Part shown: in pieces, positions 1-64,000 of the stretch | Numbering within the stretch: position 1 is the first letter of the stretch | How the letters are laid out: each line of letters opens with the position of its first letter | Virus record (IMG/VR): IMGVR_UViG_3300021424_000015 | Coordinates: 1-64,000 of that record | DNA length: 64,000 nt | From: a virus | Reading direction: 5' to 3' (one strand) | Made by a program: the position numbers and the translations under genes | The notes under the pieces: generated by a model | Databases searched by the model: none | Seen by the model: only the letters and a program-made list of their open reading frames with translations | Told to the model about the DNA's origin: nothing

Positions 1-58
1 ACAACTGCCACCACATAGGGTGCATATAGTCGCCACAACTGCCACCATATAGGGTGCA
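1..58. repeat. Two tandem copies of a 34-bp-period repeat
   Basis: A 24-base unit (ACAACTGCCACCAYATAGGG followed by TGCA) occurs at 1-24 and again at 35-58 with one mismatch, separated by a 10-base stretch. The array may extend to the left of the window. With only two copies and a 10-base separator it is not a CRISPR. Function unknown; it lies in a non-coding stretch near the 3' end of the minus-strand lysozyme gene. Confidence 0.75.
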
Positions 59-417
59 CATTCTCCTATTCCCTTGTCAAAGATCCACTCCTATTATACC
101 CGCCCAGGGCCTGCGCGGACGCCCACTACATCGTTGACATCATTGAAATAAGTGAGAAAGTTATAGTTAAATTACGTCGTTTACTTCGCTGATATAAAGC
201 GCGATATCGCGCTAGGATCTTCAGCGAATAGACTCGACGAGGATAGGTGGTGCTTTAGTTGTAGGTTAGGCGCGGCATCATAGGTGCAGTGGATTACAGG
301 CGCTGGCATAAGGCATGATTGATAAAAAATATGGGTTGATTTAAAATTAGTGAAAGTTAAGTGTGTGCACTTAAAAAAGCATAGTGTTTTCATGGGGTTC
401 TAAAAAAACTTAAAAAA
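59..417. other. Non-coding stretch, G+C-richer than its surroundings
   Basis: No convincing gene is visible on either strand. The left two thirds (to about 330) are clearly G+C-richer than the flanking genes. The stretch contains a perfect 16-bp palindrome at 198-213 and a hairpin-forming element at 357-374 (TTAAGTG, loop TGTG, CACTTAA). A 70-codon minus-strand reading frame at 181-393 has no SD and a sequence that does not look like a protein. The region may hold regulatory sites or a structured RNA, but nothing is recognisable. Confidence 0.5.
198..213. repeat. Perfect 16-bp palindrome
   Basis: AGCGCGATATCGCGCT equals its own reverse complement. It stands out in an A+T-rich genome and could be a protein-binding site, but no binding protein can be named from the sequence. 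Confidence 0.7.
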
Positions 418-1209
418 TCAAGAAAGAAACAATCTTCGTTCAGCTTCTCTACGACGAGTTAAACCAGCCATAACTTGACCACGGGACTTGTTGTATTTTA
501 AAAACTCTTCTGCGGCAAGAACAAAGTTACGTTGATTAACGAGCTTAAGAAGAGTCGATTGCTTTAGATTACCAGCACCGACGTTGTAGGTAAACGAAAC
601 TAGAGCGGCAAATTGATTGTCATTGACTTCTACTTTTAGAAGCTTGCTTACTTGATCGCAAAAGCTTTGAAGATGATGGACGAGTGCTTGCTCAGCTTGC
701 TCCTGTGTCCATACTGTCTTTGGACCAATTGGTGAGTGTTTTCCGTCTACCAGCGGAGAGAATTGATCAAGACCAGTTGCACCGTAGCCAATTGTCCAAG
801 GATCACCTGGAAGAGATTTCCAACCTTCTTTTCTGGCGTTTTGTGTTTTTAACAACTCTTTACCTAGAGGAGAGGCAGGATCGGCATATGCCTTTAACTT
901 ACAACCTTCGAAAGATTTTATTAGGTCAACACCATCTTTGTTTATCTTTTTCATATTTTCTTCTCCAAATTTTTGTTCTATAGCAAAATCTAAAATTTTT
1001 TGCTTAGCTGCTTGTTTGTAGATTTCTGCAACTTCATATTCTGATCTTGCACGAAGAGCTCCGGTGGCTTCCCAACAACTCATCCAACCAGTTCCATCTT
1101 GCCTTTCTGTTAATTTAGCAAGAGGACAAATTTTACATGGATTATTTCTGAGATCTTCACAATCACCAGTCGAAGCTATATGCTCTAATATCTTAGAGAC
1201 GCGATTCAT
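418..1209 (-). CDS. GH24 endolysin (T4-type lysozyme) with Cys-rich N-terminal module
   Basis: A 263-residue protein. Residues about 90-263 form a GH24 muramidase that would cleave cell-wall glycan for host lysis: catalytic Glu101 in the FEG motif, Asp110 in YADP, Thr139 in WTIGYG, and a conserved C-terminal GLTRRREAERRLF. About 25 extra residues sit between Asp110 and the TIGYG motif compared with the usual short spacing. Residues 1-85 are an unusual extension with Cys17, Cys25, Cys28 and Cys45 (C-x7-C-x2-C-x16-C), perhaps a metal-binding module. No signal peptide or N-terminal membrane anchor is seen, so release would need a holin. An internal ATG (Met86, 952-954) has GGAG eight bases upstream and could give a separate 178-residue lysozyme. 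It is the only minus-strand gene beside the structural block and diverges from the next gene. Confidence 0.93.
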   Translation of the reverse strand: MNRVSKILEHIASTGDCEDLRNNPCKICPLAKLTERQDGTGWMSCWEATGALRARSEYEVAEIYKQAAKQKILDFAIEQKFGEENMKKINKDGVDLIKSFEGCKLKAYADPASPLGKELLKTQNARKEGWKSLPGDPWTIGYGATGLDQFSPLVDGKHSPIGPKTVWTQEQAEQALVHHLQSFCDQVSKLLKVEVNDNQFAALVSFTYNVGAGNLKQSTLLKLVNQRNFVLAAEEFLKYNKSRGQVMAGLTRRREAERRLFLS

Positions 1210-1223
1210 CGCAATACTCCATG

Positions 1224-1229
1224 TATAAT
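1224..1229 (+). promoter_or_regulatory. Putative -10 box (TATAAT)
   Basis: A perfect TATAAT lies 33 bases before the ATG at 1257, with the SD AGGAG (1241-1245) in between. No convincing -35 is visible. It would drive the virion operon starting at 1257. Confidence 0.5.
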
Positions 1230-1256
1230 AGGTTATACCTAGGAGAGGATTTTATC

Positions 1257-2063
1257 ATGTCACAAAAGATGACCAAACCTTCAGCCACTTTTCCAAATAG
1301 CTCTACTTCTTCAAGTAGTCAGTTTCCAATAAACTTACCCGATCCAAGTATGTTTGGACAAAACTTTGATCAACTAATTCAAAGACGCGGAATCAGATTT
1401 GTTCATCATAGGGCTTTGCCATGTCCTAACATGAACTCTCTTAATGACAATTCACATTCTCCAATTTGCCCACACTGTGATGGATCTGGTATCTTTTACT
1501 ATGAGCCAAGAGAGATAGTTGGCGTATTTATTTCTAATTCTGTAGAGAAAAACTTTGAATATCAAGGAGTGTGGGAAGTTGGAACTGCCACTATTACTTT
1601 TCCAGTTGAATACGACAATGGAGATCAGGCTGAATTTTCTATGTATGATAAATTAGTAATAACTGATTATACAGTGAGAATGTGGGAAAAGAAAGAATAC
1701 GAACCCAGACCAGGCGACACTCAACAGCTTAGGTATCCAATTGAAAAAGTAGAATATATGATAACAGCAACCGATACACTTGTTAAAGAATATAAACAAG
1801 GTGAAGATTTTACTGTAGAAAATGGATTAATAAAATGGATTTCTGGAAAAACTCCACCTTACGATACTCTTAACGAAATCGGTGATACTTTTGCTGTTAG
1901 TTATTTTGCAAATCCAGTTTATATTGTTCTTCAACCATTAAGAGAACTGCGTGTATCTCAACAAATGGTTGACGGTGTTAAGACAACCAAAAGACTACCT
2001 CAACATATAGTAGTTAAAAGAGACTTTTTTGTTAACAAACCAGAAAAAATATCTGGAATGTGA
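1257..2063 (+). CDS. Putative neck or head-completion virion protein with Cys/His cluster
   Basis: 268 residues. The ATG at 1257 is chosen because AGGAG (1241-1245) precedes it; an in-frame ATG at 1221 lies on the -10 box and lacks an SD. The N-terminus is Ser/Pro-rich. Cys56, His67, Cys71 and Cys74 in a CPHCDGSG context resemble a small zinc knuckle. The rest is beta-rich with no enzyme motif. I do not recognise a named family. First place in the neck-to-tail gene order suggests a virion protein at the head-tail junction, which is inference from synteny. The translation start GGATTTTATCATGTCA is shared with the gene at 15688. Confidence 0.7.
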   Translation: MSQKMTKPSATFPNSSTSSSSQFPINLPDPSMFGQNFDQLIQRRGIRFVHHRALPCPNMNSLNDNSHSPICPHCDGSGIFYYEPREIVGVFISNSVEKNFEYQGVWEVGTATITFPVEYDNGDQAEFSMYDKLVITDYTVRMWEKKEYEPRPGDTQQLRYPIEKVEYMITATDTLVKEYKQGEDFTVENGLIKWISGKTPPYDTLNEIGDTFAVSYFANPVYIVLQPLRELRVSQQMVDGVKTTKRLPQHIVVKRDFFVNKPEKISGM

Positions 2064-2085
2064 TTCACTAAGCTAATAGAGGGCT

Positions 2086-2091
2086 TATAAT
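2086..2091 (+). promoter_or_regulatory. Putative -10 box (TATAAT)
   Basis: TATAAT lies 31 bases before the ATG at 2122 with AAGAGG between them, the same layout as at 1224 and 5267. No -35 is recognisable. Confidence 0.45.
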
Positions 2092-2121
2092 TGATATTGT
2101 GTGATTTTAAGAGGATAGAAA

Positions 2122-3633
2122 ATGCCACATTTTGCAAGTAAAAAACAATATCGCATGATGATGGCCATTTTGCATGGAAAGAAAAAAGGCTCTACTGCAA
2201 GAGGAGACAGTGGTCCTCCAAAAAGTGTTGCCGAAGAATATTCAGGTGATAGTAAAAACATCCCAGACAGTAAAGGCAAAGAACACAAAGGTGGAAAATG
2301 GGATGAACATAAGCAAAAAAAGCATAGTGAAGCAAAAGAATATAAAAATAAAATTAAAGAAAAATTAGAACAACAAACTAAAAAATCAGAAAATAAACCT
2401 GGTTTTGGTGTGGTTGTAGTAGATGAAAACAATCATGTGCTAATGGGCAGGCATACTAAAACAAATGAACTTGCTTTTCCAGGCGGCTCTGCAGAAGATG
2501 GAGAAAAACCAGAACAAACAGCAGCAAGAGAACTTGAAGAAGAATCTGGTTTAAAAATACACCCATCTAAACTTCAACCTTTAGATGACAGAACTTTTTA
2601 TATAAAAATAAACTCTAAAGATCCAGATGTCTATTTGTCAAATACTTCTGAGTTGTCAGATGTTGGTTTTAAAGATCCATATAGTATAGATATGTCAGAA
2701 GTAAGAGATTGCTGTATTCCATCTTTAAAGTCATGGATAAAATCATCACACCAAGATGATATTAAAAAATCTGAAATAATAGATAGAATACACAAAGAAG
2801 AAGATCAACTTAAACTTCATCCAGTTTTTGATATGCCAATTAGAGATTGTTTAACTTTAATTGCAAACGCTTTACACAGACACATAGATCCGCATGTTTC
2901 AGGTCTTGATGAAAATGATGTTGCTAAAATTCCATTAAGTTCTTATGTTGTAACTATTAGAAAACACAAAGATGGAAAGAAGTCTGGACACATAGATGAT
3001 GGTGGAAAAACAATACATAGATTTATGGGGTTGGAAGACAATGAAATGACAAAAGACATAATGAGTCTTTTTGAATGGTTTGATTCTAAACATATGCATA
3101 AGATAAAAATAATATCACCAGAAAAATTATCTGATGACACAATAGAAGATGGAATGTCAAAAATGATCGATAACTATCGTTCCTATAATATAGGCGATAT
3201 TTATGATGAGATGGAGAATATTCGTCAAGAGATACGGCAGGGAAACGCTGTAGATTTACAGCAAGCAGAAGCTAAAATTTTATCTATATTTGATAAAATG
3301 GAAGATAGACTTTTAAATGTAGAAAAAAAACATAATTCTTTAGCAGGAAGAGCTGGAGATGAAATAGATCAAATTGAAGCCAAGTTAAGAGAACTTCAAT
3401 CAAAAATAGAATCTATAAACAAAAAACCCTCAGTAATAGAAGCAATATCATCAGATAACATAAATCCTAGTAAGATATCAAAAGAATTTTACCCTTACTT
3501 ATCAAAGCCGATGGTTACAATAAAACCAAATGGTCATATTACAATCCATTTTAAAGAAGATTGGACAGATGATGAGAAGTCTAATTTTCTTACAGATCTT
3601 AAAGCAAAGACTTTAAAGAAAAAGAAAAAATGA
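2122..3633 (+). CDS. Virion-associated protein with internal Nudix hydrolase domain
   Basis: 503 residues in three parts. Residues 1-40 contain a basic segment (FASKKQYRMMMAIL, then GPPKSVAEEY) of a kind found at the N-termini of phage head-maturation and structural proteins. Residues about 92-165 are a Nudix domain with a perfect Nudix box at 122-144 (G-x5-E-x7-RELEEESGL), implying hydrolysis of a nucleoside-diphosphate-linked substrate; the substrate cannot be inferred. Residues about 345-430 look like a helical coiled coil, followed by a small C-terminal beta segment and a poly-Lys end. SD AAGAGG precedes the ATG. Its stop overlaps the next start as ATGA. Location among neck genes suggests the enzyme is packaged or assembled with the virion, but a cytoplasmic role is possible. 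Confidence 0.8.
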   Translation: MPHFASKKQYRMMMAILHGKKKGSTARGDSGPPKSVAEEYSGDSKNIPDSKGKEHKGGKWDEHKQKKHSEAKEYKNKIKEKLEQQTKKSENKPGFGVVVVDENNHVLMGRHTKTNELAFPGGSAEDGEKPEQTAARELEEESGLKIHPSKLQPLDDRTFYIKINSKDPDVYLSNTSELSDVGFKDPYSIDMSEVRDCCIPSLKSWIKSSHQDDIKKSEIIDRIHKEEDQLKLHPVFDMPIRDCLTLIANALHRHIDPHVSGLDENDVAKIPLSSYVVTIRKHKDGKKSGHIDDGGKTIHRFMGLEDNEMTKDIMSLFEWFDSKHMHKIKIISPEKLSDDTIEDGMSKMIDNYRSYNIGDIYDEMENIRQEIRQGNAVDLQQAEAKILSIFDKMEDRLLNVEKKHNSLAGRAGDEIDQIEAKLRELQSKIESINKKPSVIEAISSDNINPSKISKEFYPYLSKPMVTIKPNGHITIHFKEDWTDDEKSNFLTDLKAKTLKKKKK

Positions 3634-4334
3634 TAGATAGAGGATTGGACACATTAAAATGGAGTCTCTCATCAAGAGGCTATGACGACGACGATGTTCG
3701 CACCATATTGCTGCTTGCAAAAGATGAAATGACAGATGGAATTAAAGCACTTATTGAGTCTTGTGTTCAAGAAATAGTTGATAATGCAAATTCTATGGAA
3801 TCTGATGATTTCTTATCTCAAGTTAAATTAATATCAGAAAATGGATATGTTCAGATATCTACAGATAGTGGATTAACTGATTTTAGTAAACCAGCTATTC
3901 CAATGCTTTCATCTATATTGAAAAATGGAAAAACATCAAAAGATGGTTCTATATACAAAGTTGTTCCAATAGGAAAAAATCCTTTTAATAAACAAGATAA
4001 TAAATTAATAAAAAATACTGATGCAGGTATAAAAGCATTATCTTCCGTATCTAGAGAAGGAAAATCTTTAGAGCAGACAACAGTAGACATGGCTGTTTCT
4101 TTTGGCATGGCCGCAAGTAGTATGATCTCTTCTAAAAAAGATAGTTCATCTTTACAAGATAATTCTATTAGTTTTAGAACAGCATCTAGTAATCAAGATC
4201 CAAATTCTAGCTGGGTGATTCCTAGAAAAGAAGAAAATATGACAAACTTAGTATATGAAATTAATAATAAAATTAGATACGGCACAGATGATATAATAGA
4301 AAATGTTGTAAGAAAATACGAAAGAGAATATTAA
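3630..4334 (+). CDS. Putative virion structural protein
   Basis: 234 residues, starting at an ATGA overlap with the Nudix gene. The N-terminal half is helical. The C-terminal part contains FRTASSNQDPNSSWVIP followed by about 35 residues, similar to a short FRT-S-x-W-x-x-P motif I associate with phage virion proteins. No catalytic motif, membrane segment or signal is seen. Its role is inferred only from its position between head-completion-type and sheath genes. Ends overlapping the next gene by one base (TAATG). Confidence 0.65.
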   Translation: MIDRGLDTLKWSLSSRGYDDDDVRTILLLAKDEMTDGIKALIESCVQEIVDNANSMESDDFLSQVKLISENGYVQISTDSGLTDFSKPAIPMLSSILKNGKTSKDGSIYKVVPIGKNPFNKQDNKLIKNTDAGIKALSSVSREGKSLEQTTVDMAVSFGMAASSMISSKKDSSSLQDNSISFRTASSNQDPNSSWVIPRKEENMTNLVYEINNKIRYGTDDIIENVVRKYEREY

Positions 4335-4972
4335 TGTCGCAAGTGATGCCAGAAATAGCTGTTCAAAGAATAATTCAACATGGTCTAAAGCAACTTAGAT
4401 TAAGTAAACCTATGTTTGATGATATTTTTGCATATGTTAAAGAGCATCCGTTAATGGTTGGGGCATATGGACCAACATACGTTGATCGTATATGGCAATG
4501 GTTTACTACAGAAAAACTACCAGTGGTTCAAGCTTTTTTACTCACGCCAGAACGTATTCCTTGTTATAGTGTTCATCTATCGGCAGAAAGTGAAGATGAA
4601 TCAAAAGCCTCTATTGGTGATTTTTATGGAGAAGAATTAGAATCTGAATTAAGCATATCTAGTTTTAGTGTAACTTTAGACATAGGCATACACGGCAGCA
4701 AGACAGCAGATCAAGTTTTGTGGATGTATTATATTCTTTCATACATATTGTTTAAAAATAAACTATTAGCTCAAGATCTTGGGATTGAGATGCAGACTTT
4801 TTCTGCTACTGATTGGCAAAAAGATACAGCAAAAATGCCTGAAAACATATATACTCGCTGGGTTAAGATGCGATGTACAGTATTTAATACATGGTCAACT
4901 GAGCCGTTTTCCGGTCCATACGATATGGAAACTGAGCTTAATTTCGAAAGGGTGGTAGACACAGATGGCTAA
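4334..4972 (+). CDS. Putative tail-terminator or neck protein
   Basis: 212 residues, overlapping its upstream neighbour by one base and its downstream neighbour by eight, so translation is probably coupled. Sequence is mixed alpha/beta with many aromatic residues and no enzyme motif. Size and position directly upstream of the sheath gene are typical of tail-completion proteins of contractile-tailed phages. The family itself is not recognised. Confidence 0.6.
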   Translation: MSQVMPEIAVQRIIQHGLKQLRLSKPMFDDIFAYVKEHPLMVGAYGPTYVDRIWQWFTTEKLPVVQAFLLTPERIPCYSVHLSAESEDESKASIGDFYGEELESELSISSFSVTLDIGIHGSKTADQVLWMYYILSYILFKNKLLAQDLGIEMQTFSATDWQKDTAKMPENIYTRWVKMRCTVFNTWSTEPFSGPYDMETELNFERVVDTDG

Positions 4973-5243
4973 AAGTAGGCAAATTGAAAAAGAAAGTATA
5001 GAACCAGATCTCAAAGCGATAGCTGATTTTGAAAAATCACAAAGAAAAAATAATGTTAAAAAAGAAGTAGATTCTTTAGTTGATTTTGATAAATGGTGGG
5101 CCGAAAGATCATCGGTCCTTTGTCAGCCAGCTCATATGAAAGAAATTTTAAGAGCTGATGCAAAAGGCAGGGGACTTGCAAACAAAGAATCAATGGAAAG
5201 ATGGGATTGGGCCGCTAAGATGTTTGGATTAGTTGTTAAATAA
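4965..5243 (+). CDS. Small hypothetical protein before the tail sheath
   Basis: 92 residues, charged and helical, with a conserved-looking centre (FDKWWAERSS, then KEILRADAKGRGL). It overlaps the preceding gene by eight bases and ends 71 bases before the sheath gene. No signal, membrane segment or known motif. It may be an assembly factor of the neck-tail module, which is a guess from position. Confidence 0.6.
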   Translation: MAKSRQIEKESIEPDLKAIADFEKSQRKNNVKKEVDSLVDFDKWWAERSSVLCQPAHMKEILRADAKGRGLANKESMERWDWAAKMFGLVVK

Positions 5244-5266
5244 AATATTAAGCTATAGGCACGTGT

Positions 5267-5272
5267 TATAAT
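5267..5272 (+). promoter_or_regulatory. Putative extended -10 promoter of the tail sheath gene
   Basis: TGTTATAAT (extended -10 form TGnTATAAT) lies 42 bases before the sheath ATG; SD TGGAGG at about 5300 follows. No clear -35. A strong promoter here fits the high copy number of sheath protein. Confidence 0.6.
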
Positions 5273-5314
5273 TACTAATGACATTTTCTGAACTCGCACT
5301 GGAGGTTATTTACA

Positions 5315-7486
5315 ATGGCAATAAGCGTCAGCTTTAACGGAGCGACAATAAAAAAGCCAGGTAGTTATTCAAAAACAGAAGTGGACGTGGGTGGGAATTT
5401 GCCACTTGGCCCAGCTGGATTAGTTGTCATTGTTGGAGAGGCAGATGCAGGCGCTCCAGTTACGGCTGAGATTGATGCTTCTAGAAATGTATACACAGCA
5501 GATCAATTAAGTGAAATTAGAGCTAAATATCGCTCAGGTCCTATTGTTGATGCTGCTAATTTTTTATTTTCTCCATCTATCGATGGCGCTATTCCCAATG
5601 GAGCACAGGCTGTTTGGGTTCTTAAAACAAATGCTTCTGTAAAAGCATCTTTGGCTCTTGCTTCTTCTTATGGAACTCTTAGAGCTAGAGAATGGGGCGT
5701 TGGTGGAAATCAAGTAAGTGCAAAAATTGTCTCTTCTTCAGAGGTTCCTCCTGCTAAACTTGGAACACCTCTTGCTTTTGGGGCTTCTTTAAATGCAGCT
5801 TCTTTTAGTGTAAGAGTAAATGGCGGAGCTGCTTCAGTTGTTACTCTTAGTTCAACTTCGGATGATCATTCAGATTTAACTTCTTTAGTTTCTGAATTAG
5901 AAACTAAACTACCTGCAGGAGTTTCCGCTTTTGTTTCCTCTGGTTCTTTAAAAATAGAACTAGATACACAATCAAATCAACATCTTCTTGGTTTTGGTCG
6001 ATCATTAGAATTAGTTGATTCTACTATTGGTGATTTAGCAAAACTAGGCATGACGGCTGGATTAGCTTCTAGCTCTGCAGAGCCTTCTGTTACAGTATCT
6101 TTTTCACAAAAAAGAGATCTTTTAGTAGAAGAAGATGCAATTGGTGGCAATGTTGTCTTAACAATAGGTCATGATGGTTCTGGGGGCGTTTCTTCTGCTT
6201 CTGTTTCAATAAATGAAACTTCTATTGTCTTAAATACTTCAGCTGGTTCTGTTAGTATTCAGAAATCAGAATATTTAACATTAGGAAAAATCGCTGAAGC
6301 AATCGACTTTCAACCTGGATGGTCTGCATCTGTGTCAAATGTGCTTTATGCAAATCTATCTCCTTCTTGTCTAGATCATGTTTCGTCAGCTGGAGCTTTG
6401 TCATCAGTTGCAGCAAAACCTGCTCGTATTAAAAAAGATTCTTTTGAAATGTCTAAACTGGTATCGGAGTCTCTGCTTGTTCAATTTGTAAATCAATCAA
6501 AAGTAGGATTGCCTGCAGCAATGTCTGAAATGATGTTGTCAAATGGAGCTAAGGGCGCAACTACTTCTTTAAGTTTTGTTGAAGCTCTTGCCAAGGCTGA
6601 GAAGTTTCATTGCAATTTTGTAATTCCTCTTTTTTCTAGAGACGCATCTGCAGATGTTGCAGATTCATTAACAGATGCTGGTTCTACATATACAATAGAT
6701 GGTATTCATCAAGCTGTTAAAACACATATTAGTTTAATGAAAACTACTCTTAAAAAGAGTGAGCGACAAGGATTCTTATCTCTTAAGGCAAGTTTTGATA
6801 CTTGTAAAGAAAAAGCAGCTTCAGTTTCAGATGCACGTATGCAACTTGTTGTTCAAGATGTTCGCCAAGCAGATGCTCAAGGAAATATAAAATGGTTTCA
6901 ACCATGGGCATTAGCTTGTCTTCTTGCTGGGTCTAGAAGTGGAGCGCCAATAGGTCTTCCTATGACATTTAAATTTATGAACTGTGCTGGAATTCGTCAT
7001 ACAGCTCAGTCCATGACAACAGCTGAACAAGATATTGCTATAGATTTTGATCCAGATGTTGAATTTGCAGAAGCCATTGATGCGGGTATTACTTTCTTAG
7101 AATCGCCAAGAACAGGTGGCTTTAGAGTAGTTGTTGACAACACCACATATGGGCTTGATAGTAACTGGGTTTACAATCGTGCAAATGTTATATATTCTGG
7201 CGATATCGTTTCTTATAATTTCAGAAACACGATGGAACTTCGTTATGTTGGTGTTAAGAATAATATTAGAGCAGCAGAAGTAAAATCTACAGCTGAATCT
7301 GTTCTTAATACATTCTTAGCCCAGGGAATAACCGTATCTACATCAGATGCTCCGCAAGGATTTAAGGATCTAAGCGTGAGAATGGAAGGAAATGTTATTT
7401 ATATTAGCGTGACGGTTAAACTTGTTGAAGGTATTGATTTCATCTTGTCTGAGATCACTCTACAAAGAGCAACTCAATCGGCTTAA
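5315..7486 (+). CDS. Contractile tail sheath protein
   Basis: 723 residues. The N-terminus (KKPGSYSKTEVDV, then GLVVIVGEADAG) and the C-terminal third (LESPRTGGFRVVVDNTTYG, YNFRNTMELRYVG, VSVTVKLVEGIDFI) match contractile tail sheaths, which polymerise around the tube and contract to drive it into the host. The middle 250 residues are a Ser/Ala-rich variable region, as expected for the surface-exposed sheath domain. It has its own promoter and is followed by a strong terminator, so it forms a single-gene transcript, as befits a very abundant protein. The start is fixed by TGGAGG. Confidence 0.93.
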   Translation: MAISVSFNGATIKKPGSYSKTEVDVGGNLPLGPAGLVVIVGEADAGAPVTAEIDASRNVYTADQLSEIRAKYRSGPIVDAANFLFSPSIDGAIPNGAQAVWVLKTNASVKASLALASSYGTLRAREWGVGGNQVSAKIVSSSEVPPAKLGTPLAFGASLNAASFSVRVNGGAASVVTLSSTSDDHSDLTSLVSELETKLPAGVSAFVSSGSLKIELDTQSNQHLLGFGRSLELVDSTIGDLAKLGMTAGLASSSAEPSVTVSFSQKRDLLVEEDAIGGNVVLTIGHDGSGGVSSASVSINETSIVLNTSAGSVSIQKSEYLTLGKIAEAIDFQPGWSASVSNVLYANLSPSCLDHVSSAGALSSVAAKPARIKKDSFEMSKLVSESLLVQFVNQSKVGLPAAMSEMMLSNGAKGATTSLSFVEALAKAEKFHCNFVIPLFSRDASADVADSLTDAGSTYTIDGIHQAVKTHISLMKTTLKKSERQGFLSLKASFDTCKEKAASVSDARMQLVVQDVRQADAQGNIKWFQPWALACLLAGSRSGAPIGLPMTFKFMNCAGIRHTAQSMTTAEQDIAIDFDPDVEFAEAIDAGITFLESPRTGGFRVVVDNTTYGLDSNWVYNRANVIYSGDIVSYNFRNTMELRYVGVKNNIRAAEVKSTAESVLNTFLAQGITVSTSDAPQGFKDLSVRMEGNVIYISVTVKLVEGIDFILSEITLQRATQSA

Positions 7487-7506
7487 AATCAATATATATA
7501 ACACTT

Positions 7507-7537
7507 AAAGGACTGAATAATTATTCAGTCCTTTTTT
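7507..7537 (+). terminator. Strong intrinsic terminator after the sheath gene
   Basis: AAAGGACTGAATAA at 7507-7520 is followed directly by its exact reverse complement at 7521-7534, running into a T-tract at 7532-7537. The stem is perfect and 20 bases after the sheath stop codon. Confidence 0.93.
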
Positions 7538-7569
7538 ATTAATGTATTTTGTTTTATAACTATATTTAT

Positions 7570-7591
7570 GATAATATAAAAACAGCTCTCA
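7570..7591 (+). promoter_or_regulatory. Candidate promoter and leader hairpin for the tube genes
   Basis: An A+T-rich GATAAT/TATAAA cluster at 7570-7580 could be a -10, and CTCTCA-TAG-TGAGAG at about 7576-7591 can form a 6-bp hairpin in the leader. Because the preceding terminator isolates the tube genes, a promoter is expected between 7540 and 7620; the exact box is uncertain. Confidence 0.4.
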
Positions 7592-7639
7592 TAGTGAGAG
7601 TCTCTAACGTAGTGGGTTCTAGAGCCCTAGGAGAAGAAG

Positions 7640-8188
7640 ATGGCAGATAAGAAGACTAGTTTAATAACAGGTAGTAATGCTAAAATCAAGATCAACGGCG
7701 TTACTCTTGCATACGCAACAGATGTTCAGTACGATGTTTCGGTTCAAACAATTCCAATCGAAACAATGGGACGCTACGAAGTGCTGGCAAATGAGCCAAT
7801 CGCAACTATCGTAAGTGGTTCGTTTTCTGTTGTTCGCTATACTAAGGCAGCAGCAGATGGAAAAATATCTGGAGCAGCTGCCAGTGGCAACGGTGTTGGA
7901 AATTGGAAAGCAGGTACTGGAGTTGGCTTACATACACACTTCAATCCTGCTGACATACTGAAATCTGCAACAGTTGATATCGAACTTTTTAGAAAAACAC
8001 AGAACGAACCAACCGCAGCAGAAGGCGTAGAATCTTTTAAGAAAATACTAGATGCTAGATTGACTAGGATGGGTGGAAGTGTTAACAAGCGCGGTATTCT
8101 TATGGAATCTTTCGCCTTTGTTGCTGAAGCAATTCAGGACGATTCATTTACTCACGGCAAGTCCGGTGAAAACGATCTTTCAGATTAA
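7640..8188 (+). CDS. Tail tube protein, copy 1
   Basis: 182 residues. It opens with SLITGSNAKIKINGVTLAYATDVQYDVSV and then a VSGSFSVVRY strand, a compact beta fold typical of myovirus tail tubes, and lies directly after the sheath gene. SD CTAGGAGAAG precedes the ATG. It is the first of three tandem paralogues (7640, 8199, 8774); having its own upstream promoter region, it is the most likely main tube subunit. Confidence 0.85.
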   Translation: MADKKTSLITGSNAKIKINGVTLAYATDVQYDVSVQTIPIETMGRYEVLANEPIATIVSGSFSVVRYTKAAADGKISGAAASGNGVGNWKAGTGVGLHTHFNPADILKSATVDIELFRKTQNEPTAAEGVESFKKILDARLTRMGGSVNKRGILMESFAFVAEAIQDDSFTHGKSGENDLSD

Positions 8189-8198
8189 GAGGCAATAG

Positions 8199-8765
8199 GT
8201 GGCAGGTAAGAAGCCGTTTTTTATAACAGGTTCTAACTGTAAAATAAAAGTAAACGGCGTAACTCTTGCTTATGCTACTGATCTTTCTTATACTGTTACT
8301 ATAAATCACGCACCAGTTAAGGTTCTTGGCGTTTATGAATCAGACACTATAGAACCATTGTCCTATTCCGTATCTGGCAGTTTTACATTAATTAGATATA
8401 TAGACAGTGCCATTGACAGTCTTGGATATGTAAATGGAGCAAATGGATACGGCAACGGTGTTGGTTCTTTTGCTCAACCTTATCAATTCACAAGACCCGA
8501 TTTATTAAGAACAGATGGTAAAGCTGATCAAAGCGCCAACCCAGCAAAACTTGGAGATGCAACTGGTTTTGATATAGAGATGTATCAAAAAGTACCAAAC
8601 AATTCACTAGGAATTGCAAAAATAAGAAATTGTAGAATTGTTGCTATAAATTCTCAAATATCTAAAAGATCTCCAATGATACAACAATTTCAATTTGTTG
8701 CAAATTACCTAGATGAAGATAGTTATATAGCAGAAACTTCGGGCCAGGGGCAGCAGTTCTCTTGA
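8199..8765 (+). CDS. Tail tube-like protein, copy 2
   Basis: 188 residues with a GTG start (8199) ten bases after the previous stop and a weak SD (AGAGGC). ITGSNCKIKVNGVTLAYATDL and VSGSFTLIRY align directly with copy 1, and the C-terminal QFQFVANYLDEDSY matches copy 1 SFAFVAEAIQDDSF. It could be a second tube subunit, a tube-initiation ring or a tip protein. The central region differs, so the copies are old and probably not interchangeable. Confidence 0.8.
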   Translation: MAGKKPFFITGSNCKIKVNGVTLAYATDLSYTVTINHAPVKVLGVYESDTIEPLSYSVSGSFTLIRYIDSAIDSLGYVNGANGYGNGVGSFAQPYQFTRPDLLRTDGKADQSANPAKLGDATGFDIEMYQKVPNNSLGIAKIRNCRIVAINSQISKRSPMIQQFQFVANYLDEDSYIAETSGQGQQFS

Positions 8766-8773
8766 GGTGTTAG

Positions 8774-9394
8774 ATGAGTAAAAGACGGGGATTTGATAGG
8801 GGCACTGGTTTTTCGGGATTTGCATCTCGAACTGCTGAGAATTTGGTATCTTCAGTAGGTACTATTAATTCTTTAAAACCTACTGCTAAATACATGTCAG
8901 GCGCAAGAGCTGTTTTAAAAGTTAATGGAAGCATTGTTGGTTTTGCTATGCAAATATCTTGGACAATTAACACAGAGCAAGTAGAAATAAATACAATAGA
9001 TGATTATATGCCATATGAAATAGCACCAAGAAGAATTTCCGTAAATGGAACAATTGGAACATTTGTAATTCCTGGCAGATCACCAACTGCTGAATTAATA
9101 CAATCTGATAGTCTTAGTTTTTTATTTAATAAATACATAACTATAGAAATAAGAGATTCAGTAACGGACAATATGCTATTTAAAACAAATAAAGCAGTCA
9201 TCACATCCTCATCGTCTGATCTAAGGGCTGAACAACTTGGATCTACTACTTTACAATGGAAGGCAATAGGTTGGGTTAATGAATCTGCTCCAGGTTTACC
9301 AAGTGGATATAACGATGCATCTGATAAGGCATCTGCCGATCCAAGTGGGATTATAGATAAATTAAAAAAGAAAATTCCAAAACTTCCATTTTAA
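8774..9394 (+). CDS. Divergent tail tube-like protein, copy 3
   Basis: 206 residues. After a 40-residue N-terminal extension, YMSGARAVLKVNGSIVGFAMQISWTI and ISVNGTIGTFVIPG follow the same beta pattern as copies 1 and 2 at lower identity. The C-terminus is a basic linker (DKLKKKIPKLPF). Its distinct ends suggest a specialised ring at one end of the tube, such as a baseplate-proximal adaptor. It closes this transcription block; the next gene has its own -10. Confidence 0.7.
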   Translation: MSKRRGFDRGTGFSGFASRTAENLVSSVGTINSLKPTAKYMSGARAVLKVNGSIVGFAMQISWTINTEQVEINTIDDYMPYEIAPRRISVNGTIGTFVIPGRSPTAELIQSDSLSFLFNKYITIEIRDSVTDNMLFKTNKAVITSSSSDLRAEQLGSTTLQWKAIGWVNESAPGLPSGYNDASDKASADPSGIIDKLKKKIPKLPF

Positions 9395-9399
9395 ATTGG

Positions 9400-9405
9400 T
9401 ATAAT
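9400..9405 (+). promoter_or_regulatory. Putative -10 box (TATAAT)
   Basis: GGTATAATTA lies 32 bases before the ATG at 9432, with CGGAGG between. It would drive the tail chaperone, tape measure and baseplate genes. Confidence 0.5.
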
Positions 9406-9431
9406 TATTTAGTAAATTACGGAGGCTTGTT

Positions 9432-9800
9432 ATGGATCTTCCAAAGCGTGAAAAAACTTTTTATTTTGATTACGAAGGCGAATCTGGCTTTAGATATGAA
9501 GGCAGTTTCACTGTTAAGTGTAGATTGACAGTTGCTGAAAAATATGCATCTGAATTAGAAAAAACTCGCTTACAAGGCGACACTTCAAATCCATCTGCTG
9601 GATTGTCTGGTATGGCAATTGCAATATCCACTCTTCGATCTCGTGTTGTAGATGGTCCAAACTGGTGGAAACAAGGACTTGGATTAGGTATAGAAGACGA
9701 GGACGCATTGGTTGAACTATATTCAAAAGTTGAAGAAATAGCCGCAGAATGGGCTTTAGATGTCAAAAAAACATCTAAAGAAGAAAAATTGGGAAACTAA
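9432..9800 (+). CDS. Tail assembly chaperone, short (zero-frame) product
   Basis: 122 residues, SD CGGAGG. It lies just before the tape measure gene, the standard place for the frameshifted tail assembly chaperone pair (lambda G/GT, P2 E/E'). The zero frame ends at TAA 9798-9800 immediately after a GGGAAAC slippery heptamer, so part of the ribosomes should continue into the -1 frame (see 9791-9828). The protein has no enzyme motif; the family normally coats the tape measure protein while the tube assembles. Confidence 0.85.
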   Translation: MDLPKREKTFYFDYEGESGFRYEGSFTVKCRLTVAEKYASELEKTRLQGDTSNPSAGLSGMAIAISTLRSRVVDGPNWWKQGLGLGIEDEDALVELYSKVEEIAAEWALDVKKTSKEEKLGN

Positions 9801-9828
9801 CTGACGGAGATCTTGACGAAATCTCCGT
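9791..9828 (+). promoter_or_regulatory. Programmed -1 ribosomal frameshift signal
   Basis: All three canonical elements are present. The slippery heptamer GGGAAAC is at 9791-9797 in the right phase (G GGA AAC). A 6-base spacer (9798-9803) holds the zero-frame stop. A perfect 8-bp hairpin follows, ACGGAGAT (9804-9811) pairing with ATCTCCGT (9821-9828) around a 9-base loop. The -1 frame is open from 9779 to 10243. Confidence 0.92.
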
Positions 9829-10246
9829 TTATCAAGCAATAGACAATTTAATAGCTAAAAATGCTAGAGATGTCGATTCTGAAAAGGGTCGACTATTATT
9901 TTTAATGTCCTGGTGGAGTAAGACCTATAATCGCCCATTAAAAGATCCAATTTTACAAACATATACATTAGAAGAACTTTATTATGAATATCGCGATAAA
10001 ATAGAAAGAGATATCGCAGTAAGAGAAATGTCAGAAAAAGAAACTGATAAGATAGAACAAGATAAGATAGATGATGCAATGGCATGGGCAGACGCTGAAG
10101 AACAAAAAGAAAAAGAGCAAACAGGGGAATATTCTGTATCTGAAAATGACATAGAATGGATGAATGCTCAAATGAAAAAAGCCAAAGAAGAATTTGGTGA
10201 AGATTTTGGTGAAGATATAAACGAGGATTTTGGAAATGGCAGATGA
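9797..10246 (+). CDS. Tail assembly chaperone, -1 frame extension
   Basis: This frame has no initiation site of its own at its left end; it is reached by the -1 frameshift at 9791-9797, giving a fusion of 122 + 149 = 271 residues. The extension begins LTDGDLDEISVYQAIDNLI and continues through MSWWSKTYNRPLKDP. The ATG at 9905 lies inside this continuous sequence and has no good SD, so a stand-alone 113-residue protein is unlikely. The end is strongly acidic (GEDFGEDINEDFGNGR). The fused product would link tube subunits to the tape measure as in lambda GT, which is inference by analogy. Its stop overlaps the tape measure start by 11 bases. Confidence 0.85.
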   Translation, partial: LTDGDLDEISVYQAIDNLIAKNARDVDSEKGRLLFLMSWWSKTYNRPLKDPILQTYTLEELYYEYRDKIERDIAVREMSEKETDKIEQDKIDDAMAWADAEEQKEKEQTGEYSVSENDIEWMNAQMKKAKEEFGEDFGEDINEDFGNGR

Positions 10247-13031
10247 TAATGACATTAAAAATAAACTAAGATCAAGACTTCAAGATGTCAATACTCTGCC
10301 ATCTAGATTAGCATCTGGTGTTGAAAGCATATTTGAAAGATCACAAGTAAAAACAAAGGCTCAATTAGATCTTGAGGCTGGTCTTGAAAGAACTAGACAA
10401 CAAAGAGCACAAGTAAATTCATTAGCATCATCTACATATGATGCAGATGAAAGAGAATCATTAAGAAGAAGACAGGTGGCATTAGTAAGGAGAGAAGCTA
10501 GGGCAAATGAAAGAATAGAAACTGAAGAATTTAATAGAACAAGTGCTGCAAGACGCGAGGCATTTCAAAAAACTTCTTCAATGCTTTCTTCAGAAAGGCT
10601 TGAAAGAGAAACTGGCAGAATTGGAAGAGCACCCGAGGCAAGGTTTCTAGCTGGACAATATGCTCAAGGTATGGCTCAATCTGAATTAGAAAATCGTAGA
10701 TTTCAAAACTTAAAACATCAAGAAGAAACTGCAGCACAGATAACTGGATTATCTGCAAATATTGACGACCCTAGATCTGCAGCAAGAATGAGATATCTTA
10801 CTGGTAAATTATCTAGACAACAAATATATGGCGGTCAGATTTCTGCAGCTCTTTCTCTTCAGAGAGAAATGGGAATAGATGATATAAGTGTAAGAAGACA
10901 ATCCGCGTCTATATCTGAGAGAATAAATAAAGAAACAATGCGAGAAGGAATTTCTTCTGATATTCAATCTGGTCAAACTAGATCCTTTAAAGAAGAATTA
11001 GATACATATAGAAAATTACGAGATGTAGTAAAAGAAACTGCAGAAAAAATATCTTCTCTTGGCGAAGTTAGTGCTGATTTAAGACAAACTCAGCAAGATC
11101 AAGTTAGAGAACTTGAAAAACAGGGTGAAAAAGTTAGACAAATGAAAGCCGCTGGAATGGGTGGAGACGGCGGTGGTTTAAGTACTATTGAAAAAATTCA
11201 ACTTGGCGCTGCAGGTTTTAAAGCAGCAGCAGGCATCGCTGGTTATGCAGCTGTCGGTTCTGAAATAGAGCAAATGAGAGCAAGAGCAGGAATTGCCGCT
11301 GTAATGAATCAGCAATTTTTTGATCAAAAAGCAGCATTATCTGGAGATATGAGCGCGCTATTAATGACAAGTGGCGGAATAAATGCAGCTGTCCTAAGTG
11401 AAGCTGAAAATTTCAGAATCTCAGCTCGTCTTGCTGCTGGCGCTGATATTGCCGGCAGTGCAGTCGGAACAGTGGCAGATGTTGTAGGAAACGCAAGGAC
11501 AGGAAACGCTGGTGCTGCTGTTAGCTCAGCTATATCTGGAGTAAGTGATGCTGCAAAGGGAACTATTGCATTATCAAAAGGAATAACTCAAACAAATGCT
11601 GCCTTAGAGGCATACTCAGCAAGAAGACAACTGTCTCAAGAAGAAATAAGAATAAGATCTCAATCTATGCAGGATTTTTACAATGATAGAGTTTCTGCAT
11701 ATAGAGCCTCTATTGGAGCGGGTGGCCTTTCTTCTAGTCTAATGGACGAAATGACTAATGCTCAATTTGCTGCTGGAATTGGACATATAGATTTAAATAG
11801 ACAAAAATCATTATTTTCAATGGGTATGGGGGCTGGAGGAAGAGCCTTTAGATCTGGTGCACAAGAAAGAGCTGCAACTATAAAAGCAGCAGCAGAATTT
11901 GAAAGAACTGGTATTGGAACAGCAGAACAATACATGAGCGGTCTTGATAGAATGGTCTCAGCTGGTGGATCTAGAAAAGATTTAGAAGACATAATGAGAA
12001 ACGCAATAGCAGCTGGCGTTGGAGATGCTGAGAATATAAACAAAATGGTTGAATCTACTGCTAATTTAGCAGAATTAATAAACCAGGGTAGAGGAATAGG
12101 TGGAGCTGCGACCGCAGCCCAAGCGTTGACATTGGGTCTTCAATCTTATCAAGGTACATCTTTAGAAGAAGAGCAAAAAAGACAAGGTGTTGCATATGGT
12201 CTTCAAAACCTTCAATCATTAACTGGTGGATCTGGGTTGAATCTAGAAACAGTATCTCAAATTGCTTATTTAAACAAAGCAATTCCAGGTCTTAAAGGAA
12301 TGGGGCTTCAAAATGTTGTAAAACTTGGAGCAACAGGTGCAGCTGATGTTCTTAGTTTAATAAGAAGTAATAAAGATACTAAAACAAAAGCCAGATTATT
12401 GGAAGAAAGAGGGCTTTCTAGTGCTTTTATAAATGAAAGTGGAGATATTAGACCAGATGCTGAAGATACGGCATTTAAGATTTTTCAATCTGAAATTGCA
12501 GGCGTTGCAGGAGGAGCAGGGGCTGTAATAAGTGCACCAGCTAGTACGGCAATTTATAAATTATTAAATGCTAAAGATTTTAATCAATTTAAAAACATGT
12601 ATCGCAAAATGCCAGGCGAAGCAAAAGATTATTTAACTGGTGCTGGAGTTAATAGAGCAGCAATGGAAGGTGTGTTTGGGGTTGGTTTTGGAGCAACAGG
12701 TCCAATAGGTGAGTCTCCAACTCCATCTGGTAATTTTGCACAAGCTCAAGAGATATTATCAAAAAGCACTCAAATGTCTATAAAAAACATGGAAGCTTTT
12801 GGTAATTCTTTGCAAGAAATAAATGAAAGAATGAAAAAAGTTTTAAGTGAATTTAATCCAGAGCAATCTTTTTCTAAAACACAACAAGCAAAAGAAGCCA
12901 TGCATCTTGATGTTAAAGAGTTTAATAATTCTGTAATTGATTTTAAAACTGCTGTTAGTGTTTTTGCTAAAACCGTTGGATCTAAAGGCACTGAACAACC
13001 AGATTCAGACAATCCTGCTAACTGGAGATAA
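10236..13031 (+). CDS. Tail tape measure protein
   Basis: 931 residues from the ATG at 10236 (GAGG at 10223-10226); an in-frame TTG at 10230 is less likely. Long, mostly alpha-helical, with Arg/Glu/Gln-rich coiled-coil stretches (residues 1-310), a hydrophobic Ala/Gly-rich zone (about 315-480) and an Ala/Gly-rich second half. The position after the frameshifted chaperone is diagnostic. Tape measures set tail length at roughly 0.15 nm per residue, so a tail of about 140 nm is expected. No peptidase or lysozyme domain is visible. Confidence 0.9.
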   Translation: MADDNDIKNKLRSRLQDVNTLPSRLASGVESIFERSQVKTKAQLDLEAGLERTRQQRAQVNSLASSTYDADERESLRRRQVALVRREARANERIETEEFNRTSAARREAFQKTSSMLSSERLERETGRIGRAPEARFLAGQYAQGMAQSELENRRFQNLKHQEETAAQITGLSANIDDPRSAARMRYLTGKLSRQQIYGGQISAALSLQREMGIDDISVRRQSASISERINKETMREGISSDIQSGQTRSFKEELDTYRKLRDVVKETAEKISSLGEVSADLRQTQQDQVRELEKQGEKVRQMKAAGMGGDGGGLSTIEKIQLGAAGFKAAAGIAGYAAVGSEIEQMRARAGIAAVMNQQFFDQKAALSGDMSALLMTSGGINAAVLSEAENFRISARLAAGADIAGSAVGTVADVVGNARTGNAGAAVSSAISGVSDAAKGTIALSKGITQTNAALEAYSARRQLSQEEIRIRSQSMQDFYNDRVSAYRASIGAGGLSSSLMDEMTNAQFAAGIGHIDLNRQKSLFSMGMGAGGRAFRSGAQERAATIKAAAEFERTGIGTAEQYMSGLDRMVSAGGSRKDLEDIMRNAIAAGVGDAENINKMVESTANLAELINQGRGIGGAATAAQALTLGLQSYQGTSLEEEQKRQGVAYGLQNLQSLTGGSGLNLETVSQIAYLNKAIPGLKGMGLQNVVKLGATGAADVLSLIRSNKDTKTKARLLEERGLSSAFINESGDIRPDAEDTAFKIFQSEIAGVAGGAGAVISAPASTAIYKLLNAKDFNQFKNMYRKMPGEAKDYLTGAGVNRAAMEGVFGVGFGATGPIGESPTPSGNFAQAQEILSKSTQMSIKNMEAFGNSLQEINERMKKVLSEFNPEQSFSKTQQAKEAMHLDVKEFNNSVIDFKTAVSVFAKTVGSKGTEQPDSDNPANWR

Positions 13032-13033
13032 AA

Positions 13034-14650
13034 GTGATTAAACAACCACAGGCAGGAATAAAAATTTATAACTACGAAGATAGACTTGGTAGTAGTTTTT
13101 ATAATGGTAAAAAAGAAACACAAAATATAGAAAAAATAATAAAAATAAAAAGTGAAATAATATCTATATCTACTTTAAAACACAAAGCGCAACCTGCTGG
13201 AGAGTTTCAAATAACATTAGCTCCAACTAAAAATTGGATAGCAACAATATCTCCCGGCAGTTGGTTGTCAATTCACATGACCTCAGATAAGACAACTGAT
13301 GATATTCTTTTTTCATTTAATGAAAAATCTTTAAAAATGATTGGACGTATAGATACAATTAGAATGAGTATGCGTGTAGATCAAACAACAGGCGCAAGAC
13401 AAACTGTTTATACAATATCTGGAAAAGATTGGGGTCAGATTTTTGAGTCAATATTATACATAGACCCAATGGTATACGAGACCCTGAGTAATAATCAAAC
13501 TGCTATATTTTCATCGGTAGATACGCTTCTTGGTAGCGTATTAGAAACTTCAAAAAATGGAGCATCTTCTACTACGAATTTAATTAGAGCAATGTTGCAA
13601 GTTTGGGGATCTGTTCCACTAATTCCACAAGGCCAAACTGGTGGATTATCTAGTGGTAGTTTTATAAATACACAAGTTCCATTTGAAATACCAAAAGAAT
13701 TATCTCAAGATTTAAATTTAAAAACAAGCAGCTTATCTAAGTCAATTAATTTAAAAACAGGTAGATTAATTGCAAATAATATATACGATGAAAGTAGACC
13801 TGAGGCTTATGGCGGGATTATTCCACAAAGTCTTTTTGGATCTAATGCTATTTGGCAAGTTATGTCTGCACATAGTTGTGAGCAGGTTAATGAAATGCTA
13901 TGTGATATAATATGGGAATCCGATATTCCTAAATTGACTCTTTTTAAAAGAATAAAACCTTTTGCTTTAAACTGTGTATCTTACAAAGATAATAGAATTG
14001 AATCTAAATTTGTAAATTTATTTAAAACTGAAATAAAAAAAGAATCGATAATATCAATAGACTGTGGTGATAACTGGAGAGATAAGATAAATGCTGTAGA
14101 AATATTACCGGCTTTTCCTCCTGGCTCCCCTGTAACTCAAGGACTCCAAGTGATTGCAAAACCAAGAGCGCAAAAAGCAGATCATACGGCAATTAAAAGA
14201 GAGGGAATAAGACCTTTACTAATGCAATCTTATTTTTTTCCATATGCTGGAAAATCAGAAGATGTTGTTAATTGGATACCTGCTTTTATTGATTGGTATT
14301 TTAATACTCACAAAATGTTAAATGGAAATATATCTTTTTTAGGTTGTTCTAATTATATACCAGTTGGTAGTAATATAGTTTTAGATTCTTCTGTTTTTGC
14401 AAAAGCTAAATACGTATCGAATCAGACAGAGCAAAACAAACTACTTGCGCACGTCGAATCTGTTTCTCATAATTTTTCAGTAGAAATTAACGGAGCTAGG
14501 TCTTTTGTAACTGGAATTAATTTTGTTCGTGGTGTTTTTGTTGATTCGCAAATAAAAGATTTAATAAACAAAGAATCTTTTGCAATAGATTCATCTGCCA
14601 CATCAATGTCAGATAGTGATGAGATTGTAAAAGGAATATACGAGATTTAG
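13034..14650 (+). CDS. Baseplate hub protein (gp27/gpD-like)
   Basis: 538 residues, GTG start at 13034 with TGGAG at 13023-13027, three bases after the tape measure stop. The N-terminal half has beta-rich hub features (GEFQITLAPTKNWIATISPGSWLSI, then GARQTVYTISGKDWGQIFESILYIDP). Later segments (FVTGINFVRGVFVD near the C-terminus) fit hub proteins that form the trimeric adaptor between tube and spike. Directly followed by the spike gene, the usual order. Confidence 0.8.
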   Translation: MIKQPQAGIKIYNYEDRLGSSFYNGKKETQNIEKIIKIKSEIISISTLKHKAQPAGEFQITLAPTKNWIATISPGSWLSIHMTSDKTTDDILFSFNEKSLKMIGRIDTIRMSMRVDQTTGARQTVYTISGKDWGQIFESILYIDPMVYETLSNNQTAIFSSVDTLLGSVLETSKNGASSTTNLIRAMLQVWGSVPLIPQGQTGGLSSGSFINTQVPFEIPKELSQDLNLKTSSLSKSINLKTGRLIANNIYDESRPEAYGGIIPQSLFGSNAIWQVMSAHSCEQVNEMLCDIIWESDIPKLTLFKRIKPFALNCVSYKDNRIESKFVNLFKTEIKKESIISIDCGDNWRDKINAVEILPAFPPGSPVTQGLQVIAKPRAQKADHTAIKREGIRPLLMQSYFFPYAGKSEDVVNWIPAFIDWYFNTHKMLNGNISFLGCSNYIPVGSNIVLDSSVFAKAKYVSNQTEQNKLLAHVESVSHNFSVEINGARSFVTGINFVRGVFVDSQIKDLINKESFAIDSSATSMSDSDEIVKGIYEI

Positions 14651-14651
14651 T

Positions 14652-15638
14652 ATGGTTGGAATAATAAAAGACTCATCAATATGGAAGACTCCAATATCTA
14701 ATTTAAAAGAAAAAGAAATAAATAGAGTAGATATTGGAACTGTAATAAATGAAAGATATTCTAAAGAATTAGATTCAATTATTTACTCTGTTGAAGTATA
14801 CTCTGGACAACGAAGATCAGTTGTTGAATGTATACAAATGGTTAAAAACGGAGACATTTATAATTATGAAGAAATAAAATTAAGATATCAATTAAATAGA
14901 AATAACAAAAACACTAACATGTCAATGAAAACTCGATTTGGAGAAATGGTATTGGTAACATATGTTAGTGGGATTGGATCTTTTGGAGTGATAATTGGCT
15001 CTATAAAACACTCTGCTAGAAAAAGTAAATTAATTTCAAAAGATATTGCATATGTATCTGAATATAATGGAATAGAAACATCAATAGATAAAGATGGTGC
15101 GTATAAATTAAAGTTTCAGGGAACACCTATAAATATTAAAAATGCAAAAGATGGTTTTCCGCTTCCTTCACCAAAATACGATGGCTCTATTGCTGGATCT
15201 TTTTTATCATTTGATAAAATTGGTAATTTTACTTTAACTGATGCTAATAAAGAAAAACCACAAACTATTAAAATAGATAAAAAAAATGGATCAATACATG
15301 TAATATCTGGCGATGTGTCTTTGACAATAGAGAAAAATTCAAAAAAAATATCAATAAAAAGCGAAGACATAAACATCGATTCTAAAAAGAAAGTTTCAAT
15401 AAAAACACCAGAATACTCTATAGATTCATCTAAAGCTATTAAAATAAAAGGTCAAAAAATAGCCATAGGATATGGCGGAAATGAATTATTAGATATATTG
15501 ACAAATTTAATAGACGAAATTGGTCTTTTGGTAATAACTTCTCCTGTAGGGCCTTGCACTCCTATTCAAGGCTCTCCTACTTGGGTTAAGATTTTAGCAC
15601 TTAAAACTAAGATATCCACTATAAAAGGTAGTCTCTAA
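14652..15638 (+). CDS. Baseplate spike protein (gpV/gp5-like)
   Basis: 328 residues, one base after the hub stop. Residues about 35-125 form an OB-fold-like domain (KTRFGEMVLVTYVSGIGSFGVIIGSI). Residues about 215-275 are short repeated strands (GDVSLTIEKNSKKISIKSEDINIDSKKKVSI and so on), the pattern of an intertwined trimeric beta-helix needle. There is no lysozyme domain. Expected to cap the tube and pierce the outer envelope on contraction. The C-terminus lacks an obvious HxH iron-binding tip motif. Confidence 0.78.
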   Translation: MVGIIKDSSIWKTPISNLKEKEINRVDIGTVINERYSKELDSIIYSVEVYSGQRRSVVECIQMVKNGDIYNYEEIKLRYQLNRNNKNTNMSMKTRFGEMVLVTYVSGIGSFGVIIGSIKHSARKSKLISKDIAYVSEYNGIETSIDKDGAYKLKFQGTPINIKNAKDGFPLPSPKYDGSIAGSFLSFDKIGNFTLTDANKEKPQTIKIDKKNGSIHVISGDVSLTIEKNSKKISIKSEDINIDSKKKVSIKTPEYSIDSSKAIKIKGQKIAIGYGGNELLDILTNLIDEIGLLVITSPVGPCTPIQGSPTWVKILALKTKISTIKGSL

Positions 15639-15650
15639 TGTTTTTAATGA

Positions 15651-15656
15651 TAAAAT
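15651..15656 (+). promoter_or_regulatory. Weak candidate -10 box
   Basis: TGATAAAAT resembles an extended -10 and lies in the 49-base gap before the ATG at 15688. It may only reinforce read-through from upstream. Confidence 0.3.
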
Positions 15657-15687
15657 ATTAAAATAAACTAATATAACGGATTTTATC

Positions 15688-16632
15688 ATGTCAATACCTT
15701 CTCTTTCTAGTATTAAAAACAATGCTACAGATTTAGCAAGATCAGCTATTTCTCAAGTTTTGCCTAGTAAGAAAAAAGAAGAAAATAAAAATGATAAAAA
15801 TTCAAATGCTTATTATCCAATAGAGGAAAACTGGTATAAAGCGCTTCCTTATGCCTTTAAGACAAATAATGGCATAATATATCTTCCAATATCGCCACAG
15901 AATATATCAATCAATACTTATTTTGCAACAAATACAATAACAACTTTATACTCAACTGTAGAAGAACATTCTGAAGTTAGATATTTTGATATTGTAATAC
16001 AAGGAACAACGGGCTTCTCTCCAAAATATATAGGAACACAGTCCAAACAAGATCCCACTAAAAAACCACCAGATGGAAGAATCTCATATGGATCTGGTGC
16101 CATAATAGACACCGGTATATTAGGTGGTTTTGGTTCTAGTACTATAAATAAAATAAATGCTAGTTTAAATAAAATAACAGATGCAATTAGACTTGGTGAA
16201 AACAGACCTCATGAGTCTGGTGTTTTTAAAGACAGAACAGGTTATATGGCATTTCATAAATTATATCTTTTTTTACTAAAATATAAAAAAGACACTGCAA
16301 GTGGCTTGTTTAAAGAAGAAGCTAATCAAAAATCTCCACTTATTTTTATAAATTATAAAGATAATAATCAATATTCATGTACTGTTCAGCGGTTTTCTTT
16401 AGAAAAAAGCGCAGACAATCCAATGTTATATAATTATATTATTCAATTAAGAGCATATAATTTAAGTTCAATATCTACAAAGGCACCTGCAGAAGAACTT
16501 TTGAATAGATTAAATCAACTTGGTTTAGATAAAGAAAAAGCCTCTGTACTGGCAAGAGCAAGAAATACAATATCAAATGCTAGATCAGCAGTTAATTCAA
16601 CCGTATCTGCTGTCTCAGGAGCAGGAAGATGA
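15688..16632 (+). CDS. Baseplate or tail-tube-initiator protein
   Basis: 314 residues. A 50-residue charged N-terminal linker precedes a beta-rich domain beginning YYPIEENWYKALPYAF and IIYLPISPQNISINTYF, then VRYFDIVIQGTTG. This arrangement resembles LysM-associated tail and baseplate proteins of contractile phages, in which an SPQNI-type strand opens the tube-like domain. The C-terminus is helical. The start is fixed by ACGGA and the shared sequence GGATTTTATCATGTCA. It overlaps the next gene (ATGA). Confidence 0.65.
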   Translation: MSIPSLSSIKNNATDLARSAISQVLPSKKKEENKNDKNSNAYYPIEENWYKALPYAFKTNNGIIYLPISPQNISINTYFATNTITTLYSTVEEHSEVRYFDIVIQGTTGFSPKYIGTQSKQDPTKKPPDGRISYGSGAIIDTGILGGFGSSTINKINASLNKITDAIRLGENRPHESGVFKDRTGYMAFHKLYLFLLKYKKDTASGLFKEEANQKSPLIFINYKDNNQYSCTVQRFSLEKSADNPMLYNYIIQLRAYNLSSISTKAPAEELLNRLNQLGLDKEKASVLARARNTISNARSAVNSTVSAVSGAGR

Positions 16633-18221
16633 GTGTATTAACAACTGCCTATGTTGCATTAGCAGATTTAAATCTATGGGTAAAGTCTGGCCTTAATGAA
16701 GAATTAAGTTTAGCGGATGTTCCCTCTATAATTCCTAGTCGTTTTTATTATATAGTTGAAAACTGGTCTGTGTTTAAAAATAAATTATTAAATATATCTG
16801 AAAATTATTCTAATCCATCTAGGCTTAGGGATGAAATGGATTCGTTTGTTGAAATTGTTAATATATATAAAACAGATACTACTAAAAGAATTCCAAATAT
16901 ATCTAATTTAATGTCTAATTATTTTACTGTGTTTGATTCCATTTTAATAAACGACATACCAACATCTTTAATTGAACAAAAACAAATAGATGCTGAAATA
17001 AAAAGAGTAACATCTTTTAATAAAAATGATTTTATAGCTATACGAAAAAGATTGCAAGATGGAAGAGATGCCGTTGCAGATTCTATTGGAGCATCTGATA
17101 AAGACTATAATAGAATATATACAAGATCGTCTCTTCCGACTTTGTTAAGCAGATCGATACCGCAGATTCAAGTATCTTTGGCTTTTCATCAGGGTGCTCA
17201 GATCGTTGACGATATACTTGCTAATCAAAATATTCTAAAAACAGAAGCCTTCATAGATCCATTTGCCTTCGCAAGATCAAATGCCAACAATCCAGATATA
17301 GATATAAGATCATACTCATCTGGAAGATTGGTTAAGTTAAATTACGGCGAGACCTTGCAAACACTTGCATATAGAACAATGGGTGATCAAAATAGATGGA
17401 TTGAAATTGCGATATCAAATGGTCTAAAACCCCCATATATAGATGAAACGGGAGAAAAAGTTCCTTTATTAGTAAATGCTAAAAATAACATTATAAATTT
17501 ATCTAAAACTGATACAAATGGAAATGCTAATAAAGAAAAAATATATGTAAATCAAATAGTTATATTGCAATCAAATATAGAAAGAACTCCAGATCAAAGA
17601 GTTGTTGTCAGTATCAAAGAAGTTCCTGTTTCGGGTGAGCTTATAATAGAATTAAGTGGAAAATCTGATTTAGAAAAATATAAAATAACAGATCAAGCTC
17701 ATGTTAGAGTTTTTAAACCAAATACAATAAATAGTAATTTTTATATATTAATACCATCTACAGATGCTGTTCAGCAAAAATTTAAAGAAGATCCTTGGTT
17801 TTTAAAAAGCAATGCAGAAGATGAAAAAAGAGCTGGTGTTGATTTGTTAATAGATAACGACTCAGACATTGTACTCACTCCACTGGGTGAGATATTGTTA
17901 AGTTATGGTGTTAACAATGCTAGTCAAGCTGTTAAAATACTTATGAGTACTATTAAGGGTTCTTTAACTAAATATCAAGATTACGGTGTTCCTGCCTTAA
18001 TAGGCACAAGAAATCAAGAACCTGAGTTGATAAAACAACAACTATCAGAAGATATAGCAAATCAAATATTAAATGACAATCGTTTTGAAAGATTAGACTC
18101 TTTATCGGTAGAATATATAGGTAACCAAGATGCAGCTAGTGCATATAGAATAACAATGAGTGTTGTCTTGTCAGGTGGCTCTGTTGTTATTCCGATAAGC
18201 TTTAGTGTAAACATCTCGTAA
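16629..18221 (+). CDS. Baseplate protein with LysM-like and gp25-like domains
   Basis: 530 residues, starting in an ATGA overlap. The N-terminal 220 residues are helical. Residues about 236-275 are LysM-like (LNYGETLQTLAYRTMGDQNRWIEIAISNG), a domain used in gp53-type wedge proteins. The C-terminal 120 residues (IVLTPLGEILLSYGVNNASQAVKILMSTIKG, DYGVPALIG, then FERLDSLSVEY) follow the gp25/W pattern of short wedge proteins that nucleate the sheath. The two roles are separate genes in T4, so this looks like a natural fusion. It lies directly before the J-like gene, as gp25/W does in other phages. Confidence 0.72.
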   Translation: MSVLTTAYVALADLNLWVKSGLNEELSLADVPSIIPSRFYYIVENWSVFKNKLLNISENYSNPSRLRDEMDSFVEIVNIYKTDTTKRIPNISNLMSNYFTVFDSILINDIPTSLIEQKQIDAEIKRVTSFNKNDFIAIRKRLQDGRDAVADSIGASDKDYNRIYTRSSLPTLLSRSIPQIQVSLAFHQGAQIVDDILANQNILKTEAFIDPFAFARSNANNPDIDIRSYSSGRLVKLNYGETLQTLAYRTMGDQNRWIEIAISNGLKPPYIDETGEKVPLLVNAKNNIINLSKTDTNGNANKEKIYVNQIVILQSNIERTPDQRVVVSIKEVPVSGELIIELSGKSDLEKYKITDQAHVRVFKPNTINSNFYILIPSTDAVQQKFKEDPWFLKSNAEDEKRAGVDLLIDNDSDIVLTPLGEILLSYGVNNASQAVKILMSTIKGSLTKYQDYGVPALIGTRNQEPELIKQQLSEDIANQILNDNRFERLDSLSVEYIGNQDAASAYRITMSVVLSGGSVVIPISFSVNIS

Positions 18222-18233
18222 TAAAGGTGAGAT

Positions 18234-21200
18234 ATGGCTGTTACTATTAGTTCATACAACGAGATACTAGGCAAATTAGTTCGTAAAATAATAGCAGATA
18301 CACCAGTGAATGATTTAAACCGGGGATCTGTTCTTTTAACATTGCTTGAAGCTGTGGCGTCTCAAGATTTTGAAAATAGCGCCAACATTCTTGGCGTACT
18401 AGAGTCTCTTAGTATAGATGCGTTAAAAAATTCAGATTTAGATCAAAGAGCTGCAGATTATGGTTTGACTAGGATTCCAGCTGGAAAAGCAACTGGATTT
18501 GTAAATATTAAAGATACATCCATAACAAAAAGATCTACATCATTGTATGCTGTAAAACAAGCACCAATAGCAGGTTCTACTGTTATATATGTTAACGATG
18601 CTTCAGATTGGGACGCCTCTGGAGGTAGTCTTTATATAGGTAGAGGCACTCAACAGTTTGAGGGGCCGATTAATTATTCTTCTATAACTAATAATACTAG
18701 TTTTTATACTATAAATTTATCTTCATCTCTTCAATACGATCATTTGATATCTGATTCTGTTGTCGATGCACAAGGAACAGTTGATCGTGAAATATCATCT
18801 GGAACACTTGTAAAAATTCCAGCAAATAATCAAAATCCAGAAATATTATATTCAATACTCAGGGATGCGGTATTGCCAGCAGGTGAAGATGTCGTAAACA
18901 ATATATTAATTATTGCCAATCAAGTTGGCTCATCTAGCAACACTGGTATCAATACAATTGTAGAGTTCTCATCTCCGCCTTTTACAAATGCTGCAGTTAG
19001 CAACTCAAATTCACTAACAGATGGAGTGGATACCGAATCTGATGATGATTTTAGAGAAAGAATTAAATCATACACTTCAACACTTGCAAGAGGAACAAGA
19101 GAAGCTATACTTAGTTCTGTTGTAGGAATTTCGGATTCAACAGATGGAAAGCAAGTATCATCTGCAACGATCACAGAGCCAGCAGTAATAAGTGATCCTT
19201 CTATAGTTTATGTAGATGATGGAAGCGGATTTCAGCCTACATATAAAGGACAAAGTGTTGACGTTATTCTATCATCTGCAACTGGTGATGAAGAATTTCT
19301 TCAATTAGCAAATTTTCCATTACCAAGACCGCAAGTAATAAACCAAGCAGATGGTCCTTATTCGTTAATTGACCAATGTGCTCTTTCTGTTGTTGTGGAC
19401 AATTCTGAAGAAGAAATTTTATTTAAATCTTCTCAATTTAAAAATATAGCATCTGCAACATTACAAGAAATAGCTACTGTAATAAATGATAATTCTATTA
19501 ATTTTAAATGTAGACTTACTGAAAACTCAACTCGTTTATTACTATATCCAACTGCACATGATACAGAGTTTATTCAAGTATCATTATCTAATTCTAATTT
19601 AGATGCAAATACTTATTTAAAATTTCCAACTAACAAATATTCATATATAACTTTATATAAAAACAATACTCTTTTGTCTGAAAAAGAATTTTCAGCAACA
19701 CTTAGAACAATACCAAAATCTTCGTGGGGAATAACTTCGATAGGTAGTCTTATAATAGAGGTAGATGGAACGCCAGCTCAGAGTCGTACTTTTTCAAGTT
19801 TAGATTTTGACGGTCAATCTTTTGATGTGCTAACATCTTCTGATTGGGCTTCTGCTTTTAATAAAAAATTTGCCGGAATACGAGCATTAGCAACTTCTTC
19901 TGATCAAATAGAAATATCATCAAACTTAATTGGATATGAATCTTCTTTAAAGATATCTGGAGGAACTTATTTAAATAACATGTTCTCTGGTGTCGATACC
20001 TATGCAGAGGGCAAAACTTCTGACTTTGCATTAAATAGACAAACTGGCAATCTTCAAATGAAAACTCAAATTTCTTCTGGAGACACAATAACAGCGGGAT
20101 CTGTTGATGCAAAGGGAAATATAATATCAAATGCAGCAAGCGGAGTTTATAATCTAAATTTAGATGCTTTTGGCAGATCAGCAGAGATTGTAGTTGTTGC
20201 AGATGGCAATGATTCTGTTTTTAGAAATGAAGTAAACCCCATAGTTGGAACAACTCTTTTAATAACAGCATCATCTAATAAGATGAAAGTTATTTCAAAT
20301 GTAAATACTTTATTTGAAAAAGCTCAAATTGGGGATTTTTTATATATTGCAAACAGAGGCAATGATGCGGTAAATTGGTTTGATTCTAAAAATTGTGGAA
20401 TATTTAAAATAAGAGCAAAAGGAAACCACACTGATATCGGCACAGCTTGGGTGGAGGTCGATAATAAAGATGCAGTTAATAGCGGATCTGTTCGTTTGAT
20501 TCAGTCATCTGAAGATATACAAGTTTTCTATGCAAATGTATATCCACAGCTTTGGAAAAGTTCTTATTTATCAAGTTTAGGAGACGCTACTATAAAAGCA
20601 ATAGTAGATTCTATAAATTTAAAACTTGAAAATGTAAAAAGCTCGATATATAAAACTAATTTAATAAAACTAACTAGCTCAACTGAAAATAATGGATCTA
20701 TATCATTGCCCATTTCTGCTGGCCTTATGACTAATGTCTTCGATTCTGGCATAGATGCTCAATTAGGTAATCAATCTAATATTGCAACAAAAATAACTCA
20801 AAAAGATATGATTAGCTTTTTTAAGAGAACTGAACCAAGTTCTTCTAATGTCTGGCTTAATAGATATGTATACAAAGATCTTAAAGGTTCTTTATCATCT
20901 GGATCTACAGATGTTTTTGGTTACAGTGAACAATTTATATTAAATCCATCTGGTTTGTTAAATAATACGACCATTTCTAATGACAATATCTTAAGCATAA
21001 CCAGTGGATCTAATAAGTCTCATTTTAGAAATATTAAAGAATTCAATTCTGAGTTTGATCTTGGAACTCAAACAGAGACACCTTTTACTATTTTTGATTA
21101 TTTACCTAATGATGAGTTGAATATTGTAGAATCACTTGACATCTCATCTGATGACTCAATTGTTTTTATATTAGATGGAGACTCTGTAAATAAAACTATA

Positions 21201-24200
21201 AATGTTAATTTTTGGAGAACTGGAAAAGTAAATACCAATCATTCTGCTTCGAATACATCTTTCTCTGCAGATGACATGGATAACGAAGCTGGGATTGATT
21301 TTAGTAATTTACAAATATGGAATAAAGAAAACAATTATACAGAATTTAAAGATTATGCAATTTGGTTTAGAAGTAGAAATTGGTATAGAACAGGTGGAAC
21401 ATTAGGTTCTGGTGCTACTCTTTTATTAAGAGCAAAAGAATATGGTCCCAATGGAGATAAGTTATTTTTTAACATTGAATATCCAACAGCTCCAAATCAA
21501 GATTTTAATATAGATCACATAACCTCACCAGATGGATCTTTGTCTACCTATACGTTAGCAAGTGGCGATACGATTCCTACTGGAATAACTAGTGGAAATA
21601 CTTTTTCTATAACAAAAAATGGAAACGAATGTACTTTAGATTTTAAAGAATCAAACATAGATTTGTCTGCATTAAATCCGGCCGGTGGAGATATCATATC
21701 AATAACAGATCAGAGTGTGTCTGCTTCAAATAGAGGTTCTTTTAGAATCAATTCATTTAATTCTATTAATAAAACTTTAACAATAACCAATGCAGCAGGA
21801 TTTGCTACAACTCAAGGTTCTCCTGAGATATACAATATACAAACAATAGCAGATGTGGTGGGTACGCAAGGAAACATAACGATAACTTGTACTTCCGAAG
21901 GAAATACTTCTAATAAAGTTGGCAGCGGTGATTATTTAATATTAAAAGATAATCAAGGAAATAAAATTGTATATTGGTATGCAGTTAATAATAGTGGATC
22001 TGCTCCATCTTTAACTGGAATTTATCAATATATAAAAATAGCAACAATAGTAACTGGAGACACTGCAGCAGATGTTGCATCTAAAACCGCTGCTGTAATA
22101 AATGGTTCATATTCAGATTTTACAGCAAATTATTCTTCTGGAAATTCTGGAAATTCGTTTACTGTATTTAATACTTTTAATGGACCTGTTGTGTTGGATG
22201 AAAGTGGAAACTCTGGTACTGGTTTTGTTTATTCAAAAATAGATGGAAATCCTAATCAAACACTTGGTGGAAAATATTTTACAATACACGACACAAATGG
22301 AAGCGTTGCGGTTTGGATGAATGTATATTCAAACACAGAGCCTGCACATGGTGCTGATAGGTCGATTCAAGTAGTGATTCCTTCTGGTAGTAGTTCTAAT
22401 AATGTTGCTGATTTAATTGCTTCTGCTTTAGATTTAGATACTCAATTCTCTTGTACATATCTAAGCAATGTTGTCACTATAACAAACATATATAATGGAA
22501 GTCTTGAAAACGCGAACACTAACACAAGTGGCTTTACTATACAGACAGGAACAAATGGACAAAACGATGGAGTAGAAACAATAAATTCAGCTGAAGGTAT
22601 TAAAGTATTTCCATTAATAGAAAATGATGCACAAACAATAGCTGAAAATATTAATAATAATTCATTAATAATGACAGCTGTTTCAATTGGTGATTCCTCT
22701 AAACTTTTCACAAGATCTACTAAAGAAGAAACATCATCTATTGCATATGATCATGCTTCGATCGATGGAAAAGTAAAAATGTTTGATGGTGAATCTTTTA
22801 TAAAAATATTTGATAACGTAAATCCAAATTTTATACTTAAAAAAGATTTAGAATTACAAAACGTTCAACCATCAATATATAATATGTCAAATTGTCCAAA
22901 TCCAAACTCTTCTGAACTTGGTGAGTTTTTTAAATTAATTCCAAAAACAATTAAAAATGTAAAACATCACTTAAATCATAGAGCTCTTTCTCAACTTCCC
23001 ATCGTAGCAGATGTTGATATTTGTAATAATTTTAGAAGAATTCAAATTAAATCTAAAAAACTTGGAACAGCTGGATCTGTTGAAGTCGTTGGTGGTCGAG
23101 CTAATTTAGGTGAATTTAGTATTTTTGGAGATAGTCAAATTTCAAGTAGTTCTTCTTCCAATATGTTAGAAACTAAAATATCAGCATATCCATCTACTAT
23201 AAATTCAAATGATATAATTAAAGTTTATAATGAAAAATCTGCAAAAAGACTTTCTCGTTTAAAATCAACAGATACAGTAGATGTTGCTGTAGTTTCTAAT
23301 ACCGAGTCTGAGTATTATTTTAATAAAAAAGATATTAATTCTTATTTCTTTGTACCATGGACAGTTACTGATGTTTCTTCTTTATACGGGAAGGCAAATG
23401 GGATTGTTTGGAGATGGCAACACGGTGATGCTGGAAAAACATTAAACATAACATCTTTAACAAATGGATTAATATCAGATCTTGCTTTTGTAAATGAATA
23501 CGCATCAGATGGATCCACTGGTTCTGTTTCTTTAGAAGTTTTTTCTAAAACAAATGGAACTTTTTCTACTAAATTAAGTTTTAGTTTATCTACTAATTCA
23601 ACACCTACAAATGGTGATTATTTTACTTTTAGAAATGCAGATAATGATACGTTTGCTGTGTGGTTTAAAATAGGGAGTGGATCTAGTCCCAGTGGTGCTA
23701 CTTATACAGATGCTTCATATAAAATACAAGTAGATATATTAAACACAGATTCTGCAAATCAAGTAATAGAAAAACTTAAATCAACACTTTTATCAAATCC
23801 TGAATTTGAATTGAAATTCTCATCATCAGATCTTCCTGCGACTTCGTTAGAGAATGTCTACGCCGGTGACTCATTGGGTGTTTGGGGAACTGAAAATTTT
23901 ACTCAATGCAATATGAAAAACCAATCACAATCAACAGGCGAGGGAGAGATCTCTAATTTTCCTATAATAGCAGTAAATGCATTAAATAGATATATAGATG
24001 TAGTAAATCCTAATGGTGTTGCTACATCTTTTAGACCTTTAGAAAATATAGGTAATATAGAAATCTTTCCTTCTCTTGGAATAAGATGGAGATTGAAACA
24101 TTCTGCTTATTTTTCAATAACAAGTATTCAAGTTGTATCAGGAATAGCTAAAGTAATAACTTCTTCTTCACACGGTCTTGGACTTGGTGACACTGTTACA

Positions 24201-25676
24201 ATTGCAAATACGGGTATTGTAGGATTAAATGGTGATAAAGTTATTCAATTAACACCTGATTCCAATTCTTTTACTTTTAATACGACAGTGAGCGACGGTA
24301 TCTATGCAGGTGGTATTGCAATTGCTCAAGGAAGGCAAAGAACTCGATATAAAATAGAAAGTTTAGGTTTTAATAATTTAGTTAGAATAAGTAGAAAAAA
24401 TGGAGATTCTCCATATTTTACAGACTGCGGTGTTGCAGTTGATGATTTTGTAAAAATAAGTGGATTTACTTTTTCATCTGTTAATAATGGTTTTTTTAGA
24501 ATTTTAGCAGTTGATAATGACTCTTTTGTTATTGAAAATCCAAACTTTAAAGAAGAATTAGATACCTATGTAAAATTTAACAACTTAGATAATGTTGTGA
24601 CATGGGTTGCCAATGACACTAAGATAACAGGAATTGCTGGATCTTTTGCGAACTTAAGTAATGGCATTTGGGTAAAGAAAAAAGAAGACTCAAATGAATA
24701 TTTAGTACAAGTTATATCTTGCGACACTGGCAACTACTCAACTGCAACTATTGTAAATCTTGGATCTAGATATCTTGGTTCTGATTCTTTATCTGCTGGT
24801 CTTGCTATAGATCAAGAGCTTTCAATAGATCAAGGTGTCTATTTACAAGATGTTAATGATATTATTTTTTATGAAGCAGACTCTATTATTGCTGGAGATT
24901 ATTTAGTAATAGATAATATATCAAATCCATATTGGTTTAATTCCTCAAACTCTGGTGTGTTTAAGGTTCAAAAATTTGGAACAAATTCAAGTTCAAAATC
25001 TCAATATATAAGAATTCAAAATAATGCAGCAGTTGCACAGTCTTCTGTTCAAATGTCTGTTAGCTTAAATGGATTGTATTTACTTGAAAATGAAAATTAC
25101 AAATATGAATCAATAAGAAAAGTAGAATATGCTTGTATAAATGAGTCAAATCCAAATCAAAGACTTGTTTATTTAACACCAGATCATCAGCTTAATAAAA
25201 TAACAAGTCTATATGGTTCTAAAATAAAATCACTTGGAAAATTAGGCTTTGATGTTGGTGTTACTTCTGGGGTGGATGGCTATATCTATTACACTGGATT
25301 AATGCAAACTGTTCAGAGAATAATTGACGGATATGAGCCAGATCCCACAAACTATCCTGGAAGAAGAGCCGTTGGATCTGCGATAGAGGTTCTTCCTCCT
25401 CTTATTAGACAAATAAGTATAACGCTTGATATAACTACTAAAGATGGTGTCAACTTAACAGATGTTACTAATGACATCAAGTCTATCGTAATTAATTATG
25501 TAAACTCACTGGGAGTTGGAGATGATGTTGTTCTTTCAGAAATAATATCAAGAGTCATGTCTATAAATGGAGTATATTCAGCCACTTTTACAAACCCAGT
25601 TCCTTCTGAACAAACCATACCTATATATGATGATCAGAAGGCTTTCATATCTCCAGAGTTAATAAGCTTGTCTTGA
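18234..25676 (+). CDS. Giant baseplate J-like (gp6-type) wedge protein
   Basis: 2480 residues; SD AAGGTGAG. The N-terminal 340 residues are a baseplate J-like domain (NRGSVLLTLLEAVASQDFENSANILGVLESLSIDAL; DGVDTESDDDFRERI at about 263-277 followed by ARGTREAILSSVVG). The last 100 residues resemble the J C-terminus (IRQISITLDITTKDGVNL, then GDDVVLSEIISRVMSINGVYSA). Between them are nearly 2000 residues of beta-rich modules, including repeated GDYxxxxD-type domains at about 1220-1450 and modules shared with the two following genes. Typical J proteins have 300-700 residues. The insertion probably builds a broad wedge or peripheral decorations. No frameshift or stop interrupts it. Confidence 0.85.
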   Translation: MAVTISSYNEILGKLVRKIIADTPVNDLNRGSVLLTLLEAVASQDFENSANILGVLESLSIDALKNSDLDQRAADYGLTRIPAGKATGFVNIKDTSITKRSTSLYAVKQAPIAGSTVIYVNDASDWDASGGSLYIGRGTQQFEGPINYSSITNNTSFYTINLSSSLQYDHLISDSVVDAQGTVDREISSGTLVKIPANNQNPEILYSILRDAVLPAGEDVVNNILIIANQVGSSSNTGINTIVEFSSPPFTNAAVSNSNSLTDGVDTESDDDFRERIKSYTSTLARGTREAILSSVVGISDSTDGKQVSSATITEPAVISDPSIVYVDDGSGFQPTYKGQSVDVILSSATGDEEFLQLANFPLPRPQVINQADGPYSLIDQCALSVVVDNSEEEILFKSSQFKNIASATLQEIATVINDNSINFKCRLTENSTRLLLYPTAHDTEFIQVSLSNSNLDANTYLKFPTNKYSYITLYKNNTLLSEKEFSATLRTIPKSSWGITSIGSLIIEVDGTPAQSRTFSSLDFDGQSFDVLTSSDWASAFNKKFAGIRALATSSDQIEISSNLIGYESSLKISGGTYLNNMFSGVDTYAEGKTSDFALNRQTGNLQMKTQISSGDTITAGSVDAKGNIISNAASGVYNLNLDAFGRSAEIVVVADGNDSVFRNEVNPIVGTTLLITASSNKMKVISNVNTLFEKAQIGDFLYIANRGNDAVNWFDSKNCGIFKIRAKGNHTDIGTAWVEVDNKDAVNSGSVRLIQSSEDIQVFYANVYPQLWKSSYLSSLGDATIKAIVDSINLKLENVKSSIYKTNLIKLTSSTENNGSISLPISAGLMTNVFDSGIDAQLGNQSNIATKITQKDMISFFKRTEPSSSNVWLNRYVYKDLKGSLSSGSTDVFGYSEQFILNPSGLLNNTTISNDNILSITSGSNKSHFRNIKEFNSEFDLGTQTETPFTIFDYLPNDELNIVESLDISSDDSIVFILDGDSVNKTINVNFWRTGKVNTNHSASNTSFSADDMDNEAGIDFSNLQIWNKENNYTEFKDYAIWFRSRNWYRTGGTLGSGATLLLRAKEYGPNGDKLFFNIEYPTAPNQDFNIDHITSPDGSLSTYTLASGDTIPTGITSGNTFSITKNGNECTLDFKESNIDLSALNPAGGDIISITDQSVSASNRGSFRINSFNSINKTLTITNAAGFATTQGSPEIYNIQTIADVVGTQGNITITCTSEGNTSNKVGSGDYLILKDNQGNKIVYWYAVNNSGSAPSLTGIYQYIKIATIVTGDTAADVASKTAAVINGSYSDFTANYSSGNSGNSFTVFNTFNGPVVLDESGNSGTGFVYSKIDGNPNQTLGGKYFTIHDTNGSVAVWMNVYSNTEPAHGADRSIQVVIPSGSSSNNVADLIASALDLDTQFSCTYLSNVVTITNIYNGSLENANTNTSGFTIQTGTNGQNDGVETINSAEGIKVFPLIENDAQTIAENINNNSLIMTAVSIGDSSKLFTRSTKEETSSIAYDHASIDGKVKMFDGESFIKIFDNVNPNFILKKDLELQNVQPSIYNMSNCPNPNSSELGEFFKLIPKTIKNVKHHLNHRALSQLPIVADVDICNNFRRIQIKSKKLGTAGSVEVVGGRANLGEFSIFGDSQISSSSSSNMLETKISAYPSTINSNDIIKVYNEKSAKRLSRLKSTDTVDVAVVSNTESEYYFNKKDINSYFFVPWTVTDVSSLYGKANGIVWRWQHGDAGKTLNITSLTNGLISDLAFVNEYASDGSTGSVSLEVFSKTNGTFSTKLSFSLSTNSTPTNGDYFTFRNADNDTFAVWFKIGSGSSPSGATYTDASYKIQVDILNTDSANQVIEKLKSTLLSNPEFELKFSSSDLPATSLENVYAGDSLGVWGTENFTQCNMKNQSQSTGEGEISNFPIIAVNALNRYIDVVNPNGVATSFRPLENIGNIEIFPSLGIRWRLKHSAYFSITSIQVVSGIAKVITSSSHGLGLGDTVTIANTGIVGLNGDKVIQLTPDSNSFTFNTTVSDGIYAGGIAIAQGRQRTRYKIESLGFNNLVRISRKNGDSPYFTDCGVAVDDFVKISGFTFSSVNNGFFRILAVDNDSFVIENPNFKEELDTYVKFNNLDNVVTWVANDTKITGIAGSFANLSNGIWVKKKEDSNEYLVQVISCDTGNYSTATIVNLGSRYLGSDSLSAGLAIDQELSIDQGVYLQDVNDIIFYEADSIIAGDYLVIDNISNPYWFNSSNSGVFKVQKFGTNSSSKSQYIRIQNNAAVAQSSVQMSVSLNGLYLLENENYKYESIRKVEYACINESNPNQRLVYLTPDHQLNKITSLYGSKIKSLGKLGFDVGVTSGVDGYIYYTGLMQTVQRIIDGYEPDPTNYPGRRAVGSAIEVLPPLIRQISITLDITTKDGVNLTDVTNDIKSIVINYVNSLGVGDDVVLSEIISRVMSINGVYSATFTNPVPSEQTIPIYDDQKAFISPELISLS

Positions 25677-25683
25677 GGTTTGT

Positions 25684-27819
25684 ATGACGAATAATCGCAA
25701 AGCAAAAGATTCAATATCAGATCAGATGAATCCATATTTTAGGGTTCAGTTGAATCCTAATTGGAAAGCATTAATAGAAGCAATTGGAGAATCTGATCAA
25801 GAAATAGCTGATCTTGTTCAAGAAGTTAGAAAACAATTTTTTGTAAGCACATCTACTCGTCCATATATAGATAAATTAGCATCTAATGTTAAAATTAGTA
25901 GACCTAAAGTTGTTGGAATGGATGATCAAACTATGCGTAAATACATTCCAATACTGGCATATCAACCAAAACAAGTAAAATTAGTATTAGATCAATTATT
26001 AGATATTTTCTTTTTTAAAGAATCAACTACTGCTTTTGCAGAATCTTCAGTTAGTGAGCCTTTCTTATTAAAAAACGGATGGGATCTTACTTATCTTGTT
26101 GATAATTCAATTTTAGAAGAAATATATTTTAAAAGTGAAGATTTTGCAGATATATCTAATGCAACTGTCGACGAGGTTGTAGCTTGCATAAATCGTCAAG
26201 CTAAAAAATCATTTGCAGTTGCATTTGATAATCGTATACAAAAAAAGAAATTTATAAGAATATTTACAAACACAATTGGATCAAAGGGATCTGTAGAAGT
26301 CACGGGCGGAAGAGCAAATATATCTATAAATTTTCCAGGTTTTATAGAAAATGCAGGATCTGGTTCTAGTACTAAATGGCAATTTTCAAAAATAGGTGAT
26401 ACTATAAAAATGCAACATGTACAAGGCTCGTCTCCTAGTTTAGAGTTTGTACAAGCTGGTGATGTTGCGATATTGGATTTTCCAAATAATTTTAAAAACA
26501 GTGGAAGTTTTATTATAAAAGAAGTAAATTTAAGTGATAACTATATTAAATTTACTAATTTATTTAGTACAGAAGGTATTTTTGATCATTCTTTAGTTCC
26601 AGGATATTTTGTAAGATTTATTTCACCTAGAAAAAGTGTTGTCTATACTAGAGATAATAGATCAGTTGTTTGGGAAGCAGCTCCTGGTGAGATTGTTATA
26701 GAAATGCCATCCACTCCTCCGGTTGTTAGAAGAAAACTAAAAGGATCGGCCCACATAAATGGCCTAGTTGCTCCAATGATTAATAGAATCTCAGACACAT
26801 CTTTAGAGTTGGATGATGCATCTGATTGGCCTAATTCTGGCAAAATAGTAATCGAACCAACGCAAGAAATAAAAACACATATTTTAACATCAATAGAAGA
26901 TGATATTATATCTAAAAAAATAGAAGGAAGATATGATTGCACTGAATTAATTTTTAATTATACTAATAAAAATGGAAATGTATTAAGTGGTATATCTCCA
27001 AATTTGCCATTTTCTGCAGACATTTTTGAATTAGATATTTCTAGTTTACAAAGAGATTCTAATAATATAGTAACAGTTACAACAACAACTAATCATAATT
27101 TATCAGCTGGAACAGCCATTAGAATATATTCTGTAACAGAAACAACAAATGCAAATAATTTTAATGGAACATGGTTAGTTGACTCTGTTGTTAATTCTAA
27201 TTCATTTAAATACAAATCCCTAGGTTCTCCTTCAGTTTTAAATGATGGAAAAGTAAGAATAGAAAAAATAGGCTTATCTAATAATGGAAGTCGTATTTAT
27301 TTAAATTCAGCAATTATTAATACTAAAATAATAGGCCCAATGCTATGGGACACTGGGGCACCTTTTGTGCTTTCTTCTTATACCGGTAAGACTATTACAG
27401 ATATAAAATCTGGAAATATAGTATTAAACTTATCTATTGATCCATCAAACAACATACCTCAAGATCAGGGTTTTTTAATTTTTGATTATGGACTAAAAAC
27501 ACAAGAAGGACCTGTTAGGTATCTTTACAAAGCCTCTAACTCTACCATTGTAATGGATCCTGCATATGTTTTTCAATATAATCACCTGCCAGGATCTGAA
27601 ATTGTCGCAATAAGAAGAAAAGGTGCACATGTATTAGATGGCCTTGGAAAGGAATACGGTTTTTATGTATCTGATCCTAGTGCGGCCAGAGAGGTTTTAA
27701 AAAGCTTAATATCGTCTGTAAAAAGCGTGGGAGTATATCTTAGATACATAATAAAATATCCAAATGTTGTCTATTCGGAATACGATCTATATGGAGAAAC
27801 TTCTAATTTATTAGATTGA
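25684..27819 (+). CDS. Tail protein I-like baseplate protein
   Basis: 711 residues, eight bases after the J-like stop with GAGG as SD. The N-terminal 115 residues (MNPYFRVQLNPNWKALIEAIGESDQEIADLVQEVRKQF, then YIDKLASNVKISRPK) match the start of tail protein I family members, which pair with J to link baseplate and fibres. The rest is beta-rich, with a GSVEVTGGRAN module at about 200 and an NHNLSAG module at about 470 that recur in the J-like protein. The C-terminus (SAAREVLKSLISSVKSVGVYLRYIIKYP) returns to an I-like helical end, so modules have been inserted into a smaller ancestor. Confidence 0.75.
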   Translation: MTNNRKAKDSISDQMNPYFRVQLNPNWKALIEAIGESDQEIADLVQEVRKQFFVSTSTRPYIDKLASNVKISRPKVVGMDDQTMRKYIPILAYQPKQVKLVLDQLLDIFFFKESTTAFAESSVSEPFLLKNGWDLTYLVDNSILEEIYFKSEDFADISNATVDEVVACINRQAKKSFAVAFDNRIQKKKFIRIFTNTIGSKGSVEVTGGRANISINFPGFIENAGSGSSTKWQFSKIGDTIKMQHVQGSSPSLEFVQAGDVAILDFPNNFKNSGSFIIKEVNLSDNYIKFTNLFSTEGIFDHSLVPGYFVRFISPRKSVVYTRDNRSVVWEAAPGEIVIEMPSTPPVVRRKLKGSAHINGLVAPMINRISDTSLELDDASDWPNSGKIVIEPTQEIKTHILTSIEDDIISKKIEGRYDCTELIFNYTNKNGNVLSGISPNLPFSADIFELDISSLQRDSNNIVTVTTTTNHNLSAGTAIRIYSVTETTNANNFNGTWLVDSVVNSNSFKYKSLGSPSVLNDGKVRIEKIGLSNNGSRIYLNSAIINTKIIGPMLWDTGAPFVLSSYTGKTITDIKSGNIVLNLSIDPSNNIPQDQGFLIFDYGLKTQEGPVRYLYKASNSTIVMDPAYVFQYNHLPGSEIVAIRRKGAHVLDGLGKEYGFYVSDPSAAREVLKSLISSVKSVGVYLRYIIKYPNVVYSEYDLYGETSNLLD

Positions 27820-27831
27820 TAGTTTACAATG

Positions 27832-27837
27832 TATAAT
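27832..27837 (+). promoter_or_regulatory. Putative -10 box for the fibre genes
   Basis: TGTATAATTATT lies 52 bases before the ATG at 27889 in the 69-base gap after the I-like gene. No -35 is seen. It separates baseplate from fibre transcription. Confidence 0.5.
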
Positions 27838-27888
27838 TATTAAAGTTAACAGCACAAAATATAATAAAGTGCTTAATGGAGTTTGAAT

Positions 27889-30800
27889 ATGGCTGTATTA
27901 TCTCGATTGCTGGTTGGTTCTCAACAACGTCTTGATTTGCCAGATGTTTTAGCAATCGAGTCGTATGTATCATCAGATTTTAAGAATTTAATAAAATCTT
28001 TTGTTGGATCATCGCCAATGATTCTTAAAGGATTTGAAGTAATAGACGCACCGCTTAGCATAAATCAGACAAATGTATCTATACGTGTTGCAGGTTCTGT
28101 TTTATACAATTCTCAATCATCTGCTGGCAGTTTCTTTTGTGGATTGGAAGAAGGACATCCATTAGCAACTCCACTTGTCCCTGATTTAAAAAACAATTCT
28201 ACAAATTATGTCTATCTAACTCTCTCATCAGAGGGCTATGCTCAAGATACAAGAGCTTTTTGGGATGTTGACTTAAACAGTGGAGAGGGTGGTGAATTTA
28301 ATCAAATAGTCAATACTCAATCTGTATTAAAAGTAGATATTAATGTATCTGTTTCAACTTTTCCAGATGGGACAATACCAATAGCAAAAATAGTAAAAGA
28401 CGGATCCAGCATTAAAGAAATAATAGACTGTAGAAATATGATGTTTAGACTTGGATCTGGAGGCGTGTCTCCAGATCCAACAAATAAATTTTCTTTTAGA
28501 TCACTGCCATCTTTAACATATACAAGAGACGAGCCGCCTATTTCTGTGGCAGGAACATCTGCGCCATCTCCGTTTTTTGGAGGAGATAAAAACATCTTTT
28601 CATTAAAAGAATGGATGGATGTTGTAATGACTAAAATATTAGAACTTTCTGGAACAACATATTGGTATGAATCGTCTGCTGCTATAAGTTTACTTAATCT
28701 TTTTGATGACACGGTAGGAAGTTCAATAAAATCAAAAGGTCAATGGACACATGATTCTAGTGTAGCTGGAAAAGTAACATGGTCAGAAGATATTATTTAT
28801 CGCAAAATGAACGACCCAAGAGAGATAATAATAAGATCAAACGCAACAGGTATAACGCTCGACAATGATGAAGTTATGTTTGTGCAAATGATTAGAAATG
28901 AAAAAATAAATTCATTTAACACAAGTGTTGGTTTTGAAAATAATAAAAACTATATTAATGGAATACAAGGTTCTTTTTCCAATTTAAAAAAAGGTGATTG
29001 GGTAAAGAAAAATAGTGATAATGATAATTTATACTTAAGAGTAGAAGAATTTTATACAACCGAAGATTTAGCAAGCGGAGCTGGAGAGTCTGCGAATCTA
29101 GCTAGATCTGTTAAACTTAGCTCGACATATCAAGGAACAACTGAAACCTCTGTTCCAGCTGTGTATACAAGAGGCGTGTACGAAAATCTTGATATACAAA
29201 AAGCAAATAGATCCACTTCAACAATGTGGCTTCTTGGTGGTGGTTTTTACTGGTTGGCAAATAGATCAGATACTGTGCAAAATATACAATCTATAACCCC
29301 TGTTTATTTAACAAATGTTAATATAAAAGAGTCAGATGGAAAAAGAGCAAAATTAGAATTTGCATCTAATCATGGTTTGTCTGATGGAGATAGGATTGTA
29401 GTATCTAATGCAGCAGCATATAATGGACTATATCAAGTAGAGGTTCAATCTTCTACTGTTGTAATAATAGAAACAGCAATAACTACAAATTTATCTAATA
29501 TTACAGTTAGTTGGGCTGTTGTAACTACTAAAGAAAGATACTCTGATGGACAATCTGGTGGCATATTGCTAGAATCTGCAAATCACGGATTTGAATCAAA
29601 TCAAACAATTAAAATTACATCAACCGGAACTAACTATGATAGTTATAATTCTGGTTATTATAAAATAAATGTATTAAGCAATACTCAATTTCAAATTCCA
29701 TATGATTCAAATACTACATATGTCGCACCCACTATTGGAATTGTAAATCAAGGCGTGGCTTCATGTGCTAGAATTAACTTAAGAACAGAATTTGGAGCTG
29801 TTAAGGTTATCCAAGGAGAATCTATTGATATCAATGAGCCAGATAGTGTCAATATATTAAGATTTATTGGCATGGATTCGTTATCTCAATCTTCTCCAGT
29901 TTATTCAATTCCTACTACAGATAACACTCTTCAAGGTTTTCAAAATTTCAATTCAGAATCTACAGATAGCGTAACAAGAAGACTTTCTAGATTGACATCC
30001 ATGATGGCAGATCGAGTACAAGATCGTGGATCTATAACACATGGAAGAGTTACTTTTAGAAACGAAACATCTGGATCAGATCAAATAATAAGCTCAAATG
30101 GCAATTTATATATAGAAAAACCCGGATCACCAAAACAAATAATTGATATTCCAGATTCTTTTAATTTATCAACAAATCAAGCATTAGTTGCTTCTATTAA
30201 TAGAGAGTCCAATTCTACTATAATTCCAGTTGTAGAAACCCTGTACGATCCATTTTTGCTAGATGAAAATAAAATAATATTATTTTATAGATTCAGCGAC
30301 ACATCAGTGTACTCATGGCAAGGTGTTGAGATAAAAAATTCTAGCTCATGGACATCTAATGATCATGAGAATGCTCAGAATAAAAATATCACAGTAATAG
30401 ACAAGGCTGGTGTTTCTTTTACAAAAACAACATCTAGTAGCGGTTATTTTTATTACAACAGTTCAAGCGGCATAATTACCGTATCTATAAACGGATCTTC
30501 TTCAGATAACACCATAAATGTATCTGCTATTAATGCACTTTCACAAGCAACTAGAACATTATCAAATGGACAATGTGTCTGGTTAAGAATTAATAGAGTT
30601 AATAGTAAGACTTTCAACAATATTAATACAAGCTCAACATATCAAGACAGCGATACAAATGGTACCTTGTATATAACAAATAAAGCAGATGTCCCTGTTG
30701 ATGAGGACGTTTTTGTAATCTATGCTTTAGATAATTTAGTTCTTTCTACTCTTAATCACACATCTGCCGTTGGCAACATATATGAAGAAAAAAAGATAAT

Positions 30801-31755
30801 AGGTATCGGCGGACTTTCTTTAGGTTCTTTAATAAAACTTCCACATGATTCTAGAAATAATAACGAACCTCAAGCATACTCAAAAGGAGCTGGTCAATTA
30901 GAGGTTTATTTAAATGGTCAAAAATTAGTTAGAACAATTGACTGGGACGAAGACCCCTCGACGTCTAATTTTGATTTAGCAGACCAGATAATTATAAATC
31001 AAAACTTAGTAGAAGAAGATGTTTTAGTTTTTAGAATAGCATCTACTGGTGGTGTTTATTTCTCAAATGTAACAAATTTTACAGATTTACAAGATGCATA
31101 TGATAATGAAAGATCAATAACAACAATTCCTGGTTTACCTGTTTTAATAGACGGGGGATCTGATGTTGCTCTTAAAATAGTTGGAAAAATAGAAATTGGA
31201 AACACCGATCCAGGAGAAAACTATAATTTAAATGTAAATGGAACTGCAAAATTTTATAATTCAAACGCCGGTGTGTCAATTGAAGACGGCGGTATTAGAT
31301 TTAACGAAACTGGTTCTTCTCCAAACTCTGTTTTATTAAAAGCATCTGATTCAATGCTTACTAATGTAACAATAAAACTTCCATCTACATCTGGACTTAA
31401 TAATCAGATAATATCAACTGATGGACTAGGTTCTCTTGTTTGGATAGATAAAAATCCAAATATATTAGGACAGATGTCTAGTAATTTAGCATCTGGAACA
31501 ATAGCAACAATAGATCCATTGGTTTATAGGAGTTTTATAGGACAGGTATCGATATTTATATCTTCAGTTAATAAGGCAGAAACTTTTCATTTAGTTGGCT
31601 CTAATAATGGAGTATCTTGGAAAATGAGTCAAACAACAGCTGGAGATTCTACTAATATAACAATTGCAATTGATAATAGTGGTTCTTTAACTTTTTCTGA
31701 TCCAGTTTCTCAAGATAAAAATATTAAATTTGACTTATCAACACTGTTGATTTAA
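27889..31755 (+). CDS. Large baseplate-proximal tail fibre protein
   Basis: 1288 residues from the ATG at 27889 (GGAG at 27878-27881; an in-frame TTG at 27883 is too close). The N-terminal 190 residues (LPDVLAIESYVSSDFKNLIKSFVG, then GTIPIAKIVKDG) look like a baseplate-attachment domain. The middle has modules shared with the J-like protein: GSFSNLKKGDWVKK at about 361, SNHGLSDGD at about 494, NHGFESNQ at about 564. The C-terminal 250 residues have fibre-shaft features. No enzyme domain is seen. It probably bridges the baseplate and the distal fibres encoded next. Confidence 0.72.
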   Translation: MAVLSRLLVGSQQRLDLPDVLAIESYVSSDFKNLIKSFVGSSPMILKGFEVIDAPLSINQTNVSIRVAGSVLYNSQSSAGSFFCGLEEGHPLATPLVPDLKNNSTNYVYLTLSSEGYAQDTRAFWDVDLNSGEGGEFNQIVNTQSVLKVDINVSVSTFPDGTIPIAKIVKDGSSIKEIIDCRNMMFRLGSGGVSPDPTNKFSFRSLPSLTYTRDEPPISVAGTSAPSPFFGGDKNIFSLKEWMDVVMTKILELSGTTYWYESSAAISLLNLFDDTVGSSIKSKGQWTHDSSVAGKVTWSEDIIYRKMNDPREIIIRSNATGITLDNDEVMFVQMIRNEKINSFNTSVGFENNKNYINGIQGSFSNLKKGDWVKKNSDNDNLYLRVEEFYTTEDLASGAGESANLARSVKLSSTYQGTTETSVPAVYTRGVYENLDIQKANRSTSTMWLLGGGFYWLANRSDTVQNIQSITPVYLTNVNIKESDGKRAKLEFASNHGLSDGDRIVVSNAAAYNGLYQVEVQSSTVVIIETAITTNLSNITVSWAVVTTKERYSDGQSGGILLESANHGFESNQTIKITSTGTNYDSYNSGYYKINVLSNTQFQIPYDSNTTYVAPTIGIVNQGVASCARINLRTEFGAVKVIQGESIDINEPDSVNILRFIGMDSLSQSSPVYSIPTTDNTLQGFQNFNSESTDSVTRRLSRLTSMMADRVQDRGSITHGRVTFRNETSGSDQIISSNGNLYIEKPGSPKQIIDIPDSFNLSTNQALVASINRESNSTIIPVVETLYDPFLLDENKIILFYRFSDTSVYSWQGVEIKNSSSWTSNDHENAQNKNITVIDKAGVSFTKTTSSSGYFYYNSSSGIITVSINGSSSDNTINVSAINALSQATRTLSNGQCVWLRINRVNSKTFNNINTSSTYQDSDTNGTLYITNKADVPVDEDVFVIYALDNLVLSTLNHTSAVGNIYEEKKIIGIGGLSLGSLIKLPHDSRNNNEPQAYSKGAGQLEVYLNGQKLVRTIDWDEDPSTSNFDLADQIIINQNLVEEDVLVFRIASTGGVYFSNVTNFTDLQDAYDNERSITTIPGLPVLIDGGSDVALKIVGKIEIGNTDPGENYNLNVNGTAKFYNSNAGVSIEDGGIRFNETGSSPNSVLLKASDSMLTNVTIKLPSTSGLNNQIISTDGLGSLVWIDKNPNILGQMSSNLASGTIATIDPLVYRSFIGQVSIFISSVNKAETFHLVGSNNGVSWKMSQTTAGDSTNITIAIDNSGSLTFSDPVSQDKNIKFDLSTLLI

Positions 31756-31767
31756 TGGAGAAAAGCG

Positions 31768-33576
31768 ATGGCTGATAATTTTATAAATATAAAAAGTGGA
31801 TTAAACATACCATCGTATCCAGATTTAATTTCATTAAATGCAATTTCAAATCCAAAGCCAGGTGATTGTGCTTTAGTAAATGGTTTTTTATATATATACA
31901 ACGACACAGTGTGGAATTCTATTGGAGCTGTTTATTCTGTTAATGAAAAAATTGGAAACGTAAATCTTACTACTATAGATATACCAGAAGATCCATCTGG
32001 TCTTTACTATACAGATACTAGAGCAAAAACAGCCGCGATTGTTGATTCAACATCTGGATCACAAACAGATCAAGCTGCATCTGTTTCTGCTATGAAGAAT
32101 TATATAAATAGTGAAATTGGTATTGAAACTTCCAATAGAACATTGGCAGATTCTGCTTTGGTTAGCAAAAGCGGCGATTCTATAACTGGTAATTTAACTT
32201 TTTCTAATGGATCTGGCATTGAATCTACTTCTGATAATTCTGAATTAAATATTGGAACAACTTCTTATACTCACTCTGTAAATATAGGAACAGGCTCTCA
32301 TGCTAGTTCTATAAATATAGGAACGGGAACAGGAACATCTACTATAAATATCGGAGCAGCTGGCGATACTGTAAATATCAATGGAGAGCTTACGTATGTT
32401 GGTGTTTCAAATTTAAATGTAACCGATAAAGATATAAATTTAAATGTTGGTGGGCCAGTTGCCTCTGGTGAAAGTTCTGGTGTTCATGTTGAAGAGGGTG
32501 GGATTATAACTGGTTATGTTCATGTTGCAAATTCTAGAAATAGCTGGGAAATAAAATCTCCAGCTAAAACCGGAACTATTCAAATAACACCTTCTAATAA
32601 TGCTTTTAATACAGAAATTGTTTCATCTTCAACTTCAAATAGAACAATAACGCTTCCAGATTTAACGGGCACGATTGCTTTAACGTCTCAATTAAATAAT
32701 TATATTTTAAATTCTGAAAAAGCAACAGCATCTGGCATTGCTACACTTGGTGTTGATAGTAAATTAATATTATCTCAATTGCCAAATCTTACAACTGCAA
32801 ATATACCAGAAGATCCATCTGGTCTTTACTATACAGATGCTAGAGCAAAAACAGCTGCAGTTGTTAATTCAACCTCTGGAACACAAACAGATCAATCTGC
32901 ATCTGTTTCTGCTATGAAGAATTATGCAATTTCAATATCTGAAAAAGCAGCAGCATCTGGCATTGCTACACTTGATATCAATAGCAAATTAACATTATCT
33001 CAATTTCCAGATTCAATTGCAAAACCAATAATCGCAGATCCTATTGGCAGTTCTAGTGGATCTTCGGGCTCTATAAGATTAAAAGAATTAGCTGCTAATG
33101 GTAATAATTATGTTTCCTTTAAAGCACCTGATTTAATAAATGCAGATACAGCATGGACACTTCCTTCCCAAGATGGCACAATAGGCCAGGTGCTTGCAAC
33201 AGATGGTGCAGGAATATTGGAATGGAGAACAAGTGGAACCATTGCATCTACAGATACTGTAGCAGCAGCTGGTTATGCATTGAATCCATCATCGGTTAAT
33301 ACAAAAACAACATCATATACTCTTACTTCTTTAGATAATGGAAAAGTAATTGTAATGGATAGTTCTTCTCCAGTAAATCTAACAATACCATCTGGTTTAT
33401 CTGTTGGTTTTAATTGTATGATAATACAAACTGGAGCAGGCCAGGTTACACTTGTTGCAAGCGGTACAACGTTAAATTCTGTAAATGGTTTAAAAATAAG
33501 TGTACAACATGGTTCTGTTTCGGTAATGAGTTATGCTTTTAATGTTTTTAATATCTCTGGAAATGTTACATTTTAA
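31768..33576 (+). CDS. Tail fibre protein with internal repeats
   Basis: 602 residues; SD GGAGA. A roughly 40-residue unit (IPEDPSGLYYTDTRAKTAA, STSGSQTDQAASVSAMKNY) occurs twice, at about residues 71-112 and 348-390. The stretch INIGTGTGTSTINIGAAGD is a beta-helix-type repeat, and GTIGQVLATDGAGILEW is common in fibre shafts. The last 100 residues resemble a C-terminal domain of trimeric fibres. Likely a distal or side fibre; no chaperone motif found. Confidence 0.75.
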   Translation: MADNFINIKSGLNIPSYPDLISLNAISNPKPGDCALVNGFLYIYNDTVWNSIGAVYSVNEKIGNVNLTTIDIPEDPSGLYYTDTRAKTAAIVDSTSGSQTDQAASVSAMKNYINSEIGIETSNRTLADSALVSKSGDSITGNLTFSNGSGIESTSDNSELNIGTTSYTHSVNIGTGSHASSINIGTGTGTSTINIGAAGDTVNINGELTYVGVSNLNVTDKDINLNVGGPVASGESSGVHVEEGGIITGYVHVANSRNSWEIKSPAKTGTIQITPSNNAFNTEIVSSSTSNRTITLPDLTGTIALTSQLNNYILNSEKATASGIATLGVDSKLILSQLPNLTTANIPEDPSGLYYTDARAKTAAVVNSTSGTQTDQSASVSAMKNYAISISEKAAASGIATLDINSKLTLSQFPDSIAKPIIADPIGSSSGSSGSIRLKELAANGNNYVSFKAPDLINADTAWTLPSQDGTIGQVLATDGAGILEWRTSGTIASTDTVAAAGYALNPSSVNTKTTSYTLTSLDNGKVIVMDSSSPVNLTIPSGLSVGFNCMIIQTGAGQVTLVASGTTLNSVNGLKISVQHGSVSVMSYAFNVFNISGNVTF

Positions 33577-33593
33577 TATAAAGAGAAAATATT

Positions 33594-35942
33594 ATGTTTT
33601 CTATACCAACCATGCACGGATCTTTGAGTAAATTGCTTCAAAAAGATTATAGTAATTTATTATTTAATGGAAGTATATATTGCTCGACACAAGACGATCA
33701 GCATATTTATCTTGGTGGTGATTTTACAAATATAATTAATACAACACTTACAAAATCATATAGAAATGCATTAATTAATAAATTAGATGGATCTTTAGTT
33801 AATTCTGTAGTTAGATCATATTTAAATGGAGATGTTAATTCTTACGCCATAGATGGCGAGTATATGTATATAGGTGGAAGTTTTACTAGTTATAATAATG
33901 TAACTAGAAATCGCATAGCTAAAATTAATATCCAAACTGGAATATTAGATTCCGTTTTTGATCCTGGAGACGGCTTTAGTAATAATGTTTTTTCAATTAT
34001 TTTAGATGGGAATGATTTATATATATGTGGAAGTTTTAGTAGGTATAATAATATAATGGCACAAGGTTTGGTTAAAATAAACAAAACAACTGGTGCATAT
34101 GATAGTTCTTTTAATACATCTACTGGTTTTGATTCTAGTGTTTATTCGATGTTATTAAATGGAAATGATTTATATATTGGTGGAGCTTTTAGCAGCTATA
34201 AAGGACAAACAAGAAATCGTTTAGTTAAAATTAATAAACTCACAGCAGCAGTTGATCCTGTTTTTGATATTTCTGGTGGATTTAGTTCTAGTATATATAC
34301 ATTGGCTTTAGATGGCAATAATTTATATGTTGGTGGAGCTTTTAGCAGCTATAAAGGACAAACAAGAAATCGTTTAGCTAAAATTAATAAAGACACAGCT
34401 ATTGAAGTGGATACAGTCGGTACTGGTTTTAGTACTACTAGTGGATTTGATTCCTCTGTTAATTCATTATTATTAGATGGAAACAATCTATATGCAGGTG
34501 GTATGTTTACAGCTTACAAAAATAAAGTAAGAGAAAGAATAGTCAAGATAGATAAAACAACAGCCGCAGAAGTAGATGCATCTGGTACTGGTTTTAGTAC
34601 TACTAGTGGATTTAGTTTTCAAATTAAAACCATGATGGTTGACGGCAATAATCTATATGTTGGTGGAGCTTTTAGCAGCTATAAAGGAAACACCAGAGGG
34701 CATATAGTTAAAATAAACAAAGACACAGCAGCAGAAGTAGATGCATCTGGTACTGGTTTTAGTACAACTAGTGGGTTTAATAATGCTGTTTATTCAATGG
34801 CAAGCACACCATATGGTTTGTATGTTAGTGGTTCTTTTACCACTTATAAATTAGATAATTTTTTTAATCGTTCTCGTATTGTTAAAATAAATAAAAAAAC
34901 ATCATTAATAGATACTGATTTTAATACATCTAGTGGTTTTAATAGTAGCGTTCTTTCAATACTTGTAAATGAAAATGATCTATATGTTGGTGGTTCTTTT
35001 TCAGGTTATTCGTCAAATGATAGACAATATTTAGCTAAAATAAACAAAATTACAGCAGCAATTGATCCTGTTTTTGATATTTCTGGTGGATTTAGTTCTA
35101 GTATATATACATTGGCTTTAGATGGCAATAATTTATATGTTGGTGGTCAGTTTACTTTCTACAAAGAAAACGCTAGACAACGAATTGTTAAAATAGATAA
35201 AATAACAGCAGCAGAAGTAGATCCCAATGGCACTGGCTTTAGTACTACTAGTGGGTTTAACAATACAGTAAGATCGATATTGTTAGATGGAAATAATTTA
35301 TATGCGGGTGGTGTGTTTACAGCTTACAAAAATAAAGTAAGAGGAAGAATAGTCAAGATAGATAAAACAACAGCAGCAGAAGTAGATGCATCTGGTACTG
35401 GTTTTAGTAAAGGCGGAGACGTTGATCTCTCGTCTCCATTCGATCCAATTGTTTCTTATGGTTTTACTGATTATGTTACAAGTTTACTTATAGATGGAAA
35501 TAATATATATGTTGGCGGCGGTTTTAGCGGATACATGGATGGATTATCAACTATCATAACAAGCAATCTTGCAAAAATAAATAAAAACACAGCTATTTTA
35601 GAATCTTTTGGTGCTAGTTCAAAATTTAATAATCCAGTTAACTTGATTGCAATAGATGGTAATAATTTATATATTGGTGGTTTATTTACCTCATATTTAT
35701 CTAACACTAGACAACGAATTGTTAAAATAGATAAAACAACAGCAGCAGAAGTAGATGCATCTGGTACTGGTTTTAGTACAACTAGTGGGTTTAGTGCTCA
35801 AGTTTCATCTATTTTATTAGATAATAATTATATTTATATAAGTGGTAGTTTTACTACATATAAAAACAATTCAAAAACACATTTTATCGTTCTTGATAAA
35901 AATAATATTTCTACTTCATTAAAATATTTTATATTAGGTTAA
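33594..35942 (+). CDS. Fibre-associated protein of 14 propeller-type repeats
   Basis: 782 residues made almost wholly of about 14 units of 50-65 residues with the core DGNNLYVGGAFSSYKGQTRNRLVKIN. Each unit has a YxGGxF strand, an R-x-x-(L/I)-x-KI(N/D)-K strand and a GF-S-SS/T junction, the pattern of delta-60-type beta-propeller repeats. Fourteen units would fit two seven-bladed propellers, which is inference. Several units are nearly identical in DNA (for example TACTGGTTTTAGTACTACTA recurs), showing recent duplication. It has no membrane segment or signal peptide. Surrounded by fibre genes, it is probably a receptor-binding or decoration protein whose repeat number can vary by recombination. 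Confidence 0.8.
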   Translation: MFSIPTMHGSLSKLLQKDYSNLLFNGSIYCSTQDDQHIYLGGDFTNIINTTLTKSYRNALINKLDGSLVNSVVRSYLNGDVNSYAIDGEYMYIGGSFTSYNNVTRNRIAKINIQTGILDSVFDPGDGFSNNVFSIILDGNDLYICGSFSRYNNIMAQGLVKINKTTGAYDSSFNTSTGFDSSVYSMLLNGNDLYIGGAFSSYKGQTRNRLVKINKLTAAVDPVFDISGGFSSSIYTLALDGNNLYVGGAFSSYKGQTRNRLAKINKDTAIEVDTVGTGFSTTSGFDSSVNSLLLDGNNLYAGGMFTAYKNKVRERIVKIDKTTAAEVDASGTGFSTTSGFSFQIKTMMVDGNNLYVGGAFSSYKGNTRGHIVKINKDTAAEVDASGTGFSTTSGFNNAVYSMASTPYGLYVSGSFTTYKLDNFFNRSRIVKINKKTSLIDTDFNTSSGFNSSVLSILVNENDLYVGGSFSGYSSNDRQYLAKINKITAAIDPVFDISGGFSSSIYTLALDGNNLYVGGQFTFYKENARQRIVKIDKITAAEVDPNGTGFSTTSGFNNTVRSILLDGNNLYAGGVFTAYKNKVRGRIVKIDKTTAAEVDASGTGFSKGGDVDLSSPFDPIVSYGFTDYVTSLLIDGNNIYVGGGFSGYMDGLSTIITSNLAKINKNTAILESFGASSKFNNPVNLIAIDGNNLYIGGLFTSYLSNTRQRIVKIDKTTAAEVDASGTGFSTTSGFSAQVSSILLDNNYIYISGSFTTYKNNSKTHFIVLDKNNISTSLKYFILG

Positions 35943-35944
35943 AA

Positions 35945-36145
35945 ATGTTAAAAATATTATACTCAAGAAGAACATTAATAGCAATTGTATCAATGACTTA
36001 TTTATTAATATTAGGATTGGTTGTAAAGGCAGATGTTGTTGGAGCAATGGTTATGATTGCAACATCTTTGGCTCTTGGTAATGCTGCAGAAGGTATTTTT
36101 AGTCAAGTTGGTATCAAACAAAAAAATAAGTCCGATATGGAATAA
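35945..36145 (+). CDS. Small membrane protein, possible holin
   Basis: 66 residues, two bases after the propeller gene. Two hydrophobic stretches (about 9-27 and 29-50) separated by a short polar turn, with a basic N-terminus and a charged C-terminal tail (KQKNKSDME). Size and two-helix layout fit class II holins, and a holin is needed for the endolysin at 418. Its position between fibre genes is not decisive and the endolysin is far away, so another membrane role is possible. Confidence 0.6.
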   Translation: MLKILYSRRTLIAIVSMTYLLILGLVVKADVVGAMVMIATSLALGNAAEGIFSQVGIKQKNKSDME

Positions 36146-36158
36146 ACTATTATTGTGA

Positions 36159-36164
36159 TATGAT
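36159..36164 (+). promoter_or_regulatory. Putative extended -10 box
   Basis: TGATATGAT (TGnTATGAT) in the 109-base gap before the glycine-rich adhesin gene. A second TATAAT at 36238-36243 touches the SD and would leave almost no leader. Confidence 0.4.
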
Positions 36165-36182
36165 AATAAAGACACACACTTG

Positions 36183-36231
36183 GGGAGTTAACAAGTTGTG
36201 ATATTAGTGCCATAAGTACTTGTCGTCTCCC
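36183..36231 (+). promoter_or_regulatory. Long leader hairpin before the adhesin gene
   Basis: GGGAG (36183-36187) can pair with CTCCC (36227-36231), and after a 3x3 internal loop ACAAGT (36191-36196) with ACTTGT (36218-36223). No T-tract follows, so it is not an ordinary terminator. It may stabilise or regulate the adhesin mRNA. Confidence 0.45.
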
Positions 36232-36254
36232 TTTGGTTATAATAAGAGGTTGAG

Positions 36255-38762
36255 ATGACTATAAATAATAAATTAGATAATCGCCAATCGAGACAGAGAG
36301 CAGCATTAGATCAGGTTAGTAATGAGACAGATCTTCGTCTTGATACTATATTAAATCTTGTTAATGATGAACTAACTCCACCTCTAAGATTAAGAGCTGA
36401 TATTCCAGGAACAAGATATGTTTACATAGATTCATATCAAGTACAAACCGCAGATGGATCAAGTGGTCATAAAAGAAACAAATCAATACCACCCTTACAA
36501 GACAAGATTCCATCTTTCACTGGTGGAAACTTTCAATTGCCAAGCACAAGTGGTGGAAATATAACGGGTAGTGTTTTTCCAGTTGGTGTAACTTATACAC
36601 TAAATATAACATCTGGTTTTTTTAGAAAAATGATTGTATCATTAGACTCTGATGGTAAGATTGTTCTTTCTTTTGGAACAACGGAGTCTGTGACGGAAAG
36701 TTTAGCATCCATTCCGGCATCTGATTCTTCTACCTTTCCAATTGGAATTGTTGTTTTAAAAAATGAAGGTGGAACAATTAGAAATGTCTCTAGTGAACAC
36801 ATATATCAATTTACTGGAAACACTAATGCAGGCGCAGATGCAAATATAGTTAGAGTTAATAAATCAAATCATAATTTTGTAATTGGCGATGTTCTGTATT
36901 ATAGCGGTTCTCAATATGAGAAAGCATTAGCTACTGTTTCTAACACATCTAATGTTGTCGGAATGGTTTCTAAAATAGTAGATACTAATAATTTTGAATT
37001 AACAACCGATGGAAGGGTTGTTGGAAGCATACTAGCTGAAAATGCAGGAGTTGCATTGACTCCGGGTTCAAAATATTTTTTAAGCGATTCTACTGCAGGT
37101 AGGGTAACTACAACTGCTCCAACTGTTGTTGGAAGAATGAGGGTAGAGCTAGGTCAGGCACTTGGTGCAACTTCATTTGCAATATCTCCTAAACTTGGAA
37201 TCGTTGTTGGAAGTGTTTATGACAGTCCAAATTTAAGAACACAAGTGAACTTAACAGGTTCTTCGTCTGTTGAATCTACAACTGTTATTCAAAATGTAAG
37301 TGGATATGATGGAGGCGAATTAGTTGGATTTGTAACTTTAGACGCCAATACGGATTATAAGTTTTATGTACAAGCTCAATTCATTAAAAATAGTTCAAAT
37401 ATTTATGACATGGCTCGTCAAGTAACGGGCGATACTCCTCCACTAGGTTTTTCTATAACCATCACACCCGCAGGTGTTATTCAAATAATACTTCCTACAA
37501 TGGATGGATGGGTAAGTGGAAATATAGTTTATGCATTAAATGCACCCGCAATAGGAACAAGTTTTCCTTTAACAGTAAACACCTCTAATATAACAACTAA
37601 TTATAGAGAAGTAACATCTGCATACTCGTTGACTATTAATGATTATATGGTTGTAGCATCCGGAAGCAGTACCTATTCTCTTACTCTTCCCATTATTTCT
37701 GGTTCGGGTGTTTCTTATATCATTAAATCAAACATGAATTCTGGTATTGGTTTAACAGTCAATAGAAGCGGAAGCGATACTTTTGGAGATGGGACCATAT
37801 CTAAAGCCCTGTCAGCTGGAGAGGTTTTAAAGATAACAAGTAGTTCTAACAAATGGATAATTACTGATTTTTCACAAGACATTGCTGCGGTGTCTAGTCC
37901 ATCTTTAACTGGAGCAAAGATAACTGGATTAACCGCATCCAGAGCTGTTCAGGCGGATGCTAGTAAAAATTTAGTAAGTGCACCCTTTGCTCTTCCTGTT
38001 GGAGCAGGTTCTCTTTTACAGATTTTATCCTCTGGCGGAGATGGGACTTCTTCTTGGGTAACTCGTCCAAAAATAAGAACTCAGACTTTCACATCTAATG
38101 GAAATTGGACGTGTCCTGCTGGTGTTGATACTGTATTAGTTTTTGGATGCGGAGGAGGGGGAGGTGGAGGTGGAGCTCAGTCAAGTTCACAAGGTCCACA
38201 GGGAGGAGGAGGATCTGGTTTTCAATCATATATTTCCTCTACCATACCGGGTCAGCTCTACTCGATCATAATAGGGGTGGGGGGAAGTGGAGGTGGATCT
38301 AGTGGTTTTAATGCTTCGTCTAATGGAGGTAACGGAGGATCTTCTTCATTTGGGTCTTCTGTTACTTTTCTAGGAGGAAAAGGTGGACGATATGTATTAT
38401 GGATTCCAAATGGAACAGCAGGAGGAGGAGATGGCGGTGCTGGTTCTGATTGGGAGCCTATGTACAATGTAAGTTCATGGAACACTAGGGCTCAAGATGG
38501 GCAAAGAGGTTTTAATTCTGAAGGCGGTAGTGGTGGAGCAAATTATTCTTCGGCAAGCGGTGGCGGCGGCGGTGGCGGCTATACTGGAAGCGGTGGACAT
38601 GGAGCTTATACCGTTTATACAGGATATCCTAATTATAATTATTTTTACTATCCAGCTACCAATGGAACCGGATACGGAAGCGGCGGAGGCGGTGGTGGAA
38701 CTAATTATTCTACAGGCGGAAATGGCTCCTCTGGAATAGTAATAGTATGTTGGGTTGAATAA
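36255..38762 (+). CDS. Tail fibre with C-terminal glycine-rich adhesin domain
   Basis: 835 residues; SD AAGAGG. The N-terminal 600 residues are a beta-rich fibre body. From about residue 615 (TFTSNGNWTCPAGVDTVLVFGC) the protein becomes extremely Gly/Ser-rich with runs of up to eight glycines, ending in GGNGSSGIVIVCWVE. The WTCPAGV...V..GCGGGGGGG...GSSGIVIV frame is widely seen in phage fibre tips. Gly-rich segments of this kind fold as poly-glycine II bundles in the distal adhesin of phage S16 (gp38). This is a likely host-recognition tip. Confidence 0.82.
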   Translation: MTINNKLDNRQSRQRAALDQVSNETDLRLDTILNLVNDELTPPLRLRADIPGTRYVYIDSYQVQTADGSSGHKRNKSIPPLQDKIPSFTGGNFQLPSTSGGNITGSVFPVGVTYTLNITSGFFRKMIVSLDSDGKIVLSFGTTESVTESLASIPASDSSTFPIGIVVLKNEGGTIRNVSSEHIYQFTGNTNAGADANIVRVNKSNHNFVIGDVLYYSGSQYEKALATVSNTSNVVGMVSKIVDTNNFELTTDGRVVGSILAENAGVALTPGSKYFLSDSTAGRVTTTAPTVVGRMRVELGQALGATSFAISPKLGIVVGSVYDSPNLRTQVNLTGSSSVESTTVIQNVSGYDGGELVGFVTLDANTDYKFYVQAQFIKNSSNIYDMARQVTGDTPPLGFSITITPAGVIQIILPTMDGWVSGNIVYALNAPAIGTSFPLTVNTSNITTNYREVTSAYSLTINDYMVVASGSSTYSLTLPIISGSGVSYIIKSNMNSGIGLTVNRSGSDTFGDGTISKALSAGEVLKITSSSNKWIITDFSQDIAAVSSPSLTGAKITGLTASRAVQADASKNLVSAPFALPVGAGSLLQILSSGGDGTSSWVTRPKIRTQTFTSNGNWTCPAGVDTVLVFGCGGGGGGGGAQSSSQGPQGGGGSGFQSYISSTIPGQLYSIIIGVGGSGGGSSGFNASSNGGNGGSSSFGSSVTFLGGKGGRYVLWIPNGTAGGGDGGAGSDWEPMYNVSSWNTRAQDGQRGFNSEGGSGGANYSSASGGGGGGGYTGSGGHGAYTVYTGYPNYNYFYYPATNGTGYGSGGGGGGTNYSTGGNGSSGIVIVCWVE

Positions 38763-38773
38763 GGAGAAATAAA

Positions 38774-39427
38774 ATGGCAGATAAATCTTTATTAGGTAGT
38801 TATAGCGATCCAACTGGTACATATACTTTTACGGGTCTTGGTCTTGTTCCAATTGGAACAATTTTGGCTATTGGTGATGCGGGAGCATGGGCGTTGCCGG
38901 CGAATGGTGCAATCAAAGATGGCTATGCACTATGCAATGGTCAAGAAAAACCCGCAGGAAGTGCGGCTGGGCTTGCGGCAAACTTGCCCAACTTAACCGA
39001 CGATCGTTTTTTGCATGGATCAACGGCTATAGGAGGCACGGGCGGTTCCACGTCAAAAACGACCACGGGAATTGCCGCAAGTTTCGATAAAAACGTAATG
39101 AATACGAATCAAAACGCACATTTTCATAAATTGCCGTTCTGGGGATACACAAACGAGAGTGGTACGTTTGGTCAACTAAACTTTACTATGAATACAAACC
39201 AAAATGGTCGTGGATATTATGGTGAAACTAATGTTGGTGGAAGTGCGGGTGCTATTGCATCTACTTCTTCTGTTATTATCACACCTGCTAATGTAACTAA
39301 TGTTAACTCGTCATCAGAATCAATTACATGGAACTCAGCCACCGTAACTACGACAATTACGCAAGGTACAATCGCCGATATTCGTCCCAACTATTTCAAT
39401 GTTGTTTATGTCATGCGGGTTGCATAA
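38774..39427 (+). CDS. Tail collar domain protein
   Basis: 217 residues; SD AAGGAG. LVPIGTILAIGDAGAWALP, GYALCNGQEKP, LPNLTDDRFLHGST and the C-terminal DIRPNYFNVVYVMRV define a phage tail-collar domain, normally found at fibre tips. The first half of the gene (38881-39060) is about 53% G+C, far above its neighbours, while the second half has the genome-typical composition, which points to recent acquisition of the collar segment. It overlaps the next gene by one base. Confidence 0.85.
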   Translation: MADKSLLGSYSDPTGTYTFTGLGLVPIGTILAIGDAGAWALPANGAIKDGYALCNGQEKPAGSAAGLAANLPNLTDDRFLHGSTAIGGTGGSTSKTTTGIAASFDKNVMNTNQNAHFHKLPFWGYTNESGTFGQLNFTMNTNQNGRGYYGETNVGGSAGAIASTSSVIITPANVTNVNSSSESITWNSATVTTTITQGTIADIRPNYFNVVYVMRVA

Positions 39428-39663
39428 TGGAATATAAAATTAAGTTTAAGCATATGACATCTTGGTTTTGGAAAAAAATACAAGCAGCTGGTCATTCTTA
39501 TAATAAAGAAATTGATAAGTTAATTATCTTTAAAAAAGATGGATCTATTGAAGAGATACCAGAATGGTCTAAATGCTATGTGAAACTTGATACTGATTTT
39601 ATCTTAGCTCAAAAAAAGGATATGGAAAAAGAATCTGGCATTGATATTAAATTAAATGTTTAA
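39427..39663 (+). CDS. Small hypothetical protein after the collar gene
   Basis: 78 residues starting at the ATG in TAATG. Begins MEYKIKFKHMTSWFWKKIQAAGH and includes KLIIFKKDGSIEEIPEWSKC. No known motif, signal or membrane segment. The tight overlap with the fibre gene suggests a fibre chaperone or accessory protein, but this is only positional. A longer in-frame reading from 39328 would lie inside the collar gene and is not favoured. Confidence 0.6.
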   Translation: MEYKIKFKHMTSWFWKKIQAAGHSYNKEIDKLIIFKKDGSIEEIPEWSKCYVKLDTDFILAQKKDMEKESGIDIKLNV

Positions 39664-39698
39664 TTATTTACAATATGTTTAATGTGTTTATTTGTTAG

Positions 39699-39704
39699 TA
39701 TAAC
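39699..39704 (+). promoter_or_regulatory. Putative -10 box (TATAAC)
   Basis: TATAAC lies 30 bases before the ATG at 39729, with GGAG at 39718-39721 between them. Confidence 0.4.
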
Positions 39705-39728
39705 AATACTAATCAATGGAGAACTTTC

Positions 39729-39842
39729 ATGAGTAATATTATAGTCAAAGATACAACAACTGCTGTTTCTAATATACTTGAAACAATCAGACCCATGTCT
39801 GTGATTAAAAAAGAAGATCAACAGTTTTTAGTTGCTCAGTAG
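39729..39842 (+). CDS. 37-residue small ORF at the convergent junction
   Basis: The ATG has GGAG seven bases upstream and an upstream TATAAC box. The product begins MSNIIVKDTTTAVSNILETI and ends KKEDQQFLVAQ; it is polar and helical. Its stop overlaps the end of the convergent minus-strand gene by seven bases. The promoter-SD-ATG layout matches real genes here, which supports expression, but no function can be given. Confidence 0.55.
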   Translation: MSNIIVKDTTTAVSNILETIRPMSVIKKEDQQFLVAQ

Positions 39843-40237
39843 CTTTTTAACAATCCCCAAGTTATATCAATATACAGATTTTCTTCTATATTGTTTTTTT
39901 CAACATAATCTCTTCCCCAGATTATATTTATGCCTTTAAGTCTCATATCATATATTATTTCTGATTCTGTAAAATCTAAAACCATCTTAGATTCATAATC
40001 AATCACATGTAGTCTTCTTTCAAGATCTTTGCAAAACTCATATATCCCTTGTCTAATTATCCAAAGACTGTTTGGTTGTATTCTGTTACTTTTTATTAAA
40101 AGATCGTTTATATGATTTATTGTTTGATATATATGACTTTCAATATCTTCATTTTTAGTATTTTCTTTAGCGATTTTATTTCTTTCCATCTTTCTTTTTA
40201 TCATTCTATTTACAGAGTCTCTGCTTGTCCAACTCAT
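39836..40237 (-). CDS. Hypothetical protein, last gene of the minus-strand replication operon
   Basis: 133 residues, basic and helical at the N-terminus, overlapping the helicase gene by four bases, so translationally coupled to it. No recognised domain. The conserved-looking centre is WIIRQGIYEFCKDLERRL and DFTESEIIYDMRLKGINIIWG. Operon membership suggests a replication accessory role, for example with the helicase. Confidence 0.6.
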   Translation of the reverse strand: MSWTSRDSVNRMIKRKMERNKIAKENTKNEDIESHIYQTINHINDLLIKSNRIQPNSLWIIRQGIYEFCKDLERRLHVIDYESKMVLDFTESEIIYDMRLKGINIIWGRDYVEKNNIEENLYIDITWGLLKSY

Positions 40238-41310
40238 ATAATATCCTCTGTGTTTGATATTTTATCTTCAATACTTGAAGTTAATTCTTTTAACTTATCT
40301 AGATTCATCTTATCTCGAAGATCCTTTAACTCTTCCTTTGTAACATGTGAGAACATGCCGTTCTCGTATTTACATGATATAGTAACTTCATTCTTAAAGA
40401 ATCGACCTTTTGCAAGATAGAAATTAGAAACAGGCATACCTTTGACCTTTATTACTTCTATGACAGCTGCTGCTGCTTCATATAGACCTCTTGCCCATTT
40501 AACACGTTGTTCAAAGTTTCTTTCGGTCTCGTCTGAATTTAATGGAACCAATTGTGTCATCAATACTACGGGTGTTTTTGCATGTTGTGCGTAATCAGTT
40601 ATCATGTCTTTAAAATTATATAAAGCCATAGTTCTTTCTATAGTTGGATTTTTAACTGATTTAACAATTCGTTGAGCAAAATCTATAACTATACAAGAAT
40701 ACGAACCGGACCTATCTATTTCATGCAATAGTTTTTCTATTGCTTCTATTGTCGTAGATCCAACAGGATCATCTGCAATAGTTATATTTGGTTCTATTTT
40801 TATAATTTCCATAGCTACCATTTTGCGAATAGATGCTGGCAACTTATCTTGAACATATTGATTAAAATCAATACCTAATTCTGCACATGCAATTCGTGCA
40901 TATATTTTTGCAGCTGTCTCTTCGTTTGAGATTACGAATGTTTTCTTTCCCTGCTTCATCAAGGCGTGCGCAATCGCTGCTGTTGTTGTTGATTTACCAG
41001 TACCAGATGCTGCACCTATTAAATACAAAGCACCGGGACATAATGGACAAACTGCTGACAAAGTTGGATTAATAAAAGTTACACTCTGCCTAATTAGAGC
41101 AGCGTCTCTCTCTAGAACGCCGATCATCTTTTTCGCATGTTCAGCACCTTTATTTGCCTCTATCTCTGAGAGAGAAAAATCTCTCAATCTTTTATTTCTC
41201 TTCTCTGCTTCTTCAAATTTATTTACTTCAGCTTCTATTTTAGCTTGTTTAATTTTTTGTTCTTTTTCATATAACTCAGCACGAGACATTAGTTTAACAG
41301 CATCAGTCAT
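40234..41310 (-). CDS. Replicative helicase, DnaB family
   Basis: 358 residues. After a charged helical N-terminal region (1-75), the RecA-like core has a Walker A GAASGTGKST at 99-108, a hydrophobic-Asp Walker B in SCIVIDFAQRIV and a motif around VVLMTQLVPL. These match the C-terminal motor of DnaB/gp41-type hexameric helicases. It is shorter than DnaB (about 470) because the usual N-terminal collar domain is reduced. It lies in one operon with primase and initiator and overlaps the initiator gene by eight bases. Confidence 0.85.
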   Translation of the reverse strand: MTDAVKLMSRAELYEKEQKIKQAKIEAEVNKFEEAEKRNKRLRDFSLSEIEANKGAEHAKKMIGVLERDAALIRQSVTFINPTLSAVCPLCPGALYLIGAASGTGKSTTTAAIAHALMKQGKKTFVISNEETAAKIYARIACAELGIDFNQYVQDKLPASIRKMVAMEIIKIEPNITIADDPVGSTTIEAIEKLLHEIDRSGSYSCIVIDFAQRIVKSVKNPTIERTMALYNFKDMITDYAQHAKTPVVLMTQLVPLNSDETERNFEQRVKWARGLYEAAAAVIEVIKVKGMPVSNFYLAKGRFFKNEVTISCKYENGMFSHVTKEELKDLRDKMNLDKLKELTSSIEDKISNTEDII

Positions 41311-42223
41311 TGTTGTCTCCCGTCAACTTCTTAAACTCGCGCATTATAGACTCAATAGCTGAATCTTCTGACAACATTGATATCGCGGCATCCAAAGATA
41401 ATTCTCCGTTCTTCTGAGGCTGTCTCTGTGATTCTTTTGATGCTTTCTTCTCAGGAGCATGTTTGATTTCTACGGGTGTTAACACGGCCATCGCAATTTC
41501 ATAATCATCTGTTGCGAGTTTTACCGCAATGTCCTTACTCTTAGGTCCTATCCAAGGAGATAGGGCATCTTCTCTAAATTTTCTAGGAAGATCGTTCTCT
41601 CCATATCCATGTGTGCGAATTGTTTCTAATAAATCTTCTAACAAAGATCTTCTTAAGTCAAAAGGTGGTCGCGGCGGAAGATTTGATTTCCAAGAAGCTA
41701 AAATCGCCCTAATTGACGGTTTGTCTTCTTTTGAATTTTTATTTTCTTCTCTCTCCTCTCTATTCTTATTCTCTTTATTCTTATTAGAGGCTGCTTTTTC
41801 AGCCCAGTACTGGGCGTCTTTTTCATCCCTGTACTGGGCTGCTTTTTCAGCCCACTGAAAATTATTAGACTTTTTATCATCTCCTAGCATCTCTAAAATC
41901 TTAGAGTCTTGAATATAATAGAAATTTTTTGAAGGAAGACCTTTTTTCACTATATGAACAAGATTCATGGTCTGAAGTAGTTTGGTAGCTTGCTGTCTCA
42001 TTTCCTTAGATAGATTAAGATCCATTTCTATTTGATCAGAAAGAACAAAAAAACCGCCATCTGAATCTAATTCATTATGGTTTTTAAAATAGTCTCTTCT
42101 TGAAAGAAGATCGGCTAATAAAAGAGCTGCGTCATTACTTTTTAATAATTTTGCTATTTTTTTATTAACCATCCAAAAAGCACCTTGATTTAAGGTGCTT
42201 GTTACAATATTAAAATCAATCAT
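41303..42223 (-). CDS. Replication initiator or helicase-loader (lambda O-like layout)
   Basis: 306 residues. Residues 1-115 look like a winged-helix DNA-binding domain (FVLSDQIEMDLNLSKEMRQQATKLLQTMNLV, then GLPSKNFYYI). Residues about 122-170 are a low-complexity linker with three 8-residue repeats (variants of QYWAEKAA) and a run of Lys/Asn/Glu. The C-terminal half carries FDLRRSLLEDLLETIRTHGYGENDL and an acidic tail. Position between primase and DnaB-type helicase suggests origin binding and helicase loading. The linker DNA holds iteron-like repeats, as in lambda O. Confidence 0.7.
   Translation of the reverse strand: MIDFNIVTSTLNQGAFWMVNKKIAKLLKSNDAALLLADLLSRRDYFKNHNELDSDGGFFVLSDQIEMDLNLSKEMRQQATKLLQTMNLVHIVKKGLPSKNFYYIQDSKILEMLGDDKKSNNFQWAEKAAQYRDEKDAQYWAEKAASNKNKENKNREEREENKNSKEDKPSIRAILASWKSNLPPRPPFDLRRSLLEDLLETIRTHGYGENDLPRKFREDALSPWIGPKSKDIAVKLATDDYEIAMAVLTPVEIKHAPEKKASKESQRQPQKNGELSLDAAISMLSEDSAIESIMREFKKLTGDNND
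41741..41859. other. Candidate replication origin inside the initiator gene
   Basis: Three 24-bp tandem repeats (41788-41811, 41812-41835, 41836-41859) lie beside a 47-base, almost pure pyrimidine, A+T-rich tract (41741-41787). Lambda ori has the same order: iterons in the O gene, then an A+T-rich tract with strand asymmetry. That it works as an origin is inference. Confidence 0.5.
41788..41859. repeat. Three 24-bp tandem repeats with internal dyads
   Basis: Copies 1 and 3 contain the inverted repeat GGGCTG-CTTTTT-CAGCCC (first G of copy 1 is A), and copy 2 is degenerate (GGGCGT-CTTTTT-CATCCC). Junctions read AGTACT and TGTACT; GCCCAGTACTGGGC at 41802-41815 is a perfect 14-bp palindrome. Each 24-bp unit encodes eight residues. 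Confidence 0.9.
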
Positions 42224-42231
42224 AAAAACCT

Positions 42232-43119
42232 CTATGATCTTTTAACTTTTTCTAAAAAGAATTTAGCTAATTCTTCTTCGCCATTTTTTAAAAGATCGTT
42301 CCAATCTTTGTTATCTTCATCAATTAAAGCATAATGAGTACAGCAATTTTTATTTCTCATTTTATCAAGCATTTTAAAACCAGCTTGATCACTATCGGGT
42401 GCGGCAATTACCTTATAACCAAGGTTTATAAGTTCTTTAAGTTTATCTGATTGATGTTCACTTAATCCAGAGCCACTTGTAGCTATACATTTAAAAGGAT
42501 TTTTTAAAAAACCACCATATAATTGGTTTAATGACTGCTGAAGACTTATTGAATTAAAAGCACCTTCGGTGATAACTATAGCTTTTATATTTGACAAAAA
42601 CTGTCCTTGATTCCAACCATAAAAAAGATAACCGAGTCTTGTGCCTGGTAATGTTGTTATTTTTACCTCACTACCATCTTCCATTGTCCATGGAGATATT
42701 AAACGTATTTGTGCGCCTACAAAAGTGTTTTCATAATAATATGGAAAAACTATTCCATTCCATTCTTTATCATAATAAAGATCATTTGTAGGTTTAATTT
42801 TTCTCTTATTAAGATAAATTAAACCGTCATTTGATGACGGATCTGATAGACTAACAAATCTTTTTGGCCACGAAATAGCATTAACTTCGTTGTTGCCAGC
42901 TTCTTCGAAATTTAGATCTGCTTTTAATAGCTCTGATAAAGAAACGCCAGAAACATGACAATACTCAAATATAGAGTAGCCTCTTTGACATACGCCTTGA
43001 CACCACACCCATATTTCTTGAGTGTCTTTGTCTTTATGCCAATAAAGAGTTCTGTTGGCGTTTTTCTTATGAGCCTTGCAGATCAGACATATTCGTCCGA
43101 GTCTTGCAAGATTTTCCAT
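42232..43119 (-). CDS. DNA primase (zinc ribbon plus TOPRIM)
   Basis: 295 residues. Cys11, Cys14, Cys40 and Cys44 form a zinc ribbon. A TOPRIM domain follows with Glu185 in IVITEGAFNS and Asp242/Asp244 in PDSDQAG, the metal ligands for RNA primer synthesis. It is shorter than DnaG (about 580) and lacks a separate helicase-binding domain, as in compact phage primases. It starts in a TAATG overlap with the upstream gene and ends eight bases before the initiator gene. Confidence 0.88.
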   Translation of the reverse strand: MENLARLGRICLICKAHKKNANRTLYWHKDKDTQEIWVWCQGVCQRGYSIFEYCHVSGVSLSELLKADLNFEEAGNNEVNAISWPKRFVSLSDPSSNDGLIYLNKRKIKPTNDLYYDKEWNGIVFPYYYENTFVGAQIRLISPWTMEDGSEVKITTLPGTRLGYLFYGWNQGQFLSNIKAIVITEGAFNSISLQQSLNQLYGGFLKNPFKCIATSGSGLSEHQSDKLKELINLGYKVIAAPDSDQAGFKMLDKMRNKNCCTHYALIDEDNKDWNDLLKNGEEELAKFFLEKVKRS

Positions 43120-43313
43120 TATTTATTCTCTTCTTGAGTCTGAGAGATTTCTTCTTGCTTGCCTGTTTTTAGATTTGTAATTAAGATTCGAACACATCCA
43201 GTGTTTTTGTCCATAGCTTGAAGTTCGATTTTATATTCATCGCCAATGAAAAATGGACGACGCTTACTTAGCCACCAGTACATTGCGGTTTCTATTTTAC
43301 GATCTGTAGACAT
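43119..43313 (-). CDS. Small hypothetical protein, first gene of the minus-strand operon
   Basis: 64 residues; SD GGAGG (minus strand, 43323-43327) nine bases before the ATG. Sequence MSTDRKIETAMYWWLSKRR, then EYKIELQAMDKNTGCVRILI; predicted beta-rich, no known motif. It diverges from the helicase gene at 43369 across a 55-base gap that must hold both promoters. Confidence 0.65.
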   Translation of the reverse strand: MSTDRKIETAMYWWLSKRRPFFIGDEYKIELQAMDKNTGCVRILITNLKTGKQEEISQTQEENK

Positions 43314-43368
43314 TTCGTATAACCTCCATTATAAAAACATAATTAAATTATACCACGAGATTTAATCC

Positions 43369-44772
43369 ATGAGAATAGAAATCCTTAATCATGTAATAAG
43401 GATAGACGATCCAGATAAAGAAATAGAATCGGATTTAATTAAAAAATTAACCTATACAGATAAGTCAAAACAATATCAAATAAAAAAAATGCAAAAAAAT
43501 CCATTTTCAATAAAATCTAAACTTTATCAAAAGTTAATAAATGAAGTTAATGGATCTTTAATTGAAAAAGTTGATAATACTATTTTTGTCCCATCTGGTT
43601 TTGCTAAATATGTTATTGACTTAGTATCTAAAATTAAATCTGTTGAAATTATTGATTCAAGATACGAAACAGGTTCAAACATTGCCCTACCGTGGGCAAG
43701 TGGTTCTTATTTACTTGAATTGAGAGATTATCAAAAAGAAGCCATCGACATAGCAGTATCAAATTGGCGAGGCATAATAAACTTTGCAACAGGTCTTGGA
43801 AAAACTAAAACAGCAATATCTTTAATACGAACACTAAAAAAAAAGACACTTATAATATGTCCATCAAACTCTGTTGCAAATCAATTTAAAGACGAATTAA
43901 TTCTTGCATTTGGTCAGAATAGAATTGGTTTTATAGGCGATAGTAAATTTAAACCTTCAGATATAACCGTATGTATAGCTGCATCTGCTAATAATCACAT
44001 AGATAAAATAAAGAAATTTGATTTAGGTTTAGTTATATTTGACGAATGTCATCATTGTCCTGCCAATACCTTTTATTCTATATCACAGGGATTGTCGCAT
44101 GTTGGACGTATGTACGGATTAACTGCCACTTCTTTTAGATCTGATGGTAAAGATGTCATGATAACAGCAGATTGTGGAGACATATTGGTTAAAAGAGATG
44201 CAGCATGGGGAATTGCAAATAACTGGTTAGCTCAACCATATTTTATAGTTAGAAAAGTAAATACAACAGGTTTTGATTTTAAAGATGACAAATTAAAATC
44301 ATATAAAAATCATGTTTTAAATTCAAAAGAAATGACATCAAGAATAGAATCAGATGCTAAAAACTTTATACAAGCAAACAAATCAGTACTTATATTAGTA
44401 GATGAGGTTGAGCATGGAGAATCTTTATCAAAAGCTCTAAAAATTCCTTTTGCTCAAGGTGAAGATAAACAATCAAATGAATATGTCGATCAATTAAACA
44501 AAGGTCTTATTCCTGGTCTTGTTGGAACAGATGGAAAAATATCAGAAGGAACAGATACTAGAAATGTAGATATTCTTATATTAGCTAATTTTAGTGCATC
44601 TAAAGGAGCCGTTTTACAAGCCGTAGGTAGAGGTCTGAGAAAAACAGATACAAAAAATCATGTTATAATTTTAGATTATATCCCAGCTGGATCTACTATG
44701 TTAAGTAGACATGCTAATCAACGTATTTCTTTTTATCAAGAAATTACGTCTAATATAAAATTGGTAGAATAA
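43369..44772 (+). CDS. UvsW-like superfamily 2 helicase
   Basis: 467 residues. Residues about 115-300 are the first helicase domain: QKEAIDIAVSNWRGIINFATGLGKTKTA (Walker A), VIFDECHHC (motif II DECH) and YGLTATSFRSDG (motif III). The second domain holds LILVDEVEHGESL, SEGTDTRNVDILILA and QAVGRGLRKT (motif VI with arginine finger). The N-terminal 110 residues resemble the small DNA-binding domain of T4 UvsW. Such helicases unwind R-loops and migrate branches in recombination-dependent replication. SD is weak. Confidence 0.87.
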   Translation: MRIEILNHVIRIDDPDKEIESDLIKKLTYTDKSKQYQIKKMQKNPFSIKSKLYQKLINEVNGSLIEKVDNTIFVPSGFAKYVIDLVSKIKSVEIIDSRYETGSNIALPWASGSYLLELRDYQKEAIDIAVSNWRGIINFATGLGKTKTAISLIRTLKKKTLIICPSNSVANQFKDELILAFGQNRIGFIGDSKFKPSDITVCIAASANNHIDKIKKFDLGLVIFDECHHCPANTFYSISQGLSHVGRMYGLTATSFRSDGKDVMITADCGDILVKRDAAWGIANNWLAQPYFIVRKVNTTGFDFKDDKLKSYKNHVLNSKEMTSRIESDAKNFIQANKSVLILVDEVEHGESLSKALKIPFAQGEDKQSNEYVDQLNKGLIPGLVGTDGKISEGTDTRNVDILILANFSASKGAVLQAVGRGLRKTDTKNHVIILDYIPAGSTMLSRHANQRISFYQEITSNIKLVE

Positions 44773-44828
44773 CATTTATCAAGATACATCCCTCTTGGTG
44801 GCTTCCGTCGTCTTGGAGCTAGAAAAAA

Positions 44829-44957
44829 ATGTTAGAGACATGGGGCATCGGTGCTCCAATGAAAGCTGATAGGTTATGTGTGTTCTGGTCTTTTCATCGC
44901 AAGATCCGTTGGCTTGGATATGTTTTAGGACCTTGTTATGGGTTTGGTCAGGCTTAA
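44829..44957 (+). CDS. Possible 42-residue peptide inside the candidate RNA region
   Basis: ATG at 44829 has GGAG at 44815-44818, ten bases upstream. The product starts MLETWGIGAPMKADRL, is rich in Trp, Phe and Tyr, and ends GPCYGFGQA. Its codons (GGC, ATC, CGC) are unlike those of neighbouring genes. It could be a real small protein, an imported fragment, or a chance frame within a structured RNA. Confidence 0.25.
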   Translation: MLETWGIGAPMKADRLCVFWSFHRKIRWLGYVLGPCYGFGQA

Positions 44958-45019
44958 AAGCGGACCTCAGACGCAGCAACCGAGCACAAATAGAAAAGAC
45001 GTGCACACAAGGGTAAGTG

Positions 45020-45025
45020 TATAAA
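45020..45025 (+). promoter_or_regulatory. Putative -10 box (TATAAA)
   Basis: TGTATAAAATG lies 37 bases before the ATG at 45057, with TAGGAG between. It would start the dUTPase-methyltransferase-chaperonin operon. Confidence 0.45.
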
Positions 45026-45056
45026 ATGCCCATTATATTTACTTAGGAGATTTTAA

Positions 45057-45485
45057 ATGAATCCAGAAAACAAATGTGCTAAACTTTGGAATCAAGAAGT
45101 CCCTAAATTAGAACACGATCAACAATCTTTAAATAAGATTTTTGAAATGCAAAAATCTCTACAACTTCGTCTTGGTCAAGATTTTTCTAAAATGACTCTT
45201 CATGAAAAAGTATCTTTAATAAAGGACAATTGGACTTCTTTAACATCAGAATATGTTGAATTATTAGAACGTCTTCCATGGAAAGCATGGAAAAAATACT
45301 CTGATGAACAAAAAACAGATTGGATTTCCGAAGAACAAAAATTAGAAACATATTATGAAGTATGCGATATGATGCATTTTATGATAAATATTTGTTTATT
45401 AGTAGGCGTAGATGCAGATACAATGTGGAAGCTTTACTATACAAAGAATGCAGAAAATTTTGCTAGACAAGACAGAGGTTATTAA
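45057..45485 (+). CDS. dUTPase-like all-alpha NTP pyrophosphatase
   Basis: 142 residues; SD TAGGAG. All-helical with EYVELLERLPWKAWKKYS, YYEVCDMMHFMINICLLVG and the C-terminal YYTKNAENFARQDRGY, the signature of dimeric dUTPases of the all-alpha NTP-PPase superfamily. The E/D clusters in the EL.E and E..DM.HF helices would bind Mg. Its job would be to hydrolyse dUTP and keep uracil out of phage DNA. A MazG-type house-cleaning role is the main alternative. Confidence 0.75.
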   Translation: MNPENKCAKLWNQEVPKLEHDQQSLNKIFEMQKSLQLRLGQDFSKMTLHEKVSLIKDNWTSLTSEYVELLERLPWKAWKKYSDEQKTDWISEEQKLETYYEVCDMMHFMINICLLVGVDADTMWKLYYTKNAENFARQDRGY

Positions 45486-45509
45486 TTTTTACTTTATTGA
45501 GGTAAATGA

Positions 45510-46223
45510 ATGTCTTGTCTTTTTAATTCATCAATTAAAATATTTAACACAGATCCTATGGACAATTCTTCTATATGGCCTCATTCAGTTGAAATCTGCA
45601 TAACTAGAGTACCTATAAGAAAAAGAGATGGGTATTCAGTAGATTTTATGAAAAATTTAGCCAATAAATTAAAAAATTCTATGGCACCAAATGGAATAGT
45701 TTTTCTTATATGCTACGCTCCGATGGAATGTAAATTTAGACCTTTTGAAATTGGAAGCGAAATGGCAAAAGTTGGTTTTAATCATATTGATAATATTGTT
45801 ATAGAAAAAACTTGGTTACCTGGAAAAAGATCAGAAAATAATTTAGTAAATTCTCATGATTATGTTTTGTTTTTTTGTAATGGTGATGTTTGGAAGATAG
45901 ACAGATCTCCAATAAAACAATATTTAATGCTAGATGACTCAACTTCCTGTGTTGGGAATACGTGGCTGGTCGAAACAGGATCTTTAGATGAAAGTTGCTC
46001 AGATGATCTCGCTACTTTGCTAATTAGAATGTCAGATCTTCTTCCAGGCAGTTCTGTTTTTGATCCATTTATGGGCAATTCTGCAATATTAAAAGCCTGT
46101 CTTACAATGGGTCATTCTTTAATTGGATTTGAAACTGATAAAAGAAAAACAAAACAATATCAAAAAATAGTTGATGATTTTAAGAGAAAGGAACAAGATG
46201 CTATACGTGAAGTCCAAGACTAA
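45510..46223 (+). CDS. DNA N6/N4-methyltransferase-like protein with degenerate motif IV
   Basis: 237 residues; SD TTGAGG. The C-terminal part has a clear SAM-binding motif I, LLPGSSVFDPFMGNSAILKAC, followed by HSLIGFETDKRK, and the N-terminal part has the preceding strands (KNSMAPNGIVFLICYAP). The order catalytic region then motif I is beta-class. The catalytic (S/D/N)PP(Y/F/W) tetrapeptide expected after VEICI is replaced by TRVP. It may be inactive, regulatory, or use a different residue. It overlaps the chaperonin gene by 26 bases. Confidence 0.7.
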   Translation: MSCLFNSSIKIFNTDPMDNSSIWPHSVEICITRVPIRKRDGYSVDFMKNLANKLKNSMAPNGIVFLICYAPMECKFRPFEIGSEMAKVGFNHIDNIVIEKTWLPGKRSENNLVNSHDYVLFFCNGDVWKIDRSPIKQYLMLDDSTSCVGNTWLVETGSLDESCSDDLATLLIRMSDLLPGSSVFDPFMGNSAILKACLTMGHSLIGFETDKRKTKQYQKIVDDFKRKEQDAIREVQD

Positions 46224-47898
46224 GGATATTATTTCTTCATCAAATGATCTAGAAAAAATAGTTTTAGAAACTATTTCTAAAATAGCAGAAATAGCTGGAA
46301 GAACCTTAGGACCAGGAGGAAGACCAGTCTTGATTGAAAGAGAAGGTCTTCCTCCTCTAGTGACCAAGGATGGAGTAACTGTTGTTAAAGCATTAGGATT
46401 GCCTAGTGCTTCTCATAATATAGTTTTAGATACATGTAAAGAAATCTCTTTAAATACAGCAAGAGATGCGGGAGATGGTACTACAACTGCAATTGTTTTA
46501 GCTGATGCATTAGTTAAAGCTGGCAAGCAATTTATGAAAGAAAACCCTAAATATAATCCCCAGAGATTTGTAAATGAATTAAAAGAATGTTATAAAAAAG
46601 TAGTTATTCCATATTTAAAAAATGTAGCAATATCTGTTAAAGACGAAGATCTTAAAAAGGTCGCGATGATCTCTGCAAACGGAGATGATGAGATTGCAGA
46701 CGTTGTTGTTAAAGCAGTATTGGCAGCTGGAGACGATGGGACAGTCTTAATACAAGAAGATCAAGGCGGAGGGATGAGAGTAGAGACAATAGATGGATAT
46801 ATAGTAACATCTGGCCTTCGTGATGTTGGTTCTATTGGTACTTCTTTTATAAACGACAGAGCAGGACAACGAGTAAGAATGGATGAGGGTCTCGTTGTCT
46901 TGTTTGATGGAACATTAAATGACTTAGTTCTTCCTGCAGCAATTCAAACAGCTATAGAAAATGATCCATCTTATTTTGGAAGGCCAATAATAGTAATGGC
47001 TCATGGTTTTGCCGATCCTGTTATTGAGAAGTTTTTAGTTACATCAAAAGGCGGGGTTTCAGTTGTTCCCGTAATAGTTCCAAAATCTTCATTGGCAAAT
47101 TCAAGAACAATGTTTTTATTTGACATGGCAGCGTATACGTCGGCCATGGTTATGAATCCCGCAACTGCTAATTCATTTGATGTAAATAATTTTGGACACT
47201 TTACATCTGCTCGTATAAATACTTATGAAACATTTTTACAATGTGATTCTGATTCTGAACTTCTTGAAAATAGAGTAAATGAATTAAAAGCCATATTAAA
47301 TGATGCACACTCAGAGCATGATAGGTCTCATTTAAGGGCATCTATTGGCAAATTAACAGGTGGAATATCAACTGTATGGGTAGGAGGAATGACCGATGCA
47401 GAAGTTAGAGAAAGAAGAGATCGTGTTCAAGATGCTGTCGAAGCTGTTAGATCAGCCGTCGCAGAAGGAATTGTCGCTGGAGGAGCAGGTACGCATTTGG
47501 GGATTGTGGTGTGTATTTCTTCGATTAAAGATAGACCCAATTCCTGGAATGTAATGAGTCAAGCTTTGATGGCTCCATTTAAATTACTCATGCAAAATTG
47601 CGGAGAAGAAGATCAACTTGAAAAAGCTATAGAAAAAATAAAACAAAACATGGACTCTCAATGCAAGCCTTCTATTATCTTTGACGCCTCTGATCATAAA
47701 TATACAAATCCGTATTCTTCGGGGATAATAGAGCCTGCAAAAGTTCACCGTGTGGCAATTGGAAATGCTATATCTGTGGCGTCTTTGCTTACAACACTAG
47801 GTGGATTGGTAGTCTCTCCTAGAGATTATAATTTGGAAACTCAATTAGAAGTATCTAGAGCAGCTTTTAAAGACATGATTTCAGATACTGGAGAATAA
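46198..47898 (+). CDS. Group I chaperonin (GroEL-like)
   Basis: 566 residues from the ATG at 46198 (AAAGGAA upstream). Equatorial ATP-site motifs are intact: TLGPGGRPV (37-44), KDGVTV (57-62), GDGTTTA (92-98), and the GroEL-like segment AEVRERRDRVQDAVEAVRSAVAEGIVAGGAGTHL with the hydrolytic Asp in RVQDA. Length matches GroEL (about 548) but the C-terminal GGM tail is absent. Phages such as EL and OBP also carry their own chaperonin. No GroES or gp31-like co-chaperonin is visible in the window, so it may work alone or with the host GroES. Confidence 0.92.
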   Translation: MLYVKSKTKDIISSSNDLEKIVLETISKIAEIAGRTLGPGGRPVLIEREGLPPLVTKDGVTVVKALGLPSASHNIVLDTCKEISLNTARDAGDGTTTAIVLADALVKAGKQFMKENPKYNPQRFVNELKECYKKVVIPYLKNVAISVKDEDLKKVAMISANGDDEIADVVVKAVLAAGDDGTVLIQEDQGGGMRVETIDGYIVTSGLRDVGSIGTSFINDRAGQRVRMDEGLVVLFDGTLNDLVLPAAIQTAIENDPSYFGRPIIVMAHGFADPVIEKFLVTSKGGVSVVPVIVPKSSLANSRTMFLFDMAAYTSAMVMNPATANSFDVNNFGHFTSARINTYETFLQCDSDSELLENRVNELKAILNDAHSEHDRSHLRASIGKLTGGISTVWVGGMTDAEVRERRDRVQDAVEAVRSAVAEGIVAGGAGTHLGIVVCISSIKDRPNSWNVMSQALMAPFKLLMQNCGEEDQLEKAIEKIKQNMDSQCKPSIIFDASDHKYTNPYSSGIIEPAKVHRVAIGNAISVASLLTTLGGLVVSPRDYNLETQLEVSRAAFKDMISDTGE

Positions 47899-47899
47899 A

Positions 47900-48586
47900 A
47901 TGACATTAGAATTTTTAAAATATATATTATCAAATCAATACATAAGATCTGCTTTATTGGTATTTTCTGGCATCCTAATTGGATTAGCTTTTTATCCATC
48001 TAATGATAAAGTGGTTGAACTTGAATCTAAACTTTTACAAAAACAAACAGAAATAGCAAATCTTAAAATAGTAAATCAAGAAAAATTAGATGAATTAGAA
48101 TCAAAACATAGACAAATAGAAACAATGTCTCAAGAAAGAATAAGAACATTAGAATCAGAAAATCAAAAATTAATAAAGAAAAAAAGATTCAAAAAAGTAG
48201 TAACTACTTTACCAGATGGTACTAAAAAAGAAGAAATTATAATAATAACAGATGAAATTGAAATAACAGAAAAACTTAAAAAATTAGAACAAGATTTATT
48301 TGAGAAACATCAAGAAGAGGTTTTTGTTTTAAAATCAAAACATAGACAAGCTATTTCTGAATTAAATAAATCGCATAGAAAAGAACTAGAAAAAAATATA
48401 GAAGAAAAAAATAAACAAATATCATCTTCTAAAAAAATAGGTCTTGGTTTGAGATATTCTTCTGATAATGCAATTGGTGGACACGTTCATTATCATGTGC
48501 TTGGTAATATATTCATGATGTCTGGACTTGATCTTGTTGATAAAACAAAACTTAGATATTCAATAGGTGTGGGATTGAGTTTATAA
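47900..48586 (+). CDS. Membrane-anchored coiled-coil protein
   Basis: 228 residues. One N-terminal transmembrane segment (about 17-33, IRSALLVFSGILIGLAFY), then a long charged coiled coil (about 37-170), then a small beta-rich end (GLGLRYSSDNAIGG, then YSIGVGLSL). The N-in, long periplasmic coil layout resembles an inner-membrane spanin, but the C-terminal beta segment and replication-region location are unusual. No lipoprotein partner overlaps it. It overlaps the next gene by one base. Confidence 0.65.
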   Translation: MTLEFLKYILSNQYIRSALLVFSGILIGLAFYPSNDKVVELESKLLQKQTEIANLKIVNQEKLDELESKHRQIETMSQERIRTLESENQKLIKKKRFKKVVTTLPDGTKKEEIIIITDEIEITEKLKKLEQDLFEKHQEEVFVLKSKHRQAISELNKSHRKELEKNIEEKNKQISSSKKIGLGLRYSSDNAIGGHVHYHVLGNIFMMSGLDLVDKTKLRYSIGVGLSL

Positions 48587-48933
48587 TGCCTAAGTACACA
48601 TATAAATGTGATGATTGTAAAAATAAAAAACAATTATATAAAAAATCTAATGTTCTAAATATAGAATGCAACTGCGGAGGTCTTATGAACAGAGATGTTC
48701 CTATGACAACCTCTGCTTCTGTTAAAGAAAAAATAGATGATTATACAAATATATCAGTAGATCCAAATAATAAAGAAATACTTAACGAAAGATCTTTAGA
48801 GCACTTTTGGACTGTGTTGGTTCCAAGGCTATGCCAAGAGCATTCAATGGAACATTGTTTAAAAGAAGGATGGATGTATATAGACGAAAAAGGTCATGTT
48901 CAAATGCATACAAAACCTCCCCATAGGAGATGA
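48586..48933 (+). CDS. FmdB-type zinc-ribbon protein
   Basis: 115 residues, TAATG overlap with the preceding gene. Residues 1-35 are a zinc ribbon (YKCDDCKNKKQLYKK, then ECNCGG) like the FmdB family. The rest is hydrophilic with a His/Cys-containing segment (CQEHSMEHCLKEG). It ends one base before the SbcC-like gene, which suggests a role in DNA metabolism or its regulation. Confidence 0.65.
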   Translation: MPKYTYKCDDCKNKKQLYKKSNVLNIECNCGGLMNRDVPMTTSASVKEKIDDYTNISVDPNNKEILNERSLEHFWTVLVPRLCQEHSMEHCLKEGWMYIDEKGHVQMHTKPPHRR

Positions 48934-48934
48934 T

Positions 48935-50680
48935 ATGCGAATCGTTTCTATTGATATTGAAAATTTTTTAAGTATAGAAAAAGCACATATTGACTTTAAA
49001 AATAATGGAACTCTTTTAATAGAAGGATGGAATCACGATACAAATTCCGCAAATGGAGCAGGTAAGACATCTATTGTTACTGCTATATCTTTTATTTTAT
49101 ATGGCAAATCTCCTAGAATATCTGGATCTGGCTTTGTACGTAAAAACTGTAAAAATTCAACATGTAGTGCCATATTGCATAAGAAAAATGATATTTATTT
49201 TGTTAAAAGAACAAAACCAGGTAGGTTTTTTGCTACAAAAAACAATTTAGAAATATCTGAAGAAGAATTTTATAAAGATTTAATTTTAGATTATGATACT
49301 TTTTTATTGGTTCAATACTTTGCTCAAGGTCTTGGTCAACGCTTCTTAGATCTAAATGATACAGATCGTAAGGATCTTTTTATTAGGTTAACTAATTCAT
49401 ATAATTTTTCTAAAATAAAAGAAAACATAGACTTAGAGATAAAAGACTTAAATATAAAAAATAATGATCTTATTATTAAAGAGTCTTCTATATTGGCAAA
49501 AATTAATACATATAAAGAATCTGAGCAAAACATTGATGCATTATTGAAAGCACAGCAAAAAAATACGACATGCATAGATGAAACTTTGATAAAAATAAAA
49601 GATTTAGAAAAAATAAAGAAACCAGATATTTCTAAAATAATAGATCTTCAAAACAAAACTCAATTAGAAATTGATAAAATAACTCAAAACAAAGGAGCTT
49701 CTCAGCTTCTACGTAGAAAATTAAAACAAATAGAATTAGAACAACCACCAGAAGACCTGTGCGATGGTATTTGTCCATCTTGTTCGCAGGCAATAGATAT
49801 AGTTAATGGAGATTTCTACAGACACGATTCCTCGTCCTTTGAGGCAAAAATAAAATCTTGGAACTTAAATAAAAAAAATAAACTATTAGAAATGACAGAA
49901 TCTATAAAAGAATTAGAATCTTCATTAAGCAAAGAAGAAGATTATAAAAACATAATAGACAAATGCCAAGATAAGATAAAAGAATTAAAAGATAGTTATA
50001 TTAAAACAGAATCAAGACTTTTAGAATTAAAAAGTTTTATAAAATTAAAATACCAAGAACTTGAATCTATTAAGTCATCCATAGATTTTCAAAACAATTT
50101 ATTAAACAATATTACTAAAAATCAAAATATTTTATTAAAAATATCAGAAGAAAAAAATGAAACAACAAATAAAATCAATATATTACAGACAGTTTCTCAA
50201 ATAGTATCGCCAACTGGTATTCAGGCATATATACTTGATTCTGTTGTTGATACTTTTAATGATAAAATCAATTCAAATTTACAAGTTTCGTGGCCAAACT
50301 GCTCGTATGAGCTTAAAACATTTAAGGAAAACAAATCTGGCTCTGTTGTTGCAAAAATGTCGGATAATTTAACAATAAACGGCGAATCTATGTCAGTAGG
50401 TGCTCTATCAGGAGGAGAGAGAAGAAACCTAGCACTTTCTATAGATCTTGCTTTATTAGATACTTATATTTCTTATTCTGGATTAGATTTAAATCCAATA
50501 ATACTAGACGAACCATTTGATCATTTAGATTTTTCAAATAGATCAAGAATATTCGAGCTTTTGCAAGAGTCTTCAAAGAATAGACAAATAATAGTAATAG
50601 ACCATTCCTCTGAATTTAAAGCTCTTTTTGATAATATAATAACTGTTTCTAAGAAAAATGATATATCAACCCTATTGTGA
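48935..50680 (+). CDS. gp46/SbcC/Rad50-like recombination ATPase
   Basis: 581 residues from the ATG at 48935 (AGGAG at 48925-48929); an in-frame ATG at 48896 lies in the previous gene. Walker A NSANGAGKTS (38-47), long coiled coils broken by a CPSC zinc hook (280-283), ABC signature LSGGERRN (about 492) and Walker B PIILDEPFDHLD define an SMC-like Rad50/SbcC/gp46 ATPase. With the gp47/SbcD-like nuclease at 61928 it would resect DNA ends for recombination. The two partners are 11 kb apart instead of adjacent. Confidence 0.9.
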   Translation: MRIVSIDIENFLSIEKAHIDFKNNGTLLIEGWNHDTNSANGAGKTSIVTAISFILYGKSPRISGSGFVRKNCKNSTCSAILHKKNDIYFVKRTKPGRFFATKNNLEISEEEFYKDLILDYDTFLLVQYFAQGLGQRFLDLNDTDRKDLFIRLTNSYNFSKIKENIDLEIKDLNIKNNDLIIKESSILAKINTYKESEQNIDALLKAQQKNTTCIDETLIKIKDLEKIKKPDISKIIDLQNKTQLEIDKITQNKGASQLLRRKLKQIELEQPPEDLCDGICPSCSQAIDIVNGDFYRHDSSSFEAKIKSWNLNKKNKLLEMTESIKELESSLSKEEDYKNIIDKCQDKIKELKDSYIKTESRLLELKSFIKLKYQELESIKSSIDFQNNLLNNITKNQNILLKISEEKNETTNKINILQTVSQIVSPTGIQAYILDSVVDTFNDKINSNLQVSWPNCSYELKTFKENKSGSVVAKMSDNLTINGESMSVGALSGGERRNLALSIDLALLDTYISYSGLDLNPIILDEPFDHLDFSNRSRIFELLQESSKNRQIIVIDHSSEFKALFDNIITVSKKNDISTLL

Positions 50681-50686
50681 TATAAT
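50681..50686 (+). promoter_or_regulatory. Putative extended -10 box next to a start codon
   Basis: TGATATAAT ends seven bases before the ATG at 50694, so transcription would begin at or next to the start codon. No SD precedes that ATG, which would fit a leaderless mRNA. Confidence 0.4.
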
Positions 50687-50693
50687 AAACACT

Positions 50694-51122
50694 ATGAACA
50701 AGCTAGATGAAATTAAAGAAAAATTAAATTTATTAAAAGCAAACCTAATGCCAAGTCTGCGCATGCCCGGCCCTTCTATTCCAAAACCTAAAACACCATC
50801 AATGGCTGCGTCTAGTAAAAAAAATCCAATAAAAGTAGCAGAGCAAATAAAATCACCAGAGGCAAAGCAATTTGCAATGAGAAGTGCTATTGCCCAAGTA
50901 AAATCTCAAACAAATCAATTAGCATTTAAATCTGAAGATTCAAATCAAAAATTTCATGTACTTATTGATAATCAACTAGTAAATCAAGAACCTATTAGTC
51001 AAGATGAAATAAAATCTAAGTATAAACCTGAAATAGAAACAGGCAGAATACAAATTGTTCCAATCGTACAGGAACAATTAAGCATGTCTCCTAGTGGACA
51101 GTGGCGGCTTAAAAAGGTGTAA
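50694..51122 (+). CDS. Hypothetical phage protein with Pro-rich linker
   Basis: 142 residues from the ATG at 50694; an upstream in-frame ATG at 50658 overlaps the preceding gene and also lacks an SD. The short N-terminal helix (MNKLDEIKEKLNLLKANLM) is followed by a Pro-rich linker (PGPSIPKPKTPSM), helical centre (SPEAKQFAMRSAIAQVK) and C-terminal SMSPSGQWRLKK. No catalytic motif. The function is unknown; neighbours are recombination genes. Confidence 0.6.
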   Translation: MNKLDEIKEKLNLLKANLMPSLRMPGPSIPKPKTPSMAASSKKNPIKVAEQIKSPEAKQFAMRSAIAQVKSQTNQLAFKSEDSNQKFHVLIDNQLVNQEPISQDEIKSKYKPEIETGRIQIVPIVQEQLSMSPSGQWRLKKV

Positions 51123-51123
51123 T

Positions 51124-51762
51124 TTGAAAATAATATTAAGCTTTGATCCTGCAGAGTCAACTGGATTTGCTGTTGCTCATGTAGATCAAAATGTTTGTAA
51201 CATTGTAGAATATGGTTTTATCGATATAGACACCTCTTCCGTCTATATGGGAGATTGGTGCATCGATTTACAAAATAAAATAGAAGAAATATCAAATAGA
51301 ATCAAGCCAGATCAAATAGTTGTAGAGGATTATTTTTTTGGCAGTAGATTTTCTTCAGGGGCAAATGTAAACCCAGCGTATAGAGCAGCTATACATATAT
51401 GGTGTAGAAAAAAGAATCTTCATTATGAAATTTTAAACATATCTAATTGGAAAATTTTTATAGCAGGAAGAACGACTCCAACTAAAGAGCAAAAACAAAA
51501 ATGGGGAAAAGAACCTGCAAAAAAACTAATGATTGTAGAATCTCTTTGGAAGAGATGGGGAATTAGATTTCCAAATCATTCAATATCTTCAAGAACAAAT
51601 AAACCAATAATTTTTAGATATGATATAGCAGATGCTGTTTCTCAAGCAATGTATGGAGCTTTTTTATTATATAAAACAAATGTTTTTAATTGTCTAGTTG
51701 ATGTCCCACAAGATATCGAGTTTAAGAAAAATAGCAAAAGAACATACACATATATTGAATAG
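51124..51762 (+). CDS. RuvC-like Holliday junction resolvase
   Basis: 212 residues with a probable TTG start at 51124 (AAGGTG at 51114-51119); a GTG at 51094 would add ten residues. RNase H fold acidic residues are visible: Asp in LSFDPAESTG, Glu in IVVEDYFFG and Asp in FRYDIADAVSQA. This matches RuvC/Pox A22-type resolvases that cut branched DNA before packaging. Located with gp46-like and UvsW-like genes. Confidence 0.78.
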   Translation: MKIILSFDPAESTGFAVAHVDQNVCNIVEYGFIDIDTSSVYMGDWCIDLQNKIEEISNRIKPDQIVVEDYFFGSRFSSGANVNPAYRAAIHIWCRKKNLHYEILNISNWKIFIAGRTTPTKEQKQKWGKEPAKKLMIVESLWKRWGIRFPNHSISSRTNKPIIFRYDIADAVSQAMYGAFLLYKTNVFNCLVDVPQDIEFKKNSKRTYTYIE

Positions 51763-51763
51763 G

Positions 51764-51769
51764 TATAAC
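51764..51769 (+). promoter_or_regulatory. Putative -10 box with strong SD downstream
   Basis: TATAAC lies 37 bases before the ATG at 51801. Between them is AAAAGGAGGA (51783-51792), the strongest SD in the window. Confidence 0.4.
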
Positions 51770-51800
51770 AAAAATAGATCTTAAAAGGAGGATTTGTGAA

Positions 51801-52115
51801 ATGGCTAAGGAAAAGAAAATCAATTTAGGTAAAGCAGAACAGGTTCTTAGTAAAACCTTTTGTGATAATCACAAAGACGTAACCGAGGACGAGGCCGCGG
51901 ATCTTGTTGTAAAAGCAGAGATGCGAGTTAAGGCATTAAAAGAAGAACGAGACAATGATGAAAAGCTAAAAGCCGCAAAGCAAATTGTCGCAGATCTGGG
52001 CTCTGGATACAAAGCTGCTATTGATTATGAAAAGGCAAAGATAGATTTCTTGTTAGAAAGAATTAGTGAAATTCAGAATGATGAAGCAAATCCATCTTCT
52101 AGTTTAAAAGGATAA
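51801..52115 (+). CDS. Small highly expressed helical protein
   Basis: 104 residues, fully helical and charged, with KAAKQIVADLGSGYKAAIDYEKAKIDFLLERISEI near the C-terminus, a pattern I have seen in small phage proteins of unknown function. The near-perfect SD predicts high expression. No DNA-binding motif is obvious. It may bind other replication proteins or act early. Confidence 0.65.
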   Translation: MAKEKKINLGKAEQVLSKTFCDNHKDVTEDEAADLVVKAEMRVKALKEERDNDEKLKAAKQIVADLGSGYKAAIDYEKAKIDFLLERISEIQNDEANPSSSLKG

Positions 52116-52118
52116 TCT

Positions 52119-52355
52119 ATGTTTTATAGATTTTTTTTAATATATTTATTATTATTGTCTTCTAATGTTTTTGCAAAACCTGTAAAAGAAACACCAAACA
52201 ATTCCAAACCAACAGATTTACATTGCTATTATTCTTCATATAAATTAAAAAAGAATGAAGAAATGAAAGATGTAAAAGTGAAAATTTGTAGTACAGGTTC
52301 TGTTAAAACAGAAAAAAGTAAAAAATCATCACTTTCAGATAGAAAATCTAAATAG
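52119..52355 (+). CDS. Small secreted protein
   Basis: 78 residues, three bases after the preceding stop. Residues 1-19 form a Sec-type signal peptide (MFYRFFLIYLLLLSSNVFA, probable cleavage after FA). The mature part is basic with two cysteines (LHCYYSS and VKICSTG) that could form a disulphide, and a Lys/Ser-rich tail. No lipobox Cys at the cleavage site, so it is not a typical o-spanin lipoprotein. Possible roles are superinfection exclusion or envelope modification. Confidence 0.6.
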   Translation: MFYRFFLIYLLLLSSNVFAKPVKETPNNSKPTDLHCYYSSYKLKKNEEMKDVKVKICSTGSVKTEKSKKSSLSDRKSK

Positions 52356-52404
52356 TTTTTGTTTTACTTTTAAATACTTAAAAACATTTATTTGATGTAT
52401 AATG

Positions 52405-52431
52405 ACCCTGTATGTAAAATACAGGGTTTTT
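52405..52431 (+). terminator. Intrinsic terminator
   Basis: ACCCTGTAT (52405-52413), loop GTAAA, ATACAGGGT (52419-52427), then TTTTT. It ends the transcript of the small secreted protein, 50 bases after its stop. Confidence 0.92.
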
Positions 52432-52445
52432 AATTTTGTTTATTA

Positions 52446-52460
52446 TATAATAAATATAAT
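52446..52460 (+). promoter_or_regulatory. Two overlapping candidate -10 boxes
   Basis: TATAAT at 52446-52451 and again at 52455-52460, just after the terminator and before the ATG at 52486 with AAGGAAA as SD. One of them should start the phosphoesterase-polymerase transcript. Confidence 0.5.
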
Positions 52461-52485
52461 ATTGTATGTTATTAAGGAAAAATAA

Positions 52486-54090
52486 ATGAAAAAAGCAGAT
52501 AAAAAAATTTCTATAATAAAATGTTATGCAAAATTAGCAAAACAATTAAAAAGACATGTACAAAATGAAGATTTAAATTCTGTTGGAATAACCAGAGATA
52601 TGGTTTCCCATCATTTTGGATCTCTGTCGAATTTAGAAAAAATAGCAAGAGAAAAACATCCAGGATATTTTTTTGATGTAACAGTAGAGTCTCTTCATTC
52701 ACCAAAGGCTCTGCAAGATCTTAGAGATATAGTTAAAAATAAAAAGAAATTTATAATAACAACGGCTGTCCAAGGGTGCGAAGTTCATAAAGACTTTTAT
52801 AAGTCAATAAAACAATACTGCAATATGAACGATGCTCATTTATTAGTTATCGTTGCCTCTGACCCAGCAGCCTCTCATGGAGGAAAATGGGGAACAATAT
52901 CTGCTCAGTTAGCAAATGAAACTATAATAATAGAAGATACTAGATTAAATTCCAATGTTTTTATTAGTACCATAAAACTATCTGCAAAGCATATAGATCC
53001 CACAACCGGGCTTGGACGAATAGGTCAGAGAAATGGAACTTTCATATATGCTTCTCCTAAACAAAGGCTTAAACCCGTTCCCGTTAGTAATTCTAAACTA
53101 CCTCATTTTATGATGACCACAGGGGCCATAACTTCTCCGGATTACAATACAGAATCATACATGTCACAACGCACTGCGTATATCGCACAACATGATCATG
53201 TAATGGGTGCTGTTGTTTTTGAGATAGAAGACGATGAAACATATCACTTTACTCAAATACAAGCAGATTCAAGAGGTCATTTTATAGATCGTGGTTATAT
53301 ATATAGACCAACAGGAAGATCCATAGTAAGACCAGAAGGTTTTGTGCTTGGAGATTGGCATTCTGGTGTCACAGATCCAACCGCTAAACAAACATGGGAA
53401 GAAGTTTCAAAAGAAATGAAACCCAAAAGAATAATTCTTCATGATGCTTTTGATGGATTATCTATAAACCACCATGAAGAAAAAAACCACATATTAAGAG
53501 CTAAAAGATCAAAACTTGATCAACTTTCATTAGAAAATGAACTAAAAAAATTCTCACAGGATTTACTATATCTTTCAGAAATGTGTGATGAGCTCGTGAT
53601 TGTCAAATCTAATCACGATTTGTTTTTAGCAAGATATCTGTCTGAGGGCAAGTACGTAAAAGATCCCTTGAATCATAGAATATCTCTAGTTTTAGCATTA
53701 AAAATGCTAGATGGAGAAGACCCCCTAAAGGCAGCCGTTGAAATGAATATAGATAACGATACTAAAAAATTATCCAAAATTAAATTTCTAAAAACAGAAG
53801 AAGATTATAAAATAGAAGGCATACAATGCGGAGCACATGGTCACCAGGGGCCAAATGGATCTAGAGGAAATGTTGCAAACATGGAAATAGCATATGGAAA
53901 TTCCGTAACTGGACATTCCCATTCTCCAGAAATATTGAGAGGAGCGTGGCAAGTTGGTACTTCTTCTTACTTAAAACTAGAATATAACTCAGGTGGAGCT
54001 TCATCCTGGCTTCATTCTTCCTGTTTGATATGGCCAGGAGGTACAAGACAATTGATAAATTCAATTAATGGAAAATGGCGCATTAAATAA
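52486..54090 (+). CDS. Metallophosphoesterase nuclease resembling T5 A1
   Basis: 534 residues. An HTH-like N-terminal segment (GITRDMVSHHFGSLSNLEKIAREKHPGYF) precedes a calcineurin-like phosphoesterase core: GDWHSG (about 289), LHDAFDGLSINHHE, KSNHD, CGAHGHQG and VTGHSHSP, i.e. the D-x-H, D, NH-D, H and H-x-H metal ligands. The arrangement recalls phage T5 protein A1, a first-step-transfer gene needed for host DNA degradation; that assignment is from memory and moderate. It opens a transcription unit after a terminator, consistent with separate timing. Confidence 0.72.
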   Translation: MKKADKKISIIKCYAKLAKQLKRHVQNEDLNSVGITRDMVSHHFGSLSNLEKIAREKHPGYFFDVTVESLHSPKALQDLRDIVKNKKKFIITTAVQGCEVHKDFYKSIKQYCNMNDAHLLVIVASDPAASHGGKWGTISAQLANETIIIEDTRLNSNVFISTIKLSAKHIDPTTGLGRIGQRNGTFIYASPKQRLKPVPVSNSKLPHFMMTTGAITSPDYNTESYMSQRTAYIAQHDHVMGAVVFEIEDDETYHFTQIQADSRGHFIDRGYIYRPTGRSIVRPEGFVLGDWHSGVTDPTAKQTWEEVSKEMKPKRIILHDAFDGLSINHHEEKNHILRAKRSKLDQLSLENELKKFSQDLLYLSEMCDELVIVKSNHDLFLARYLSEGKYVKDPLNHRISLVLALKMLDGEDPLKAAVEMNIDNDTKKLSKIKFLKTEEDYKIEGIQCGAHGHQGPNGSRGNVANMEIAYGNSVTGHSHSPEILRGAWQVGTSSYLKLEYNSGGASSWLHSSCLIWPGGTRQLINSINGKWRIK

Positions 54091-54103
54091 AAAAGGAAGA
54101 TTT

Positions 54104-57100
54104 ATGCGAAATCTTCTGTTTCTAGATACAGAAACAACAGGTCTCGACTCCAGACGTCACGATATAATTCAATTAGCATGTATTCCAATAATAAACGGCT
54201 CTAGGCAGCCTTATTTTAATGAATATGCAAAACCTAATGATTTTTCTGTGATTGAACAGGAAGCAATTTCTGTTCATGGAATAGATATTGAAAGAATGAA
54301 GACCTTTCAAGATCAGAGAAAGATGCTAGATAAGTTTATATCTTATATTAAGTCGTTTAATATTAAATTTACAATAGCGGGATATAATGTTGGTTTTGAT
54401 AAGGGTTTTATTAGTGCTCTTTTTGCAAAACACAATATGTCATCTTTGTATCACGAGCTGTTTACGCCGGATACTCACGATGTGTATCGTAGAATAAAAG
54501 CAATCAAAGAAAAAAACAACATAGGATCACTTAAACTTTCTAAAGCGTGTGAGATGTTTGGAATAGAAATCAATGCCCATGATGCTCTTTCGGATATATC
54601 TGCAACAATAGATTTAGATATTATAGTTTCAAATTTATTACAAGACAATATTGAACATAAAGAACACATAGACATAGTTGATCATGTTTTTGAAGACTGT
54701 GCACATATTCATCTACATTCTGAATATAGTAATATAGATTCTATAATCTCAATAGAAGACTGGGCAAGATGGGCTTTAAAAAATAAAGTAAAATACATTT
54801 CTTTTCCAGATCACGGATGGGCAGTTTCTTTATTTAAATCATTAAATACTACTTCTATAGTGGAAAAAATAAATAAAGAAGATAGTTCTAATTACGATGT
54901 ACAATTATTGACAATAGTTCCTGCAATCAGCATAAATGCTAAATTTGAAAATTCAGATTTCTTTTTTAGACTAAATGCATGGGCAGTTTCTGATAAGGGT
55001 TACAAAAATCTTATCAAACTATCATCGCTTGGGTGGGATAACAAAACAATAGATGGCGATAATTATATTCCAGTTGTAAAAATTGAACAAATTAAAAAAT
55101 ATTTAGAAGGAGTTTTAATTGGGACAGCTTGCGAAAAAGGAGCACTTTCTAGCGTTATACATGGCAGTAGTACTGATGAAGTTGAGAGTACTTTATTGAA
55201 ATTATATGAAATTTTTGGCAAATCACTAATAATAGAATTTTTACCAATTGACATATATAAAACATATGATCCTAAAATTGGTTTTAGAAGTAATAAAAAC
55301 ACAGATCTGATTCCAGATGGCAACCATGGAAAATTCATCAATAATGTTTTATTTAATTTTGTAAACAAATATAATGTAAATTATATAGTTTCAACTGCTG
55401 CTCACTTTATAGACAAAGAAGACAAAATACTGCAAGACATTGTGTCGCGATCTTCGTTTAAAGATGGTCGTTATTTCTACGAATCTAGACATCAAAAAAA
55501 CTATTCTGAATGTTTTTCTATTTTAAATAGACATATTGGCGATAACTTTACTGTTGATTTTATGAAAAAAGCTATACAAAATGCAGAAAAAATAGGTGAA
55601 CTTTCTAGTTCTATAAATATAAAACATGAATACCATCTGCCCAAAATCGACATTTCTGATTCTATAAAGAAAAAAACAAATGACTACAATCAGCAACTTT
55701 ATTATTTATTAATGGCAAAAATAAAAGAACATAATAGATGGATAGACGATCCCGTTTATATTGCCAGATTTAAAAAAGAATTAGATGTAATATGGAAAAA
55801 TGAAAAATTAAATTTTATACCATATTTCTTATTATATGAAGACATTGGAAGCTATGCAAGGTCCAACGGGATAATTCAAAACATAGGAAGAGGATCTGCT
55901 GGTGGTTGTTTGATTTCTTATTATCTAAAAATAATTCATGTAGACCCGATAAAGGAAGATATTCCATTTGAACGTTTCTTAAGCCATGCAAGAATAAGGG
56001 CAGGAAGTTTTCCTGATATAGATGCAGATTTTGGAGCAAGAGCGCCTATTTTGAAATATTTAAAAGAAAAATATAAACTTGGTTTTGCTCAAATAGGAAC
56101 TATTCAAAAATTTAAAACAAAATATGCAATAAAAGAAACAATGTTTGCCATATATGGTAGAAATCGCAATGATTTTGAAATTTTAGATATATGTAAATCC
56201 ATACCAGACTCCCCGCAAGGGATAGATGAGTCTGATTTTTTATATGGCTACACCGATTCAGAGGGCGAATATCACACAGGCCACTTGCAGCAAAACAATC
56301 AACTTCAGGCGTTTTTTAAACAATATCCAGAAGCAGAAAAAACAGTAAGTAGATTAATTGGCTTGCCAAAAGAAATAGGACGACACGCTTCTGCCTTTGT
56401 TATTTCGACATTGGATCTTTCTCATGAAAGAGTCCCTACTTTACAAATGGAAGACGATGAACTAGGTCAAGTAACTGTTACTCAATTTGATGCTCTTATG
56501 ATAGAAAAATTAGGTTTGGTTAAAGCAGATATATTACGAGTAACTACTATTAATACAATTAAAGAATGTGTGGATTTAATTAAAGAAAGAACAAATAAAG
56601 ATTTACTTGAAGAAGACGACAAAGGCGTGCAAGAAATATATAGATTACCAGAAGATCGAACAGTGTTTAAGGATTTCTATGATAGAAAAACAGATTCATC
56701 GTTTCAATTTAACACAGATCTTATTAAAGGATATGTAAAAGAATTTGCACCAGAATCTATAAAAGACCTAAGCAATCTAACCGCTCTTTGCCGTCCTGGT
56801 GCATTAGATGCTGCTTTTTTAGACACAACTGCAACTCAATATTATATTGATGTTAGAAATGGAAGAAGATCGTTAGAATATGTTCATCCAGATTTAGAAT
56901 TAATTTTAAAAAAAACAAATGGTGTTTTCGTATATCAAGAAGATGTTATGCGCTTTCTAGTTGAATTTGTAGGTTATTCTTTAGAAAAATCTGATCAAAT
57001 TCGTTCTGCTATTGCAAAGAAAAAACGCGACGTTATAATGAAAACATTTGAAGATGTTAGATCAGCATTAAAACCTAAAAACTGGACAGATCAACAAATT

Positions 57101-58087
57101 GAAACAATAAATCAACAAATTTTAGCTTTTAGCTCATATTCTTTTAACCTATCTCATAGTTTTTGTTATGGCAAATTAGGCTATATTAGTATGTATTTAA
57201 AACATTACTACCCATTAGAATGGTGGTCCAGTGAGTTAAATAATTCAGGAGAGCAAAAAATTAGACACTATGTAACTGTTTTAGGAAATATGATAACAGC
57301 TCCAACCCTCGCTGTTCCTTCTGATAGGTTTATAATAATGGAAGATAAAATAGCAGCCCCCTTATCTGTAGTCAAGGGAGTCGGAGCATCTGCCATTAAA
57401 GAATTAACTGCAAAAGGACCATTTAAAAACATAGATGATTATATTGAAAGAGTGGATCATTCAAAAGCAAATGCTGGTGTTTTTTTAGCATTAATTGCCG
57501 CTCGAGCTGTTGATTGTTTTATGGATAAGGATTTAGATTATATTTTGGCAAGAAAAAAAATAGTTGAATATTATTTTAAAAAAAGAAAAACAAAAAAAGT
57601 AATAGAAAATCCAAAAACAATGCTAGAGGTGTTTTTAGAAGAAAGAGAAATAAATAAATGTTTTAATAAAACAATTTTATCAATTCCAGAAATTCAATCA
57701 ATCGCATATAAAAACTGGCCCGCATTATCTTCAACTAATAGCAAGGCAATTCCAATGAGAATGGGTGATGTTATTGTTCTTGGTAATGTAAAAATTGCAA
57801 AGGGATTGTTGCAAAAACAAGATATTTCAGAAATAGGTTTTATTGGTTTGTATGAAGGATCTGAATCTAAATCTGGTATTTCTAAAAAATCAGGAAGACC
57901 GTGGTCAAATGTTGTTGTAAAAATATCTGACGGCCTTTCTTCAATAGATTGCGTTTGGTGGGATAAGAATAAACCATTAAAATATAAAATAAATTCAATT
58001 GTATATATAAGAGGCAGACTTAAAACAGATTGGAAAGGAAACCCATCAATTGAAATAATGGATATAGAAAAGGTTGCAGAAATGTGA
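54104..58087 (+). CDS. DNA polymerase III alpha-type with fused N-terminal 3'-5' exonuclease
   Basis: 1327 residues from the ATG at 54104 (AAGGAAG at 54094); an in-frame ATG at 54068 lies inside the previous gene. Residues 1-185 are a DnaQ-type exonuclease (DTETTG at 8-13, YNVGFD, AHDALSDISAT). The PHP domain begins near 201 (HIHLHSEYS). The C-family polymerase core has catalytic D638 and D640 (PDIDADF) and D809 (LGLVKAD), with NIGRGSAGG just before. The last 100 residues are an OB fold. The exonuclease is N-terminal, not inserted in PHP as in PolC. It would be the main replicative polymerase, self-proofreading. Confidence 0.93.
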   Translation: MRNLLFLDTETTGLDSRRHDIIQLACIPIINGSRQPYFNEYAKPNDFSVIEQEAISVHGIDIERMKTFQDQRKMLDKFISYIKSFNIKFTIAGYNVGFDKGFISALFAKHNMSSLYHELFTPDTHDVYRRIKAIKEKNNIGSLKLSKACEMFGIEINAHDALSDISATIDLDIIVSNLLQDNIEHKEHIDIVDHVFEDCAHIHLHSEYSNIDSIISIEDWARWALKNKVKYISFPDHGWAVSLFKSLNTTSIVEKINKEDSSNYDVQLLTIVPAISINAKFENSDFFFRLNAWAVSDKGYKNLIKLSSLGWDNKTIDGDNYIPVVKIEQIKKYLEGVLIGTACEKGALSSVIHGSSTDEVESTLLKLYEIFGKSLIIEFLPIDIYKTYDPKIGFRSNKNTDLIPDGNHGKFINNVLFNFVNKYNVNYIVSTAAHFIDKEDKILQDIVSRSSFKDGRYFYESRHQKNYSECFSILNRHIGDNFTVDFMKKAIQNAEKIGELSSSINIKHEYHLPKIDISDSIKKKTNDYNQQLYYLLMAKIKEHNRWIDDPVYIARFKKELDVIWKNEKLNFIPYFLLYEDIGSYARSNGIIQNIGRGSAGGCLISYYLKIIHVDPIKEDIPFERFLSHARIRAGSFPDIDADFGARAPILKYLKEKYKLGFAQIGTIQKFKTKYAIKETMFAIYGRNRNDFEILDICKSIPDSPQGIDESDFLYGYTDSEGEYHTGHLQQNNQLQAFFKQYPEAEKTVSRLIGLPKEIGRHASAFVISTLDLSHERVPTLQMEDDELGQVTVTQFDALMIEKLGLVKADILRVTTINTIKECVDLIKERTNKDLLEEDDKGVQEIYRLPEDRTVFKDFYDRKTDSSFQFNTDLIKGYVKEFAPESIKDLSNLTALCRPGALDAAFLDTTATQYYIDVRNGRRSLEYVHPDLELILKKTNGVFVYQEDVMRFLVEFVGYSLEKSDQIRSAIAKKKRDVIMKTFEDVRSALKPKNWTDQQIETINQQILAFSSYSFNLSHSFCYGKLGYISMYLKHYYPLEWWSSELNNSGEQKIRHYVTVLGNMITAPTLAVPSDRFIIMEDKIAAPLSVVKGVGASAIKELTAKGPFKNIDDYIERVDHSKANAGVFLALIAARAVDCFMDKDLDYILARKKIVEYYFKKRKTKKVIENPKTMLEVFLEEREINKCFNKTILSIPEIQSIAYKNWPALSSTNSKAIPMRMGDVIVLGNVKIAKGLLQKQDISEIGFIGLYEGSESKSGISKKSGRPWSNVVVKISDGLSSIDCVWWDKNKPLKYKINSIVYIRGRLKTDWKGNPSIEIMDIEKVAEM

Positions 58088-58194
58088 AGAATAAAAAATT
58101 TTACTATGCATTTTTTAAACTTTTGTATAAGATTAATATGATAAATTCAAAGATCCTGTCAAGGATATATTCTAATTATTTGGAGGATGGTTTA

Positions 58195-58761
58195 ATGGAT
58201 AGTGTTTTTATTAAAGTTGAAAAAAAGCCAGATTTTGTTTCTGATAAAGAATTAGTTATTACAAATCTAAATTTTCTAGATGAAGTAAAAAAATGCAAAA
58301 CCCCTAAGCCTGCTACTGATATTTTAGGTATTAATTATATTAGAAATGTAGCAGAAGAAATAGCTAAAAAATACGATAATACATTCAATGCATATCGTAA
58401 TATAGTTCCTTCTGAACATGTCGGGGTTCGATGTGAAACAGAAGAACAACTTGCTGTTGTAATTCAAAAAATGTTTCTTTCAACATATCCACAAATTTTA
58501 GATAAATATGTAGAACATCAATTAAGAAAAAGACCTATTTCTACAAGAGTTGTGTATGCAGTTGGCCATTTTAATAATTATGATGTTTTTCTTAAATTAG
58601 GTATTTCAGAAATATCTGAAAAAGAATTAGATGCGTATATAGGGGATGCAAGGGCAGAAGCCGTGGAGACTATTGTTGAAAATGTAGAATTAAAAGAAAC
58701 TGAATTAGAAAAAGAAGATAAATCAAATACATTTTCAAATTTTTTTAAACTTAAAAAATAA
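58195..58761 (+). CDS. Hypothetical protein between polymerase and SSB
   Basis: 188 residues from the ATG at 58195, chosen for GGAGG at 58182-58186; a GTG at 58084 would overlap the polymerase stop and add 37 poorly conserved-looking residues. Mixed alpha/beta with DILGINYIRNVAEEIAKKYDN and RVVYAVGHFNNYDVFLKLG, and an acidic Glu-rich stretch near the C-terminus. No recognised family; its neighbours suggest a replication accessory protein. Confidence 0.6.
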   Translation: MDSVFIKVEKKPDFVSDKELVITNLNFLDEVKKCKTPKPATDILGINYIRNVAEEIAKKYDNTFNAYRNIVPSEHVGVRCETEEQLAVVIQKMFLSTYPQILDKYVEHQLRKRPISTRVVYAVGHFNNYDVFLKLGISEISEKELDAYIGDARAEAVETIVENVELKETELEKEDKSNTFSNFFKLKK

Positions 58762-58765
58762 TTTA

Positions 58766-58771
58766 TATAAC
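58766..58771 (+). promoter_or_regulatory. Putative -10 box (TATAAC) for the SSB gene
   Basis: TATATAACAA lies 30 bases before the ATG at 58801, followed by a good GGAGG SD at 58791-58795. A separate promoter fits the high demand for SSB. Confidence 0.45.
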
Positions 58772-58800
58772 AATCGCTTAAATAGGCACAGGAGGAAAAT

Positions 58801-59985
58801 ATGGCTAAGATTAGTTTAAATATGAATTCTCTTAAAGAGAAGAAAGAATGGAAACGACACGCTGTCAATAGTGGAGATAATGTTTATAGAATACTTCCAC
58901 CATTTGGCAATTCAGCAGATGGGTATCCATATCGTCGGTGGGTGCTTGTGTGGCTGACCGATCCTCAAACAGGTAGATTAAGACCATTTTCTTCTCCCTT
59001 TTCTTTTAATCAAAAACAATGTCCAGTTTATGATTATGTTAATCAATTAGAAAATTTATTTAAAAAAGAAGAAGCCAGAATGGTGTCTTCTGGTGAATAT
59101 TCTAAAGAAGAAATTAGAGAGTATCTTAAACCTATTTCTGAAATTCTTTGGAAAATAAAACCAAAAACAACATATCTTTACAATGCATGTAACAAATCTG
59201 GAGAGGTTGGTCTTTTAGAGCTAAAGAAAACAGCACACGATGCGATTAAAAAACAAATGATGCAATATGTAACCGATTATGGCCAAGATCCGACATCGCT
59301 CAACTCAGATGCAGACGATTCTGGTGTTTGGTTTAAAATTACTAGAACAGGAGAAAAAACAGATACAGAATACTCTGTTACCAAGAATCAAATAAAGTAT
59401 AGAGATCCTAATACAGGTAAGATTTCCTGGGCAGATGATCAAGAACCATTATCGGATAATGTTGTTGATAATTATGAAGACTTAGGATATGATCTTTCTA
59501 CAGTCTATCGTCAAATATCATATGATGAACTAAAAGAAGTATTGTTAGCAAACGTAGAGCCATTGATCAATGAATATCCAATTCTTAGAATAGAGGGTTT
59601 TGATGTTGTAAATAAAAATACTCGGAGTACGGCCAATGTGGTGGTTGATAAAGAACAAAAGGACGAAAGTCCGATACACAAGGGCTCTCTATATACGAGT
59701 GTACGGTCCGTTCGCGGGCAAGCACATGATGATGGAAATCACTCTGGAAAGATTGAAAATCAAACCCAAAAACATGTACAGATTCACGGACCTGGAAATC
59801 CTCAACGACAGGCTTTACATACTAACGTATCATCCAAAAAACCTATGGTTAAGATTCAAGAAGAAGATGAATCTGCTGATGAGGATGTTTATCTAAAGCC
59901 TTTAAAGACTACTCAAAAAAATAATACAAAATTATCTACTCAAGATGATGTATTTGACTATGCAGACGCAATTTTAAACAGTTGA
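58801..59985 (+). CDS. gp32-like single-stranded DNA-binding protein
   Basis: 394 residues. The N-terminal half (EWKRHAVNSGDNVYRILPPFG, YRRWVLVWL, then an OB-fold-like core with CPVYDYVNQL and LYNACNKSG) is like phage gp32-type SSBs. The tail is acidic (DDVFDYADAILNS), as SSBs use to bind partners. The linker at about 276-345 has an unusual composition: 59621-59730 is about 50% G+C. It heads a recombination operon with a possible mediator and UvsX downstream. Confidence 0.82.
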   Translation: MAKISLNMNSLKEKKEWKRHAVNSGDNVYRILPPFGNSADGYPYRRWVLVWLTDPQTGRLRPFSSPFSFNQKQCPVYDYVNQLENLFKKEEARMVSSGEYSKEEIREYLKPISEILWKIKPKTTYLYNACNKSGEVGLLELKKTAHDAIKKQMMQYVTDYGQDPTSLNSDADDSGVWFKITRTGEKTDTEYSVTKNQIKYRDPNTGKISWADDQEPLSDNVVDNYEDLGYDLSTVYRQISYDELKEVLLANVEPLINEYPILRIEGFDVVNKNTRSTANVVVDKEQKDESPIHKGSLYTSVRSVRGQAHDDGNHSGKIENQTQKHVQIHGPGNPQRQALHTNVSSKKPMVKIQEEDESADEDVYLKPLKTTQKNNTKLSTQDDVFDYADAILNS

Positions 59986-59992
59986 GGATAAG

Positions 59993-60463
59993 ATGTCCAT
60001 AGACATCGTTTCTATCGAGGGAGGCTTGGACTCCCTCGATTTGCAAAAAATAGCTTCTTATACTAGAAAATTAACAGATATTGGGTCTAGTTTTAATAAA
60101 ATGCTAGCTCCAAATTATCTTCGTGATTTTATAATTGGATATGATATATCATCTGTAATGTTGGCAAAGGCAATAGAATACGAAATGAAAGCAAAAACCG
60201 CAGTTGAAACAGCAGAAGCTATTGCTTATTTAGATAGAGCTCCAGATTATTTTAAAACTAAAAATGAAAAACCAACCGTAGAATCCCGAAAAGCATACGT
60301 TTCATTAGATCCCGATGTTCAAAAAGCAAAAGAAATACACGCCAGAGCTGTTGCGATGTGTTCTTTATTAAAGAATAAAGTTCAAGAATTTAGACATGCA
60401 ATAGACATAACAAGAGATATGTCAAAAGACGGCTACTCAACTCCATATGAGGGGATGCGATAA
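59993..60463 (+). CDS. Possible recombination mediator (UvsY-position protein)
   Basis: 156 residues, seven bases after the SSB stop and overlapping the UvsX start by one base. Helical, with AKAIEYEMKAKTAVETAEAIAYLDRAPDYF and DPDVQKAKEIHARAVAMCSLLKNKVQEF. I recognise the pattern from phages where it sits between SSB and RecA genes, but know no proven function. A UvsY-like loader role is inferred from position and size (UvsY is 137 residues). Confidence 0.6.
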   Translation: MSIDIVSIEGGLDSLDLQKIASYTRKLTDIGSSFNKMLAPNYLRDFIIGYDISSVMLAKAIEYEMKAKTAVETAEAIAYLDRAPDYFKTKNEKPTVESRKAYVSLDPDVQKAKEIHARAVAMCSLLKNKVQEFRHAIDITRDMSKDGYSTPYEGMR

Positions 60464-61569
60464 TGATAAATAAATGGATGAGCAAACTTACTAAAGATTT
60501 TGGAAAAATAGCATCTGATTTAAAAAAGAAAGAACCTCAAACAATCCCATCATGGTCGCCTTCTCTTAATTGGGCAACAGGTATTGGAGGCTTTAGACCT
60601 GGTAAGATCAATATTTTATATGGACCAGAGAGTAGCGGTAAATCAATGTTGTCAATGATGGCACTGATTGAGTTGCAAAAAAGAGATCCAGAGGCAATTG
60701 CAATATGGTTTGATTCTGAATTTTCTTTTAATACTGATTTTTTTATAAGATTAGGCGGAGATGCAGATCGTTTAGTTGTTAGAAAAAGCAATGATCCATT
60801 AAATATATTTGACTATATTGGAGGAGAGCTCTTAGAACTTCTTCAAGATGGAGCTCCAGTAAAAGCAATTGTTATAGATTCCATTAGATCAATTAGATAT
60901 CCAAAAGATATTAAAAAACAATCAACAGATATGATAATGGGAGGCACCGGAGCAAACTATCTACCATCTGCATTTAAAATGATTCTTCCTGTTATTAATG
61001 AACATGAGTTATTAACTTTTTGTATACAACAAGTTTCTATTCAAATAGATCCAATGAAAGCATTGAGAAATCCATATGTGCTTCCAGATGGTCAGTCGCT
61101 TAAACATGCAGCAGATTTGATGTTGGAAGTTACAAAATTAGATACAAAAAATGGAGTAATAGAACAAGGTGAGACAATAGCAGGAGGAGCTGCACAACTT
61201 GGTCACAAGGTACGTGTGAAAGTTAGAAAAAACCGCATGGGTATGCCTGCTAGAGTTGCACAGTTTACTTTTCATTATCAAAAAGGAATAATGGACACGG
61301 GTGGTGAGATTTTTGATTTGGGAAAATCATTAGGAATAATTAAGCATCCTGTAAATCCAGAAACAGGAAAAGAAAATATGCAAATGTGGGTTTTTGAAAA
61401 CGACCCACCTGTTAGAGGTGAACAAAATATCAGAAATCTTGTTATTAATAATAAATCTTTACAAGATAGAGTAATGAATTCATGTTATTCTTTAAAAGAT
61501 TCAAAAGTTGAATTAGATGAATTTGGCTTTGCAAATGATGTTGATGAGGATTTAGAAAGCATAGAGTAA
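60463..61569 (+). CDS. uvsX: UvsX/RecA-family recombinase
   Basis: 368 residues, one-base overlap with the preceding gene. Walker A GPESSGKS at 54-61, AIWFDSEFSFN (catalytic Glu region), AIVIDSIRSIRYP (Walker B), the L1/L2-like region GGTGANYLPSAFKMILP and FCIQQVSIQ, and an acidic C-terminus (DVDEDLESIE). Forms filaments on ssDNA for strand exchange and recombination-dependent replication. Length fits T4 UvsX (391). Confidence 0.92.
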   Translation: MINKWMSKLTKDFGKIASDLKKKEPQTIPSWSPSLNWATGIGGFRPGKINILYGPESSGKSMLSMMALIELQKRDPEAIAIWFDSEFSFNTDFFIRLGGDADRLVVRKSNDPLNIFDYIGGELLELLQDGAPVKAIVIDSIRSIRYPKDIKKQSTDMIMGGTGANYLPSAFKMILPVINEHELLTFCIQQVSIQIDPMKALRNPYVLPDGQSLKHAADLMLEVTKLDTKNGVIEQGETIAGGAAQLGHKVRVKVRKNRMGMPARVAQFTFHYQKGIMDTGGEIFDLGKSLGIIKHPVNPETGKENMQMWVFENDPPVRGEQNIRNLVINNKSLQDRVMNSCYSLKDSKVELDEFGFANDVDEDLESIE

Positions 61570-61570
61570 A

Positions 61571-61696
61571 ATGCAAAGTGATATTCCTATTAATGTAAAG
61601 TTAATGTATTTTTCATATCTATTATATAGAATGCATATTAATAGAGAAAGTTATTTTAAATATTTTCAATCATACCAAGATGGGTTTTCTGGATGA
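61571..61696 (+). CDS. 41-residue small ORF
   Basis: ATG at 61571 one base after the uvsX stop. Begins MQSDIPINVKLMYFSYLLYR, aromatic-rich, ends QDGFSG. Its TGA overlaps the next small ORF as ATGA, the coupling used throughout this genome. The 358-base gap between uvsX and the gp47-like gene would otherwise be unusually long. SD is weak; function unknown. Confidence 0.5.
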   Translation: MQSDIPINVKLMYFSYLLYRMHINRESYFKYFQSYQDGFSG

Positions 61697-61848
61697 CGAA
61701 AAACTCTAAAGAAAACATAAGATCTTATATTCTCTGCATAAGGATGGTTAAAATATTTATTAAATTAAAAATATATCAAAAAGAAACGGATTTATACAAA
61801 TGGGCTCAACTTGTATACGATATGCCAAAAAAAATAACGCATATATAA
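61693..61848 (+). CDS. 51-residue small ORF
   Basis: Starts in an ATGA overlap with the preceding small ORF. Basic, helical: MTKNSKENIRSYILCIRMVK, then KWAQLVYDMPKKI. No known motif. It ends 79 bases before the gp47-like gene; that remaining gap holds a TATAAT at about 61876 and nothing else recognisable. Confidence 0.5.
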   Translation: MTKNSKENIRSYILCIRMVKIFIKLKIYQKETDLYKWAQLVYDMPKKITHI

Positions 61849-61927
61849 ATAATAAAATAACTACTTATAATAATGAAACAACAGCTTTTTTACAATTTTT
61901 AGTTCTTCTTAATAGGATTAGAATTAG

Positions 61928-62902
61928 ATGACTAAAATACTTTTTATTGGAGACATGCACTTAAGACATACTCATTTACAACTTAGTAAAAGTTTATTAA
62001 AATGGATAGAAAATATCTATATTGAAAAAAAACCAGATATTATTGTAAATTTAGGCGATACCTTTGATACTCATTCTATAATTCGTTCTGAGATTCTTTG
62101 TATTTTTGATGAGCATTTAAAAAAAATATCAAATCTAATGAAATCAAATGGATCATATATTTGTCTGTTAGGAAATCATGATCAATATAAACCAAATTCA
62201 TCTGAATTTCATGCTTTTAAACCTTTTTCATCAATAAAAAATATTTTAATAGCAGATTCTATTAAGGTTATAGAAAATATAACATATGTTCCCTATGTTC
62301 ATTCTAGGGAACTGTGGCCACAAACAGATACGTCTATAGTTGTAACTCATAATACTTTTATAGGAGCTGACTATGGCTATAAAAAAGCAGATCATGGCAT
62401 AGAGACAAAAGATATAAATGCCGACATCGTCATATCTGGACACGTTCATAAAAAACAAATACTAGATTCTATTATAAACTATGTAGGAACTCCATATGCC
62501 ATGTCGGCATCGGATGCGGATCAATCAAAGGGATTGTCATTATTTAACACTGAAACTTTTGAATTTGAATTTATAAAATCACCATTTCCAATGTATAAAA
62601 CAATAGAAATAAATACAGATGAAGAGATTCCAGATTTGGATGTTTTTAATCATTGGATAATGACAATTAAAGGACCAAGGGCTGAGATTAAAAATATATT
62701 AGAATCTAAACATGTAAATGACCTTAGAAAAAAGTGTAGTTTAACTATAAAAACAGAATCTATAGATAAAATAAAATCTGATAAAGTTTCTATTTTGTCA
62801 AAAGACATATCATCAATGTTAGATGAGTATCTTAATAAAGTTTATAAAGGATCTCAAAATAAAGATGAAATAAAAAAAATAATATTACAAAACACAAGGT
62901 GA
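61928..62902 (+). CDS. gp47/SbcD/Mre11-like nuclease
   Basis: 324 residues. Phosphoesterase motifs in order: FIGDMHLR, NLGDTFDTH, LLGNHD, VVTHN, SGHVHKK. These are the two-metal site of Mre11/SbcD/gp47 nucleases. It pairs with the ATPase encoded at 48935-50680 to process DNA ends; the two are normally neighbours but are separated here. The C-terminal 110 residues would be the ATPase-binding and capping region. Confidence 0.9.
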   Translation: MTKILFIGDMHLRHTHLQLSKSLLKWIENIYIEKKPDIIVNLGDTFDTHSIIRSEILCIFDEHLKKISNLMKSNGSYICLLGNHDQYKPNSSEFHAFKPFSSIKNILIADSIKVIENITYVPYVHSRELWPQTDTSIVVTHNTFIGADYGYKKADHGIETKDINADIVISGHVHKKQILDSIINYVGTPYAMSASDADQSKGLSLFNTETFEFEFIKSPFPMYKTIEINTDEEIPDLDVFNHWIMTIKGPRAEIKNILESKHVNDLRKKCSLTIKTESIDKIKSDKVSILSKDISSMLDEYLNKVYKGSQNKDEIKKIILQNTR

Positions 62903-62905
62903 ATT

Positions 62906-63337
62906 ATGAATGAAGAAAAAATAACTGAAATAATGGATCATATTCGTTGGACTTTGAATAATGGAATAGTTACTGATATTGTTAAAAATAATTTATATAT
63001 GTATGGATCTTTGGCACACAAGGATGTGAAGGCATTAGAAGTAGCTATTGATCCGTCTACTAAAATAGTAGACTATGTAATCTATGGACCCGAGTCAATG
63101 TTAGATACTGTAACTAGGTATTATAGTATGAGGGATAAAACAGGACTTTTTAATCTATGGAGATTAAGAAGATTGTTAAAAAAACAAGGCAATTTAGATA
63201 TAGATAGGATATTAAATGGATTCGTTAAAGATCTCTGTGGTCCTGGATGGAGGGCTACATACAAGCTAAAAAATATTAGCGAGTATGTAGAAAACACAGA
63301 TGAAACAGAAACACATGGAGATCAGATTAAAAATTGA
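62906..63337 (+). CDS. Hypothetical protein
   Basis: 143 residues, SD AAGGTG overlapping the end of the gp47-like gene. Contains YMYGSLAHKDVKALEVAIDPSTKIVDYVIYGP and a basic helical segment LWRLRRLLKKQG. No known domain is recognised. It overlaps the next frame by 38 bases. Confidence 0.6.
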   Translation: MNEEKITEIMDHIRWTLNNGIVTDIVKNNLYMYGSLAHKDVKALEVAIDPSTKIVDYVIYGPESMLDTVTRYYSMRDKTGLFNLWRLRRLLKKQGNLDIDRILNGFVKDLCGPGWRATYKLKNISEYVENTDETETHGDQIKN

Positions 63338-63719
63338 AAACGTCACAGATGATTTAGATATTAGACAAAGTATCTGGTTAGAGTATTTAGAAACAGACTC
63401 TGAAGATATTGATTCTATATGTAATAAATTGATAATTCAAAAAAAAATAGCTGAACAAATAGAAACTAATATAATAAAATTAACTAAATCAAAGTCTTCA
63501 GATGATTTTTTAAACATATTAAATAGTTTTACAGAATTTGAACAAGATATTATATCTTTAATAGTAGTGGGTATTCCAATAAACTCAATTGCGAAGTATA
63601 AAATGATAAAACCAATGAGGATAATACAGATTATTTCCTGTATTTCTTCAAACCCTGTTTGGAGAGAATACTTTGCAGAAAAAGAACTTAACACCAAGAG
63701 AAAAATACGGTTTAAGTAA
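63300..63719 (+). CDS. Hypothetical helical protein, possible HTH
   Basis: 139 residues from the ATG at 63300; a second ATG at 63315 is also possible and neither has a clear SD. The C-terminal part, FTEFEQDIISLIVVGIPINSIAKYKMIKPMRIIQIISC, resembles a helix-turn-helix of small regulators or terminase small subunits. It overlaps the last gene of the window by about 47 bases. Confidence 0.55.
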   Translation: MKQKHMEIRLKIENVTDDLDIRQSIWLEYLETDSEDIDSICNKLIIQKKIAEQIETNIIKLTKSKSSDDFLNILNSFTEFEQDIISLIVVGIPINSIAKYKMIKPMRIIQIISCISSNPVWREYFAEKELNTKRKIRFK

Positions 63720-64000
63720 TGATCAGGTTATTGAGGCCGAAAAGTATCTTAAAAAACACAAGACTGCTGGAATTCTCAGTAAACACGATGCAATGCCAAT
63801 GTATGAGCTTTATATATTGGGATATACTTTTGAAGATATATCAAAAAGATACCCATCTATCCCATATGGGAAGATACTGTTAACCGCAGCTTTGAGTGGA
63901 TGGTCTAAGGATAGGGAGGTTGTCGCAGCCTCTCTTTACGATCGTATTAAAACTAGAATAGTAAGATCGACAGTTGAACAAGTTGAGTTCCTAACAGACA
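63673..64000 (+). CDS. Partial gene at the window end, possible small-terminase-type protein
   Basis: Open frame running off the right edge (109 codons visible). The likely start is TTG at 63673 with GGAGAG at 63661-63666; no in-frame ATG occurs before an internal Met. It begins LQKKNLTPREKYGL and contains GILSKHDAMPMYELYILGYTFEDISKRYP followed by IPYGKILLTAALSGWSKDRE, an HTH-like region, and RIVRSTVEQVEFL. The strong coding character is clear; a role in DNA packaging is inferred from HTH content and expected genome order. Confidence 0.65.
   Translation, partial: MQKKNLTPREKYGLSNDQVIEAEKYLKKHKTAGILSKHDAMPMYELYILGYTFEDISKRYPSIPYGKILLTAALSGWSKDREVVAASLYDRIKTRIVRSTVEQVEFLTD

Follow-up and report, generated by a model that had tools for sequence, protein, structure and literature searches.

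A predicted −1 frameshift joins G and T of a putative tail assembly chaperone pair in a contractile-tailed phage, with probable internal T starts in related loci

Does the open −1 frame that overlaps a short open reading frame (ORF) behind the tail tube genes of this virus encode a protein of its own, or is it the second part of a fusion made by programmed frameshifting? The locus lies in a 64,000-nt stretch of DNA, analyzed as a whole and called the window, which comes from a virus record of 83.6 kb in IMG/VR. A tail sheath gene lies near the site (PHROG 279 match, E 2e-34), and the gene order around it is sheath, three tube-like genes, the zero-frame ORF G, the −1-frame ORF T, and a 933-aa ORF. 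The latter is probably the tape measure gene, as judged by its length and position only. Between the tube genes and the putative tape measure gene, the window features two ORFs, of which the downstream one overlaps the other in the −1 frame. The three tube-like genes stand in tandem at 7640 to 9394; the first two are 37% identical, the third is more distant, and all three match PHROG 3776 weakly and are retained in nearly all relatives.

All elements of the site lie on the plus strand. G extends from 9432 to 9800, encodes 122 aa, and carries the Shine–Dalgarno sequence GGAGG at 9421 to 9425, 6 nt before its ATG at 9432. Its 3′ end reads TTG GGA AAC TAA, with the slippery heptamer G_GGA_AAC at 9791 to 9797 in the X_XXY_YYZ phase of tandem slippage. 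The zero-frame stop TAA (9798 to 9800) abuts the 3′ end of the heptamer and opens the 6-nt spacer TAACTG (9798 to 9803) that leads from the heptamer to a stem. The 5′ arm of this stem, ACGGAGAT (9804 to 9811), and its 3′ arm, ATCTCCGT (9821 to 9828), are complementary at 8 of 8 positions and enclose a loop of 9 nt (9812 to 9820). In the −1 frame, the nearest upstream stop occupies 9776 to 9778, so that T opens at 9779, and it closes with the stop at 10244 to 10246. A first-pass annotation had described the in-phase GGGAAAC, the 6-base spacer with the zero-frame stop, the 8-bp stem with its 9-base loop, and a −1 frame running from 9779 to 10246, and all of these coordinates were reproduced. The junction that it gave, KLGN followed by LTDGD, is also correctly derived from the sequence: the predicted GT junction reads ...EEKLGN-LTDGDLDEI..., and the predicted peptide across 9797 is LGNLTDGDLDEISVYQAIDNLIAK.

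Folding of the RNA from 9798 to 9850 yields −11.1 kcal/mol (z = −2.45; 2 of 200 shuffles are equally good) and adds the pair G9803·U9829 to the 8-bp stem. No known Rfam element is matched within 9400 to 10300. The heptamer alone is common, with three occurrences in the 64-kb window versus 4.1 expected. Three sites on both strands of the whole window combine an in-phase XXX(AAA/TTT)N with long 0 and −1 frames that overlap and with a zero-frame stop close by, and a stable hairpin is present only at 9791 (−10.7 kcal/mol versus 0 and −2.2 at the two others). The arrangement of heptamer, hairpin, and overlap at 9791 is unique within the window.

The best explanation, to which a probability of roughly 95% is assigned, is that G and T form a lambda-type G/GT tail assembly chaperone pair of a contractile-tailed phage, with GT produced by a −1 slip on G_GGA_AAC ahead of the hairpin at 9804 to 9828. 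Most ribosomes would terminate at TAA 9798 and release the 122-aa G. A minority, delayed by the hairpin, would slip by −1 on the heptamer, with both tRNAs re-pairing on GGG AAA, and would resume reading at CTA 9797 to yield a 271-aa GT fusion that ends at 10246. By analogy with lambda, G may coat the tape measure protein, and the T part may recruit tube subunits. The occurrence and the rate of slippage as well as the functions of G and GT are inferred; all evidence is computational.

Relatives of the locus bear on each of these elements. Scans of IMG/VR and GTDB contigs gave 94 distinct G–T loci, some of them near-copies, and all 94 have their T domain in the −1 frame relative to G. A candidate slippery site precedes the −1-frame T domain in 46 of them. 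In 40 of the 94, it is an in-phase GGGAAAN within or adjacent to the overlap (25 GGGAAAC, 13 GGGAAAA, 1 GGGAAAG, and 1 GGGAAAT); the six other candidates are CCCAAAC (L153 and L208), AAACCCT (L091), GGGGGAA (L143), and GGGGGAG (L034 and L085). GGGGGAA is a motif reported throughout the SEA-PHAGES frameshifts (PMC10885494). The codon preceding GGA ends in G in 40 of 40 heptamer loci, versus a background of 17%, while its amino acid varies (CTG, TTG, GAG, CAG, TCG, GTG, AAG, GCG, and ATG are seen). The Gly codon within the heptamer is GGA in 40 of 40, versus a background of 20%. As judged by these sequences, the heptamer codons are under selection at the nucleotide level.

A stimulatory structure downstream of G–T slip sites is frequent but not obligatory. 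Of the 45 frameshift loci scored here, 43 have a hairpin that starts 2 to 11 nt past the heptamer. The median hairpin energy over these 45 loci is −10.7 kcal/mol versus a shuffled mean of −1.6, and in 39 of them no more than 3 of 60 shuffles do equally well. Stem sequences differ widely across the clade of the window; five of seven pairs show changes in both partners, 95% of alignment cells are paired versus 69% when shuffled, and covariation amounts to 0.71 versus 0.23—a value matched by 0 of 500 shuffles, although the alignment is anchored on the stem and, hence, leans toward structure, which makes the covariation supportive rather than independent proof. Covariation is weak in the clade with the GGAGAG stem, and the argument therefore relies on the covariation in the window clade and on the energies compared with shuffles. 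Elements, phase, conservation, and stem covariation are observed or computed for this locus. The conservation of heptamer and stem, proposed by the first-pass annotation as a check, is borne out by these counts, and its reading of the site as a −1 frameshift in a tail assembly chaperone is strongly supported by the phase, heptamer, stop, and hairpin that recur in diverged relatives.

The shape of the stimulator allows for a second reading, namely an H-type pseudoknot instead of a plain hairpin, in which CUUGA in the loop (9812 to 9816) pairs with UCAAG at 9833 to 9837. The two five-base runs can pair in the window sequence, but by inspection this complementarity is lost in L005, L006, and L007, near relatives that keep the hairpin, making a pseudoknot improbable. 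The sister loci L034 and L085 carry neither a canonical heptamer nor an internal start; GGGGGAG is their only upstream candidate, no adjacent hairpin was found near their G stop, and they are weak cases of frameshift loci.

T might instead be a gene of its own with its start at ATG 9905 (9905 to 9907), with heptamer and hairpin present by chance or in some other role. This ATG is the first ATG, GTG, or TTG in the open −1 frame, and a mechanical ORF caller outputs 9905 to 10246. It has, however, no Shine–Dalgarno sequence at the proper distance, and its column in the alignment holds Met in 9 of 45 frameshift loci and in 1 of 38 others. The conserved residues of T begin well upstream of it, initiation there would cut through helix 28–43 of the predicted T model, and 38 of the 45 frameshift loci lack any ATG, GTG, or TTG from the point where the −1 frame opens to the T domain. 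On these grounds, the gene from 9905 is most likely an annotation artifact—a mis-annotation that the first-pass annotation had anticipated. Selection on heptamer and stem speaks against a separate gene as well, and this reading is considered very improbable. The gene model is corrected to a single 271-aa GT product in place of an orphan ORF from 9905.

The remaining relatives follow a different pattern. In 48 of the 94 distinct loci, among them L052, L066, and L097, neither GGGAAAN nor a shared slippery site is present. The −1 frame of these loci is open through the codon pair xxA-TGG, where TGG encodes an invariant Trp of G, and a −1-frame start codon overlaps this Trp codon—ATG in 47 loci and GTG in one (L075). 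Codon statistics cover the 83 loci classified first, 45 with a frameshift and 38 with an internal start; the tests treat the loci as independent although they are related, and it is the effect size and coherence that carry the argument. At the Trp, the −1 frame reads ATG in 37 and GTG in 1 of the 38 internal-start loci, versus ATG in 18, GTG in 19, CTG in 5, and TTG in 3 of the frameshift loci (Fisher 7e-9). The codon before the Trp varies in the internal-start group (GAA, CAA, AAA, TTA, CTA, GCA, and TTG) and ends in A in 37 of 38. Three codons upstream of the Trp, Glu is encoded by GAG in 32 loci and GAA in 5, versus 88 to 160 elsewhere in G (3.6e-9); GAG or GGAG thus sits five bases before the internal ATG. 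Pairing with the anti-Shine–Dalgarno sequence is stronger in this group, with a median of −6.6 versus −2.3 kcal/mol (p 8e-12). The ATG of L052, L063, and L066 directly adjoins the −1 stop TGA, which rules out any earlier shift. As an alternative −1 slip site for the internal-start group, A_AAA_AAG occurs in a few loci only, and in 8 of the 38 there is no X_XXY tetramer between the Trp and the stop.

Internal initiation might also be considered for the window itself, given that the 48 related loci carry an ATG or GTG with a Shine–Dalgarno sequence within G for T. The window does feature a −1-frame ATG at 9749 over the corresponding Trp codon (TGG, 9750 to 9752), but this frame (9749 to 9778) runs for nine codons into the −1 stop at 9776 and cannot start T, and no other ATG, GTG, or TTG opens T before 9905. 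Internal initiation in the window has next to no probability, and the −1 slip on G_GGA_AAC is the preferred reading here. Taken together, the sequences make it quite likely that this is one chaperone family in which the strategies of T expression have been swapped: the window lineage would make a G–T fusion by −1 frameshifting, and 48 of the 94 loci would start T internally.

If this holds, T is a free protein in the internal-start lineage, and the covalent G–T link is dispensable there. In lambda, a physical link between G and T is regarded as necessary. No report of a swap from frameshifting to an internal start in tail chaperones was found in the open-access papers searched. With both strategies side by side on a homologous gene pair, the need for covalent fusion becomes testable; the family allows for asking whether a small quantity of T suffices for tails or whether they require the G–T fusion at its particular ratio, and how evolution adds or removes a frameshift signal. 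In a quick tree of G and T with the columns of the trait itself removed, one change separates the strategies (SH-aLRT 92). A careful tree needs two changes, with a bootstrap 5 to 95% range of 1 to 3 and one change in 38% of the bootstrap trees, and does not resolve a single change of strategy. Midpoint rooting places frameshift loci to either side of the root and thereby suggests frameshifting as the older strategy and internal initiation as the derived one, provided that this root is correct. Four heptamer loci (L065, L082, L083, and L094) have a −1 frame that is also open at the conserved Trp, with ATG at this position in L083 and L094 and TTG in L082; they are possible intermediates between the two strategies.

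The designation of G and T as putative tail assembly chaperones rests on relatives, predicted fold, and position. Tube genes lie immediately upstream of G in both the frameshift and the internal-start group, and the order tube–G–T is conserved. The G and T of the window have no convincing Pfam or PHROG family match, and tblastn of both against 50,697 phage records found no sequence relatives. Two tail assembly chaperone families are matched weakly by members of the G alignment, PHROG 1038 by 7 of 69 (best E 8e-4) and PHROG 25000 by 5 of 69 (best E 1e-3), but neither is matched by the G of the window. The AlphaFold2 model of G (pLDDT 92.9) matches the fold of the tail assembly chaperone of Bacillus phage JL (E 1.2e-4, probability 1.00) and also the annotated one of Lactobacillus phage 521B; a search of solved structures with the same model gave no match. 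Standard profiles miss the putative chaperones of this phage lineage. The closest named sheath is that of Myxococcus phage Mx1, where no G/T pair was recognized among the annotations downstream in the stretch examined.

Compared with known systems, the chaperones of Bacillus phage JL and Lactobacillus phage 521B are the closest annotated folds to G among predicted viral proteins, yet they share less than 21% identity with it. The Herelleviridae phages Eldridge and LysYB1 have their second ORF in the +1 frame relative to the first, in contrast to the −1 frame in the window. The overlap at the chaperone position of LysYB1, a Lysinibacillus phage (OP628075.1, locus L222), contains at 3040 to 3048 the sequence TCC_TTT_CGT—known from influenza PA-X as its +1 frameshift motif—and the annotated GTG start at 3047 falls within it. 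The lambda-type G–T pair is another close model. As far as the review PMC5009743 relates the work of Xu et al. 2004, lambda gpG/gpGT and the G–T frameshifts of long-tailed phages feature a −1 overlap, as does the window. The short ORF before the tape measure gene and a heptamer of the G_GGA_AA- class are likewise shared, and the low-rate fusion of a second domain has its predicted counterpart in the window. In lambda, G and GT occur at about 30:1, with G coating the tape measure and T recruiting the tube protein; GGGAAAC and GGGAAAG are documented G–T shift sites, and GGGAAAC is also listed for the archaeal virus HCTV-1 (PMC5009743). The frameshift mechanism itself is well known, and the window adds another predicted instance in a lineage that differs from the lambda-type pairs: its G and T have no detectable sequence similarity to named phages, and a clear downstream hairpin is conserved throughout its frameshift relatives.
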